A stretch of DNA of 64,000 nt from Spirogloea muscicola (lineage: Eukaryota > Streptophyta > Zygnematophyceae > Spirogloeales > Spirogloeaceae): positions 735,923 through 799,922 of the forward strand of contig WELB01000028.1 in the NCBI GenBank assembly GCA_009602725.1, written 5' to 3'. The notes beneath the pieces are model-generated. The model did no database searches and was not told where the DNA came from. It worked only from the letters and a program-made list of their open reading frames with translations. Of the stretch, positions 1 through 64,000 are shown in pieces (positions within the stretch are counted from its first letter, which is position 1; each line of letters starts with the position of its first letter). Position numbers and translations under genes: made by a program.

Positions 1-120
1 CGCCCGCCACCGCCGCCGCCGCCGCGGCGGCCATCGCCACCATCCTGGCGCGCCGGTAGCCGCTGGAGCTCGGCAGCTGTGGCAGGAATTTGACGAGGCG
101 AGAAGCAGCCGAGGCTTCTC

Positions 121-165
<45 letters not shown>

Positions 166-654
166 AGGGAGAGCAATGAGTCTGGGCGTGGAAGGCGCCG
201 CCGCTGCTGATTTAAGAGGGGAGGCTCGGCCCGCCCTGCGGCGCCGCTCGCGGGAAGCACATCTTTCCCCAGCCGAGGATGAGGGGGGGCTATTTGACTG
301 CGCAGCAAGACAGAATCAGCTATCTGTTCTTTTCCCAACGCAAACCAAATGGCTGGCTAAAAGCCCAACAAATGTAAAAGTTGCTGGGAAACAAACCCAA
401 AGAAATGAACAAGGTCTGAAAGGGTCGGAAGGCAATATAATGGTACTCCCCTCATTTATGCCGGGAGACTATTGACGTCCAGATTTTGCGGCCCACGTGG
501 CGGCAGTTGGGCGTGCCGGGCAAGGCACGTGGGCCGGGGACCCCAGGCAGCGCGGCGCCGCCAGCGCCCGATCTGACGGTCGCAGATGCCCCTGCCCATC
601 TGCCTGATCGGACGGGAGCCAGCCGCTTGTGGTCCCAACCCACTCGGACGGCTG
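1..654. other. GC-rich stretch, no gene recognised
   Basis: One frame reads a short alanine-rich tail ending at a TAG at 57-59, which could be the last codons of an upstream gene, but 18 residues are too few to name. The rest is a CCG repeat and unremarkable GC-rich DNA. Short open frames at 176-475 have no domain I know. Confidence 0.4.
119..167. repeat. (CCG)n microsatellite
   Basis: About 15 uninterrupted CCG/GCC units. Similar CGG tracts sit near several gene starts in this window (around 7090, 15280 and 48020-48085). Confidence 0.9.
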
Positions 655-830
655 CCGGCTATTGGCCCGAGGGAAGTGAAACGTCATGCCGATGCTGAGG
701 CTGCTTAGCAGGGGTTACGGAGTGCTTCGTAGCTGCTTCGTTTCTTTTTAGTTTCTTTTTTTCGGGCTGGCTTCTCACAGCCATTGCCCCCATTGGGAGA
801 GCCACTTCTTCTTCTTTTAGTGCTTGTTGT
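655..830 (+). mobile_element. LINE 3' end with 3' UTR (truncated copy)
   Basis: Around 685-715 the DNA aligns with the degenerate end of the LINE reading frame (CTGAGGCTGCTTA..AGGGGTTAC; intact copies read S-D-L-R-L-L-T-R-G-Y then stop). The family's 3' UTR follows, with GGGCTGG...CAGCC at 756-781. Only the last few hundred bases of an element are present. Confidence 0.6.
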
Positions 831-861
831 TCTTCGTACTTCCCCAGGCGAAGAAGCAAGC

Positions 862-1010
862 GCGGCCAGATTGACTGGTGGCTGGGAGAGGCCAGCCCAA
901 AAGAGTGGACAAGGTCTGAAGGAGTCGGAGTGCTAAGGACTGAGACAGCAGTAAGCGAACTCTCAGTAACCCCTCGTCAGTAGATGAAAATCTGAATAGC
1001 TAGCAGGCGG
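862..1010 (-). mobile_element. LINE 3' end with 3' UTR (truncated copy)
   Basis: Read on the minus strand it encodes S-D-F-H-L-L-T-R-G-Y then TGA. The 3' UTR follows, with CAGACCTTGTCCACTC and the GGGCTGGC...GCCAGCC-type hairpin. Its orientation is opposite to the neighbouring copies. Confidence 0.7.
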
Positions 1011-1039
1011 AACTTACTTCCCCTGGCCCCTTCTCGTCC

Positions 1040-1990
1040 TTTGTTCATTCTTATTTGGGCTGGCTTTTTCCAGCCCCTATCCTCAATGGGCGAGCCCTTC
1101 ATCGACTTACGAATCCCTCCGGCTCTCCGACGACCTCTTCCGGCCGGCTCTCCACCATCATCTCGGCCTCCCTCCACTTTGTTTGGCTGGCATTCGACAG
1201 TGTGATTGTGGCCATCTGTTCGGAGGATGAGATTTCTTTGGCAGCTCACATGCTTCGATTTTTTGAGGTAAGTGAACGTAATGCCTCCCACAATCTTCTC
1301 AGAGACGCTATGTATAGCTTGGTGCGCGAGGCAGGTTACCATGCAGCCATGGAGGTGCCGGGCATCATGCCGGTACTCCAGAAGCGCGGCAGGCCCTACA
1401 TCAGACGTCTGGATGTGGTTGCGGACCCCCCGGTGCGGTGGGCCTCGTCTCGTCCTTGATGTCATTCTCATTGACGCCTTCCAACCAGGGGCACCCACAC
1501 CATCTGTGCCAGGTTGGGCGACACATCATGCGGAGAGGAAGAAGGAGAGGCACAACAATGACCACCCCCGGGGCGACCACTTCTTCCCATGCGCCATGGA
1601 CATGTAAGGCGGCTACGGAACAAAGTGGTCTTCCCTCCTCCATCGCCTGGCTCTGCATGTCGATGCCCGCCGACGTAGTCGGGCGGGTAGCTAAGGGCAT
1701 TCTAGCGTCCCGCAAGCCATCGTTGCATGCTATAGAATGCAGCTATCAGAGTCTACAGCGCTCCCAGGCACTTACGATACACCAGCGTGCTGGGCGTGCA
1801 TTAGCCCAGGCCAATGCATTCCGTGGTGGTGGTTCGGCTCCTCAGCTTAGCTTGTCAGATATGCATGTGCTCACTCGGGGATATTTAGTGTCCCCCTTAG
1901 CTAGCTCATTACCCCGTAACAGGACATTTGTAAGGCTAGAAATGGCCTCCCTTTCAATTTCCTGCGCACCGTGCGCCTTCTCTCCCCAAA
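1040..1990 (+). mobile_element. LINE fragment: endonuclease domain to 3' UTR
   Basis: A 5'-truncated copy of the family whose long copy lies at 7230-11600. Residues such as AAHMLRFFEVSERNASHNLL, then IMPVLQKRG and RRLDVVADP, align with HMLRC.., SIMPIQLGADG and RRADLVATP of the long copy. Downstream come D-V-I-L-I-D, R-G-D-H-F-F-P-C-A-M-D and the terminal S-D-M-H-V-L-T-R-G-Y. The segment order fits a PD-(D/E)XK restriction-like endonuclease and its C-terminal extension. Frame changes show it is dead. The first ~50 bases (1040-1090) are a separate 3' UTR scrap. Confidence 0.75.
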
Positions 1991-2029
1991 TTGTCTTGTA
2001 AGACGAAGAAGAGAGAGAAAGCGCGGCAC

Positions 2030-2240
2030 ATTTAACTGGTGGCTGTGAGAGGCCAGCCCAAAGGAATGGACAAGGTCTGAAGGAGCCGGATGGCGCAGAA
2101 AGCAAGGTACTAAGTGCTACGACGGCGGTAAGGGGACTCTTAGTATCCTCTAGTCAGTAGATGCAGGCGGAATAGCTAGCAGGCGGATAGACGTCGCCCT
2201 GACGGAAGCCGGAGGCCGCCGCCAAAGCGCGTGAACCACG
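2030..2240 (-). mobile_element. LINE 3' end (truncated copy)
   Basis: The minus strand carries the GGCTGTGAGAGGCCAGCCC hairpin and the downstream CCTTGTCCATTC box. The last bases resemble the CGTCAGGG / GCCTCCGGC coding segment just before the LINE stop in other copies. Confidence 0.65.
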
Positions 2241-2289
2241 TGTGAACCACGAAAAAACATGTAGAGAAATGAGAGATGGTCTCTTCCTT

Positions 2290-2505
2290 AGCGAGAGAAG
2301 GCGCGCGGCGCACATGGAATTGAAAGGGAGGCCATTTCTAGCTTTACAAATATCCTGTTAACGGGGTAATGAGCTGGCTAAGGGGGACACTAAAATCCCC
2401 GAGTGAGCACATGCATGTCTGACAAGCTAAGCTGCGGAGCCAAACCACCATTACGGAAGCCATTAGCCTGGGCTAATGCACGCCCAGCACGCTGGTGTAT
2501 CGCTT
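2290..2505 (-). mobile_element. LINE 3' fragment, inverted partner of 1775-1990
   Basis: The reverse complement matches 1775-1990 over about 215 bases with few differences, including the CACCAGCGTGCTGGGCG stretch and the CTCGGGGAT..TTAGTGTCCCCC end. The two arms are about 300 bases apart. Confidence 0.8.
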
Positions 2506-3335
2506 GTTTCCTTAAGAGGGCGAAAGAAACAAGTAATTTTTGAGAGCCTACTTGCGGACGTCTGAGAGATTAGTATCTTGCTTTTTGCGCCACCGGGCCC
2601 TTTCAGACCTTGTCCATTCTTTTGGGCTGGCTTCTCACAGCCATTGCTGTCAATTTGGAATCGCAGTTTTTTGAGATAAAAGAAAGAAACAGCGCGTCCA
2701 AATTGAATTGAGATCAGCTCAGCCACAGATAGGCGATGGTTGTGTGTCTTACAACGACTGCTTTCCTTCCAGCTCCTTCGGACCTTGTCCATTCCTTTGG
2801 GCTGGCCTCTTACAGCCACCAGTCAATTTGGAAGCGCTGTATGATTTCCGGCTGCTCAACGGGGGACACTGAGCACCCAATGGCCACTTGAGTCGGTGTG
2901 TGCTCTGGCGCTATTCTGGCCCCTTCGACCACTGTTTATCCTTTTTCCTGGGCTGGCCAATCACAGCCATCGCCCTCTACTGGAAGAGTTTTTCTTTTCC
3001 GGCTGCTTTCTGGCCCAGACTTACTATGTGACCATCCTCAGAACTTGTTTCAATGTTGATTTTAGCGCTCCCTGGCCAGCTTCGGACCTTGTCCACTCCT
3101 TTTGGGCTGGCTTTTCAGCCCTCGCCCCGTGGATGAGCTGACTTCCTTACTGACTGCTAGACCTTGTTCATTTTCTTGGGCGGGCCTCTCGCCGCCTTGG
3201 GCTGACCTCTCACAGCCACTGCCTAACATTGAAAGAGCCGTTTCTTTTTGCCCAACTGTCAAATTAGCTTGTTGGATTAGCATGTGCTCAATCGTGGATA
3301 TTTAAAGTCCCCATTCAGCCAGCTTCAGCACTGAT
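2506..3335 (+). mobile_element. String of LINE 3' UTR fragments
   Basis: At least five successive copies of the 3' UTR core (ACCTTGTCCATTC-like box, then GGGCTGG...CAGCC) lie at about 2600-2650, 2775-2820, 2930-2990, 3085-3130 and 3160-3235. Two carry degenerate coding ends: FRLLNGGH-stop near 2850-2871 and a trace at 3280-3302. No host gene is seen. Confidence 0.65.
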
Positions 3336-4389
3336 ACCTTGGGCCCCCTTGAAGTAGCGCTTCGCTTTGTGCAGCCACATTCTTTGCACTAACATTTTAC
3401 CTGAACAAAGTCTTGGCTTGATCTTGCCTCCCATTCAATTCAGGCACACCGCGGTCCTTTCCTCTCTCAAGGTCTCAAGTAGACCTAAAGACACGATGCA
3501 GGGATACCTTCGACCTCGTTTGAAATAGCGTCTGAGGAAGTTGGTCACCCCAGCCTGCAGAAGATGCATGGATTGCACTACGGGGCTGAAACGTTTGACG
3601 GTCAAGAGCGCAAATCAGAACCCGCAGCAGCTTCTTTATGTACATAATATCTCTCGCAGGCTTAGTGAATTGCTGCAGCACTTCGTCCATCAGCAGCATT
3701 TGTCCAAGATCATACGTGATTCGGCTTTCAAATCTCCAGTCCGCATGCCATCAGCAGCCACTTCCCCAAAAAGCTGCTTGCCATTAGGTGCCTCAGCAAG
3801 CCTCAAGACCTATATATAGGTCACCACCGTTGGCTACTGTGGTCATACATTCTTGACAGCTACAAGATGTACGAGTCAGAAACGTTATAAGCTCAAGTGC
3901 CTATATCCTCCTATGAAGTAATCTAAATACGGATTACGTCTTAATTGCATCTGACTGTGATCATGCGGCTCAATCCTTCAACTTTACTGAAGCTGCCTCC
4001 ACCAATTCATGGCTGCTGTTGCCCGAGTTCCCTCTTCAGTCTGCACAGGCAGAGCAGCAGCAGCACAGCAGCAGCCAATGTATCTCTCTCCAGCCATTTG
4101 CCGTGGTTCTGACTGATCCACTACTGATAGCCAAAGCAACTGAGCGTAAGCTCAAGAGTGGAAGGAGGAAAGGTGAACAAGTCGTAAATGGTGACCAGTC
4201 TGTCCCCTTTGTCACAACCAAGACCTCTGATGCTCACCTGTCCAATATACTGAACAGCATGAGGTGGTAGAGTTCAATCGCTGGGACCTGGGCTCCTAAG
4301 CCCGACCGACGTTAATGAGGACGACTGAAGAAAAGAAATGAGTTGCACTTTACAAATGCCTCAAATTGCTAGCTTAGGGGATGTCCTCA
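3336..4389. other. Intergenic / 3' flank of the kinase gene
   Basis: No recognisable coding homology on either strand. The last few hundred bases probably hold the 3' UTR of the minus-strand kinase gene. Open frames here (for example 4019-4270) look random. Confidence 0.4.
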
Positions 4390-6681
4390 TCAGGCGGGGC
4401 GCTGAGCCAGGAGAGGCTGCAGAGCCTTCACCACAATCCCCATGTTTGGCCGGAAGTCCGCCTCGTACTGCACACACAAGGCCGCGACCGCTGCCAACTG
4501 CACAGTCCAAGCATTGCAGCAATTGCCGCAGTGATGCAAGGCATCAGATGGGGCCTAGAATGGTGCAACTTCCATGCAAGCTGCTGCCAAACGAGATGCA
4601 GGATTCCACGTCAGATGTGCAATCTGCATATTTAAATGAAATCAGCTCGGCTGCTTGCATGCATCTGCAAGAAACACTCATGCTTCCCACTTGCAAAAAG
4701 GGCAACCCATTGGGTAGGTGGACGCACTTTTGCCACAGCTTTCTGTGGGTACTCCTTCAGCCGGGGGTCCACGCATGCCTTCACCTTGTCCTCGGCCAAC
4801 CGCGGGGTCGCCTGGGCCAGGCAGCAGCCAACCGCTTGAGCAGGCACCCTTGACTTCTATACTCTAGGTTATCACAACATTCCCTTGTACGCTGTCCAAG
4901 ATGCTCCTGTTATGACCTCCATGTTCAGAAGAGTGACACCAGTGGCACCAACAACTCTGCTCAACATGATTGCGACAAGAAGTATTATGAGGTGCAGGAC
5001 TGATACCCAGGTCACAAGAGACTGCTGCCCTTTGGGCATGTTGTGATCTACGGGTTTGCGACCAGTCAGCAGCTCCAAGAGCACAACCCCAAAGCTGTAC
5101 ACGTCGCTTTTGAAGCTCAAGGAGCCCGTCATTGCGTACCTAAACGCCAATGGGCCAAGCAAAATGCAAGCAAGCAAGCAATCAGGTCAAGGCAGGACCA
5201 GACACAGATGGTTCTGCATATCAGTTCTTTGATACGAAGAAGGTTCCTAACCATGTGTAGCAGCTCACTCATCCTCATGCTTGTTCATGCATGACAAGCA
5301 GTCTGACATTACTGCGGTAAGGAAAACAGTGAGTATCCACACAGAGTCTGTTGTTTGTATTCTTGAAATAGGAAAACAGCAGAGTCTACTAAAGTCATCA
5401 AGGCAGCTAAAAATCTGGACGCACTCAGGGGCGTGGTAACCAAAGGTGCCCAGGACGCGCGTGGAGTGGAGACGGGAGGCCTGGTCTGGCGCCTGGTTGG
5501 AGAGGTTGAAGTCCGCAATCTTGGCTGTGTAGTCGTCAAAGAGCAGCACATTGCTGGACTTTATGTCCTTATGGATAACCGGCGGCTGAACCTGCACCAG
5601 CAAACGAGCAGCGCAGGCAGCACAAGTACGTGAGCACCAAGCCCAAGCTGACAAAATCTTGGACCAGCGGTGGTGGCAGGTGTGCACCTTCTCATGGAGG
5701 TACTCAAGGCCCCTGGCCGAGGACACGGCGATCTTCACGCGCTGCATCCAATCCAGCGGCGGTCCAGGCTCTGCGTTCTTCACACCCTTGCGTCCTGCGC
5801 ACGGCAGCCGCCAGCCCCAGTGCTGAGCTCTGCTGATGTTCGTATGCAGCAAGTACTCAGCTGCCGGATGAGGTCAGAACGGGTGGGGCTGATGCTGCTC
5901 CGCTGCAGCAGGTTACCATGGATGATGTCGTGGAGGCTGCCGAGCGGCGCAAACTCGTAGGCCAGCACGCGCATCTGCCCCTCGACGCAGTACCCCAACA
6001 GCTCCACGACGTTGTCGTGCCGCAGCTGGCTCACCAGCCCGACCTGGCTCGCAGCAGTGCCCCACCACGCCTCTCAGCCGGTGCAGGCTCACCGTGACAG
6101 TCACTGTGGGTAAGGATAGGCAGCCCAGTGCCAGGATGCAGTGCTGAGTCACTTGGCAGAGGTGGCCCTCTGGCCAGGGCTGACCTCGGCCAGGAACTCG
6201 GAGTCCTGCTGGGAGCTGGCATCGAGCTTCTTGATGGCGGCGGCGCGGCCGTCGTGCAGGATGCCATAGTACACGCGGCCATAGGAGCCCTCGCCGATGA
6301 GCGCCTTGGCGCCGAAGTCGTCCGTCGCCTCGCGCAGCTCGTCGAGCGGGAAGGTGGGCACCGCAATGGGCAGCGGCTGGGCGGGGTACGCGGGCTCCAC
6401 GATCTGCTTCGGCGCCGGCGGCTCGGTGCTCGGCGCCACGCCCAACACGGTCGCTGCGGACGGGGTGTGGAGGTCGACCAACTGGCATTGAGCCGAGAGC
6501 AGAAGCACACACGGCGACAAAGACTGGAGCGCCGCTGCAACGATGACCAGTCTCGAGTGCGCATGGGAGAGGAGGCCATGCAGTCCTCTGACGTCTGGTG
6601 CGCACCTTGGTTGCCGTTGTGGGAGGGCCGGGAGGGGGCCTTGCGCTCCCGGCCCCCGCCTTTGCCAAAGCAGCAGGCCAT
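4390..6681 (-). CDS. PTI1-like serine/threonine protein kinase
   Basis: Cytoplasmic receptor-like kinase of the PTI1 group, which acts below receptor kinases (Pto, OXI1) in plant stress signalling. Eight exons close in frame: 6606-6681, 6185-6453, 5917-6043, 5688-5794, 5425-5591, 5007-5139, 4728-4811 and 4390-4497, giving 356 aa, the usual length. The start M-A-C-C offers cysteines for palmitoylation, as in PTI1 proteins. Visible motifs are the glycine loop [11 protein letters not shown], catalytic lysine in [17 protein letters not shown], catalytic loop [13 protein letters not shown] in [12 protein letters not shown] (PTI1 proteins carry DFN rather than DFG), activation segment [14 protein letters not shown], and [20 protein letters not shown]. 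The catalytic-loop arginine is lysine (HKD), a mild oddity. The C-terminus reads [13 protein letters not shown] then stop. The family call is secure; pathway partners are inferred. Confidence 0.95.
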
Positions 6682-7229
6682 GGACGGCCTGCAGCACAAG
6701 ATCAAGGTGTGCGCGACGCCTGGAAGGCGGGCGGGGTGCAGCGCAAGAACGTCGTCGCTCGGTCACGGCAAGGCCCTGCCGGAAGCCACAAGGCCGTCGC
6801 TGCCGCGCCGTCAGCGGGAGAGGCGCAGCGGCAAGGCGTGACAAGGCTTGCCGGCGAGACGGCGCCGTCCGAGCCCACGCCAGCGCGGCCGCCTCCAGCC
6901 GATGGCGGTCGCGGTCGCCGATGGCGGCGGCATGCAGCACCGCGGCAGGCCAATTCGACGACGGCAGCGGCGGCGGAGGAGAGGCGCACGGCTACCTTGC
7001 CGGCATCGCAGCGGGGCTCGCCGCCGCCACAGCGAGCGCCGGCCGGGCAGGGCAGANGCAGCCGCCGCAACTGCTTGCCTGCGGCGGCGGCGGCTGCAGC
7101 GGGCGGCGGCGGTGGCGGCGGCGGGTCAGCGGCGAGGGGTGGTGGTGGGAAGGGGGGGGCCAGTGGGACTGCCGACAGGTAGTGGCCCGGGTTGAGCCGT
7201 CGGCAAAGCGCTGACGGAAATATCATCAG
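6682..7229. other. GC-rich 5' flank of the kinase gene
   Basis: Very GC-rich, with CGG-type repeats near 7085-7130 and a single unresolved base at 7057. It separates the kinase start from the 3' end of the LINE. Long open frames on both strands are alanine/arginine-rich by-products of base composition; none is recognised. Confidence 0.5.
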
Positions 7230-7329
7230 CAAGTATCGTGTAGAGGATGATCACTTGGTAACCTCTGATTAGCAGCAGCAAGTCAGAATAAGAAAGGCTA
7301 GCCGCCGGAAAGCAGTCCCCGTGGCTTCG

Positions 7330-7615
7330 CAGCCGCGATGGACAAGGCAGCCTTCACCACCGCCTTGCTGCAGCTCCCCGGAGGCCGACCTGCGCGGGCG
7401 TGCGAGACACCACTCGGCCTCTTCCCCGGGGGGCAGCGGCGTGGCTCCAGGCCCTCCCCCTCAACGACGCCCTCACTCTCCCGGACGAGGTATTCCGCAG
7501 TGCCGTCCACCGGCTCCTCGGCCTGCCGCCGCCATGTCTCCAGGGTGTGCGTCAGTGTGAACGTGGCGAGCGAGGGGCCGAGCCTGGGGAGCTCGCCGAA
7601 CATTTTACGCCGTAG
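7330..7615 (+). mobile_element. Second LINE fragment, inverted inside the long copy
   Basis: On the plus strand this encodes ADLRGRAR, then TLPDEVFRSAVHRLLGL and a degenerate knuckle (RQCERGE). It matches the minus-strand segment at about 7850-8120 (SDLRGRAR, TMPDEVFRTAVHRLLGL, NQCECGA) at roughly 70% of residues. It separates the AMDIYGGYG segment of the long copy from its terminal codons. The divergence suggests a separate insertion rather than a simple inversion. Confidence 0.75.
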
Positions 7616-10559
7616 CCTCCGTAGATATCCATGGCACGCGGACAAAAATGGTCCCCTCGGGAATGGTCCTGGTAGTGCCGCTCCTTCTTGAGCTCCGCGG
7701 TGGGCGTGGCGACCAGGTCGGCGCGTCGTGTATGGGGCTGGCCGTCCGCGCCCAGCTGGATGGGCATTATTGAGGAGTTCTCCACAGCCACCTTGAAGCC
7801 AGCCTCCATAGACACCCCCTGCATACCATCTCGCAGGAGATCGTGGAAAGCGGTCCGATCGCCCCTGTGTGCGCAACGGAGCATATGTGCAGCCAGCTCC
7901 GCAGGGTCAGCGTTACGGGCACCGCACTCGCACTGATTAGCGCCCACGAGGCAGGGAGGGAGGAGGCCCAAGAGCCGGTGGACCGCCGTCCTGAAGACCT
8001 CATCGGGCATGGTGAGCGCCGCGTGGAGTGGGAGCGCTGATAACCACGCCGCCGTCCCATGGGAGGAGGCTGAGAGAAGCCGGGCGCGCCCTCGAAGGTC
8101 AGACGGAGGGAGAAGCTCCACCACCTGGTCAGCGGCCGCTTTTTCATTCAGCGCTGAGAAACGTGCCTGGGCACGCAGGTCAAGGGTGTGGGCGAGGGGC
8201 GAGGTGGATGAAAGGGACGGCCTGCTCCAACATTTTGGGGTGGACCGCCAGGAGCCTGTCGCGGGCAGAGCGGAGGGCAACCTGAAAGGGCAGCTGGCCG
8301 ATCTCCACTTCAGCTGCCGCCCGCTCCAGGGCGCGCTGGACGTAGACGAGGAACCTCTGGCACATGGGGGCTGCCACCTGAGCCCAGCTACCCATGTAGG
8401 CCGCCTCGCAGGCGCGGGCAACTGAGCGGCATCCCAGCTGCCGCGGCTGGTCAGCAGGCTAGCCTGCAACAGCGCAGCTGGTGAAGTGAGGAACGCAGGG
8501 TGCTGCACGAGGGTGGCCGCGGACGCCAGGATACCGGAGTCAGAAGCCGCATACGCTGCCTTCACCGCCGATGAGGGAGGGATGGTGCGGGCCAGGTAGT
8601 GTGGTCGCTGCGCGAAGCGTGTCAGCATCGCGGTCGCCAGCTGCATGTCCTGCAGCATGTGAAGACAGTCCGCCGGCCGGAGGTGTTCCTGCAGCCGCGC
8701 CTGCAGCTGCTCCGTCACAAAGGCAGGTGCGCCTAGGGGGACGCCGAGGAGGGTGAGGCCCCCGGCTGGTGTCTGGCAACCCTCGGGCAGGCGCAGGTGG
8801 GCTGGCAGGCCCTGAGGGGAGCAGGCGCTGCATTTGTCCGCCCGAATGTCCAGGTCGATCGCGTTCAGCTGCACTTGGAGGGTGGCAAAGGCAGCTACGA
8901 CATCCTCTGGCTTCCCCACCAGCGTGGTGTCATCAGTGTATGTCGGCACGAGGACGCCAGGGTGAACCGCGACCATTGCCTGGAGCGCACGGTGATGTGC
9001 CAGAGCGTGGTAGAACCCCGCCAGTGGATCCCCTTGGCGCGCGCCCCTGGTGGAGTGGATGGTCGTCGCTGAACCACCCCCCGCCCGCCACTGCAGCTCG
9101 CATGGCTGACCGGACCCCATCCTGAAGAAGGGTAGAAGGCTGGGGAAGGCCTCTCTCAGCTCCTCCGCGATGACATTACGATCAACGCTGTTGAAGGCGT
9201 TGCGGACGTCGACCGCCATAGCCACCCATTCGGGATGCAGGTCCAGGGCGGCCCGTACGCCGTGCACGACTGTTTCACCGCCGCTCCGCAGCCCCGCACC
9301 AAACTGTTGGGGCGCCAGGTGTGCCTGGGCCTGCCCTGCGTGCTGTTGCCAAAGCGCGCGCCCCACCAGGCGGCACCTCACCAATGGCGATGGGCCTGAC
9401 CCCCCCACCGGCCTTGCTGAGCGCCAGCAGTGTACTGGTGCACAGGATGTTGCGAATGCTGGCCGGGACCTGGTCGCGAGCGAGGAGCTGGCACACCTGG
9501 TGGAGCGCCTGGAAGTCGGCCGGGTCGCCCTCCAGGAAGATTACCTGGAGATGCTCGGTAAGCATGTGGGAAGGACCTCCAGCGGCCGCGCAGCGGCTGC
9601 TCTGCAGGGCCCTCTGCAGGGCGTCGGCTTTGAGGACCACCTCCTCCGGCGGTGCGAAGGTGGCCAGCCACGGGGGCAGGGGGTGGCGAGCCGCAGGGTG
9701 CAGGGACTCCAGGGCCGCCCTTGTGGCAGCATTGGTGGGCGCCAGCACCGCGTCGTCCAGGGCCTGGATTGCCCTTGAAAACTCGCCCGCGTGACCGAAC
9801 CGCAGAGCCCGGCGGACATTGGCGGCCCTGTCTGGTGCGGCCTGCGCGTCACCTCGGTTTGCTGCCGCGGCCGCCACCGCTGCGTCATGGGGCGCGAGAA
9901 GCTCCTCCCAACGGTCGCTCTCGAACAATCGGACGCGCTCCAGAAGGGGCTGCTGGCCCTGCCAGCGGCCGTCGTGGGGGGCACGGTCGAGCAGTAGCCG
10001 GGGGAAGAGGAGAAACTGCTTCCAAGCCGCCTCGTCCCGGTGGACCCTGGCAATCCGCTGCATCGCCGGGCGGAGCGCACGGCGAATGTGCGGGCGCACC
10101 CAGCGGGGCACATGGTGGAGGAGCGGGAGGGTCGCCTGGCGGTGGATGGCAGCCAGGTCGAGGCCGGCCAGCCACTGCCAGTGTTGAGGCGTGGGAGGGG
10201 TGGGCGCGGGAGGGACAGGCCTGCCTGGTCTGCCCCGGCGGCCGCCCGCAGCCGCTGCGCTCCACACCTGCGCCACACGGTTGTTGTTGAGCGCGCAGGC
10301 GCGCTCGTGGTTGGCCCGGCCTGACCGCGTGGTGAAGGTTGTCTGGCAGTGCTGGCACAGCAGGGGGTCGGGCGAGGTGGGGGCGAGGGCGGTGGAGCTG
10401 GTGCGCTCGGTGAAGGCGGAGGCGGCGCTGGCGAGGACGGCGTCGAGGGCGCCGACGACAGGGGGCAGGGCGGCTCGAGAGGCGGGATGGCGGATGGCTG
10501 GAAAGACGGAAGCGCAGACCGGGGGAGCGGCGGCAAGGTCGAGGCGGGTGGCTGGCACA

Positions 10560-11090
10560 GCGGAGGTGGACTCTGGGGTGACGGTGGCGGCGACGTTGGC
10601 GACGGTGGTGACGGCGGCAGAGGCGGCAGCGACGGCGGTGGGAACGGCGGCCCTGCTGCCACGGGAGGCGCACTCACGGGGATATCAGGGGCAGCATCAC
10701 GCCCAGGGGACAAGGCACCCTGCGGAGAGACCGGGTTCACCTCAGGGGGCCCTTCACATCTCGAGGGCTGAGTCGATAAAGCAGGTGCCCGTTGCTTCTC
10801 ACGGGCGGGAGGCGATACATGCTCCTCCATGGTCTGCTCCTGAGGTGAGGCTGCCAGGACCGTGACGATGGGGCCGCAAGCCGCAGCGGCCGCATCGGCT
10901 GGCGGGCACGGCGAAGGTGGACTATGTGGCGGCGGTGGCGGCGACTGCGGCGGCGGAGATGACGGCGGCGGCGGCGACGGCGGTGGTGACGGCGGCCCTG
11001 GGGCGGGAGGCAATATACGCTCCTCCGGAGATCTGTTCCTGAGGTGCGGCTGCCAGGACAGTGGCGTTGGGGTTGCAGGCTGCGGCGGCC
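10560..11090 (-). repeat. Duplicated proline-rich coding segment in the LINE N-terminus
   Basis: A block at about 10797-10890 recurs at about 10999-11090 (shared GGGCGGGAGGC, GCTCCTCC, TCCTGAGGTG and GGCTGCCAGGAC), with GGC/GAC-rich DNA between. On the coding strand it gives long runs of P, S and A between the two zinc fingers. Confidence 0.6.
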
Positions 11091-11715
11091 ACATCGGGCG
11101 TCGAGCCAGCGGGGCTGGGATACCCCTTGCAGTGTTTCCGGTGCGAGGAGACACCGCGGGGAGTAGCAAATCCCGCGGACAGGTTAGGCACGGCACGCGC
11201 GCGGACGCCGCAGGCGGGGAAGACGGTGGCGGGAGAGATAGGGGGGTGGCAGGTGGGGGCGATGGCGCTGGGAGGGGGGAAAGGCGGAAGGGGCGGCGGC
11301 GGAGGTGGCGTGGTGGCGGCATGGAAGGCGGAGAAGGCGAGGAACCGCTGCGCCCAAGCGAACTTGGCCGGGGGAAGTTCGGGACTCCGGCTCCGAAGGC
11401 GGCGCGGAGAACGCGCGGGTGCGGCGACGGGAGCGACGGGAGCGACGGTGGCAGCAGGGCCCGGCGTAGGGGCAGGGTCGGGAGGGGGCCTGCACGCCGC
11501 CGTGGACCCCATGGCGGGCGCCTCCGGCGACGGCGCCGGCGGCGGCCCGGGGTTCAGGAGGGGTGGCGGCGGCGGCGGCGGCGGCGCCTGCTTGGAGACC
11601 TAAGGCAGAGGCTGCAGCTAGAGCACGGCGGTTGACGAGCGGCCGTTCGCCATGTGTAACTAGGGGCTCCCAGAGCTTCAGTCGGCCCAGCTCGCCAGCC
11701 AGCCCCGCGGCGGCC

Positions 11716-13466
11716 ATGGACGGGTGGGACACGGCGACGCGGTCGACGGTGCAGCGCATCCCGCTGCTGGCCACCAAGGCCGGCCCGCGCGAAGGCGAGG
11801 CCTGGAAGAAGCGCCTCAAGGAGGAGTACATGGTGCGCACCGCTGCCGCCGCCGGCACAGCGGCCGCCGCCGCTGGCCGCCGCCTCGTCGTCATCCCTGA
11901 CGGCCGCCCGCGCTCCGCCAGGCTTTGATCAAGTACATGGAGATGAACAAGGCGAGCGACAGTGACTGGTTCCGCATCGCCGCGGAGGACGCGGAAGGCA
12001 CCCGGTGGCGCGGCCGCTGCTGGTACGTCCACAACCTCCTCAAGTACGACTTTGAGCTCCGCTTCGACATCCCCGTCACCTACCCCGCCACCGCGCCCGA
12101 GCTCCAGCTCCCCGAGCTCGACGGCAAGACCGCCAAGGTGTGCAGCATTTCTGTCCACCGCCGCTGTTGCAATTGGCGGGGCCTGGCCGCGCCACCTTTG
12201 TGGCAGTAGCCGTGGTCACTTGCGTGACCAGCGGCCATGGCGGCGCTGGTCCTGCACCGCGCACTCTCCACCGACTTTAGACATAAAGGTCGCTAATCGA
12301 TGCCTCAATACCAGACGGCAAATTTGAAGCCTTCTGCCACCAACTAGAGCTTGCCCAGCTTTCTGCAAAGCATGAGCCTGAGCACGCTGTAAACAGGCCG
12401 ACACTCGTCGTCGCAAGAACGACAGATATGCAGCTGGCAAACCCATCTCAGCCGGAAGCACATCTGCACGTCGTGCATACCCTACATTGGCAATATTCTG
12501 AAGGAGAGTGTGAAACCGAGGACCTAAACAGCCAAAGATATCGACTGCAGCATTACTTCGACTACCACCGACGCGATCTTTTCCTGCCAGCTGCAGTCGA
12601 TAACTTTGGCTGTTTAGGTCGTCGGTTCCACACTCTCCTTTAGACTACTGCCAATCTAGGGTATGCACGACATGCAGATGTGCTTCCGGCTGAAATGGGT
12701 TTGCCAGCTGCAAATCTGTCATTCTTGCGATGACAAGTGTCAGCCTGTTTACAGCGTGCTCATGCTCATGCTTTGCACCAGAAAGCTGGGCGAGCTCTAG
12801 TTGGTGGCAGAAGTGCTTCGAATCTGCCATCTGGTATTGAGGCATCAAATAGCGACCTTTATGTATTGACCCGTGGTTACTGAGCAGGTCACTCTGCAGT
12901 GGGTGGTGTACATCAATAGATGCGCTTGACTTCTTTGTACTTGGCCATTTTGGCCTTTGTTTGTTTCAAATACACGTTAATTTTCCTCTTAGAGGAGTCC
13001 ACGGTACTTAGTGTGCCTGAATGAAGTGTGTGGCGGGTGCTTTGTGCCGGCTGCGGTGGCGCAGATGTATCGCGGCGGCAAGATCTGCCTTACTATCCAC
13101 TTCAAGCCCCTGTGGGCCAAGAACTCGTGAGAGCCGGTTCTTGCCTGCTCGTGCTGTCCTTGCTCACGGCAAGCTCTTATTGCAGGGTAGCCCTTGCCAA
13201 CCCCATGCGATCGCATGGCTGCCTGCCTTTAAAGAACCCCCTGCAGGTGACTGTAATATGCTGTGCTCGTGTGGCTACGCAGGCCGCACTTTGGCATTGC
13301 ACACGCGCTCTGCCTGGGTATGGCGCCCTGGCTGGCGGCCGAGGTCCCACACCTCGTCGACACAGGCGCCATCCGGCACCAGGACGGCGCTGGCGCGGCT
13401 GCGCCAGCAAGGCCTCTTACCAGCAGCCAAGAAGATAGGGCACGCAAAGACAAAAGCGCTTCATAG
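11716..13466 (+). CDS. UFC1: UFM1-conjugating enzyme E2 (UFC1)
   Basis: E2 of the UFM1 pathway: it receives UFM1 from UBA5 and, with UFL1, passes it to targets such as ribosomes at the ER. Four exons (11716-11832, 11922-12137, 13065-13126, 13283-13466) close in frame to 192 aa, slightly longer than the usual ~165-175 because of a polar C-terminal tail. Family landmarks: start [66 protein letters not shown], then [19 protein letters not shown] with the active-site cysteine (about residue 119), and [20 protein letters not shown]. The start gives the conserved N-terminus exactly. Intron 2 (12138-13064) carries a LINE hairpin, and a LINE ends about 115 bases upstream of the start. Confidence 0.95.
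12281..12985. mobile_element. LINE inverted duplication (hairpin) in UFC1 intron 2
   Basis: Left arm 12281-12550 and right arm 12591-12864 are reverse complements over about 270 bases; a 40-base loop separates them. The right arm is in plus orientation, encoding the LINE C-terminus to [10 protein letters not shown]-stop (12856-12890). The 3' UTR follows to about 12985 (GTACTTGGCCATTTTGGCC, then TTCAAATACAC). The loop encodes RRDLFLPA, the equivalent of RGDHFCPRA in the long copy. Confidence 0.9.
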
Positions 13467-15276
13467 CTGCGGCTCCCTTTCCCCAACCCCTCTTTGGTCC
13501 CCTCAACCGGAGTCCTACTTGCCCGTTGGCACCCAACACTGTCTCCTTTCAGTTGATCCGAGAGCCAGTTGCCATCAGAGAGTTCCTAGCTGGTCCGCAG
13601 GTCAATGCTCGTAATGTGCCCCACACAGAGGGAGGCCAGCAGCAGACGTTCTGTTATGGGCATAGGCCCCACCGCCGCCTCCTCCATTCTGGCCAGGTTG
13701 AGTCCATCTGAAACATCCTTTTCAGCTCTCAGAGTTGTGTGAAGGAAAGGCCTAACCAGGCAGCAGATATTGTGCCATGCCACAAACGGTCTACTACTTT
13801 GCTGCTTACAGAGCTTACTTCTTTCAGGAGCTTGCACAACAACTTCTGACACGCATGTAAGATTGTCATCACGACTTTACTGTGCCAGCACAGAATACAG
13901 CAGGAGGGGTAGACGAACAATTTTGACCGAGGGCCACATGTTGGATGTATGTTGTCTTGTCGCTTCTTCTCTTGCTTAACTGGACCGCAGAATTATAGGG
14001 TCAAATAGATTAGGGGAAGGTATATTGCTGACAAGTACTGAGTACGATGTCCGAGACTAAGCCAGATGGAAGATCAATTAGACAGTCACTTTCATACCGA
14101 CCAAGACGTTCCTCTTCCAGCAAACCATGCTAATATTAAAAGAGCGGCTGTGAAAGCAACCATGCTGCTGAGGATATGGTACACGGATATCTAGTTGCCC
14201 ACTCCTTATAGCAGCCGGGCAGCCCACCTTCAATGCCGCCAGGTTGCAAGCTCAAACGTACCTAGTGCCCCTTTTCATCAGTATCCAGCATTCCCAGGCG
14301 TTCCACATGCATTTGCGGGCAGGCCAGGTCCTGGCTGCTTCCTGTCTTTCGGCAGGGCGACCATCTTCCAGCTAATTACTGACATTCCGGCTGTTGACTG
14401 AAGGATATTGAGCACCATTCACAGGTATCCTTTACCAAGCTGTGTGATTTCTGCAGGTCCTGCCCCTGTGGACCTTGTCCAGTCTCTTCGGGCTGGCACA
14501 GCCATCGTCCCCTCTGGAAGAGCGGATACCTGCATTCGGAGCACACTACTGCTCGCAAGCTGCAGGGTCTGCAGGGTGTCCACCGCCTCGTCCAGGATTG
14601 CTGACCGACTAATGATCGCTTTCTGCGCCCGCCGGGTCGAAGGCTACACCACAGGAGGGTTGCCAGCACTGGTGGCGAACTGCCGCTCTCTACGGCTTGA
14701 ATCATGCGGTGGCCTTTATCTAGGGCATGTTGAGGGCATGCACGTACAACTTACGCTTTGCAGCAGAGCTGTCGCAAAGATTGCTGGATACCAGGTTCCA
14801 GCAGAGTTGCCGTGATCATCTGCAGCTCTAACCTTGATGTTGCTGAGTGCTGCCCTCACCTTGTTGCTGTCGTTACTACCTACTGTGGCCCGCAGCCGCG
14901 CCTGACCGACTAAGTCCCGCCTCCACTCCCCAGTCCCTCAAGCTGCACGCCACTTCCATGCCTTGACCGCTGTGCCCGTCTGACCCCACCAGTGGTGGCT
15001 GGACTCAAGACCGCGGTCACCTCGCATGGCACCAGGGCTGCGTCGTCGTCGCCTGAATCTGGCACTCGGTGCCGGAGCACAGCACAGCGGTGGTCTACGG
15101 CTTTGGCGCCGGTTCTGCAGCGAACGACACTGAGGGACGCCGCAAGACTGCTCGCTGGGGCCTTGCGCGTCACAAGCCCGCCCAGCTCACGGCGGTGCTC
15201 GGCCGCCGAGCGGCGGCCCGCGGGGGAGAGGCTCAGCTGAGGCCGAGCGGCGGCCTTGGCTCGCGCGGCCAAGACT

Positions 15277-15308
<32 letters not shown>

Positions 15309-15559
15309 TGTGGGAAGCCAAGTGGCAAACGGGCCGTCCTCCAATCCCCTCAGCTCATCTGACTTCCTGTCTGCCTTTGCGTTTGGCTCCGCTTATTTAA
15401 TCTTTAACACCCATCTGTATGCACCTGGCTGGACATTCACAGCGGCTCTGTTAATAAATATAAGCAGCCGCATTCGCAATACGAATTCCACATTCCACAT
15501 TCTTTTCATCCCAGCCTGATTCGACCCCCCGGCGATCGGCGGCGCCCGCGGCGGCGGCG
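13467..15559. other. Intergenic between UFC1 and the DUF212 gene
   Basis: Apart from the LINE end at 14230-14520 and a CGG tract at about 15275-15308, no coding homology was recognised. The last part is GC-rich, like other promoter regions here. Confidence 0.4.
14230..14520 (+). mobile_element. LINE 3' end (truncated copy)
   Basis: Degenerate coding for the A-H-A-L-H-x-R-A-G-x-A-L-A-A-A-S segment and the terminal L-L-T-x-G-Y lies at about 14300-14410. The 3' UTR box GGACCTTGTCCAGTC and GGGCTGG..CAGCC follow at 14470-14505. Confidence 0.55.
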
Positions 15560-17618
15560 ATGGAGGCCGCCGCGGGGCCGCTGCCGCTGCTGCGGGCGAA
15601 TTGCGCCGCCGCCGCCGCCGGCGTCGCCGCGCGCCGGGCTGGAGCACAACCAGGTGAGGACGGCGCCCGCTGCGGGCGATCGGGCAGGCCCGCCCCAATC
15701 GCCTTAGTCCCATCGTTTGCCTCACCGTTAATAACCACAAGCCTCACACGACGGCAGCGGCGTGATCCACGGCGGTGCAGATCCTGGCGACGGCGACGGC
15801 GGCCTGTCTCTTCGCGCAGGCCCTGAAGCCCGTCACGGCCGCCATCGCCGGCCAGGGCTTCAACCCGCGCCTGATCATCAAGTCGGGCGGCATGCCGTCC
15901 TCCCACTCGGCCGTACGCTCTCGCCTCTCAGCCCGAGCAGACCCACATTGCCCGCACGCCCAAGGAGCAGCTCAACCTGCTATTTGCTCGCTCAATGTAC
16001 CATGTTCCGCTTGTCTTCCTAGTACTGGCGCCAATTTGGCCACATGTTCTGCAGCTCTGCTTGATGCGGCAGTGGAAACTCTGCCACTGTGCTCGCAGCT
16101 TGTTGGCCGAGCACGTTCGCTTTAGTCTGCGTGAGGGCTTGCTGACCAGCTGCAGCACCCTCTGGGCGCGAGTGTCCTGCAGGTGGTGACCAGCGTCGCG
16201 ACTGCGTATGGCCTACAGAGGTGAGAGACACGGAGAGCTCAGTCGAACCTGAGGCATATACAGGGTCACGATGCAGGTCAACTGCAGCTGCCATACTTCA
16301 TCCAGCTCGATGGAGAGATTGTCAGTTGCCTCCTTGCAACACGCTGAGCATTTGAGCAGCGTAAGCATATGACTGGCCACCCTGCGCAAGGAGCATCGGA
16401 GAAATCTTACTTTATAGTCGAGGTTGGCAATGGAGCATGGCCTCCAGGGGTTTGGAGGACCCTGTCTTTGGCGTCCTGGTGGTATTTGCCTGCATTGTCA
16501 TGTATGATGCCCAGGTCCGCCCTCCGATGCCGTTTCGCCCAAGGCAGACGCCCTCTCAGACGCCCTCTCAGCGTGCGGCCGTTCAGCAGCAATACAGTAC
16601 ATGAAGATGTATCACAAGGACTTGCAGCCTCATGAGTTGATGTACTTAGATCTTGACAGTGACCTGCTTCGTTGCACCCCCTCTCAGCACCCAATGCTGC
16701 CAACTGCTGCCAGGGCGTGCGGCGGGCGGTTGGCAAGCAGGCGGAAGTCATCAACACGCTGGTTGTGCCTGAGCTTGATCACCCTTGCCAGCCCATAGAT
16801 TTGGGACAAGTGGGGGCGGGAGAAAGCCCGCCGTTGCCGCGCGCTGCCAGCGGTGTACAGCCAGCCCAGGAACCGCAGCTTGCTGAGCTCGCCTTTGTTG
16901 CCAACAGCGATGACGGGGTGAGGTCGGATGTTGGTGATCGGCTGCTCGCAAACATTCCCGCTATGCCGGCTGGCGTGGAGCTCGCACAGGAGCCCAAGCG
17001 GGCCGAGCTGGCCTTCATGCAGGCTGGCGAGCAGCCAGGCGCCAGCGCCAGGACGAGTGTGCTGCCTCGAGCCCCTGGGTCAGCAGTGGCGGATGCTGGC
17101 CCGCACGACGATCTTTCTGAGTCCAGCAACGGCTCGCCCGCGTCGCTCGGCACCACGCTGTCCAGCCTGCCACGGTGGCTGGTAGAGGAGGTCCGAGGAA
17201 AGGCCTTCTTCAAGTCAGCAGAAGAGAAGCCTGCCATGAAGCAGGGCCTTGTTGAGAAGCAGGTAAGCACCTCGGACATGTGGCTCGTGCATCTTTGGTG
17301 TCACCATCGTTTGTGAATATTGGCAGTTTTCACTCAGCCTCTGGCTCTGCAGGACAAGCTAATCACAAGCCAGCAAAGTGCATGCAGCCAGGCAGTGCTT
17401 GCTGCACATGAGATGAAGCTCCTGGTGATTCCTTCCATAGGCTTCTCACCCCTTCAAGTCGCATGTGTGCACTGAAGGAGCTAAGCGAACTGGAGGGGTG
17501 GAGGCACATCCCATTGAAAGAGAGCGTTGGCCACACCAAGCTCGAAGTGCTCGTGGGGGGCTGCGCTGGCATTGCCCTAGCCTTTTTATTGCACACTACA
17601 AGCAATCCCTCCATTTAA
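15560..17618 (+). CDS. DUF212 acid phosphatase / haloperoxidase-related protein
   Basis: Membrane protein of the plant DUF212 family, distantly related to PAP2-type phosphatases; no reaction is established. Exons by phase: first exon ending 15653 (AGLEHNQ), then 15781-15912, 16183-16220, 16448-16514, 16714-17262 and about 17481-17618. Signatures: ILATATAACLFAQALKP (membrane), IIKSGGMPSSHSA, VVTSVATAYG, VFACIVMYDAQGVRRAVGKQ, AEVINTLVV, and at the end ESVGHTKLEVLVGGCAGIAL. Two oddities stand out. About 140 polar residues in exon 5 separate the A-E-V-I-N-T helix from the terminal H-T-K-L-E-V segment; most relatives have about 30. The frame leading into exon 2 lacks an ATG: the ATG at 15560 is out of phase, so the true start is unresolved (missed exon or sequence error). 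The last acceptor is weak. Confidence 0.85.
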
Positions 17619-18010
17619 GCAATGACAGGTGTTGACTGTCCATTAGCTTTGTGTCCTCGAGGCCCTCCAGCATGACTCGATACATATATTGAGTGGCTAC
17701 ATCTATGTGCATAAGTGGGCGCTGTTCTAAACGTAGAGTTGTGAGCTCTCGATGCACATCTCGGATTCATGATATGTCCAAGTATAGTGTGCTGTTACTG
17801 GCGAATAGCCTCAAGAGGAAGCGTCATTGATGCTTTTCCGTTTCAGAGGCAAGAGTTGGGCACCATGGAGCTGAAGGGCAATAATACTTGTGAGAGGTAA
17901 GCTGACAATTGAGACCTGCTTCTATTGCATGCATTGTCACACACGTTTGGATGCTGGGGTTATGCATAGGAGTCGTTTTAGAAGAAAGAATCTTAGTGTC
18001 GGTAAGAACT
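17619..18010. other. Convergent intergenic spacer
   Basis: Lies between the 3' ends of the DUF212 gene and ARP. No coding homology or repeat recognised; it should hold both 3' UTRs. Confidence 0.5.
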
Positions 18011-21000
18011 CTAAGTTGCTCGGAATATCAACCCAAGCGGGCAGTGATCGCTCCCTGGAAAGTCAGGGATGGTGTACGAGTCTAGGACTCTGTCGTACAA
18101 CTGTTCAGAGACTAGGAAGTAGTCCAGCCTCCATCCTGCAAAGCAGGAAACAGGTTGCTCTTTGGTCAGATGTTTGGCAGCTAGCTACGTCGTTGAGGAA
18201 GCTCGCAGCCAACAACTGCTTCGAGTGCGATGGAGGTACAGAGCAGATTTTCAGAAAAGCAGTTGAGCTCAGAAAGTCTAGTAAAGAGGTCACTTCCCAA
18301 CCTTGGTTCTTGGGCCTGGTTTTCATGCGGTAACCCCAGTACGTGTATGCAACCTTTTTGGGGTGCTGCCTCCTGAAGGTATCCACAAACCCGTTCTGCA
18401 GGTAGTGCCTTGCAAAGCTCTCCCGCTCTTCAACTGTAAAGCCTGCACTTCTCTTGTTACCCTGCAGATAGGAAGAGGGCAACATGACCACAAGCTCCTT
18501 GTGGCACGAACATAGGAAGGCAGTGGCATTCTACTCATTTCTCCCGAGGTGCTAAGTACAACTTGACTGGCAATACAAGCCAGCAGACTTTGACATCGGC
18601 TCTAAGCTTGTGACCAGACTAACATTGTAGGGTCATAGCTTCTAATGAGGTGAGCTCCATCTCATGCTTCTTGGGCACAGTAGGCGTGCTAACTGCAGAG
18701 TGTGATACAGTGTGCACTGGACCTTTGACACAGGTCACTGTGCCCACCATGGGGTTGTAGATATCAATTTCCTCATAGGCGCAATTGAGATCACCAGTCA
18801 AGATCACAGGCTTCGTATGCTCCAGCATCTGCAGAAGGTGGCCAGCTGCTGCATTCAATGACCTCACAATAGCAATACTATCTATCAGAAAAGGTACTAG
18901 CTGTTAAGTGACTTCACTGAAAAATCCTGCCATATAGCGAGCAATAGCCAAATGCAACTCTGCTAGTATTCCGGGAGCTGAGTGCTTGCTGCAGGTCCTC
19001 AGCACAGGCTGAGATTCAGTTGGCTACCCTGAAAAAGCATTGAATGTAGTGATCAATTGCCAGTACACAGTATAGCATTTGATCAGAGTCAGTCAACATT
19101 ACTCACCTTCAGGTACGCAGAGAGAGAGCGATCCCACTGATGCTGCCGGTAGTCCTGCGCCATAGGTCAACGAAAAGTATGGGCCAGGTGTTTGTGGACT
19201 CAAATATATTAGTCTTCAAGCAGCTTTTCAAGAGCGCGGGAACCGAATGCAACGAGTCATGGCAGCTGCTACTGGCGAATCATTGCACCACTTCCATGAG
19301 GGCTCACAGCATGAAATACCAAGCGGACAAGCTGGTCCCCAGAGTTGGGGACGTAACAGACCACAACATAGTGGCCCTCGTATTCAGCAGTTATGAGCCT
19401 GCCTTCCTTGTCGTGGTCATCTATGCCCATCCCATACCTCACTGAGATGGGCTCTTCCTGCAAGTCGCACGATGCAGGCTTGCCAGCGTGATTGCAGATC
19501 CTCCATAAGTCATTACTTCACTCTTTCAGATGCCCGATGGGCATGGGGACATCCGATCAAGATCAGAATGAATGATCCAATATGCTTTCTTCGAAGAGCG
19601 TGAGTGGCTGATGCAATGATGCAGGACGACCTTATTATCAGGCAGATAATTTACCTTTGATAGCAGCGCGGTGCCAGAGTACCCGAGCCTTGCGTTGCTG
19701 CAGTTCCAGTAGGTGCTCTTGTAGCTCAATGGCACCTGGCTCCTGACTTTGTCCACGTCCTTGTCCTGATAGTCAAGAACAAGTGTCATGGATGTAGTGA
19801 GCATTTTCTCTTGCCTATTGATACGCTTCAGGATGCTTCATGTGCCCTCTGTTTCCCGATTTCGAGTTCCAGCACACAAATTTGGCAAAATTGAACAAAC
19901 CATGCTATGCTTCTATGTGACTGGTGGCATGCAAGAAGCGGTCCAATGACACGATCAGGAAAAGTGGACAGAATGTCCTGTACCTTGTCATGCACATGCT
20001 ATGTACAATCATCCTGTAACCTATGGCTTTAACCCCATTTTATGCCGTTATGTGGCAAGTGCTCTGCGGCCAAAACCTCGTCGACTGTGCTGCTGTTTCT
20101 GCATACCAACCTGCAGCTTTGTCTCCTGAAGGCAGATGACGTCAGGGTCCTCCCGCAGCGCGAGTTCTTCCAGCAGACGCGCCTGCTCGTCTCCGTCGCC
20201 ACCCTGAGACACCGCCCGCATCACAGCGCGGAGGCCATTGACGTTCCACGACACAACCTTCACCAGACCGTGCCGTTCGTCTGGCCGCAGAGGCCGCATG
20301 GTTGCTGGATTATAGGCCACCCAGTCTTCTGCGGGCCTCCTGAAACAAAGGCAGGAATAAGCTCAGCTCAAGTATAAGTTCGCAGCAATGATCTAGATTG
20401 ATTTAGGTGTCAGGATATAGTCTTCTACTTCCTTTATCCTTATCAAACTTAGACTCCAGTGCTCAAAGTGAAGGTTGTGAACCATATGCCTTCGGTGAAT
20501 ATGCCGTATATGCCATATACTTGACAGTGCGCATACAAAGGAAGACCACGTGACAGATACGGACTTGTGCACAAGCCTAGTCCAGGGCTGGGTGCTGGCC
20601 GCCTCCGCAGCCACCTGAGCGGCTTGAGCTGCTGCTGCCAAGTCCACAACATTGCTGGGCAAGCGAGGCTCCACGGCGCGCTTTGGCAGCTGCTTGACTT
20701 GCCGCCGCTTCTTGGCTGGAGCAGGCACCCCAGCCTCGGGTTCCACCACACTGCCCGTCGATTGGGCACCGGCCCTTTTCCTGCCGGAAGACCGCCGCGC
20801 CCTCACTGTTGCAATTGCCTCCACCTTGGCACGTGACTTCAATGCTGGCGTATCATGGCGCAGCTTAGTTGCTGGGGCGGTCTTCTCGATGGGTTCGCCG
20901 AGCACCAGCGCTGGTTTCCTGCCCCGCTGCCGCACCTGTGCCTCGATCAACCTCAGCCTTTCTTCCGCGGGCTTCTTGGGTTCTGACGCATGGCGGGCTG

Positions 21001-21175
21001 CAGGCCGGCCTCGCCGCCGCGTCGCGGCGGGCTTATCGTGTTTGCCGCCGTTGCCATTTGTGGCCAGAGTTCCATCTACAGCTGGCTCCTCAGGTTCAGC
21101 CTCCTTGTCGCCACCATCACTCTGGACGCGGAGGCTGGCCCGCGTGATCCTCCTAGTGCTGCGCGCCAGCAGCAT
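18011..21175 (-). CDS. ARP: DNA-(apurinic/apyrimidinic site) endonuclease ARP
   Basis: Class II AP endonuclease of the exonuclease III/APE1 family, which nicks DNA at abasic sites in base-excision repair; the plant orthologue is plastid-located. Eight exons close in frame to 500 aa: 20565-21175, 20111-20339, 19655-19765, 19320-19457, 19107-19154, 18748-18828, 18302-18461 and 18011-18135. The start [17 protein letters not shown] is basic and amphipathic, like an organelle presequence. A long basic region with an R-L-I-E helix could be the SAP-like part of ARP. Then [18 protein letters not shown] (ARP-specific) leads into the nuclease: [12 protein letters not shown] (Asn), CLQETKLQ (Glu), [24 protein letters not shown] (Asp, Asn), [24 protein letters not shown] and [11 protein letters not shown] (Asp-His pair). 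All catalytic residues are present. Confidence 0.95.
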
Positions 21176-22663
21176 CTGGCCCCACCCTCATGCGCATGAG
21201 TACCGAGCTCAATTGGCGAGCCACACAGAGCAGGCATGCGTGCTAACGAGCAGCAACCGAAGCCATGGAGGACAAGCTTCTCCGCCTAAGTCCAGGAGGG
21301 CGTTTTGGGTAAGAGCGTCGAGTGCTCGAGGTTGAGGCTCAAAGGCCAACGGGCTACTCTTGAGATGTTCCACAAGCTACTGTTTCAGAATCCCAGTGAC
21401 CCTCAGGCGTCATCGCATGCCTGGCACTCGTGTCGCAATACAAGGAAAGGCTGCATCGTTGAGCCAGTCACCGTCATGGGCAGCTTCGCAGCTGTGCGAC
21501 GAGCCTCTGCATCCCCACGCACTCCCCAGCGCACCGGCACCGCCGGAGTAGCAGTGGTGTCAGGATGCGCCGAGGAGTCCACGATCCACCGAGACGCCCA
21601 GCGAGCTGCCCCAAAGCGAGTGCTAAAACTCGATGGCGAGAAGGGGCAGGCCGTCGTGGGCCTCTCCTTGCCGAGCCCGCGCGCCAGCAGCAGCGGCGTG
21701 GCGGCGGCGGCGGCGCGGGCTCTCAGCTCGGCGGCCGCTGGGGAGGAGGCCCTGGAGAGGGACGCCAAGAGCATGGGGCTGAGGCTGCTCAGCCGCGCCA
21801 CGCCTCGCCACGGTGGGCCGCCACAATGGGGGCTCACGGCTCGGCAGTCGCCATGTTGGACGTCACGAGCCAGGCCCCGGCGACCAGCTGCCACAGTGGA
21901 GCTCCCGGCTGCGTCGCCCGAAAGCCTCGCTTGCGAGCTGGGTCCCCACGTTGATTGCGGCGCTGGCAAGCCCAAGTGGCGACACCGAAGCGTCGTCGGG
22001 AATCTGGAGGCCAAGGAAGCCGTCCGGCGCGAGGGGCTCTCCTCGCCAGCCCCAGCACCGCCGCTGGGGTCCTGGCGGCGTGGCTGCGCGGGGGGTGGCG
22101 CTGCCGGTGCCGGCTCTGCCGCGGCGGCTCGAAGCGGAGTGGAGGGGAGGGGCGCCCAGAAGATATAGCGGGTTGCGAGGGACCGCTAGACGCGGCGTGC
22201 AATGCGGCGCGTGACGCGGCGTTGAGTGCGGCGTTGAAAGCGGCGGGAAACGCGGCGGCGGCGGCGGCGCGAGGATCTGAGCTAGCCCCGTGGCGAGCAG
22301 GCCGGGCGAGGCGGCGGCGGGGGACTAGAAGACAAAAGCCTCTGCGGGGCCCCGGCACGGTAAGCCGACGTTCCCGGACGCGACGACGTCTCCCAACCGG
22401 GGGACTGGCGAAAGCGGTCGCCAAGGCGGGGGCGCCAGCGCGGCCGGGCGGCAAGACCCGCAGAGGAGGCGGGGGTAGCCACGTGGCGCGCGGCTCGGCC
22501 AAGGCCCGCCGCCACGCGCCGGGCCGGCGAGCGGCGCACGTGCGAGGCGCCCCAACGGCCCGCGCCCCCAGGCGACAGGGGAGGAGTTCCAATCGGCCAG
22601 GCCACAGTCTCCCCCTTCGCCGCGGTTTCTCGGGCGTCGGCGGCGGCGGCGGGCGGCGGCGCC
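21176..22663. other. Divergent promoter region between ARP and KCS
   Basis: About 1.5 kb, very GC-rich toward KCS, with GCG-rich imperfect repeats at 22190-22270. Long alanine/arginine-rich open frames exist on both strands (for example 21305-22168), but none shows a domain. A minus-strand frame starting near 22014 begins M-A-S-R and is serine/arginine-rich, but nothing joins it to ARP. Confidence 0.45.
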
Positions 22664-24244
22664 ATGGCCAAGGGCGGCGACGGCGGCGGCATGCGCGGCG
22701 GCGGCGGCGACGGCGGCGGCAACGGGCCGTCGGTGGTGATCGGCATCGGGCGGCGCGGGGGGCGCGCGATCATGCCGGACTTCCTGCAGAGCGTGAACCT
22801 GAAGCACGTGAAGCTGGGGTACCACATCCTGGTGTCGCACGCCGTCACGCTGTGCCTCCTGCCGCTGGTCCTCAGCGCCGGCGCGGAGCTGGCCCGCATG
22901 GGCCCCGGCCGCCTGGCCCGCCTCTCCGACGCCCTCCGCTACAACTTCGCCTCCACGCTCCTCTGCCTCGCCGCGCTGGTCTTCGGGGCCACCGTGTGGG
23001 CGCTGGCGCGGCCCCGCCCCGTCTACCTCGTCGACCACTCGTGCTACCGCCCCGACGACGCCCTCCGCTCGCCCGCCGCCATGTTCAAGGCCCACAGCGC
23101 CGCGTCGGGGTTCTTCGACGAGACGAGCCTGGAGTTCCAGGCCAAGATCCTGGAGCGCTCGGGCCTGGGCGACGGCACGTACCTGCCCGCCGGCGTGCGC
23201 GCCATCCCGCCGGACCCCTGCATGGCCAACGCCCGCGCCGAGGCCGAGGCCGTGATGTTCGGCGCCATCGACGACCTCCTGGCGCGCACTGCCGTGAGTC
23301 CCAAGGACGTGGGCATTGTCGTCGTCAACTGCTCGCTCTTCAACCCCACGCCCTCGCTCTCCGCCATGGTCGTCAACCGCTACTCCATGCGCGGCTCCAC
23401 GCGCACCTACAACCTCGGCGGCATGGGCTGCTCCGCCGGCGTCATCGCCGTCGACCTCGCCCGCGACCTCCTCCAGGTCCACGGCGGCACGTACGCGCTC
23501 GTCGTGTCCACCGAGAACATCACCCAGAACTGGTACTTCGGCAACCGCCGCGCCATGCTCATCCCCAACTGCCTCTTCCGCATGGGCGGAGCCGCGGTGC
23601 TGCTCTCCAATCGCCGCGCCGACGCCCGGCGTGCCAAGTACGAGCTCGTGCACACGGTGCGCACGCACAAGGGCGCGGACGAGAAGTGCTACCAGGTGGT
23701 GTACCAGGAGCAGGACGAGAACGGCCAGATGGGCGTGCGCCTCTCCAAGGACCTCATGGCCATTGCGGGCGACGCGCTCAAGACCAACATCACGACGCTG
23801 GGCCCGCTGGTGCTCCCGCTGTCGGAGCAGCTCCTGTTCTTCGCCGTGCTCGTCGCGCGCCGCGTGCTGCGCCTCAAGGGCATCAAGCCGTACATCCCCG
23901 ACTTCAAGCTCGCGTTTGAGCACTTCTGCATCCACGCCGGCGGCCGCGCCGTGCTCGACGAGCTCGAGAAGAACCTGCAGCTCACGCCGGCGCACGTCGA
24001 GCCGTCGCGCATGACGCTCTACCGCTGGGGCAACACCTCCTCCTCCTCCATCTGGTACGAGCTCGCGTACTTGGAGGCCAGGGGACGCGTGCGCCGTGGC
24101 GACCGCGTCTGGCAGATTGCCTTTGGCTCGGGGTTCAAGTGTAACAGCGCTGTCTGGCGCGCCCGCCGCACCATCAAGCCCGAGACACGCTGGCCCTGGC
24201 TCGACGACATTGACAAGCTTCCAGTCAAACTCCCTGAATTTTAG
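22664..24244 (+). CDS. KCS: 3-ketoacyl-CoA synthase (fatty acid elongase condensing enzyme)
   Basis: Condensing enzyme of the ER elongase: joins malonyl-CoA to a long-chain acyl-CoA to start each two-carbon elongation toward very-long-chain fatty acids for waxes, sphingolipids and storage lipids. Single exon, 526 aa, typical length. The N-terminus is a glycine-rich tail (~30 residues), then two membrane segments (around GYHILVSHAVTLCLLPLVL and STLLCLAALVFGATVWAL), then the FAE1/CUT1 fold. The catalytic triad is visible: Cys256 in YNLGGMGCSAG, His424 in HFCIHAGGRA and Asn457 in LYRWGNTSSSS. Other family motifs are VVNCSLFNPTPSLSAM, STENITQNWYFGN, MGGAAVLLSNR and IAFGSGFKCNSAVW. No intron and GC above its neighbours. 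The first in-frame ATG gives the full membrane domain. Substrate chain length cannot be told. Confidence 0.97.
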   Translation: MAKGGDGGGMRGGGGDGGGNGPSVVIGIGRRGGRAIMPDFLQSVNLKHVKLGYHILVSHAVTLCLLPLVLSAGAELARMGPGRLARLSDALRYNFASTLLCLAALVFGATVWALARPRPVYLVDHSCYRPDDALRSPAAMFKAHSAASGFFDETSLEFQAKILERSGLGDGTYLPAGVRAIPPDPCMANARAEAEAVMFGAIDDLLARTAVSPKDVGIVVVNCSLFNPTPSLSAMVVNRYSMRGSTRTYNLGGMGCSAGVIAVDLARDLLQVHGGTYALVVSTENITQNWYFGNRRAMLIPNCLFRMGGAAVLLSNRRADARRAKYELVHTVRTHKGADEKCYQVVYQEQDENGQMGVRLSKDLMAIAGDALKTNITTLGPLVLPLSEQLLFFAVLVARRVLRLKGIKPYIPDFKLAFEHFCIHAGGRAVLDELEKNLQLTPAHVEPSRMTLYRWGNTSSSSIWYELAYLEARGRVRRGDRVWQIAFGSGFKCNSAVWRARRTIKPETRWPWLDDIDKLPVKLPEF

Positions 24245-27200
24245 GCCTAGGTAAGTCACCATGGCTTATCTCTTTCAGTGTACTCTTCAGTGCAGCTACA
24301 GGTGTAAAGTAAAAACGGACAGGCAGTCACACAAAGAGCCGACTTGTGTTTGTTGCAAAGCAGCAAAGAGTAGTTGCTATGACCTCTATGCTGTACCAGA
24401 AGGCCTGGGCCCGTGAACTCATTTGCAGATACCAATTAGTCTCAATAATGGCTGACTTTGGTATTCAGCAGCATTGAGCAATGTTCTGGATGGGAAGGTC
24501 GGATTCTCTTGTCCTCACCGCTTGTTATCTTCTGCTGGTGCTGCTTCTTGTTGCCAGGGGTTGCAGCTTTTGGAAGCTCCCAATTGATTGCCGCAGCATA
24601 TTGCAGCCAGCCGACGGGCTGCCAAGGAAGACAGCGTGGGCTTTTGGACGGCATTCGGTGGACTCCCCCGTCAAAGTGACGGGTAGCCCTCCGGCGGCCA
24701 ATGATGCTTCAGGCAGAGCATTCAAGCTCTGACTAGGGCCAAGGCTGAGCTGTCCAGAGCTGGATATTGACGAGGGCATCCTTCGAGCGGTGTTGTCTGC
24801 ATGGAAAGTGCCGTGGAGACCAACAACCGCCCTAAGGGTAGGCCTCGTCATATGCTGCGCCTACAAAGCGAGGACGACATGAATAATGAGGCAGCCCAAG
24901 CTGGCTCTGGAGGTCATGTGAGCTGAGACTCACCTTAGATTGCGCCAGATTCATCCCTTCCAACATGCTCATGTGCAGAATGTGGCACATGGCAATTTAT
25001 TGCGTCAGACCTCAAATTTGCAAGCTATGAATTGTCATACTGCAAGCTGCTCTGTGTGCCCCTGCCTGTTAGTGGTAGAAGGTGGTGCAATCTGGACTTC
25101 TGCAAGTCTTGCTTATCACTCTGTTTGGGCAAGACCTCGTCACAGGTAAAAGTCCTGGACGTGCTGAGCCTTTAATTGGTCAACTCTTGCCTAGCTCTTG
25201 CCTAGCTTATGCCTAATCTGCAGCATGCAACCAAACACCCCATCCATTTTCTCCGATGTCTCCCTGAGGCATATTGAATGTCTTGACATTCATCTGCCTT
25301 CAGGCATGTCTTAAATGTAGAGTGCTCCTGTTGGGAGCCTTTTTATTTTCTGGCTGAAAGTCAGGAGCTGGCAGTGCAACATGAAGTACACCCTGATCAG
25401 AACCATGTCCTTGTCGATGATGACAATGTTGCAATTTGACGCTTATCGTCAAATGGAATATTGAGGCTAGAAATCAGCGATTTGGTTATCGCTTGAGCAC
25501 CTAAGCACTTACTCCCTAAACAATGTCATGACCAGGAATCTCTAGTTTTCACATAATTGTAGAATGTGCACACATGCAAGATGCACTATGCAGGGTTGGG
25601 TAGCAAGTCTTTACCTGCACCTTTCAGATATACAACTTGTGCATATTTCTGCCCTTTTCTGCTAGGTTTCAGCATGAAGACTTTGTATGTAAGGTTCATA
25701 GCTTGTCCACCAGGAGACAAAGGCAGAGCAGCCTTCAAGTTGTGGCGGCCTTGTGTCACATTTACAGATTGATTTCGAACTGAGAAGAACTTTGACGAGA
25801 TGATGCAGACATTGAAGCTGATTATGATTGCACACATGGTGCTTCAATGTACCACCAGATATGAAAGTAGCACAAGATGTCAAGGACATCAACATCGGAT
25901 GCAAATTGTCTGTCATGGAAGAATTTTAGATGCTGTGCAATCATCGCTGAAGTACAAGTCCAGTGGCGGATGCGTAAGGGCTGTGGAAGACCACCTTCTC
26001 TCCGGTAAGTAATTCCACCTTGGTGGGAGTAGTGCAGGGCCAGAGAAGAACGCCAGGTTGTCTGCTTCTGTAGGCAGTAAGCAGCCACAGGCCTGTGGCG
26101 TATCCAATGTGAAGCTGCAGCAACGACCTCCCACTGGCTCATTCATGTGCTGCAGATACCTAGATAAGGATGCAGCAAGGATTCAACACAATACAAATTC
26201 CGGATGCATCACAACGCAGATGCACAACCTGGGTCAGTGATGGCAAGGCCAGGGCATGGAAATGCGGCCAGGCTGAGCACAGCGGCCTTCCAGGCCAGGT
26301 ACATGGCCTGGAGGACGATGCCGCCAGCCAGCTACCTGGCACGTACAGCTAAGATTTGCAGCGCATCATATGGCAGAAGTGCGGGGCGATGGCATGAGTG
26401 CTGAGCCGGAGGACATGGTGGGCACTGTTGGCAAGACTGCAACGTGCAACCATGGGCGTGCACAAGCACGCGGGAGGGATAAGCCGTGGCTACCAAATCA
26501 GCGCCGACTGTGCGACGAACCATGCAGCCATGGCAGCCCATACCAGGCGGTTGGCTGCGTCCATGACGCGTTGGCGACCATGTATAATTGCTGCCGCCTC
26601 GAGGCCTGCAACGCTTGCAAGGAGGGTGCCGGAGGCCGCCAGGATGGTGGCCATTAACTAGGCTCGCTCTGGCTGCCACGGCGCTGGTGACCTATTCCAG
26701 GCAAGTGATGCATGCCACAAGGAGGGCGTACTGAGCGTGGCAAAGGTGGCCTGCCGGCAGGCCCAGCATTGCTCTATTGCTCCGCAATAGAAGCTCGCCT
26801 CCCACCCTCCTCCTCCTGTCTCCTCTGCCTCTGCCACCATCTTTGCAATGCTGAGCTTGCTTGGCTACAAGGAGGTCACTGCCGATAACGTAGACCATGC
26901 CACGACCAGCGCCGCTCTCGCAGCAGGCCAACGTGCTGCCTGGCGGCTGGCAGGCCAAGGAATGACGGCCCAGTGGCGGTACACATGATCATCCCGACGG
27001 CGCTGCCCAGCCGCGGGCTGCTGGCGGCCACCTCAACCGGCAGGAGGTCCTCGTCAAGCGAGGAACTGAGCCGCTGCTGGAGAGCCATTGCTTGGCGCAT
27101 CCGTCGCCACCGGCCATCACGGCTTGCAGGCGGTGGCGGCCTCGTCGGTCGGCATTGGGGCCGGCCATTTGCGCTGCACCGCCTGACGCTGCAGGGGCTC

Positions 27201-27590
27201 GTTGAGAAGAGCGCGCCCGCGGCGCCGCTGGGGACGGCTGAGAACGGCATGGCAAGGCTCGGACGAGGCTGGGGGCAGCTCCCGGGGGGAGGCAGGGAGC
27301 GGCTTGGGAAGGCATGCCCGCACATGGCTGGGAATGGCTTGCCAAGGCTGGGCTGCTGACGAGCCGGTCTGGACCGGCCCGGAATGGCATCGGCCCACAT
27401 ACGGCCGGGCAAGGCTTGGCGAGGGCTGTTGGACCGGATACGGCCAGCCTGAAGCAGCTGGGAGAGTAGGCGCGCGGAGCGCATGAACTGAGGAGGAGGC
27501 CACTTCAAGCCGATACTGTGGTCAGGCAGGATTTGGTGCAAAAGAAACAAGGCTACATAAAGCGGAAGCCCCTATGCTAAGGTGTCGAAG
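24245..27590. other. Gene-poor intergenic stretch
   Basis: No recognisable coding homology on either strand. The first few hundred bases hold the KCS 3' UTR. Small features: a short tandem CTTGCCTAG repeat near 25185-25215, and at 27230-27450 degenerate repeats of a GGC(A/T)TGGCAAGGCT-like unit that create a long but unconvincing open frame on the minus strand (26876-27550). No RNA gene was recognised. Confidence 0.4.
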
Positions 27591-27769
27591 GTTAACAGAG
27601 AGGAGAACAGCTCTTCCGATTTACGGCAACGGCTGTGAGAGGCCAGCCCAAACTGGAAGAGCCTTGAATTGGAAGAGCTGTTGCTTCTTTCTGGCTTCTT
27701 CGAACTTTCTTCATTCTTTATGGACTCCGACTTGCTGCTGCTAATTCGGGGTTACTAAGCTCCTTTTTG

Positions 27770-28060
27770 CTGTAGTCTCTTGCTCAGCTGTGTGCTTTAG
27801 GCGCCTTCCGGCCCTTTGGACCTTGTCTATTCTTTCTGGGCTGGCTAGTCAGAGCCCCTGCCTATGTTAAAAGAAGCTGTTGTTTCTTTCTGGGCTGGCC
27901 AATCTCAGCCATCGCCCTCCACTGGAAGAGTCTTCCTTCTTAGACGCAGCTCTTCCGTTACAAAACAGAGGCTGTAAAAAGCCAGCCCAGAATGGAGAAG
28001 GCTTATGGAGGCCGAAAGGCGCCTAAATCACACAGCTATGCAAGAGACTACAGCGGATGG
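27770..28060. repeat. Inverted repeat, ~115-base arms
   Basis: 27770-27885 and 27945-28060 are imperfect reverse complements (shared CTGTAGTCTCTTGC, AGCTGTGTG, TTTAGGCGCCTT and the CTGGGCTGGCT hairpin), about 60 bases apart. Both arms are LINE 3' UTR. Confidence 0.75.
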
Positions 28061-28185
28061 GTGCCTAGGAACTCCGCAAGCGGCTGTCTGTCTCCTTCCA
28101 ACGCTCCCTAGCTCACGCACGTGCACTTGCCGGCAGGCCGCACTATGGCTGCTGCTTCTTGATCTCGTTGGGGTGCCTCTCTTCC

Positions 28186-28571
28186 AGCTGCATATGGTCT
28201 AGGTCTAGCTGTTTTGTGTGGAGCTGCGCTGTAGCGCCTTGGGATGCTCATCACGGACAGCGGTGGACGAGCTCTAGGGATTTTGACCTAGGACTGGGTG
28301 GATAGCATGGGCCCCACACGCTGGTTGCCAGGTCAGCGGCTTATCTGCCGGGCTGGCCGACCAGCTCAGCCTCCCCGCGATTTTCGCTGCAGGTCGGGCC
28401 GGGGTCATAAGACACTGGATGGCAGGCAGCCCTTGCTCTTCTCAACACCTTCAGGCCCTCCTAGTCCGGTCGCTCCCCAGTCGTCGCCGCCGCTGTCCGT
28501 GATGAACATCCCAAGGCGCTACAACGCAGCTCCACACAAAGCAGCTAGACCTAGACCATATGCAGCTAGCA
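28186..28571. repeat. Inverted repeat, ~87-base arms
   Basis: 28186-28271 and about 28484-28571 are reverse complements with few mismatches (shared CATATGGTCTAGGTCTAGCTG, TTTGTGTGGAGCTGCG, TGTAGCGCCTTGGGATG and TCATCACGGACAGCGG). The spacer is about 210 bases. Confidence 0.85.
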
Positions 28572-28899
28572 GTCAAGAGTTTACAAAGAACACTCTTTTC
28601 AATAAAGCAGAAGCCAGGCTGGGGGATATCCGCATACCCCAGCCCGCATACCCGCATACATGAGAAAGATGTGGGTTCCGACCAATGTGACCAACATAGC
28701 AACAACCAACATTTCTTCTCATCATACCACTAATGTCATCATCAAGACAGCCATCCACCGATTGTAGTTGGGCGTTTGAACATAGTCCGTGCTCACGCGT
28801 GAGCCCCTGGGGTATCAGCCTTTGCGCTAGCGTGTCAGTATGGCTGAGGAAGAGACAGCCTTCAGGAGCCGATGGCGGCGAGAGTGGAACAAGCAGGTC

Positions 28900-29250
28900 T
28901 TCCACAGGGAGTGAAGGCAGGTAAAACGGGATAAGGCCAGCCCACAAAGAACAAATTGCTCGCCCACAAAGGAATGGAAAAAGGTCCATAAAGAACACCT
29001 TTTCCAAAAGGGGCGGATGGCTGTCAGAGGCCAATCCAAGCACGAATGCACGAAGTTCAAAGGGGCCGGAAAACGTAGACACCACTGAGGGTGCCTGCTC
29101 AGGAAGCCCTACTCAGCAGCCGCAAGTGGGAGAAAATAGCAGGAGACTAAAATAGCTCTTCAAATGTGAAGCAACGGCTGTCAGAGGCCAGCCCAAAAAC
29201 AACAAACGGAATGAATAAGGTCTGAAATAACCGGAAGGCACTAAAGGGGA
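28900..29250 (-). mobile_element. LINE 3' UTR fragments
   Basis: Two successive minus-strand copies of the 3' UTR hairpin and CCTTGTCCATTC-like box, at about 28930-29050 and 29165-29235. No coding end is recognisable. Confidence 0.6.
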
Positions 29251-29281
29251 GACGAGTCGCCCTGCCATCTAGAATTCAGGC

Positions 29282-29410
29282 ATCGATTAGCGACCTTTAT
29301 GTTTTGACCCGTGGTTACTGAGCGGGTCAATCTGCTGTAGGTGATGTGCGTCTCTAGATGTGCTTGCCTTTGTACTTGGCCATTTGGCCTATGTTTGTTT
29401 CAAATACACT
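29282..29410 (+). mobile_element. LINE subfamily B 3' terminus
   Basis: Begins GCGACCTTTATGTTTTGACCC ([10 protein letters not shown]-stop) and continues with the subfamily B 3' UTR to GTTTCAAATACAC, like 12850-12985. Only about 130 bases remain. Confidence 0.8.
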
Positions 29411-29499
29411 AGAGCCTGAGGCTACAGCCAGGGCACGACCAAAACGAAGATGCAAGGCATGTGCCAGGTAGCGCTGCAGGGAAATGTCACATCGCATTT

Positions 29500-29738
29500 G
29501 GGACACTGAGGCCTAAGAGCCCATGGCGGAAGGCCAGCCCGGAAGGGTGGACTGGATTCAAGGCCAGGAAAGTAAGCTCTTCCAGAGTGGGCGAGAGCTG
29601 TTAACAGCAGCCAGAAAGTCCAGACAAGGTTAAAAGAGCTGAAAGGCGCTAAGACAACACAGCTATGCCCAGTGGCTACAGGAATGGGAGTATAGTAATC
29701 CCGAGTCAGCAACCGCAAAGAGAAATAAAAAATCTTTT
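29500..29738 (-). mobile_element. LINE 3' end fragments
   Basis: Minus-strand 3' UTR core (GGGCTGGCCTTCCGCC type) at 29520-29550. A second piece ends near 29700-29720 in degenerate terminal codons (C-G-L-L-T-R-D-Y-Y). Confidence 0.55.
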
Positions 29739-29739
29739 C

Positions 29740-31260
29740 CTATGGAAGGCAATTGCCGCAAGGAAGTAAGCTCATCCAAAGGCACAAACGCCTTGTAGGG
29801 ATGCGAAGGGGCACTTTACAAAGGCCCAATACCTTCATACTTTGGCCATATGCCAATGTAGCTTGCAATACATCAATGGGTTGCACAGGCAAGCCATTGC
29901 TACTCACAGAAGTCTTACTAACACAGGAAACCAAAGCACCCGTGTTTGCGAGGCTCTGGGCTGGCTGACTAGCCGCCAGTCTCATATATGACATACTTGG
30001 CGTAGAAGCACAAAGTGCTAAGTCGACCACCGAAGCAAGACAAAGTCTGCGAACTACATGGATAGCAGTATCCACGGTGCCGAGGTAAATCAGCAACACC
30101 AGGTACTACGTGGGAATGGCCTGCCGTGTGCCCACAGAGCAGGGACTGCCCCAGTGATGGGGGAGGATTCATCCTCGCCTGCAGGGTACGATGAGAAATA
30201 CAGGGTCGTCAGCCCAAAGGTGATCCACCCGACTCAGGTACATCTGAGATTGAACTTGGATACAGGGAACCCATACACAAAGGGGCCCACCGTTCACCAA
30301 AGCTTGCATTAGCTTATGCAGGGAGCGTACTACTAGGATAGATAACTTTGGACAAGCATGTCCAATACATCCATCCAATACATTCTCACATCATGCGATT
30401 GAAGACCCCACACAGGAGTCATGATGAGAGGCACACATTTGCCCATGCCTTTCCGATGTCCTTTGGGGCCAGGTGGAGCAGGCTTGCTGGAGGAGGGGTG
30501 CTTGGGAGCTTGTGTACATTCCCGGATGCGGTGGCTCCTTATGGCCACACCGGTAACAAGCTCGATCCCCCTGGGGGTCAAAGCCACTGCCCTGGCTGGG
30601 CCCTGTCGCCCCTTGGCACTAGTACCAGGCATACTTCTGGATCTGCGCTTCGAGGACGGGCAACACATCCAACTAGGTCCACGCTGAGTTGAATGCTCTC
30701 AACGAGTTGGTTGTGATTTGGATGCGCAACAACTTTGAAGACTACGTCCGCCAATTCCATGTGCTGCTATCGAAACTCAACTGCAGGCTGATGGACAACG
30801 TGGACCAATGTCAACGATTCAAACCTGGGGTTCCGGAGCATGTGGCTCTGCTGGCTTGATTGGATACGGTCACCTTCAAGCCCGTGGACACGTTGGACCA
30901 CCTCATCGAGCACACGCGCCTTCATTTCGCCATGTACCCGCGGAAGCGTCCATTGCTTGAAATTGTTGTCGACCCGGCTGCGCCGTCGTCCTCGAATCGC
31001 AGACCCAGTAGTATGCCTGGTAGTAGTGCCAAGCCCTATGTGGGGCAACGGCGCCCAGCCAAGGCAGTGGCCTTTGTCCCCGAGGGGCGGGGGATCGAGC
31101 TTGCGATGTGGCCAGAAGGGCCACCACATCCAGGACTGTACACAAGCTCCCAACCACATACGGACCAACATCACGAACCTGATCCCATGTACACAGTTAG
31201 GGTCAGAACGTCCTGGTTGTGGTGCGGACATAGGAAGGTTTTGGGCCAAACCCTCCTACT
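29740..31260. mobile_element. Fossil LTR retrotransposon (gag and protease remains)
   Basis: Broken remains of an LTR retrotransposon, most like Ty3/gypsy. The minus strand has a retropepsin-like segment at about 29750-29970 and a gag zinc-knuckle region at about 30330-30670, in gag-then-protease order. The plus strand has a second gag piece with a capsid-like segment (YVRQFHVLLSKLN) and a zinc knuckle at about 30690-31200. The two gag pieces face each other and match as an inverted repeat (about 30500-30670 against 30985-31160). No reverse transcriptase, integrase or LTR was recognised. It is heavily decayed and old. Confidence 0.6.
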
Positions 31261-31559
31261 GAGTGAAACCCCAGCGTACACAGCGGGACACACGCGCACA
31301 CAGCGCAGCGGAAGTCTTACCCCGAGGCACCGCCAGAAGGTGGTGATTCCACTGGGTCAGTGGCTTAGTAGCTGTCCCCACATGTTGCGCAGCCATAGCA
31401 CAGACAGAGAACCGGCGAGGCCCGCAACGACGAGCTGCGGCGACGGGCTGAGCAGCAGGCGGCAGCAGCCGAGCTGTGGCGGCCTCTGCGGCAGCAGGCA
31501 GCAGCACGGCTGTGCCTCTCTCTGTGCGTCACTGGTCCGACTACGAAGTCTGGCCTTGG

Positions 31560-31745
31560 CCTGCTACTTCTAGCGTTCCAACTTTCCCATCAGATATGCA
31601 TGATCTCACTCGGGGATATTTAGTGTCCCACTTAGCTAGCTCATTACCCCATAACAGGACATTTGCAAGACTAGAATTGGCCGCCCTTTCAATTCCATGC
31701 GCACCGCGCGCCCTCTCTCCATTTGCCACTCCTCCCCGGAGGAAG
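31560..31745 (+). mobile_element. LINE 3' end (truncated copy)
   Basis: Codes S-D-M-H-D-L-T-R-G-Y, then the CCTTTCAATTCCATGCGCACC tail shared with 1930-1975. It abuts the next copy in the opposite orientation. Confidence 0.75.
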
Positions 31746-32205
31746 GAAGCGTGAGTAGTAATATGTGAAGGGCCTGTGTGGCCAAGTACAAAGGCAAGCA
31801 CATTGACAAATGTACATCGCCTGCTGCTAAGCTGACCCATTCAGTAACCACGACTCAGCACATAGAGGTCGCTAACTGATGCCCCAATACCAGACGGCAA
31901 TGGACAAGCTCTTGAGCTACCAGCTAAGGCTCGACCAGCTTTCTGATGCAACGCATGAGCTCGCTGCAGACAAGCTGACACTCGGCGATGCAAGAATGAC
32001 AAGTAGGCTGCCGACATGCCCATCGGAGCTGGAAGCATATCCTCACGTCGAGCATATCCCAGACTAGCAATATTCTCCAGTAGCGTATGGAGGCGAAGGA
32101 CCCATCCAGCTGAAAGTGTCATCGCGGCTGGTAGGAGATGGTCACTGCGGGGGTAGTCAGAGTAGTGTAAACCAAGCACAACAAGAAACAAAGCATTCAT
32201 TCTTT
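31745..32205 (-). mobile_element. LINE subfamily B 3' end, coding to UTR
   Basis: The minus strand encodes [50 protein letters not shown] and ends S-D-L-Y-V-L-S-R-G-Y-stop near 31841. The UTR runs to about 31745. It matches 12591-12985 and 41480-41890. Confidence 0.85.
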
Positions 32206-32518
32206 TTTGGGCTGGCTTTTCCAGCCCCTATCCTCAATGGGCGAGCCCTTCTCCTCAGTGTAGGAGCTTTCTGTGCTCTGCACCTCCCACTGCGTGTCCA
32301 GCAATATCGGTCGATGCTGCTGCTGATTTGTACGCTTCCGTCACCACCACGTCAACCAAAGCTCGTGGGCCTCCGCCGGGTTGTGACGAGGTAGCCCTAA
32401 TGTCCACCCCAGGAGTGGCGGGCCTGACGATTGGGGATTCGTATCGGTGCGTGACACGAAATGGCGCTTCGGCTGGACAACTGCCGGAGACACAAAGCGG
32501 CGCCTCCTGGGCACAAGA

Positions 32519-32670
32519 GCTTGTCGATTGCCGTCCGGTAGTCGGGCATCAGTTAGCGACCTCTATGTGCTGACTCATGGTTACCGAGCGGGTCAGCTTA
32601 GCAGCAGGTGATGCACATTTGTCTATATGCTTGCCTTGTGCTTGGGCCCTCCATCTTTCAATACACACTT
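32519..32670 (+). mobile_element. LINE subfamily B 3' terminus
   Basis: Degenerate terminal codons (S-D-L-Y-V-L-T-H-G-Y) at about 32552-32585, then subfamily B 3' UTR ending TTTCAATACACA. A separate 3' UTR scrap of the other subfamily lies at 32200-32255. Confidence 0.75.
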
Positions 32671-33466
32671 CTTCCTGGGCGGTGCAAGCGCGGTACGAAG
32701 CCCGGGGCCTCGGACCGTACTCAGCTACACATACAGGGAAGCAAATTTACCGGTACCGTTTGGGATTGCCTAACGGCAGCTACGTACAATCATGTAAGGT
32801 TACCGGCATCGTTGGCACTCCAAACGGAGGGAATGTACTAGCACCAATTCTAGAGAGCCGTGGCTTTAGGGTTCTGCACAGAGGCTGCTGGCTTGGCATG
32901 GCTTTCATAAAGGGCTTGGGTTCGACTGACGTACCGAAGGAACAGTTGTCAGCCATGTACAAGCAAGCCATAATGTCAACCACTTGCTTCGCTTGTCAGA
33001 GGTTAGATAAATTGCTTGTGAAAAAATTGGCCGGATCTCTCCCCTTTTTATTGGGTGGCTGCAGGCCACGTTCAAGAAAGAAAGTTGAGCTATCTATTGA
33101 CGTTTACAAATGAATCTGGGACGTACTGCTTGTTGAGGTACCTGATTAAAAGAAGCTCTTGCTCCTAGAACTAGGACTCCGAAGTGCACTTGATGATTGC
33201 TACCTACCTACAGTTGTCGCAGCTGCTATGCTATTGCGCTCAGCTGCAAGTTCTTTTTCCTACTGCACAATTTTACCAAACACCACTTCGGTGCAGGTAG
33301 ACTAATCAGCTACTTCTACACTCAATGTCGCCTTCTCAGCAGGACTCCAACATGGGGGGAGGGGGGGTGGAGTCTCTAAGCTAAATCTGAGAGGGACTGA
33401 TTTAAGCACAATTCTGTTGATGTCCACTTGGCAGCATCTCTGCCTCTAGTCGGTCAGGGCCGGCCT
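32671..33466. other. 3' flank of the GH5 gene, no gene recognised
   Basis: A plus-strand open frame continues to 33113 with no domain I know; it starts in LINE sequence and is probably chance. The rest should include the GH5 3' UTR. Confidence 0.4.
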
Positions 33467-36400
33467 TCAGGGCCAGCCGCCGCCGGGCTTCTGCTGCAGC
33501 CAACCATATGAGTCCGACTTCTGAAAGTTCCACTCGTTGTAGCCCCAACGGTTGACCTTCAAAGACCAGAAGAACCAGCCCGCGCTGGTGCCTCCATACG
33601 TCTGCGCAGCAAAATGAGGCCCATCACGGCTTGCCCAGTAAGCGAGCAGAATCTTCCATGTCTAATGCATGTCTTAAACTTCCTTGTCTATTCAGGATGT
33701 TTCTCCACATACGCGTTATCAGTGTCGTGTTGGCCAGTCTTTACAGTGCAGGTACAGCCGTACGGAGCAGCCGCATGTGGCCTTGTAAGCCAGCCTAGCT
33801 CACCTCGAGCTGTGCAGTTCCGAAATCGGCAGTGTCTTGGGATGTGGCTTGAGCATCCCCATACATCGCAAGTGACCACTCGCCCACCATAACCAGATGC
33901 CCTCCCTGCAACATGGGCACTAACACATTCAGCACAAGCCTGCTGCTTTTGAAGAAGATCTGATGGACACAGTGCCTACAACCTCCTCAACACCAACCTA
34001 TCATATGGGTGATGCAGCTGCTTGGCTGATGCTTTGCTTGCTCGAAAACTCACCTTCTCAAGTCCCTTGAGATAGTCAACCGAAGTGGTTCTTGTATAGT
34101 CGATGTTGTATGCTGCGCTCTTATTGGTGAAAGTGCCATCGAAGACGTGGTAGACGTGCGCATCAAAGATGACATTGTTGTACCCCTGCCTCACTGTCAT
34201 GAAGTCCTGCATTCAAGTAACCACAAAGCAGACGGCTAAATGAGCTGGGAGCTCTGCTGATTATCTCTTCAATCGTGAAGTGGCTCTTGCGTGCTTAACA
34301 CTAGCACATCGTGGGCGTTGGTAGCTGATCACATACATCGAAGGCAGAGTCTGGTGAGTCAGTCAACGGCGAAAACGAAACATATGCGCAGGGTGAGTAG
34401 CTCCGAACAATGTCATAAGCCTGCACAGGCACAGGAAGAATTGACATTGAGTAATGCTGACACAGTACGCATTAAGCCCGTCTCCCTGAGTGCTTGCTGA
34501 GCCAAAAAGTGGCCGCGCCCTCGTCCTAAGATTGGACATAACATGTGCTGCTGTGCAAGTCGACTTCACGTGGCGCTGACCTTGGTGTAGTAGTCCTGTA
34601 GTATGGACATTGGAATGTAGTCGCCAAGGGGCTCATTCAACAGCCCAATGCCCAAGAACATTGGCAGCTGCGCATATCTGGAGCTGAGCCAATCGATTGC
34701 ATCAAGGCTCTGAGCGACGTTCTCAGGGAAGTAGGCCCAGTCGGTTTTGCCGTCACGGGCTGCGCTGTGCTCATAGCCGTTCTGGAAACCAAAAAGCAAG
34801 TCAATCACACCGCAGTCAGCAACTGCTTCCCCCAGCTTGCGCCTTTACAACGTTCTTAATGAGCAGCACATGACAGAGTAGACATTGTTTACCTGGGATC
34901 CTGGAGCTGCGTGGAAGCTGATCATAATCCGTACATCATAAAGCTCCGCCCATGCAAATGCTTGGTCAAGGTAGGCTTCTGTGCCAGCGACGAATGGTGA
35001 CTCGTTTGACGCCATCCAATAGCCCACTGGCACTCTCACAGCATTGATGTTCCTTGACTTCAGGTACTGCAAAGAGGACGAGGACATCAACGTCAACTTC
35101 ACTTGGATAGAACAGGACGGACAGAATGTCGCGCAGTGGACGTTGAGGTACAATGCTGCAAATTAGACATGGACTGTGGAAGATGAGCAACTAGCAAGCA
35201 GGAAACGATTCAGAATAGACGAGCACCGCTTTACCTGGAAGTCTGCCTCAGTGATGAACGATGAGTGGTGCTGGGTCATGACAGAAGTGGCATTCTCTCC
35301 CGAGCTGGCTACAAGCTGGTACTCCCCATCCACAATGCTCACCTGCGCGGAGCGGGAGGTGGCGCATCAGCACTCCGTGAGCTTCGTTTGGCTTGCTATA
35401 GTAATTGCTGAGAGCTATAGCAATTTCACAAGGATTTTTCTCTCAACCAGAGATATATGCACAGGTCGATTGGGCCAAAGAGCACATCCTGATGGTAAGA
35501 ATTTGATCATGGATGGAGGGTTCCAAACTCACAGCGTGCCAGTAAAATGCTGTGGGGCCCTGCCAGGCAGCAGGGTCCGTTAGCTGCACAGACGCCGGGT
35601 CGACATCGGCGGTGATGTTGCCGCTAGCTGTGGCCCGGAGGTACATCCCATTGGGCGCTTGGATCATGATCAAGGAGCTATTGTTGGGATTGGCGACGAA
35701 TCGGAAGTCCTCCAGCCCCTGCATGCTCAGCACACTCGAATTGTCCGTCATAATTTATCAGTCACTGGCGCTTGGCTGAAGAGCCGCCGCGAAGCAGATG
35801 GATGGCGAGGGTGCAGAGACGAGAAGCGGAGTCCTACCGTGCTGCCAGCTTGCAGCTGGTCGGCGACGACGAGGAGCCCGTTGCCGCTGTTCATGGACCA
35901 GAAGTCCTCGTTGAACACGCGCAGTTGAAAGACGCCAGAGGGGTCCGTCCTGCGCAGGTTGAACGTCTCCCACCCGCTCGGCGAGTTGCGGTTGCACAGA
36001 ACCTGGCAACCAAGAATGTCGACCTCAGGGCCACGCCCCACTAGCCTAAAAGCGGAGCCACAAACGTGGCCTTTGCAAAGATTGCTGATAGTGATTTAGT
36101 CAACAGTGAAGAAGATGCAGCCCATGAAGCGATGGCAAGCAGCGATGCGCACCTGTGTACCGCCGCTGTTTTCAGCCACCATCCAGTAGCCCGTGTACAC
36201 GGACTGAAGCTGGATCTGTGGGGCACAGAACAAGGATCATCAGATTGCTTTCTCTGCCACAGCGAGACTTCGGAGTCCTGCGAAGACCCAGGCAAGAGCA
36301 TTGCTTGGCGAACCGCAGCAAGCACCTGAGTGCCGTCAATGAGCACGGGCACGCTTGTGAAGAGGTCAGGCTGCATCCAGGCCTCGTATACGAGCCAGCC

Positions 36401-38121
36401 GCCGAGGTTGACGCCCCGGATGGCAGGCACCTGCATGGCCTCGCGCACCGTGAACGTCTCCCACGAGTACGCGTTGGCGCCCCACCGCGCCAGCCACCCA
36501 TCCTGCGAGCAGCTGCCGTTGCAGGAGCAATGCGTAGCCATTTTGCATGTCAGTACTTGCAGGACCCCTGTTAGGGGCACAAGGGCACGGTGCACGCATT
36601 TTGTTTCCTTTGTAAGATTTGCAAGATCATGAGAAAGAATTTACAAGATAGTCAGTGGTACAAATGTGTACTTTAGCAAGCACCTACTCTGCATCGATTC
36701 TCGGAGTGAAAGCGCATAAACAAGAGCAGTTGACAATGTCAAGCGCGGCTTTAGATCCCATAAGTCAGCATATTAATATATGTTGTCATAAGCGGGGCTT
36801 CACTCTGCGAGAAAGAGCAGAAATGAATTCACCTGACAAAGAGGTCGTCAAAGGCCTTGACTTGGATCTGCTCGTCGCCAACAAACTGAATTGTGAAAAC
36901 GGCCGCGGGGTCTGTGTCATCGGATGTGACGCCAATTGTCTTGCCTGAGTCCATGTTGGCCTTGAGCCAAGCGCCGGTGGGGGCCTGAAACATAACCTGC
37001 AAATGGGGAAAGCCCATGAGATACTAGCAAATGAAGGCTTGTGTTCGCAATGGCTCGAATTACAGACCCTTAGTGATGTAGACGGGTCATATTCATAAGT
37101 GACCTGGCCCAGTAGAGCTTACAAAAATCAAGGCCCACGGACCTGGGAAGCGCTGAGCCGGTGGATGGTGAGGGCAGTTGACACAGGAGGCGCAGTGGTG
37201 TTCATGGCCGTGACATACGATGTCCAGTTGGAGGCCGGGTATGCGTCCCACCACGTTGCAAAGTACGTCTCGAGCTGCACCGTGGCGCCGTCGGCGAGGC
37301 CGTTGGACCACCAGAAGGACGGCATGGTGGGCTGGCCAAGGGTGACCGTCGGCGGGCTGCTCGAGCAGCATTGGCCGGTGCAGGTGAAGGGGGCCCCACT
37401 TGGAGCGGGGGCCGGAGAGAGGGAGAGGCTGGGGGCCTGAGGTGGAGGTGGAGGAGGGGGGAGGGGCGCCGATGGCGGCGGCGGCGGCGTTGGCGGTGGA
37501 GGCGGCACTGGCGGCGGCGGTGGCAGCGGCNNNNNNNNNNNNNNNNNNNNNNNNNNNNNNNNNNNNNNNNNNNNNNNNNNNNNNNNNNNNNNNNNNNNNN
37601 NNNNNNNNNNNNNNNNNNNNNNNNNNNNNNNNNNNNNNNNNNNNNNNNNNNNNNNNNNNNNNNNNNNNNNNNNNNNNNNNNNNNNNNNNNNNNNNNNNNN
37701 NNNNNNNNNNNNNNNNNNNNNNNNNNNNNNNNNNNNNNNNNNNNNNNNNNNNNNNNNNNNNNNNNNNNNNNNNNNNNNNNNNNNNNNNNNNNNNNNNNNN
37801 NNNNNNNNNNNNNNNNNNNNNNNNNNNNNNNNNNNNNNNNNNNNNNNNNNNNNNNNNNNNNNNNNNNNNNNNNNNNNNNNNNNNNNNNNNNNNNNNNNNN
37901 NNNNNNNNNNNNNNNNNNNNNNNNNNNNNNNNNNNNNNNNNNNNNNNNNNNNNNNNNNNNNNNNNNNNNNNNNNNNNNNNNNNNNNNNNNNNNNNNNNNN
38001 NNNNNNNNNNNNNNNNNNNNNNNNNNNNNNNNNNNNNNNNNNNNNNNNGCGGCCTGCTGGCCGCCGGCCTGGCTGCGGCGGGCGCCGGCGCGGCCGGTGA
38101 GCGCGGCCCTGCCACGACCAC
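33467..38121 (-). CDS. GH5 exo-beta-glucosidase-like enzyme with fascin-like modules
   Basis: Plant GH5 family (fungal exo-1,3-beta-glucanase-like, with an embedded fascin-like domain), expected to cleave glucosides in the wall or apoplast. Exons from the 3' end: 33467-33601, 33804-33905, 34054-34206, 34337-34420, 34581-34781, 34893-35066, 35235-35342, 35533-35718, 35838-36002, 36153-36215, 36326-36512, 36833-36996, then one ending at 37143 that runs into the gap; phases agree throughout. Landmarks: IRGVNLGGWLVYEAWM, fascin-like part (LQSVYTGYWMVAENSGGTQ, SPSGWETFNL), RVPVGYW, FHAAPGSQNGYEHSAARDG, acid/base Glu in GLLNEPLG, FDAHVYHVFDG, nucleophile Glu in MVGEWSLAMYG, and FFWSLKV. Upstream is a second fascin-like module (VMFQAPTGAWLKANM..., WGANAYSWETFTV) and a proline-rich, Cys/Trp-containing region before the gap. 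The N-terminus, including any signal peptide, is unresolved; 38121 is only the open-frame limit. Confidence 0.9.
37531..38048. other. Assembly gap (518 N)
   Basis: Run of unknown bases inside a GGC/GCC-rich, proline-coding part of the GH5 gene. The true length may differ. Confidence 0.99.
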
Positions 38122-38926
38122 CTCGCAGGCGTGCTCTCTGTGATAGGTGTCAGTTATCGGGACTCAACCGCGTCGGCGTCGGCGGTCTGAGCGTCCTCCT
38201 GCCTCCAGCGTACTTGGGCCTCAGGCCCGGGGGCGTCGGCATCGGGCCGACCAGCGGCGATGGCGGCGGCGGCGGCGGCGGCGGCGGGTCGCGGGGCTGA
38301 GCCGCCGAACCTCGGCTCACTCCAGTGGACACTTTTACGGAAGCGTCGGCTCGAGGAGGCGGAGGAGCAACGCCAGGGGGGGGGGAGCGAGCGGAGGAGG
38401 GAGGCGGAGGAGGAGGAGGGCGGCGGGAAGGAGGCGGCGGCGGAGGCCGCTGCGGCGGCGGCAGCCATGGCGGCTCCTTGCCGGCGGCGGCTGCGCTGGC
38501 CTGCACGCTGCGAGGCGAGGGCGGCGGAACCAGCGGAGGTCAGCGAAGCGCACGAGGCGAGGGCTCACAGCGCGCAGCCGATGCCTCGCCGCAGCGGCGG
38601 CCGGAGCCAGCTCCATTACCTGCAGAAGACGAGCAGCGCGGCGAGGAAGGCCGCCGCAGCTGCAGCGCTGCGTCCAGCCCTGGCGCCGGCAGCGGCAGAG
38701 GCTGCGGGTCTGTCCATGGGGTTCGCCATGGCGGGCCCGCGCTCCTCTGGCTCATGCTTGTGCGGTAGGCCGGTCCGGCCTTCCGGGGTACCGTGCCACT
38801 GCGGTGCAGCCTCTGCTGAGCTGAGCGGCCGCGTCGGCGCGAGGTCCTGCTGCGACATGAGGGTGTAGGCTCCAGCGAGAGGCGGGAGAGGAGGCTGTGA
38901 GTGGCACCAGGCCCTGCGCTGCAAGT
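38122..38926. other. GC-rich region with unassigned open frames
   Basis: A plus-strand frame at 38260-38868 gives an alanine/glutamate/arginine-rich protein of 202 codons beginning M-A-A-A; minus-strand frames are proline-rich. No domain recognised. It may be a 5' region of the GH5 gene or simple-sequence DNA. Confidence 0.35.

Positions 38927-38963
<37 letters not shown>
38927..38963. repeat. Poly-G tract (37 G)
   Basis: Uninterrupted run of G. Length may be an assembly estimate. Confidence 0.9.
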
Positions 38964-38964
<1 letters not shown>

Positions 38965-39984
38965 GCTGGGAGTAGGCCGGCGGAGGTGCGGCGTCGAGAC
39001 GAGGCTAAGCCCTGCTGCAAGAGGAGAAGGCGCGCGGTGCGCAGGAATTGAAATTGTGGACGATTGAAGCCAACACATTGTTCGGGCAAGCGGGCTGAGC
39101 AGCGAGAGGAAGCGGGGAACGAGAATCCGGCTGCCGATCTTAATATAGTGGCAGTGAAAGCCAGTCAGGTGCCTGATTGAACATCCTTGGAGCCATCATT
39201 GGAGCCCAAGGGTAGGGGCTAGGGGGTAGAGAGGGGGTGGCCCTGCTGCACCCTGCAAGCGGGCTGCAAGCAGGGGGAGGAGGGAGGGAGGAGGAGGGGG
39301 GGGGGCGCGGCGAGGGAGCCGCGGGGATAGGGAGGCGGCGGCGGGTCGGGATTTGGCACCCCCCCCGGGGGGAGTGGGGGTGGTGTTTCGGTCGCCCTCG
39401 CACGTGCCACGGCCGCGTCGGACAGGACAAGCCCTCAGGGGCCCGCATGGGGCCCTGCTTGCAGCAGAGCTCCGGCGCCTTTCGGCCTGCTCTTCGGATG
39501 CCCCGCACCCGCATTGGCTCCCCTGCCCGGGCGGTCCGGGCTGTCAGCTCCACGTGATCTGCTTTTACCACCTGAAGCCCGGCCGCCCTGACGGAAGCCT
39601 CCCAGTGCGCGCTGCCCCCACAGGCGGCAGTCCGCTCCCGTCAACGGCTCCTGGTGACAACAGAGAGCTGTCTCTGGGCCAGCAGCCAAAGGCCCAGGGA
39701 AATGAGTGTGCCCCGGCACTGCTCCCAGTACTGCTCCCAGTGCAGCTCCTCCTTTTTTTTCTCCCCGGTTGCGTCCGAAGATGGTCCTACAATCACTGAC
39801 TGTGCCGATGCGACGTGTTCGCAGCGTCGGTGCCATTGGCGGCAGAACGGCGCAAGGATGCTTGGGAGCCAGTCCAAGTCATCAAGAGGCCGGCAAATTG
39901 GGAAGGTATGAAGCGGCTATTACCAAAGTGGAAGCGGTGACAGATGAAGAAGTACTGGAAGTTCTCTCGAAAGGGGCAAGGGCT
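38964..39984. other. Intergenic, no gene recognised
   Basis: GC-rich, with open frames on both strands lacking any familiar domain. Confidence 0.35.
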
Positions 39985-40340
39985 GCAAAGGGCAGCCAAC
40001 ATGGCTGTGAAGGCCAGCCTGGGTGACGCTTTTCCGCCCTCTGCTTATTCGAATCTGCATATGCTGCTAGAGGCTATTGAGCGTTGATTTGCTGAAGTCA
40101 CGAAGAGTAGTTTCCTGACTTTTTGCACCCTCCGGCCCTTCTGTTCAGTCTTCTATGCTGGCCTTAAAAACCAATGCTTTCCGTTGGAAGAGGTTTATTC
40201 TGATAACTATAGCTGGGGGAGTGGTTCACCTCTACGAGACGATGTGAACGGGACTCGTGGCCGTGCTGGCGTGGGAGCAGGCCTGGGTGCCTTCGTACTT
40301 ATGCCATTTTGGCCTTCGTTTGTCTTAAATATACGAAATT
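39985..40340. mobile_element. LINE 3' fragments
   Basis: A minus-strand 3' UTR hairpin scrap lies at 39995-40020. Plus-strand pieces follow at 40120-40200, and a subfamily B 3' UTR tail (CGTACTTATGCCATTTTGGCC, ..TTAAATATAC) at 40285-40335. Confidence 0.5.
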
Positions 40341-41479
40341 GCCCTGGGCGCGTGCAAGGTAGACGGCCACACAACGTGACCCCTGAGGCGAGTCGCGAGG
40401 CGAGGCCTGATTGCTCCAAAGAGCAGTAGACTTTGCAAGTTAGGCGGTGGCTGCAGTAGGCCAGCCCAGGAATATGCATAACAGGTCAGTACCTTTCACC
40501 CAGATGTTAGACGACCGTCCCTTATGTGCAAGGTAAAAGTGGCTTCCGGCTCGGCGGGAAACCATCAATAGCGTAACACCCGGCAGTGTAAGACTCTCAA
40601 AGGGTGGACCTGGGCGAGCGCCCCGTTAGCTCTGAGGATCTGTTGTATGATGTGCTGTTCGGCCTCATGCTCTGCCTCACTCTTCTGATGGCAACGCACA
40701 CCTGGGTATCCCTGATTGTACCCCGTCTTTTGGCTGCGATCGTTGCCCTTGGGCAGGCACTGTGAATGCTTCGAAGTGCTCGCGGTGCCCATCTGCGACT
40801 TCTTGCAGGAGCTCAATAGAAGCGGCATGCAAGACTGACATGCCTGCATGCACGCATGGGAAAATTTGCAGGCATGCCGGTTATGCATGCTCCCTCTCCT
40901 ACTTGCTGCTCACAAATCTGTTCGAGCGACAGAAAAGGACCAGGCTTGCTCGCCATCACTAGCACGACTGACCGACCTGAAGCACTGGCAGGCTTAGTGT
41001 ATGGGAATGGGTCATATAGTAGACGTAGGGCATTAAAATAGAAGCAGATGGATTGAAGTGGCAAGCCGTGGTTACTGTGGTCAATGCAGGTCGTGTATCT
41101 GCTGGGGGAGGCTTAATGAGGATGCCAACTTCTGCTTAGCTAGCTTGCCGTGCTCAGTATAGCCCAATGCCAGCACTACTGTGCCTGAGCACCGCCCTCC
41201 AACCACTGAATGGTGGGAAGAAGGCACCGGCCGCCCAGCTAGCCCTACGTCTACTTGTACATGAGGTTCGTCTGGCCCTACACCGGCAAGAGGATGTCCA
41301 TGTTGCGATGCAAAAGGACCAAACACCCACAAAGCGAGCCTTGATATGAGCGCCATGTGAAGTCTCCACACTTCGAGCACATGGTGGTGACGTAAAGGTT
41401 GTACCTAACTCTTCCCTAGTGCAGCATCGACTCACATTGCAGGACACGCAGTGGGAAGAGCAGAGCAGAGAAAGCTGCA
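40341..41479. other. Intergenic, no gene recognised
   Basis: No coding homology recognised on either strand. Minus-strand frames around 40565-40888 and 41154-41480 look vaguely like transposon remnants but cannot be assigned. Confidence 0.35.
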
Positions 41480-41890
41480 GCACTACTTTGCTACCCCCGT
41501 AGCGATCACCTCCTACCAACCGCCTGGGTCCTCGTTTCCATCCTCTACTTGAGAATATCGCAAGTCTAGGATATGCACGGCGTGAGGACATGCCTTTAGC
41601 CGAGATGGGCAAGCCGGCAGCCTATCTGTCGGTTTTGCGACATCGTGTGTCAGCCTGTTTGCAGCTCAGGCTCATGCTTTGCACCAGAAAGCTGGTCGAG
41701 CTTCAGCTGGTGGCACAAGGGCTTGTCAATTGCCGTCCGGTATTCGGGCATCAGTCAGCGACCTCTACGTGCTGACTCGCGGTTACTGAGCTGGGCTAGC
41801 TTTGCAGCGGGTGATGTACATCTGTCATGTCCTTGCCTTTCGTACTTGGCCACTCAGGCCCTCCATCACTCAACACACTCCACATCCCTT
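41480..41890 (+). mobile_element. LINE subfamily B 3' end, coding to UTR
   Basis: Encodes PRSDHLLPT, then an E-M-G-K-P-A-A-Y-L-S segment, VSACLQ and a terminal [10 protein letters not shown]-stop (about 41760-41791). The UTR ends near 41885 with CACTCAACACAC. It lies about 150 bases upstream of the TauE/SafE start. Confidence 0.8.
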
Positions 41891-42036
41891 GCCGCTTGAG
41901 GTACTCAGAGAACAGCTGCGTGCAGGCGTGGGAGGGCTCTCGCTTGCCGAGTGTCGGGGCTGTGACGTCTTGCACGAGTCGTGCCATTGGGACCGTGAAG
42001 CGAGACAGCGGCAGCCTGCAACAAGGCTGGCCCGCC

Positions 42037-44735
42037 ATGGGCGCCGCTACGGCGGCGGCGCTCCTCCTGATGGCGGCCGCGGTGTTACCACTTGGGCAGT
42101 CTGGCGGCCTCGCTGGAGCGGACGAGCGCGGCAGCTGTGCAGACGACGGCGCCTCTGAGCTCCGCGGCGCCACCTGGCAGCTCCATGGCGGCCCGCCGCC
42201 TCCCTGGCCGGTGAGCGCCCATGGCCAGCTTCGCCGCGAGCCGTCTTGGCGACGTGCTCAGCCATGGCGGCCTGCCCATCTGCTGATCCTTTGCTGCGCT
42301 CCGTCGGCCAGCCGCTGGCGATGACGCCCAGGGTCGTCGCCGCGTCGGTGGCGGCGTTGGCCGGCGGCACGCTGTCGAGCGCCGTCGGGGCGGGCCGGGC
42401 CGGCCTCTTCGTGCCCATCTTCAGCCTGCTCCTCGGCTTCCGCCTCAGGACGTCCGCGGCGCTGTCGCAAGGTGCTCGCCATGGCTGGCCTGCAGCCCAC
42501 CAAGCGACCATGACTTTGTTTGCCTTCAGTAATTCTGTGTCATTTACTCCAGAGCTTAGTTCAGCTTGATAACATTTGAAATTTTGTCAAAGACTTGCGT
42601 ACAGGATTGCTCCTATGTTGCAACGGCCTATCTGCAGGCAATTATGGAGGTTTCTAGCTCTATAGCAGCACGTTGTCCTCCTCAGTCCCTCACTTCTGAC
42701 TTCTCTTTCGAGCATATGCAGCGATGATTGTGGGCAGCATGATACCAAACTTCGCCTTCCATGTGAGGCGGAGGCACCCAGCCCTTGACCGGCCTTTAAT
42801 TGATTACGACATTGCGGCACTCGTCCTGCCAACGCTGCTGCTCGGCATCAGCCTTGGAGTTGCGAGCAATGGGACCGCGCCCGCCTGGCTCATGGCTGCT
42901 CTGCTCACGCCCCTCTTCCTCTGTAAGTCAGCTCCAGCTTCACAGTGACTAACCTGCAGGCATTGCAGATACTTGAATGATTCTGCCGTATGGTCCATAA
43001 GTATGTAGTATCCCTCCAACTTACTCTCGCATGCAAATCAAAGTGGGCAAAGCTTAATCTGATGTCCCGCAGCACACCCAACTCCGTTGGAAGTTTCAAG
43101 GAGATGCTACTGAAATAGTGCTTGCTTGGACGTCCTTTGCCCTGCAGTTATGGCAAAACAAACATATACGCTGGCAAATGGCATCCGCAAAGTGGAGATA
43201 CGGCTGGTTAGTAGACTAAAAATACTACTGTTGTTGCGCAGCTAATAATTTGCAGAGATTCTAGCGATTTTGTATCTGCACATTATTAACACTCTGCTCC
43301 ATGTCTGTAGGGTCCAAAGTGACGATTGCCTTGCTAAAGTCTGCACCGATGTATTGACGCTTCTTATTACTTGGTGGGCCACACTGATGACATCAAGAAT
43401 GTGACTGGAGACGCCTGTCAAATAGTTTTTGAAAGAGCCAGCGGCAGCACCAACGAGGAAGCTGACCAGACAAGTGATACATGCGATTCACCCACAGATG
43501 GACTTACTGCTATAGATGTGAGTGTTTTTCGACATTGTGCTGCTCAAGCTGCTCTTGACAGTCTGATACATTCTTAGTGCACACTCCGCAATGCCACTCA
43601 CTTTATCTGATCAGCTGCGAAGACTGTTGGCCTGACGAAAATCACCAACAATCTCCTGACACCTTTGCAGGATTATGGGTACTGGCCATTTGTGCTGTTC
43701 CTACTTGTGGTGTGGAGCTCCTTCCTTACCTTGCAGCTTCTGCAGGTATGGCTTCTCCAGCAAGTGATGAGCTTCATAAGCCAGGGCCGATCATGCACGA
43801 TTTGGTCCGCTGTCTTGCTCTGAATGTTGATATTAAGAAGCGTCAAGCTTCATGAGGTGCACAGTTTCTTATTAGACCTGCCCACAATCTAGCTTCCAAT
43901 TCGCAGGTATACGCCAGCGAGGCCAGCCTTCGTTCCTGGACTTTGACGGCACTGCAAGTGAGCGTGGTTCAAGATGCTGTGCGTTCAAGTACCTTGGAGT
44001 CTGGTCACAGGCCCTCGTAGGCTGCCTCAGCTCAGCTGTATTGACTGAGAAACAAATTTTACTGTCTTACTGGCGTGTTGACATGTTTGATCACAGGAGT
44101 GCTTTTGTAATTCATTTGTGGATGCCAGATTGATTGCAGGTGCTCATCACTGTGGCAGCCACGTTGGTAAGCATGTTGCGGCGGCAGAAGCGGGCAACTT
44201 TTGTACCGACTGGCGATGCACAGTGGGGCTGGAAGGAGCTCCTAAGTGTCCCCCTGTGCGGGCTCCCTGCCGGCTGCCTGGGCGCGATGCTGGGCCTTGG
44301 CGGCGCAATCATCATACGTCCCACCCTTCTCCAGGCTCACGTCAATTCGCAGGTGTGACATGACTGAAGGATTACAGCACTCTAAGAAGTTGTAATTTCA
44401 TGTAGTCACTTGAAGTCATTGACTGATTCAGTCACAAACTCACATGAGCCAACATCATCAATCTGCAGGTGTGCTCTGCTACTATGGGGTTGTTGATCCT
44501 GCTGTCATCAACGCTGGCGCTTGTGGAGTACGCCATACTCGGGCAACTCCCCATGGACTACGCAGCCTACTTCTTGGGGCTGAGCTTTATTGCAGCCATG
44601 CTCGGCATGCTTGCTGGACGATGGGTTCTGGCACGCTCAGGCTTGTTGCCAGCTGCCACGTTCATGCTCGCAGCCATCATCAGTGCCGGCGCCGTTGTCA
44701 TAGGTGCGTCTCTAAGCCTCTTCACCTTTGCGTAG
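42037..44735 (+). CDS. Sulfite exporter TauE/SafE family membrane protein
   Basis: Plant member of the TauE/SafE carrier family, a multi-pass membrane protein; bacterial members export sulfite or organosulfonates, while plant members are barely studied. Nine exons close in frame to 431 aa: 42037-42210, 42312-42471, 42722-42922, 43148-43210, 43426-43517, 43671-43745, 43907-43957, 44140-44352 and 44469-44735. The N-terminus (MGAATAAALLLMAAAVLPLG) is a signal peptide. Two half-repeats follow. The first has SSAVGAGRAGLFVPIFSLLLGF, RRRHPALDRPLIDYDIAAL and LPTLLLGISLGV. A polar loop (ASGSTNEEADQTSD) comes next. The second has LPAGCLGAMLGLGGAIII, SATMGLLILLSS, LGQLPMDYAAYFLGLSF and AAMLGMLAGR. The last exon reads to a stop at 44733-44735; a GTGCGT donor at 44704 could instead lead to an unseen final exon, since relatives end with a short cytosolic tail. 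The exon 4-5 join is the least certain. Confidence 0.92.
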
Positions 44736-45439
44736 CCAGTGCAGGCTCAGGCTCTCTTCCGCAAGAGTATTCTGAGGTGGCCTGTTGGGCCACGTATAGC
44801 TGCAAAGAAGGAGCTCCGAGGAGTGAGGCGAGATTAAACACAGGGACTTTCATTGGTTGTCTACACATTATGCTTCTCCTGTCGTGGCTCTCTCAAGGTC
44901 GCCAGTACCTGTGCGAGCTTTTCCAGGTTCCACCAGCGGCCTTCGCCAAGAGGAGACCATGAGTTGCAGGTCGGCCAACCTCTAGCAAAAGCTTTGCTGG
45001 GTCTATGCCACCACGCACTGGTCCTATCTTCCTCCTGGTAAGCTGCAGTATAAGCTCAGCTGTTGCCTTGTGGTCATTGGCATTGCTTGTACAAGAAGGC
45101 TTAAATTTTCAGGGAATATTGCAGTCCAAAGCAAGGTCCTTAGCAATCCTTATATTTCAAATTTGTCAGCTCATATTGACAATGCGGAAGGGCTTCTATG
45201 ACTGAGCTTGACGCCAATATGCTGCCCTCTCTCTTTGATCTGCAGGAACCCTTACAGAAACACACAGAAAAACGCAGTGATGCGCAGACTTGCTTGCTTA
45301 AGTAACTGAGGAGCCCAAGGAAAGCAATCTTGCAACCATAAGCCATCATTTGGGCCACAGTGGCTGATGCCACTTATTAAGCTGTACAATACGAGATTGC
45401 CTCTGAAGCTACCAAAATAGAGATTTGCAACATATATGG
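44736..45439. other. Convergent intergenic spacer
   Basis: Lies between the 3' ends of the TauE/SafE gene and NF-YC. No gene or LINE copy recognised. Confidence 0.45.
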
Positions 45440-47697
45440 CTATTGCGGAGGGGGTTGCTGCCACTGCTGGACATACTGCACAGCAACACACGATGTTTGT
45501 CATGAGCATAGTCAACGGTGAGCGCAGCAAACGATCAAGTAGAAGTGCAAAGCTCTGCGCATGACAGGATGGACCATTGAGGAGCAAAGCTGATCATACA
45601 GGCAAGAGGGGAAGTGTACCTGCGGCTGCTGGTACATCATCTGCATTGGCATACCCGGTTGCCCAGCCATCACCTGATGTGACACATGTACATTACACGT
45701 GTATTAAGCGGGAGGATACTATTGCTTACAGCCTGAACCAATGCCCCAAGTAGTCAGAGAGCATCGACAAAGACAGGGTCATGCTTTCACACCGGAGGAT
45801 AGAGAGGATGGGACCGAGTTGCTGAGATTGAGTCATGCAAGCGTCTGGCTTTGTACCTGCGACCCGAGCTGCATGGTTGGAGCACCGGGCTGCTGCGGCA
45901 GGTAGTACACGGGGGTGTACGGCACATCATTGGCGCCGCCAACTGGCACTGGCCGCGGACCAACAATCTCCTCCTGTGGTGCCAACAGTCTCATGCGTGC
46001 GAGGTTACTATGGAGGTGACTGGGAGCATGGCAACCGGCCACTTCATACTTTAGGCCGAGACCATGTAGCATCTCTAGCAGCTACTCAGCTTCTAGCTGG
46101 CCAGCCCGCATGTCAAACGCTACGCCAAGCTGTGAGGTAGGATATATTGCAGGTACATGGCATGCCAGCTTGTCAAAACTGCTCTGGAAGCCCTGTCAAA
46201 ATGATGGCACCACAGATCATTTTGTCCTGTAACAAGGGCTCTGGACGCCTGGGACGGATGTGGGCAGGCCCACCTTGGGGTCATCCCGCGGAACAATGTC
46301 AACGAGGAAGTCAAAGATATCAGTCCGAGTGATGGCGGCGGCAATGTCATTCCGCTGCAGCGTGCGGCGCTTGTTCTCCTCTGTGTGTATCCACGACCGA
46401 AGCGTGAGCTCCAGGATGAACATCTCGCACGCCTTGGCAAAGAGCACGGGAGCCTCTGCACTGATCATCTGTAGGAACCGGCACGCCCGCCAGCCACAAC
46501 AAGCTCTATGATATCAGCAGGCTTAGATTGTGCACGGTACCAGAGGAGGACACATTGGTCAAGGGCGGCCACCAGAGCTGTACAATACTTTTCACAATGT
46601 GCAAATGATCAAGGAATGATAGCCAACTTCCTTCGCTCTCTGCAACACTTGGCTACGGAAATGGCTGCCAAGTGGGCCTCAGCTCTGGTTTAAGCAGAGC
46701 CGCCTGCATGCACAGAGCTTGAGCAAGAATTGCATCATCGTGAGGAGGTGTGCAATACAGGAACATACGCGGACGTCCTCATCTGACTTCATGATCTTCT
46801 TGATTCGGGCCAGCGGAAGCTGTTGACTCTTGAAGTCTGCAGCTGCAGACTCAAGACAGCACACAAGTGAAGTCGTCAAAGCACGTCATCAAGTACTTGT
46901 GTATTGTAGTCACCCTGCATTGGCAGGTCATGGCTCTGCTGCAATTGAGACAGGCTGGACCTCAGGAAGGTGTGCAGCTATAGGTGATGCGGCAGCCTTT
47001 GCAAGAGCAACCAGAGCCTCTGTCGTTGCTGGGACGCAGCTAGGGTGCTACAACTGTGAATTGTGCAAGGAGGAGCACGGCAGGTCGTGACACCGCATTT
47101 GCCTCTTCTGGTCGAGTCCGAGACTGAGGCCCGCAAGGCCAGAACTACAAAGGCGGGCGGGCTGAGGTTTTCTCACGGAGGGCGTGGCGTGGAGCGCCAT
47201 ACCTGTGCTTTGCTCCACCTCCTGCATCTGCTGCTGCCAGAAGAGCTGCATCTGCTGCCGCTGCTGCTGCTGGAGGTGCTGGTACTGCAACTGCTGCGCC
47301 TGCATCTGCATCTGCGGCGCCGGGTACTCGCCCTGCGCAGCAGCAGACACAAGCCGTGGCGGCAGCAGGGCCATCACTGCCCGGAGCTCCGCGGCTTTGA
47401 CTCAATCAACATGATGACGCTCCTAAGGCGAAGGGCTGGGCAAGGCCTACTGGCAATGGCAGCTCGAGAGTGTCACGTCCGATGCGGCCATGGACGACAC
47501 TGAGCGCCGGAGCCTGTTAGCGGCTGGCCGCGCACCTGGCCGTCGGGGTAGACGCCCTGGCCCGCCTGCGCGCCCTGCTGCCCGTACGGCGCCTGCTGCA
47601 TGCCGCCGCCGTAGGGCGACTGCCCCTGCATCATCATGCCCTGCCCCGGCGCGGACTGCGCCTGCTGCGCCGCCGCCTGCTGCGCCTGCTGGTCCAT
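45440..47697 (-). CDS. NFYC: Nuclear transcription factor Y subunit C (NF-YC)
   Basis: Histone-fold subunit of the CCAAT-binding NF-Y complex: pairs with NF-YB, and the dimer recruits NF-YA or CONSTANS-type proteins. Seven exons close in frame to 253 aa: 47536-47697, 47203-47332, 46769-46836, 46274-46468, 45857-45973, 45620-45673 and 45440-45475. The N-terminus is glutamine-rich ([14 protein letters not shown]; then Q/M-rich to [20 protein letters not shown]). The histone fold is textbook: [72 protein letters not shown] and VDIVPRD. The C-terminus is proline/glutamine-rich and ends [10 protein letters not shown]. The ATG at 47697 begins the conserved Q-rich start. Divergent from EDRF1, 393 bases away, so they may share a promoter. 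Confidence 0.96.
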
Positions 47698-48090
<393 letters not shown>

Positions 48091-51000
48091 ATGGAGGACG
48101 CCAAGGTGGCCTGCCTGCCGCTCACGCGGCCGCCGCAGCAGAGCCTCGTCATCGGCTCCCTCCCCATCCCCGTCGACCCCGCGCTGCTCTCGCAGCAGTC
48201 GCCCGCCTGCGGGGCCTCCGCCGCCACCGTCCTGCTGGACAGGTTCCTGTTCAACTCGTCCTGCTTGCGCCGCTCTCTCTTCGAGCCTGAGCTACACGAT
48301 CCTGTTCAGAACGCGAATTGTGACCTGCTCTCGAGCCGGTTATGTTCACATGTGTCTGCCGTCTCGATTTATTGCTCCTACTCTCCTATATGCCGGTGTT
48401 ACCTCAGCTCGGGCCACCTCGATTTGCCCGCCAAAAGGCCACTTCGTGCAAGACTCCTGCGAGCAGAAACATGTGGCATTAGTCAGACACGAGCTGAATA
48501 AGCTGAGACGGTCTGTATAATTTCCACCAGGCCCTGCGCATCAAATGACGGCCTCCTCCCAGATGGTGCGGAGTTGAAAGCACCACCACAAGCCTACCCA
48601 CTCTTTGAGGATCGATGTTCCGCAGCTTTCGATAAGGCTGCTGGAGGTCAGTGGTGCTCGGCACAACGTAATTAACACTGTAAACAGAATATTCACCTGA
48701 CTTGGTAAAAGTGAACCCTCTTGCAGCTCTATGGAAACGTGTTGCCCACTGGTTTGCTTGCACCGTGGACTGCAAAGTATATAGCTATGAAGAGCCTGAG
48801 GAATGCGAGGCTTCCATGTGTCATGATTTGGGGCTCAGGTCCTTCACTTGGCTCTTGGGGCGGCGGCTACTTTCAGAAGGCACTTGCTCGCAAGGGGGAG
48901 GCGCTTGCTGTCACGGGCTTGGCCGCATATGGGAGCGACATGGACGTGATTGCTCCCGCAGACCTCCTGAAGCATATCTTCAAGGTGCCATACTGCAAGG
49001 CCAGGCTCTCCGTGGGCGTCCACCGTGTGGGGCGGACTTTGGTCCTCAACAGTGGGTCTGTTTTCAAGCTCTTCCAAGAACCTGCCGGACAATGCACTCG
49101 TCACAGCATAGTGGCTTATATCCTCGTGGGGACTCAAAGATGCTCTTGTACCGTAAATGCAGGAAATCTAAGAGAAAGTATTGTTGCCTGCAGGCCAGAA
49201 GCCTGTCAGAGTAATTTGAGAGAAAAGCCACGTCATTTCAAGGCCATGGAGAAGGTGTTCTTCTCTTGGTTTGCCATGCAGTCTAGGCTGAGTTTGGAAG
49301 ATGAAACAGCTGGCGCCACTGCTACATCAGACTCTGCGACCAAGAAACTGGGCCATAAGGGTGGCCCTTGTGAGAGCACAGCTCAGGATACTACAGACAA
49401 GGTTGAGGTGCATCACGTGGCAGGCGCATCAGCTGAACAAGGCAATAGGAACCAGCAGATGCACAGCTTTACAAGCATGCTGTCTGACCTCCAGAGTGTG
49501 CAAGCAAAGCAGGGAGGAGGAAGGCCGCGCAGCAGTGCTTCTGCTTCAACCTGCTGCAAAGTTCCTGCAAATATTCAGGGTGAAAGTCCTAAAAAGAACA
49601 TGGACAGCAGTGAAAGCCAAGGAAGGCCCGAGCTCGAAGGCTTCTTGCGCATAATCTTCTGGCAGTTCCGTCACCTTAGGATGCTGGTCGGAAGCGACGT
49701 CCTGCTATTTAGTAGCAGGGATCACTCGGCCATCAGCCTCCATCTGATGGAGATTGGAGCGAAGGTGAGATGGTGTGTCTCTTTGCCTTCTTGCTCATGC
49801 TCCGCAGGTGTTTAAATCTTCTATCTTTTGAGTATCCGGTGAGCCGTCATGATGACGCATGTCATTGTTCTGCAAATATACGGCTCCACAGACTTCGTCA
49901 TTAAGGTGGTCGTCTGACAGGTATTCGTGGGCGACAGGTTACTCCCCTTATGTGGCTGGATGCATGGCTGGATAACATAATGGCGTGCGTATCGGAGCTG
50001 GCAATCTGCTATCATGAAGATGGTGTTGTTCAGACCTTTGAACTCCTCAAGACGGACGAAATATACCTGTTAAAGGGCCTTTCTGAAGATGGCACAACCT
50101 TTTTCCATCCCCACATCGTACAGGAGAATGCTCTCTCGGTCTTCACATTCTTGCAGACCAACTGCACAAGTGACCCTGGCAGCTATTGGGTAAGGGACAA
50201 CAAATCGTTTGCTGCCAAGGGTATGACTTACAGGGGTTAAGGCACATGCTGTGTACCTGTTCAGAAGGGTTTGTGAGTCTGGTTGATAGGAGCAAGTATT
50301 CATCAGCAGCTTTGAAAGGACAGGATTGGGGCGAGGTCAGTGCCACTACAGTTGAGGCGCAGATGCATATGCCTCATAAGCAGTTCAATTACAATCTCAA
50401 TTTTGCTACATTCAGTGGTCTGAGCTGTTCAAGGTACTCACTAGTACATCTTTTCTTGTGGATGTGACCACAGCTCTTCAAAAAGGCTGATGATGATGTC
50501 ATACAGTTGTTCGATTTGTCTGTCCTGGCCAAGGCTGCCACTTCGAGTCCTACAGCCAGCAGATGGCCATTGCCGAGCAGCACAAACGGCAGAGGCGACC
50601 TATCTTTACCTCTTGCTATGTTACTGTACCGTCTTGCACTACTCCTCTCCAGCTCCCAGGTACCTAGGCCTTCTTAGGATTCATGGGTTGATGAAGCATC
50701 GTAGTATCTCTTCGCGGCAGTCGATGTAGGCGTTCTATGTGGTGAAGATGGTGTACTGGACCATATAAGTTGATCACGATTCACAAGAGGGGATGCTCTC
50801 AGCTCTCAAACATCATGGACCTGTAGTCATCTTAATTCGGCTTCTTCCTTGCCTGCCAGAATCAAGCAGAGCGGAAGAAGTGCGGGTCGTGGTTTGTGAA
50901 GAGTCTGCTGCTTATTGGCGAGCACGACCATCCGGTAGGAGCACAAAAACTGCCTCCTTTACTTATCGCCCAAGATGGTATCGCTCAGTCGTACTCGTGC

Positions 51001-54000
51001 ATGATACCAACACGTGATGGATACAGATGGTATACTAGCACTTACTCTCATTTCATGAATAGCTCACTGGTGAAGTTAACACTTGAACACAAGCTCTCAC
51101 ACTCACACTGCAATCTGCTGCATTGACAGGGCGTACGGGCTTTTGCTCATGAGCAAGTTGCACGACTGCTGCTAATATGGCGCAGTCAATGCATCGGTTG
51201 GATCGATGAAGCCACTTTCCTGGAGTCAGCTAAAGCCATGGCACTATCACAACCTTCCAATGCAGAGACGTTGCAGGAGCTATCCGCGCTTTCATCCAGG
51301 GCAAGTGACCAAACTGAGCCTGGCTGTCAAGCGTTGAGGGGCGGAAATGCACATCATACTGATGCAGCAGATCTGCTGCTGTCTGGCCCTCTTCAAGAAG
51401 TGGCTTCGCCTCACCAGCTTTCATGTATTCCTGAATTGACTTCATCGAGCCAGCCCTGGAGTGCTGCTCAGGATGATAGTGCCAGCAACGAAGAAATAGT
51501 ATCAGTCGACGTGGATGGGGACAGGCATCACTTGACAGACAAATTGAAAAGTGAGAGGGACAAAGTCCAGCCATGCACAACCGAAGCTCTTTCTACTGCC
51601 AGGGATGACTCATGTGAGCAAGTCGCTGCTCGCCTCTCCGCTGTGCACCACATATCACAGGCTATCAAGGCCTTGCGATGGCAGCGTCACCTTCTTGTGG
51701 ACAACCAGCAGAATATCGAGAAGGCTCAATGCCGCACAGCTAAGCGCCACGAGCTGCCAGTATGCGTGTGCGGCGAGCCTGCCTGCTTGCCATTCAGCTC
51801 AGATCCGCTCAATTGCCTCCTTGCTGGTGACAAGAAGCTCGGGGAGCTCATCATGCTCCTGGGCGAGTCGTACCTTGCGCTTGCCGAGGCCTACAAGGAC
51901 GCCCGCGAGCTACTGAAGGCACTCAGAGCTGCCGAGCTGGCTGGGCTTGTCTGTGACTCCCTGCAAGAGAAGCTCTCTGAAAAGAGGGCAGCTGAGCTGA
52001 AGTTTGAGAGCTCAGCTGATCGTGGCTTCTCAGTGCTCGGCCACCAAGTAGCGGTGAGTAATGTCAAGCAGGGCCCCTTCTGGCACAAGCTGTGGGCTCT
52101 TGTTGGGGACCTGTATGTTGAGATAACGAGGGACGCTGCCGAGGCACCCACCCAGCAAGAGGACGTGACCGAGCTGAGCATCCCCAACCACGTGGTGAGG
52201 GAGGTGAAGCGGCTGAGGAAGAAAGCTGGTCAGGTCAGTACTTTGACTTGCAACTTGCCACCTTCGTGCCAAGTGTTGAGAGACTCGACGGCATGCTAGT
52301 GTACAAGGCAGCGAAGGACTTGTTAGCAAGATATGCTACTGCCGCATGGGGCATGCACTTACTGCATCCCCTTGGCGGGCAGGAAAGGAGCACGTGCAGC
52401 AGCTGCAGAGAGGTATCCTGCAGCTGCCTCAGTGACAGAGCCAGCAGTGGCAACAGCGCTAGCAGCAGCATGGAGAGCCCCACGGCTGGTGGTGGCATCT
52501 CACGGGCCAGGCGTGGCCAGAAGCGAGTGGATAAGGAGATCAAGCAGAGAAGCGATGGCCGCAGGCGCTCAACTGCTGATGACTTGCCAGATGGTCAAGA
52601 GACACAAGCAAGTGACATGCCAAGCTCAGAAGCTCAGGGGCTTTCTGCCAGCAGCAGTACAGCTATAAGAGAGGAAGCTTGTGAATCTGCTGCTGGAGCA
52701 TTGACAGATGTTCAGAGGCGTCCAGGGGTCTGCGTGCTTGGAGTAGGCCTCCCCTCCAGTAACGAACCAGATGCCTGCAGCAGTCTTGCTGCTGACAGTA
52801 ATGGGATGTCGCACTGTGGAACCCAAGAGCGAGCAGAAAGAATTCCCGCGAGCACGTCAAGTGCCACGGCAGAACAGCAGCAAGCAGTGAGTTGCTTCGG
52901 GCGCCCTGTGACTGCAAGTTGGAAGATCAACTTTGCAGCGGCGGCGAGCTGCTACGCAGCATCGGCGGCCGCTCTTGGTGAAGAAGCTGAGGCCAAAGAG
53001 GAGCGCAAGGCAGCACTCCGAAAGGAGGGCTGGGCAAGTAATGAGCTGGGGCGGCGATATCTGGCATGCAATCAGAGCGAGTTGGCTGAGGCAGCATTTG
53101 AGGCGGCTGCTCTGACTTTTAAGAAGGTCGGTGATGGAGCCAATGTTGCACTGATCTTCTGCAACATGGGGCATGGGAGGAGAGCAGCTGCAGAGGCTCT
53201 GGTTGCTGCTGCCGCTGCTGCAAGCAGGGCGTCCGAAACTTTGAGCGCAGTTCAAGAAGCAAGCTTGAGAAGTGCAGCTTCTTCCAATGAGGCCCGGCAG
53301 TTGTACATGGAAGCTTTGGCCTTCTACTCTGCTGCGCAGGCGGAGGTACATGTGAAGAAGGAGGGGCAGCACGCTGGCTCCACTGGTGTCTGGAGAGAGG
53401 CTCACATGCAGTATGCGCATACGTATCTCTGCCTCGGAATGTTACTTGCACGGCAAGAGCTGGATCCTGGACCAGATACTCAGAATGCAGTGTTCAGGGC
53501 AGATTTGACAGAGTCTGGTAGACAGGGTTTACATGTCAGGTGGAAGAGCATGCAAGGTCAGGTGCCGGAGAGGGTATCAACGGCAGATGAAGCTTTTGCC
53601 AGTGCAATATTGCGTTATAAAGGGGTCGGGGCCACTGGCGACCAGGAGGTTGCATACGCGCAGTACCTCCTGGCCTGCTATCACAGGGACAAGGCTGTCT
53701 CAGCGCTTGTGCATGCCAAGAAGGCGCCCAGGCAGCAGCCAGTATCTAGCAGGCCCAGGACTAGCATGTCTGACTTGGATCGGGTGCACAAGTCTGCAGC
53801 ACTAGCTGATACTTCCTGGCAGGAGGCGCTGAAGTACTACAAGCCCGAGAAGTACCCAGACTTCTTTGTTGACATTGTGATTGAGAGAGCAGATCTACTT
53901 CTGAAGGCCTACTCCGAGTCAGACCAACAAAAGGTAGTTAATCTGCCTTGCTTCCAATCTGTTATCTGTTGCGCTGCCTCATTGGCACTCCAGGTTTATT

Positions 54001-54402
54001 ATTTGCAGGCTTTGACCACGTACTCTGTACCACGTACTCTGCTTCTGAGCTTCTGTCCTGCTCGTGTTGTCTTTTCAGGCACATGGGGCAGCCTTTCGTC
54101 AGCTGCTGGATACGAGGAGGGCTTTGGCGGTCAGACTTGCACCAGATGGCTCATCCAAGGGCTTTGCAGAAGGTCTTTCAGTCAATGTCCTCAAGCGATT
54201 ATTGATGAGACTGCAGAGCCTGCTGAAGGACATGCTGGGTGCCGCTTTGAAAATCTCTGAAGCACGCGGTCCGGCGCAAAGTCAAGCTTTGCCAAAGGAG
54301 CAGGCGAAGGATCTCAAGCGGCTGAGGGAGATGTACAGGCAGGCATTGTCAGCAACCGAGCAGCATGAGCTAGCCAGCCTTCTTGAGGCCTGGACATTCT
54401 AG
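48091..54402 (+). CDS. EDRF1: Erythroid differentiation-related factor 1-like protein (EDRF1)
   Basis: Large conserved protein with TPR-like helices. In animals EDRF1 affects GATA1 activity and globin expression; its plant role is unknown. Secure exons with matching phases: 49938-50189, 50474-50659, 50860-50934, 51130-52233, 52383-53933 and 54079-54402. Family blocks: CLPLTRPPQQ and IGSLPIPVD (exon 1, 48091-48242), KGEALAVTGLAAYGSDMDVI, ADLLKHIFKVPYCKARLSVG, VHRVGRTLVLNSG, IIFWQFRHLRMLVGSD, VTPLMWLDAWLDNIMACV, SELAICYHEDGVVQTFELLK, DVIQLFDLSV, GVRAFAHEQVARLLL, CSSCREVSCSCLSDRASSG, EEERKAA-type helices, EALKYYKPEKYPDFFVDI and ELASLLEAWTF-stop. Exon limits between 48243 and 49764 are not resolved: the first exon ends in phase 2, and the middle one or two exons could not be fixed. 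Confidence 0.93.
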
Positions 54403-54663
54403 GCCTTTGCAGGCATGTACATAAGATTCTTTTTATGCACGGAACTTGCATGCCATACGAGTTTGTACACATTGCATCTCTCAGGTTTGTAACAAGGAGA
54501 GAGGTACTGACAAAGTGAAATCAAACTTACCTTCTGACAGCCTCGAATCACCAACACCCGTAAATATGTAGCACTTATCAGCAAGCTCGGCTTCTTCTTC
54601 TTTGCACTTGAAGCTGCAGCTCAGAGGAGTGAATGTGTGCTGTAAGCATAGCATCTGAGCAGC
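54403..54663 (+). other. EDRF1 3' flank
   Basis: Downstream of the stop; presumed 3' UTR, ending where LINE sequence begins. Nothing else seen. Confidence 0.45.
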
Positions 54664-55110
54664 ATGAAGAGGGCGGATATGTTCTTCCCTCTTGCTGTTG
54701 ATATTCACGGGGCGTTTGGTGCTCGGTGGCTCGAGCTCCTCCACAGGCTCTCGCGCAGCCCTGTGTCCCGCTGTTACCACAGGAGCAGGCTGACTTCAAA
54801 GCAGCAGGCTCTCTCGCTCAGGAGTATCACATGCGCCTGTCTGTCTTGCTGCAGCGGTCATCAGCACGCGCGTTGCATCTGCGTGCTGGTGGCTCATTGG
54901 CTGCAGCCTCTGGTTCTTGGGGGACCTGCTACCCGGAGACTAGTTTCTCCGACCTGCGGCTGTTCAATAGAGGTCAATGAGTGCCTCGTGGCCACTTGAT
55001 TCACTGTGTGCTTTAGCGCTTTCTCTGGCCCCTTCGAACTTTGTTGCTTTGTCTGGGCTGGCCTCCCACAGCCATTGCCCTCTACTGGATGTCTCTTCTT
55101 CTGATATTAT
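54664..55110 (+). mobile_element. LINE 3' end, coding to UTR
   Basis: Encodes R-A-D-M-F-F-P-L-A-V-D-I-H-G-A-F-G-A-R-W-L-E-L-L-H, then HMRLSVLLQRSSARALHLRA and S-D-L-R-L-F-N-R-G-Q-stop near 54978. The 3' UTR follows (GTGTGCTTTAGCGC, GGCTGGCC..CAGCCATTGCCCTCTACTGGA) to about 55090. It is the best preserved short copy and defines the coding-to-UTR junction. At least one frame change is present. Confidence 0.85.
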
Positions 55111-55889
55111 TAAAGGCAAGATTGCCACAAGGGAGGGAGTACCCCACAGATTAAAGTCAACAGGCAATCTTATTGCTTGCCTCCTGTCTCAGCTTTTGAG
55201 ATGCTGACTTGCTAAGCTTCGTACTGAATTGTATCCGCTCTTTGCTGCTGTGCCCATCTGAGACTTCCACCCACGGGCAATTCCCACAGCTGCCACCATC
55301 TGCTGCTGCTTTCAGCCGCTGCCCGGCCAACCGTGTTGGCCAGGCACGATGAGGAAGCACAGCGGATGTTGAGGGGTCACGCGATGCGGGTCATTGCTGA
55401 TGCCGCCAACTAGCAGCACAAGCCGCAAACGTGGAGCCTGGGCAGGCGGGCGCGCGAGCCGATGAGCAAATGAGCTCGGAGGCAGGAGCTGAGGATTTTG
55501 GAAAGACCATCTTCTGACAAAAGCTCAATGCGGCTCAAAATATATGTTGACTGATGAGGGCCAGACTTTGGAAGCAATCCTACATACGTAGGCCGCCTGC
55601 TGCTATGCTGACCCGCTCAGTAGCCGCTCAGCAGCTGGCAAGGAGACCGCTGCTGACATTTTTGGGTTCGGCTCTGAAAGCCAGCCAGGTTGTGGCTGTT
55701 GATTTGTAAGGTTTTGAGGTGAAAGCCACTTGCTTTGCCAAGTGGTTTGCATTTCCGGCCCCTTTGGACCCTGTCATGCTGCGATGACCTGGCCTTCGAC
55801 TCCTAATAGCCAAATGCCCCTTTGCTATAATTTCTCTTATTCATCTTCTAATTGCATACAGGAAGCATCTGAAGAAACAGGGCGCTTCC
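55111..55889. other. Intergenic, no gene recognised
   Basis: No recognisable coding homology. GACCCGCTCAGTAGCCGCTCAGCAG near 55610 resembles LINE end sequence but is too short to assign. Confidence 0.35.
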
Positions 55890-56900
55890 CTGGCCCCTTC
55901 TCGTCCTTTGTTCATTCTTTTTTGGGCTGGCTTTGTCCAGCCCTATCCTCAATGGGCGAGCCCATCTTCTTTATTAGTACCCCCCGTCTCAGCAATAGGA
56001 CGTCAGATGAGCAAGAAGGAAGTACGGTGTGACCTGCAGCTCTTGCCTCACGTGGCCAGTCTCGCATGCCACGCGGCGCCTCGGGCGGCCCGCCTTGTCG
56101 GGGGACGTACGCCCGGGAGCGAAGGTGACAGACGGGGGCCCGTCCACGGTCAAAACGACGTCGAGACGGCATGTCTGTGAGGCTAGATTTGGCCTCCCTT
56201 TCCATTTCATGCTCATCGCGCGGCTTCTCTCAACTGGTTTCGACATCAATCGCGGTACTTGCATCGCTGTGTGATCCAGCACTTTACCCGCCCCTTCGGA
56301 CCTTGCCCATCTCTTCTGGGCTCGCAATCTTCTGCTCCTTTCATTCTGGGCTGGCCTCTCACAGCCACCGCCCTCTCCTGGAAGCGTCTTTCTTCTTTCA
56401 TTTCTTGCTTAATCAGCCCTCCCCCCTTCACTGACAGATCTTACACTTTCCTCTGGGCTGGCCTCTCACAGCTATTGCCTCACACTCGAAGAGCTGTTGC
56501 TTTTTACCAAATCCCACCAGTACTACAAGGAAAAGAAAGTAAGCTCCTTCAAAGCCCTCTCAGGCTTTGAAGGAGCTTTGTTTCGGGCTGGCTTTTCACA
56601 GCCCTTGCCCCCATTGGGAGAGCCACTTTCTTTCTTGAGAGGGCGCGCTGTGCGCATGGGATGGAACGAGAGGCCAAAACAAGCCACCACTACTACGAGG
56701 AGGAAGATCATTCCTTTACTGCACTACTTTCGAACCTTGTCAATCCTTTTCGGGCTGGCTTTTCACGGCCCTTGCCCCCATTGGGAGTGCCACTTCTTTC
56801 GGGCTGGCTTCTCGCAGCCCTTGCCCCCAATTGGGAGAGCCACTTCTTTACTGCAGCTTGACCGGCGGGGCCGATCGGGGCCCCCGGGGCGGGCCCCCTC
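55890..56900 (+). mobile_element. Row of LINE 3' UTR fragments upstream of the lipase gene
   Basis: Copies of the GGGCTGG...CAGCCC core occur at about 55920-55965, 56340-56385, 56450-56480, 56580-56620, 56745-56790 and 56800-56845. The last lies about 90 bases before the lipase start codon. A perfect 16-base palindrome sits at 56541-56578. Confidence 0.65.
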
Positions 56901-56936
56901 ACTCCCCGATCGGGCGTCCCGGGGCTCCGGCCCGCC

Positions 56937-59690
56937 ATGTCCGAGCGCCACGGCCGCCGCGCCGCGGCGGAGCCGCANGCCGACGGCGCGTCCGCGGCGA
57001 CGGCGGCGCAGGCGCTGCGGCGCTGCAGCCGCGCTCGGCGCCGCCTTCCTCGCCCTCCTGTCCGCCTTCCTGCTGCCCGCGGCTGCGCAGCTTCACTATG
57101 TCGCGAACGAGTCGCCCACGGACTTCTGCGTTACATATGTCACCAAGTCTGGGTACAAGTGCCGCGAGTTTCGAGTACGTCCCCGCGTGTGCAAGCACAC
57201 TTCCACAGAAGCACGAAGCAGAGCTGCAGCAGCGTCTACCATGTGCAGGATGAGCCCGTCGCCCTCATCAAGTCAGTGACGTAGCGATTGTAACATTAGG
57301 CTGGTCATGCTGACAGGAAGCTAGGCCTTGGGCCACGCATGTCGCTGCGCCAGGTTGTCACGCAGGATGGCTTCATACTCAACATGCAGCGAATCCGCAG
57401 CCAGAACTTCACCACGTCCGCGGTCCGGCCGCCTCCACAGCCAGCGCACAATGCAAGACCAAGCCCGCAAGTAAGGCAACCTTCGACGTCAGCATCTGCC
57501 AGGACAAGGGGAGCCAACGTGACAACACGAGCACCACCACCACGCTCGACAACATATACGGCAAGCAGGCCAAGGAGAGCCACCGCTACCACACATACAG
57601 CAACTCCAGCCCGTCCTCCCTCACCATCGGTCTCACCGAAGCTGCCGGTGTTCTTAGACCACCCGGTGTTCATCGGAGGCAACTGGTGGTTTGGCTCGCG
57701 GAACAGCTCTCTAAACGTAGGAATGGCGAAGCCGCTGCCGCTGTTCCTAGCAGACCAGGGCTACGAGGTGTGGATAGGGCACCACCGCGGCTCCGAGTGG
57801 TCACCAGATAGCACTCGTTACAGCCGGGATGATCGCGTAAGCAGTGCACGACCTTGTCTCTCAAGATGTGCCCATGTATGTACGCAAAAATAGGCACAAT
57901 CACAACGTGTGTCCTGCTTGGTAGATGTGCTTAATGTCATATGCTTGCGCAGAGATTCTGGGACTGGAGCTTCGACGAGCTGGCACTTCATGACACGCCT
58001 GCTCAGATTCGCCTCATTGCTGGTGTTAGAGGCCATCGAGTCCATTTTGTGGGGTATAACCAGGTCAGCACACCAGTACAGCTGCTCTCCTCGATCTCCA
58101 AGTAGTTATGGTGGCTTGCTCAAAGGTAAATTTCACTAGCATCTTCACGCCATGTCTTCATCGCCCGATGAAGACATGAAGGAAGGAAGGCACATGCTTC
58201 GCTGCTTGTTGTAAGAAGAGTTACAAGCTTCAGCCAGCATTCTATGTCTTACTTACCGTTCAGCATCATGCAACTTTCCGCCAAGCAGGGAGCAGTTGTT
58301 GGCATCATTGCTGCAAGCAGGCTGCAAGCTGTTCAGGAATGTCTTGCCTCGTTGACGATGATTGGACCAATTGCGTACTTAGTTGATGTCAAGTCTACGG
58401 TACTGCGAAATTGGGGGACCTCCTTCACACCTGATAGGGTAAGATGCACCTCATTGCCGTTATTTGTGACATGTGTCATAAGCTTGTATACATCGTTCAC
58501 TCCTTGCTTGACAGTCATGTGCCATGCAATGTGAAGTTAAGGTATCTGCTATCACACAAGCTGCATTCATTGCATCTACGCATGTACTACAAAAGTGCCA
58601 TGAAAGTGATGTATTTGCAACTAACTTTGTCTGCACATTTAATACAGATGATATACGACACTGGATTGCTGGCAACGGAATACAACCTTACAAAGTAGGT
58701 CTTCCTGCCCTCTTGGTGCAGAAAGTAGGCGCTGTATACGCTGTCTAGCTCGAAGTGTCGGATTGGTATAGATCTATTAAGCGAGTACCTGCCAAGCTGA
58801 CAAGTTGTCTCCAAGCAAGTAGGCTCTAGAAGAACCAATACAGTATTTCAGTATCAGTACACAGACGGTGGCCGGAATTGTGAACATGTTCGGCATATCA
58901 ATGACCAATGGTGCATCTCCAGAACAATTTCTCAGCAATGTCACAGGTGTGTGAGCCAATCTGCTTTGCGCACGTCAAATGACCATCCATGATGCCGTCA
59001 CAACTTGCTAGAATGGTCGATGAGCGAAGCAGCCATTGTCTGGTACTGTGTAGGACCAAATTGTTGCATCGATGCGACTGCTGCTGTTAGCTATGCATAC
59101 TCTGGATCAGAGAGTGCGTGGATCGTGTCATCATATCGCAACCTGATCCATCTGCAACAAGGCACGTACAGCTGCAATACTGCACTGAGTGACTTGCTTA
59201 ATAGTGAACCAAGATCGCAGTCGAGCAGAGAAACAGTGTGGGCATGTATGCTCCTTATGCAATAATGCTTAAGAAGCGTGCACCTCAAGTGTGGAGCTTT
59301 CAATCATACACGGAGCAGGGCAGAAATATGATCGTGGAACTCACAATTGCGTGGTGTGCGACTGCTCGTTATGCAGAAATCAACCAAAGCCGCTTTCAGA
59401 TGTGGGACTGGGCCAGCGCACAGCTCAACCAAGAAAACTATGGCAGTACATTACCTCCGCAGTACGATCCAGGCCTTGTCCCAGAGGTGCTGCCCAAGCT
59501 CATCATCAGTGGTGGCAATGACTGGTTTGCGGATAGCCACAATGTCGACCATTTGGCAGAGGCCTTGTCGGGCACACCTGAGCGTGTTGTCATCCCAGAG
59601 TATGCCCACTTGGACCTCATTTATAGCAGGCGTGTTGAGGACGATGTCAACCAACCCCTCCGCAAATTCCTAGACAGACACAACGCCTAG
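56937..59690 (+). CDS. Lipase-family alpha/beta hydrolase with changed nucleophile
   Basis: Acid/gastric-type lipase family (plant triacylglycerol lipase 1/2-like), normally secreted or vacuolar. Exons by phase: 56937-57174, 57219-57271, 57317-57836, 57953-58063, 58289-58438, 58648-58694, 58852-58946, 59054-59165 and 59390-59690. Landmarks: secretory signal (LGAAFLALLSAFLLPAAAQ), CVTYVTKSGYKC, TQDGFILNMQRI, DQGYEVWIGHHRGSEWS, FWDWSFDELALHD, IAYLVDVKS, GPNCCID, then Asp in ISGGNDWFAD and His in YAHLDLIY. The nucleophile elbow, GHSQG in active members, reads G-Y-N-Q-G across the 58063/58289 junction, so the catalytic serine is asparagine. Exon 3 adds about 65 Pro/Thr-rich residues. The ATG at 56937 and the signal peptide are in different frames; an unknown base at 56978 and GC repeats make a sequence error likely. 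Probably a pseudoenzyme, or a gene needing re-sequencing. Confidence 0.85.
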
Positions 59691-60419
59691 CTAGCCTCCC
59701 GTCAGATGTTTGATGATTACAGCCGCACACGCATACCACCTGTCAAATGACAGCTGCAGCTTGACTTGCACCAGCTGTGCATTGGCTGCATTGGTACCAT
59801 TCACGCATATGCATGTCGCTCTATGAGGCATGTGCTTACACAACCCCGACAAGTATCTGCACATCTATTTTCAGGATTGCAGGCTCGTATTTACAATTTA
59901 GATGAGCATGCCTGTCATCTGACAACTGCAGCTTGACTCGCACCATGTCTGCAATTGCTGTATTGGTAGCCTCCAAGTGTGACAAGCGTATGGTGAGGAA
60001 GGCATGTGTGTGACTCATACCTGCAAACAACACTTTCCGAGATAGCAGGCTTTCTTGGTTGACCAGTCACTACCTAAGCATAAACAAGGCTCTCTGCATA
60101 CCCATCACCAGGATGACAAAGATGACAATATTGAGGTGTGGCATGCTAAGCACGAGCAGAAGGTACGACCCTGGAAAGATCTGTTCACTACTTGTGCATG
60201 TATCAGCACTGTGGCTTGTTTGCAGTCTGCACATGAGATCTGCCGCCCTAGGCCAATCCCTCGCCCTTTCTGGGCTGGCACTTGCCAAGTGACGCACAAG
60301 TTCTACATGGATTAGCCAGCATCAAGTTGCCTCAGCTGGACCCCAATTGTATTGTGACATGCATGCATTACAAGAAGAATATTAGGTATCCCAAGCACAG
60401 AATTTAATATAAAGTGGGA
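59691..60419. other. 3' flank of the lipase gene, no gene recognised
   Basis: Two similar segments (CATCTGACAACTGCAGCTTGACTCGCACCA near 59915 and CAAATGACAGCTGCAGCTTGACTTGCACCA near 59744) suggest a small direct duplication. No coding homology. Confidence 0.4.
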
Positions 60420-62780
60420 CTTACGGTTAGTGGCCATGAAAGGCCAGCCCAAGATAAATAACAAGTTCACGTTGGATCAAAGGTCCAACAACCCAACGCA
60501 AATCACTCAGCAGAACAAGCGGCTACCACGACGGTGAGGTCTGGGAGCAATTTGAGTGCTAGCTTCCGGCTATCCGTGCATATAAGTCAGAAGGCCGTCT
60601 AGAAACCAAAGAGGAAGGAAGGCCGTCGAGGGACCAAGTTTGTAGGGCTCTCGTCACTATTGTGGGCTGGCCTCGCACAGCTACCTTCGGACCTTGTCCA
60701 CTCTTCGTTTGGGCTGGCCATCGGCCCCTTTGTATAACCTCGTCCTTCTACGCCAAAAATGAGATAGCTTCATCTGTTGTTGCAAGAGCTGATCGAATCT
60801 GCTCTCCGTGACCTCTGCGACTGGACGCCCTTCAACCTTTAGTCAAATCGTGCACTCCGGGGTAATCAGAGGGCTGATCAGAATCAGAGGGAAAAGCTTC
60901 GCCTTTGTCAAAAGCCAGACGCAGCAGCCAAGGTGTTGAAGTGTCTCTTCCAAATCTGGCCGCGCTTGCTTCTTCCAAAGGGAACAAGGTTGTGAAGAGC
61001 CAGAGGAGGTCATAAGGAGCCGCAGAGGAGTAGTAGCTCCTCCACAGAAAGGTAAGCTCATCGAAATTGGCCGAGGGCTGTAAGAATCCCGCCCGAAAGA
61101 AATTGACAAGGTCCGAGAAGTAGAAGCAGCTCCTTCCGAAGAAGGAAGATAGATTAGAACAGCTCTTCCACTGCTCTTCTTAAAGGGGCGAGGGCTTGGA
61201 AGCCAGCCCCAGAAAATGGACAAGGTCCGAAAGGGCCGGGAAGTGCTTAAACTTATACGAAGCAAGTACCAAGAAGTATGGTCACTTTCAATTTGCCTAG
61301 TGAGAAACAGCTTCTCCAATGTAAGACAATGGCTGTGAGAGGCTAGCACAGAAGTCAGAACAAGGTCTGAAAAGACTGGGACGTAGAATTCAGGGAACTT
61401 CTCTCTGTGACGTCTGCTGATTATCTCAATTACTTCTACTCAGCTAGTGCAGATCGGAGTAACTAGAGGATAGAAAAACGTGGCACTGTCGGAACCGGGA
61501 GGCAGCAGCCAAAGGCGCGGCCTGCCCGCAAGTGCACGGCAAACGCCATGGTAATTGCTCGCCCACAGAGAAGAGGGGCTAGCAAAGCCAGCCCAAAAAA
61601 GAAGAAGTGGCTCTCCCAAAGGGTGCAAGGGCTGTGAGAAGCCAGCCCGAAAAGAATTGACAAGGTTCGAAGGGGCCAAACTACGAGCTAAGCAGCGACT
61701 GCGGGGCCTGAAGAGGCTCTGGCAGAACGGGGGACGATTACTCAGTAGTTACGAGTGAGGAGCCTCACATCCGACAGACTAGAAGAAGAAGAAGTGGCTC
61801 TCCCAATGGGGGCAAGGGCTGTGAGAAGCCAGCCCGAAAAGAATTGACAAGGTTCGAAGGGGCCAAACTACGAGCTAAGCAGCGACTGCGGGGCCTGAAG
61901 AGGCTTTGGCAGAACGGGGGAGGATGGACCACTCAGTAGTTACGAATAAGGAGCCTCACATCCGACAGGCTAGCTGCCGGAAAACTATCCCCCTGACGAA
62001 AGCCGGAGGCCGCAGCGAGAGGCACGGCCAGCACGCTGATGCAAGGCGTGGGCCAAACTAGAATAGACAATAGAGAAGGGCTCGCCCATCGAGTACAGAA
62101 AAGCGCGCCCATAGAAAAGAGGGGCTGGCCAAGCCAGCCCAAAAAAGAATGGACATTGTCCAAAGCCAAAGCAAGAGGAGCCGGAGAAAGGACTACACTA
62201 CAACATACTGCAGAACACAGAAACGATGCAGAGGAAAGCTCAGTACCCGCGAGTGAGCAACATCAGGTCTGAGTAGCTCGCTGCAGGGAAAGAGGCGCTC
62301 CGCCGAGACCCAGAGGCGGCGGCCATAGCACGGCCTGCGCGCGTATGGACGGCGTGGGCAAGGGAGCGTTGAAGCGATACGGCCAGGCGCATGCGGAAGA
62401 CTTGTGCGAGCGACCCGGCGGCGTTGAAGCCGGGCATCGCCCCTGGCAGACCCGGCCGCCAATCAATGGCCTGGCGAGCAAGCCGCTGAATGAGATCCAG
62501 CCAGCGGCTGCCGAAAGCCCCGTGTACATCCATCGCCAGGGCCGCGATCGAAGGGGCCAAACTACGAAGGGGAGCGCAAGCTCTAATAGAGGGAAGGATG
62601 AATCACTCAATAACGAGTGAGGAGCTTCAAATCTGACAGACTAAGCTGGCGGAAAACAATTCCCCTGACGAAAGCCAGAGGCAGCAGCAACAGCATTGTG
62701 TAGGGGCTGGGAAAAGCAGGGGCTGGGAAAAGCCAAGTGCGCGCCCATAGAGAAGAGGGGCTGGCAAAGCCAGCCCACCA
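60420..62780 (-). mobile_element. Array of LINE 3' ends (mostly minus strand)
   Basis: Successive minus-strand 3' ends: UTR cores at about 60435-60470, 61050-61105, 61190-61235, 61325-61360, 61585-61665, 61805-61865, 62105-62160 and 62760-62780. Coding ends include S-D-V-R-L-L-I-R-N-Y-stop (about 61935-61970), S-D-L-M-L-L-T-R-G-Y-stop (62240-62270, preceded by FRMRLAVSLQRSLAHAV and AMDVHGAFGSRWLDLI back to about 62560) and S-D-L-K-L-L-T-R-Y-stop (about 62607-62640). One plus-strand core lies at 60660-60715. Confidence 0.75.
61601..61971 (-). repeat. Recent tandem duplication of a LINE 3' end
   Basis: 61601-61781 and 61788-61971 are direct repeats of about 182 bases with only a handful of differences. 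They share the UTR hairpin, GGGCCTGAAGAGGCT and TCAGTAGTTACGA stretches. The period is about 187 bases. Confidence 0.9.
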
Positions 62781-62896
<116 letters not shown>

Positions 62897-63416
62897 CGAG
62901 CTCGCCAGCGGCCGGGTGTGGGCCGCGGCCGCGAGGCGTGGCTGCCGAGCTGCGCCCCCCAGCCCGCGCACGCAGGACAGATAGCCTTAGCTGGGCGCCC
63001 ACCTCCCTCCTTCAGCTGCCGCCGGCCCTCCGCCGCCCACTCCACGGCTCACAAAGCGCAGCGCCCCCTGCGGGCTTGAGGCTGCCGTGGTCACTGTCGC
63101 CGCCGTTGCAGCGGCGGAGCTTCGTACTGCCATTGCAGCAGACACCTAATTGCGCTGCCGTGCTGCGTCGGGACTGAGCGCAGCAAGTGGTGCGGAATGC
63201 TCACTGCGCTGCTGGCCCTGGCCGTGACCCATCAGACGGGATGCGCTGGGAGCGGCGCCGCAGTGGGGTGGAGCCGCCTTGAGTTCTCATCAGAGAGCTC
63301 GTGCTGAGCTGACGTCAAGGTCGTGTGAAGACAACAGCAGCGCTGCAGCATCAGGAGTGCCGCGCTCTGCCTCTGGCGACCGTCACGGCACCCTGGCCTC
63401 GCTGCTCGAACGCCTG

Positions 63417-64000
63417 ATGGGGCAAGACGGCAGCGCGTCGCCGCCGTCGCCTTCATCGTCACCGCCTCGCAGCTCGCATGCCCGTGGAGTCGCCAATGGG
63501 ACTGTCGGCTCCACCTTTGATGACAACGTCGAGGGGGAGGGCAGGGTGGAAGACACCTACGAGGCCGCCATTGCCGGCATCGAGAGCCTTGACTACGAGG
63601 TCATTGAGAGCTCCCTGTACCGGGAAGACCAGGTGCGAGCCTCCCCCTCTGCTGGCCCGCCGCTGCTAGCTCGCAATGTTTTCGGCCTCAATCATGCAGT
63701 AGCATGTGCGTGTGGATATGGGGCTTGAGTTGCAATTGGGATCCTTCTTGCGGAGCGGCTGAGTGATGAGATAGATAGCTGCTGCTGCTTGGCGTAATCT
63801 GGCGGCAGGCCCGCAGCGGCGCATGGGACCACGCAAGCTACGTCGCGCTCAAGTGGGCCTTCGCCCTCCTTCTCGGCATGGGTTCGGCCCCCCCGCTAGC
63901 CAGCATACTAAGCCGTCAAGCAGCATATGGCCTCTGGACTCCGCTGGTTGCTCAGTCTAGCAGCTCCAACTGAGCAATCTCTCCCTCCCTCGCACCCTGG
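63417..64000 (+). CDS. CLC-type chloride channel/antiporter (5' end only)
   Basis: N-terminus of a plant CLC anion channel or anion/proton antiporter. Exon 1 ends at 63632 and exon 2 runs 63809-63881; the gene leaves the window. Visible family blocks are the acidic N-terminal motif ESLDYEVIESSLYREDQ (plant CLCs read ESLDYE...YREEQ) and ARSGAWDHASYVALKWAFAL, the start of the first membrane helix, ending LLLGMG. The frame is open upstream to about 63270 without an in-frame ATG, so 63417 (MGQDGSASPP) is the first usable start; an upstream exon cannot be excluded. The CLC subtype cannot be told from this part. Confidence 0.85.

Follow-up and report, generated by a model that had tools for sequence, protein, structure and literature searches.

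In this study, we ask whether the LINE on the minus strand of a 64,000-nucleotide stretch of Spirogloea muscicola DNA (the window) belongs to the type that carries a C-terminal restriction-like endonuclease (RLE), and whether the long extension that the preliminary description took for its conserved C-terminal module is part of it. The feature is probably a dead copy from a divergent R2-like non-LTR retrotransposon lineage with a C-terminal RLE and no recognisable APE; on our best reading, this RLE-type lineage of a streptophyte has been active recently. The main idea of the preliminary description is partly supported, in that it holds for the family and not for the tail quoted from the window copy.

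Alignment to 20 genomic loci, with the ends as printed there, delimits a dead and frameshifted copy (Table 1). Its coding sequence is scattered over different frames, and the reverse transcriptase (RT) was the sole domain of the copy recognised by Pfam. The C2HC fingers that had been described were located on the minus strand, two in number, the first with a broken frame; the three RT motifs (motif A, GARQGDPL and YTDD) could be placed, and the C-x-C...H...C knuckle followed by an R...H helix was found. Of the endonuclease core, the RRADLVA half is present and the D...K half absent: the copy breaks at 7708/7707, and the second half of its core is therefore missing. Among the other copies with a printed 3′ side, 16 of 18 run past RRADLVA as ...GGxGGTCC..., of the IPPGGGPRIIADVV type, with the protein reading ...GGGPRIIADVV...; beyond the same point, the window copy, locus L017 and the first copy in L010 break into other sequence. 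Below 7708, debris in three pieces gives the false appearance of a genuine C-terminus: a fragment of another LINE family from which RGDHFCPRAMD comes, an inverted piece of a related LINE (tblastn match at 7430-7606 on the plus strand) and an ORF-end scrap. A continuous C-terminal module in the window was rejected, the copy being chimeric there, and the extension from RGDHFCPRAMD to LTRGY that had been described as one unit dissolves into these separate pieces.

Table 1. Positions of the LINE copy, its parts and its neighbours in the window, and landmarks of the intact protein P0001 (residue numbers)
Feature	Position	Strand	Basis or remark
LINE copy, degraded	7708..11591	-	5′ end at about 11591; break 7708/7707; frames inspected
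C2HC finger 1	11129..11190	-	frame broken here; intact counterparts in P0001, P0003
C2HC finger 2, CQHCQTTFTTRSGRANHERAC	10295..10357	-	motif position
Reverse transcriptase, Pfam RVT_1	8818..9342	-	E = 5.9e-9; residues 67-241 of ORF window:7555-9540:-
RT motif A AVDVRNAFN	9190..9216	-	motif position
RT motif GARQGDPL	9022..9045	-	motif position
RT motif YTDD	8929..8940	-	motif position
CCHC knuckle C-x1-C-x12-H-x3-C	7873..7932	-	motif position and spacing
R...H helix, start of endonuclease region	7826..7857	-	motif position; compared with PMC5678591
RRADLVA, endonuclease core, first half	7708..7728	-	second half (D...K) missing from window copy
Fragment of other LINE family, source of RGDHFCPRAMD	7610..7698	-	75% identical to window 1530-1618
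Inverted C-terminal piece, related LINE	7387..7603	+	68% identical to window 7885-8100, opposite orientation
ORF-end scrap SDLLLLIRGY	7258..7287	-	motif position
C-terminal LINE fragment	1060-1884	+	
C-terminal LINE fragment	12536-12880	+	
C-terminal LINE fragment	12330-12572	-	
C-terminal LINE fragment	29411-29545	-	
C-terminal LINE fragment	31844-32470	-	
C-terminal LINE fragment	54676-54974	+	
C-terminal LINE fragment	62243-62545	-	
UFC1 gene	11904-12206	+	PF08694, E = 2.4e-32
P0001 Met	20		
P0001 finger 1	159		
P0001 finger 2	337		
P0001 RT motif A	719		
P0001 YADD	811		
P0001 knuckle	1147		
P0001 RRADLV	1215		
P0001 DVVTTD	1233		
P0001 KEKKY	1263		
P0001 end LTRGY	1377		

The window copy has many relatives. 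Bases 9000-11000 of the window match the host genome in at least 73 rows (best 40 of 523 candidates scored), far above chance, and among the matches listed other copies reach at best 92-93% identity to it, with a second set at 81-87%. When the host genome (153 Mb, 471 contigs) was searched at the protein level and the best 34 of 29,660 first-look candidates were scored, intact relatives of two subfamilies were recovered. Subfamily A comprises six copies at six loci (L028-L033), which are 99.72-99.93% identical to L028 over 4,273-4,291 bases and have open frames of 1,386-1,433 codons. Subfamily B comprises at least 13 rows, L034 among them, with 67-68% protein identity and open over residues 129/130-1377. 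The near-identical open A copies at six loci and the 13 open B rows speak for recent activity, and the lineage is abundant. Comparison of A with B gives a dN/dS of 0.16 over the RT and of 0.09 over the last ~85 residues of the C-terminus, the latter a rough ratio with pS at or near saturation; over the knuckle and endonuclease, pN is 0.25 against a pS of 0.75 that is saturated, so that this ratio too is rough. Two B copies, C20 and C338, have 746 identical bases in common on their 5′ sides, possibly as duplicates of a single locus. Three others (C453, C66 and C135) share ~310-350 bases of extra 5′ sequence, which we read as a probable carried 5′ extension; the 3′ flanks of C453 and C66 differ, and the end of C135 was not found.

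The intact protein consists of two C2HC fingers, the RT, a C-x-C...H...C knuckle, a D-x14-D...K-x2-K-Y/H core and a C-terminus of ~90 residues ending in SDLxLLxRGY (SYSDLMLLTRGY). The RLE-type domain order proposed earlier (fingers, RT, knuckle, endonuclease core) is borne out, and the conserved C-terminal module, lost as a property of the window copy, is real in the intact copies, where it is under selection. In the PDB, P0003 matches R2 proteins (9nl3, E = 6.8e-7; 9nl2, 9.5e-7; 9dou, 1e-6), and for P0003 and profiles A3 and A5 R2 proteins are the sole reverse transcriptase matches up to E = 10, in agreement with the R2-type assignment; profile A3 also gave two chance matches (E 0.23 and 1.1), and P0001 as a single sequence gave no PDB match at E ≤ 1. 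In the endonuclease, D-x14-D and K-x2-K are kept in 11/11 sequences, with Y as the next residue in eight and H in three. Compared with the published RLE, which has a K-x2-K-Y core and a C-x2-3-C-x7-8-H-x4-C knuckle (PMC5678591), the catalytic core fits, whereas three features depart: the knuckle is spaced C-x1-C-x12-H-x3-C in all seven sequences that cover it, the P of the PD motif is replaced by A or V, and in place of GxW after the fourth strand most rows have GxxW (W in 10/11). An LQALP stretch ahead of the knuckle in P0001 and P0003 resembles the published INALP helix end (PMC5678591). The RLE assignment is a probable one that rests on these motifs, because the endonuclease profile found chance-level matches alone in the PDB.

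That chance-level result, together with an AlphaFold model of the window RT too poor for use (mean pLDDT 36.8), is what could be said for an LINE of the L1 or RTE type with no more than a likeness to an RLE at its C-terminus; in addition, nearly all LINEs described from flowering plants are L1, and several species also have RTE (PMC3747384). We consider this very improbable. The N-terminal APE of L1 and RTE, named in the preliminary description as a finding that would speak against the RLE-type reading if seen in better copies, had no Pfam match up to E = 10 in P0001 or P0003, nor had RNase H; the PDB matches are to R2, and over the same E range L1 ORF2p is not among them; and the catalytic spacing is kept in every sequence compared. 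Genome-wide, the APE models PF14529 and PF03372 gave 0 and 10 matches (eight of the latter partial), counts which do not amount to an absence of APE LINEs, the sensitivity of both models to algal L1 being uncontrolled. A PF13966 search gave no match in the control genomes. Descent from Dualen/RandI, LINEs that combine APE and RLE, by loss of the N-terminal APE is somewhat easier to entertain and still improbable. Dualen, known in Chlamydomonas, is the RLE-bearing LINE reported in green algae (PMC8226300, PMC4640811), and to that extent it resembles the Spirogloea LINE; however, the two intact proteins lack a detectable APE over the E range given above, their N-termini carry C2HC fingers in its stead (Dualen being compared by description only), and their RT matches R2.

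By layout, RT similarity and catalytic motifs, the element works like an R2-group RLE LINE, an assignment made at group level and with two published features, the knuckle spacing and GxW, lacking. It has in common with R2 (PDB 9dou, which is R2Tg, 9nl3 and 9nl2) the RT, the N-terminal fingers and a D...D...K-x2-K-Y core after a CCHC knuckle. Unlike R2, it has a different knuckle spacing and many dispersed copies, and neither 28S nor other RNA genes were recognised as targets at seven of its loci; where R2 proper uses one site in 28S rRNA, no Rfam family matched at gathering level at these seven loci, and the junction sequences differ. The layout of N-terminal fingers, RT, finger and RLE given for Utopia, of the NeSL/Utopia group, in PMC4640811 is also that of the intact protein, yet no U2 or tRNA match was found at the seven loci, and Utopia is reported from Amoebozoa, SAR and Opisthokonta, not from Archaeplastida, whereas the Spirogloea LINE is in a streptophyte. 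HERO, which according to the same source includes many non-specific families, is compatible with the absence of a fixed target. Scanning found no relatives in viral contigs. Among the papers listed in the literature searched, with Repbase and most subscription papers outside its scope, none on an RLE LINE without APE in green algae or plants was found, and these empty searches are the whole basis for calling the family undescribed, as the preliminary description had suggested it may be.

The 3′ end of the element is a hairpin followed by ATGGGCGAGC and then by TTCTTCT, without poly(A). This exact end is present at 10/13 B junctions, and four of the six A copies end in TTCTTCT. The hairpin pattern matches 4184 + 4183 times in the genome, where a few places are scored on both strands; with the reversed control the figure is 2 + 1. 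Between A and B the tail is conserved in 51/64 columns and the preceding 3′ UTR in 46/86, which fits the kind of 3′ end recognition that PMC3747384 calls 'stringent' in other LINEs. In 21 tail sequences the stem is, by eye, almost invariant with little covariation, and the hairpin folds better than shuffles (z -2.39 and -3.59). An ORF end lies within 330 bases before 31 of the 51 distinct tails in the fetched sequence, by a loose pattern; the remainder are preceded by unrelated or tail sequence, as expected because very short 5′-truncated copies would give such tails. CGAG occurs within GGGCGAGC, the sequence that follows the hairpin; in a monocot L1/SINE tail, PMC3747384 names CGAG as a conserved neighbour of the stem, and the coincidence may be chance. 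For a 5′ ribozyme, two weak matches lay far below the cut-offs.

The preliminary description had noted that LINEs of this order are often site-specific. Comparison of target sites between copies did not bear this out for the Spirogloea LINE: a fixed target was rejected, the first bases past the 3′ end differing among copies. Long target duplications are not general, two of seven copies exceeding all controls (with 8 and 7 bases). Matches to LINE ends were found in 11/29 of the 120-base flanks at junctions, in 17/99 distant flanks and in 39/486 window tiles (Fisher p = 0.020 for junction against distant flanks, and 2.2e-5, with the flanks partly non-independent), and in 10/25 junction flanks when the three carried 5′ flanks were removed and C20/C338 counted once. 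On contig C1, 24 gaps between tails are shorter than 1 kb against 4.2 expected (98 positions, among the matches listed), and the maximum in 5,000 simulated runs was 12. By eye, the insertion target in L040 (from about base 200 on) and in L029 (before 2070) is another LINE family, which has a 3′ tail of a different kind. Clustered and nested copies are also described, in PMC8226300, for Zepp and Zepp-like L1 elements of green algae; Zepp, however, is an L1, and the tails of the Spirogloea LINE are spread along contigs with local clusters, among the matches listed.

Beside the observed domain order, near-identical open copies, protein selection, poly(A)-free 3′ end and tail clustering, we infer a cycle of insertion and, with it, a cause for the preference for tails. 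A single protein of ~1,360 residues would bind its own mRNA at the conserved hairpin of the 3′ tail, its endonuclease would nick DNA, and the nick would prime reverse transcription from the fixed 3′ end in a target-primed manner. The 5′ side would be cut short in most products, leaving thousands of hairpin tails, and without a fixed target insertions would often fall in or beside the tails of earlier copies and so build nested clusters. Chances are about even, in our estimate, that the preference is instead merely regional, LINEs gathering in permissive, tail-rich regions without the tails being chosen. The distant flanks of the same loci are themselves richer in tails than the window tiles, the position within the target tails varies by eye from copy to copy, and 9 of 17 insertions have no adjacent tail match, the other eight having a LINE-end match on at least one side; the excess of adjacent over distant flanks argues against a purely regional effect. 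Returning to a preference for the tails themselves, a bolder idea, possible and rather doubtful, is that the element represents a separate plant-line clade of RLE LINEs, distinguished by a particular knuckle spacing and C-terminal end. Such a clade would have become a main LINE in an alga closely related to land plants and would live for the most part by insertion, in either orientation, into the 3′ tails that its earlier copies left, thereby making its own safe landing sites. If a streptophyte does harbour an APE-less RLE LINE lineage that is abundant and recently active, an old type would have persisted near the origin of land plants. The near-identical open copies with defined ends also allow target choice and the recognition of 3′ tails to be studied outside animals.

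Within the window, the RT is kept in the copy at 7708-11591 alone among the LINE pieces. The other C-terminal fragments belong to related LINE families and have 32-90% protein identity, and five of the seven carry a SDLxxLxRG(Y)-like end. The UFC1 gene lies just past the 5′ end of the LINE copy, in opposite orientation. GRAS genes are also present on the contig of the window (C28), with 92 GRAS matches in the genome as a whole, and GRAS loci often occur in threes that resemble one another. This points to triplication of the streptophyte genome, as would suit a zygnematophyte such as Spirogloea muscicola.
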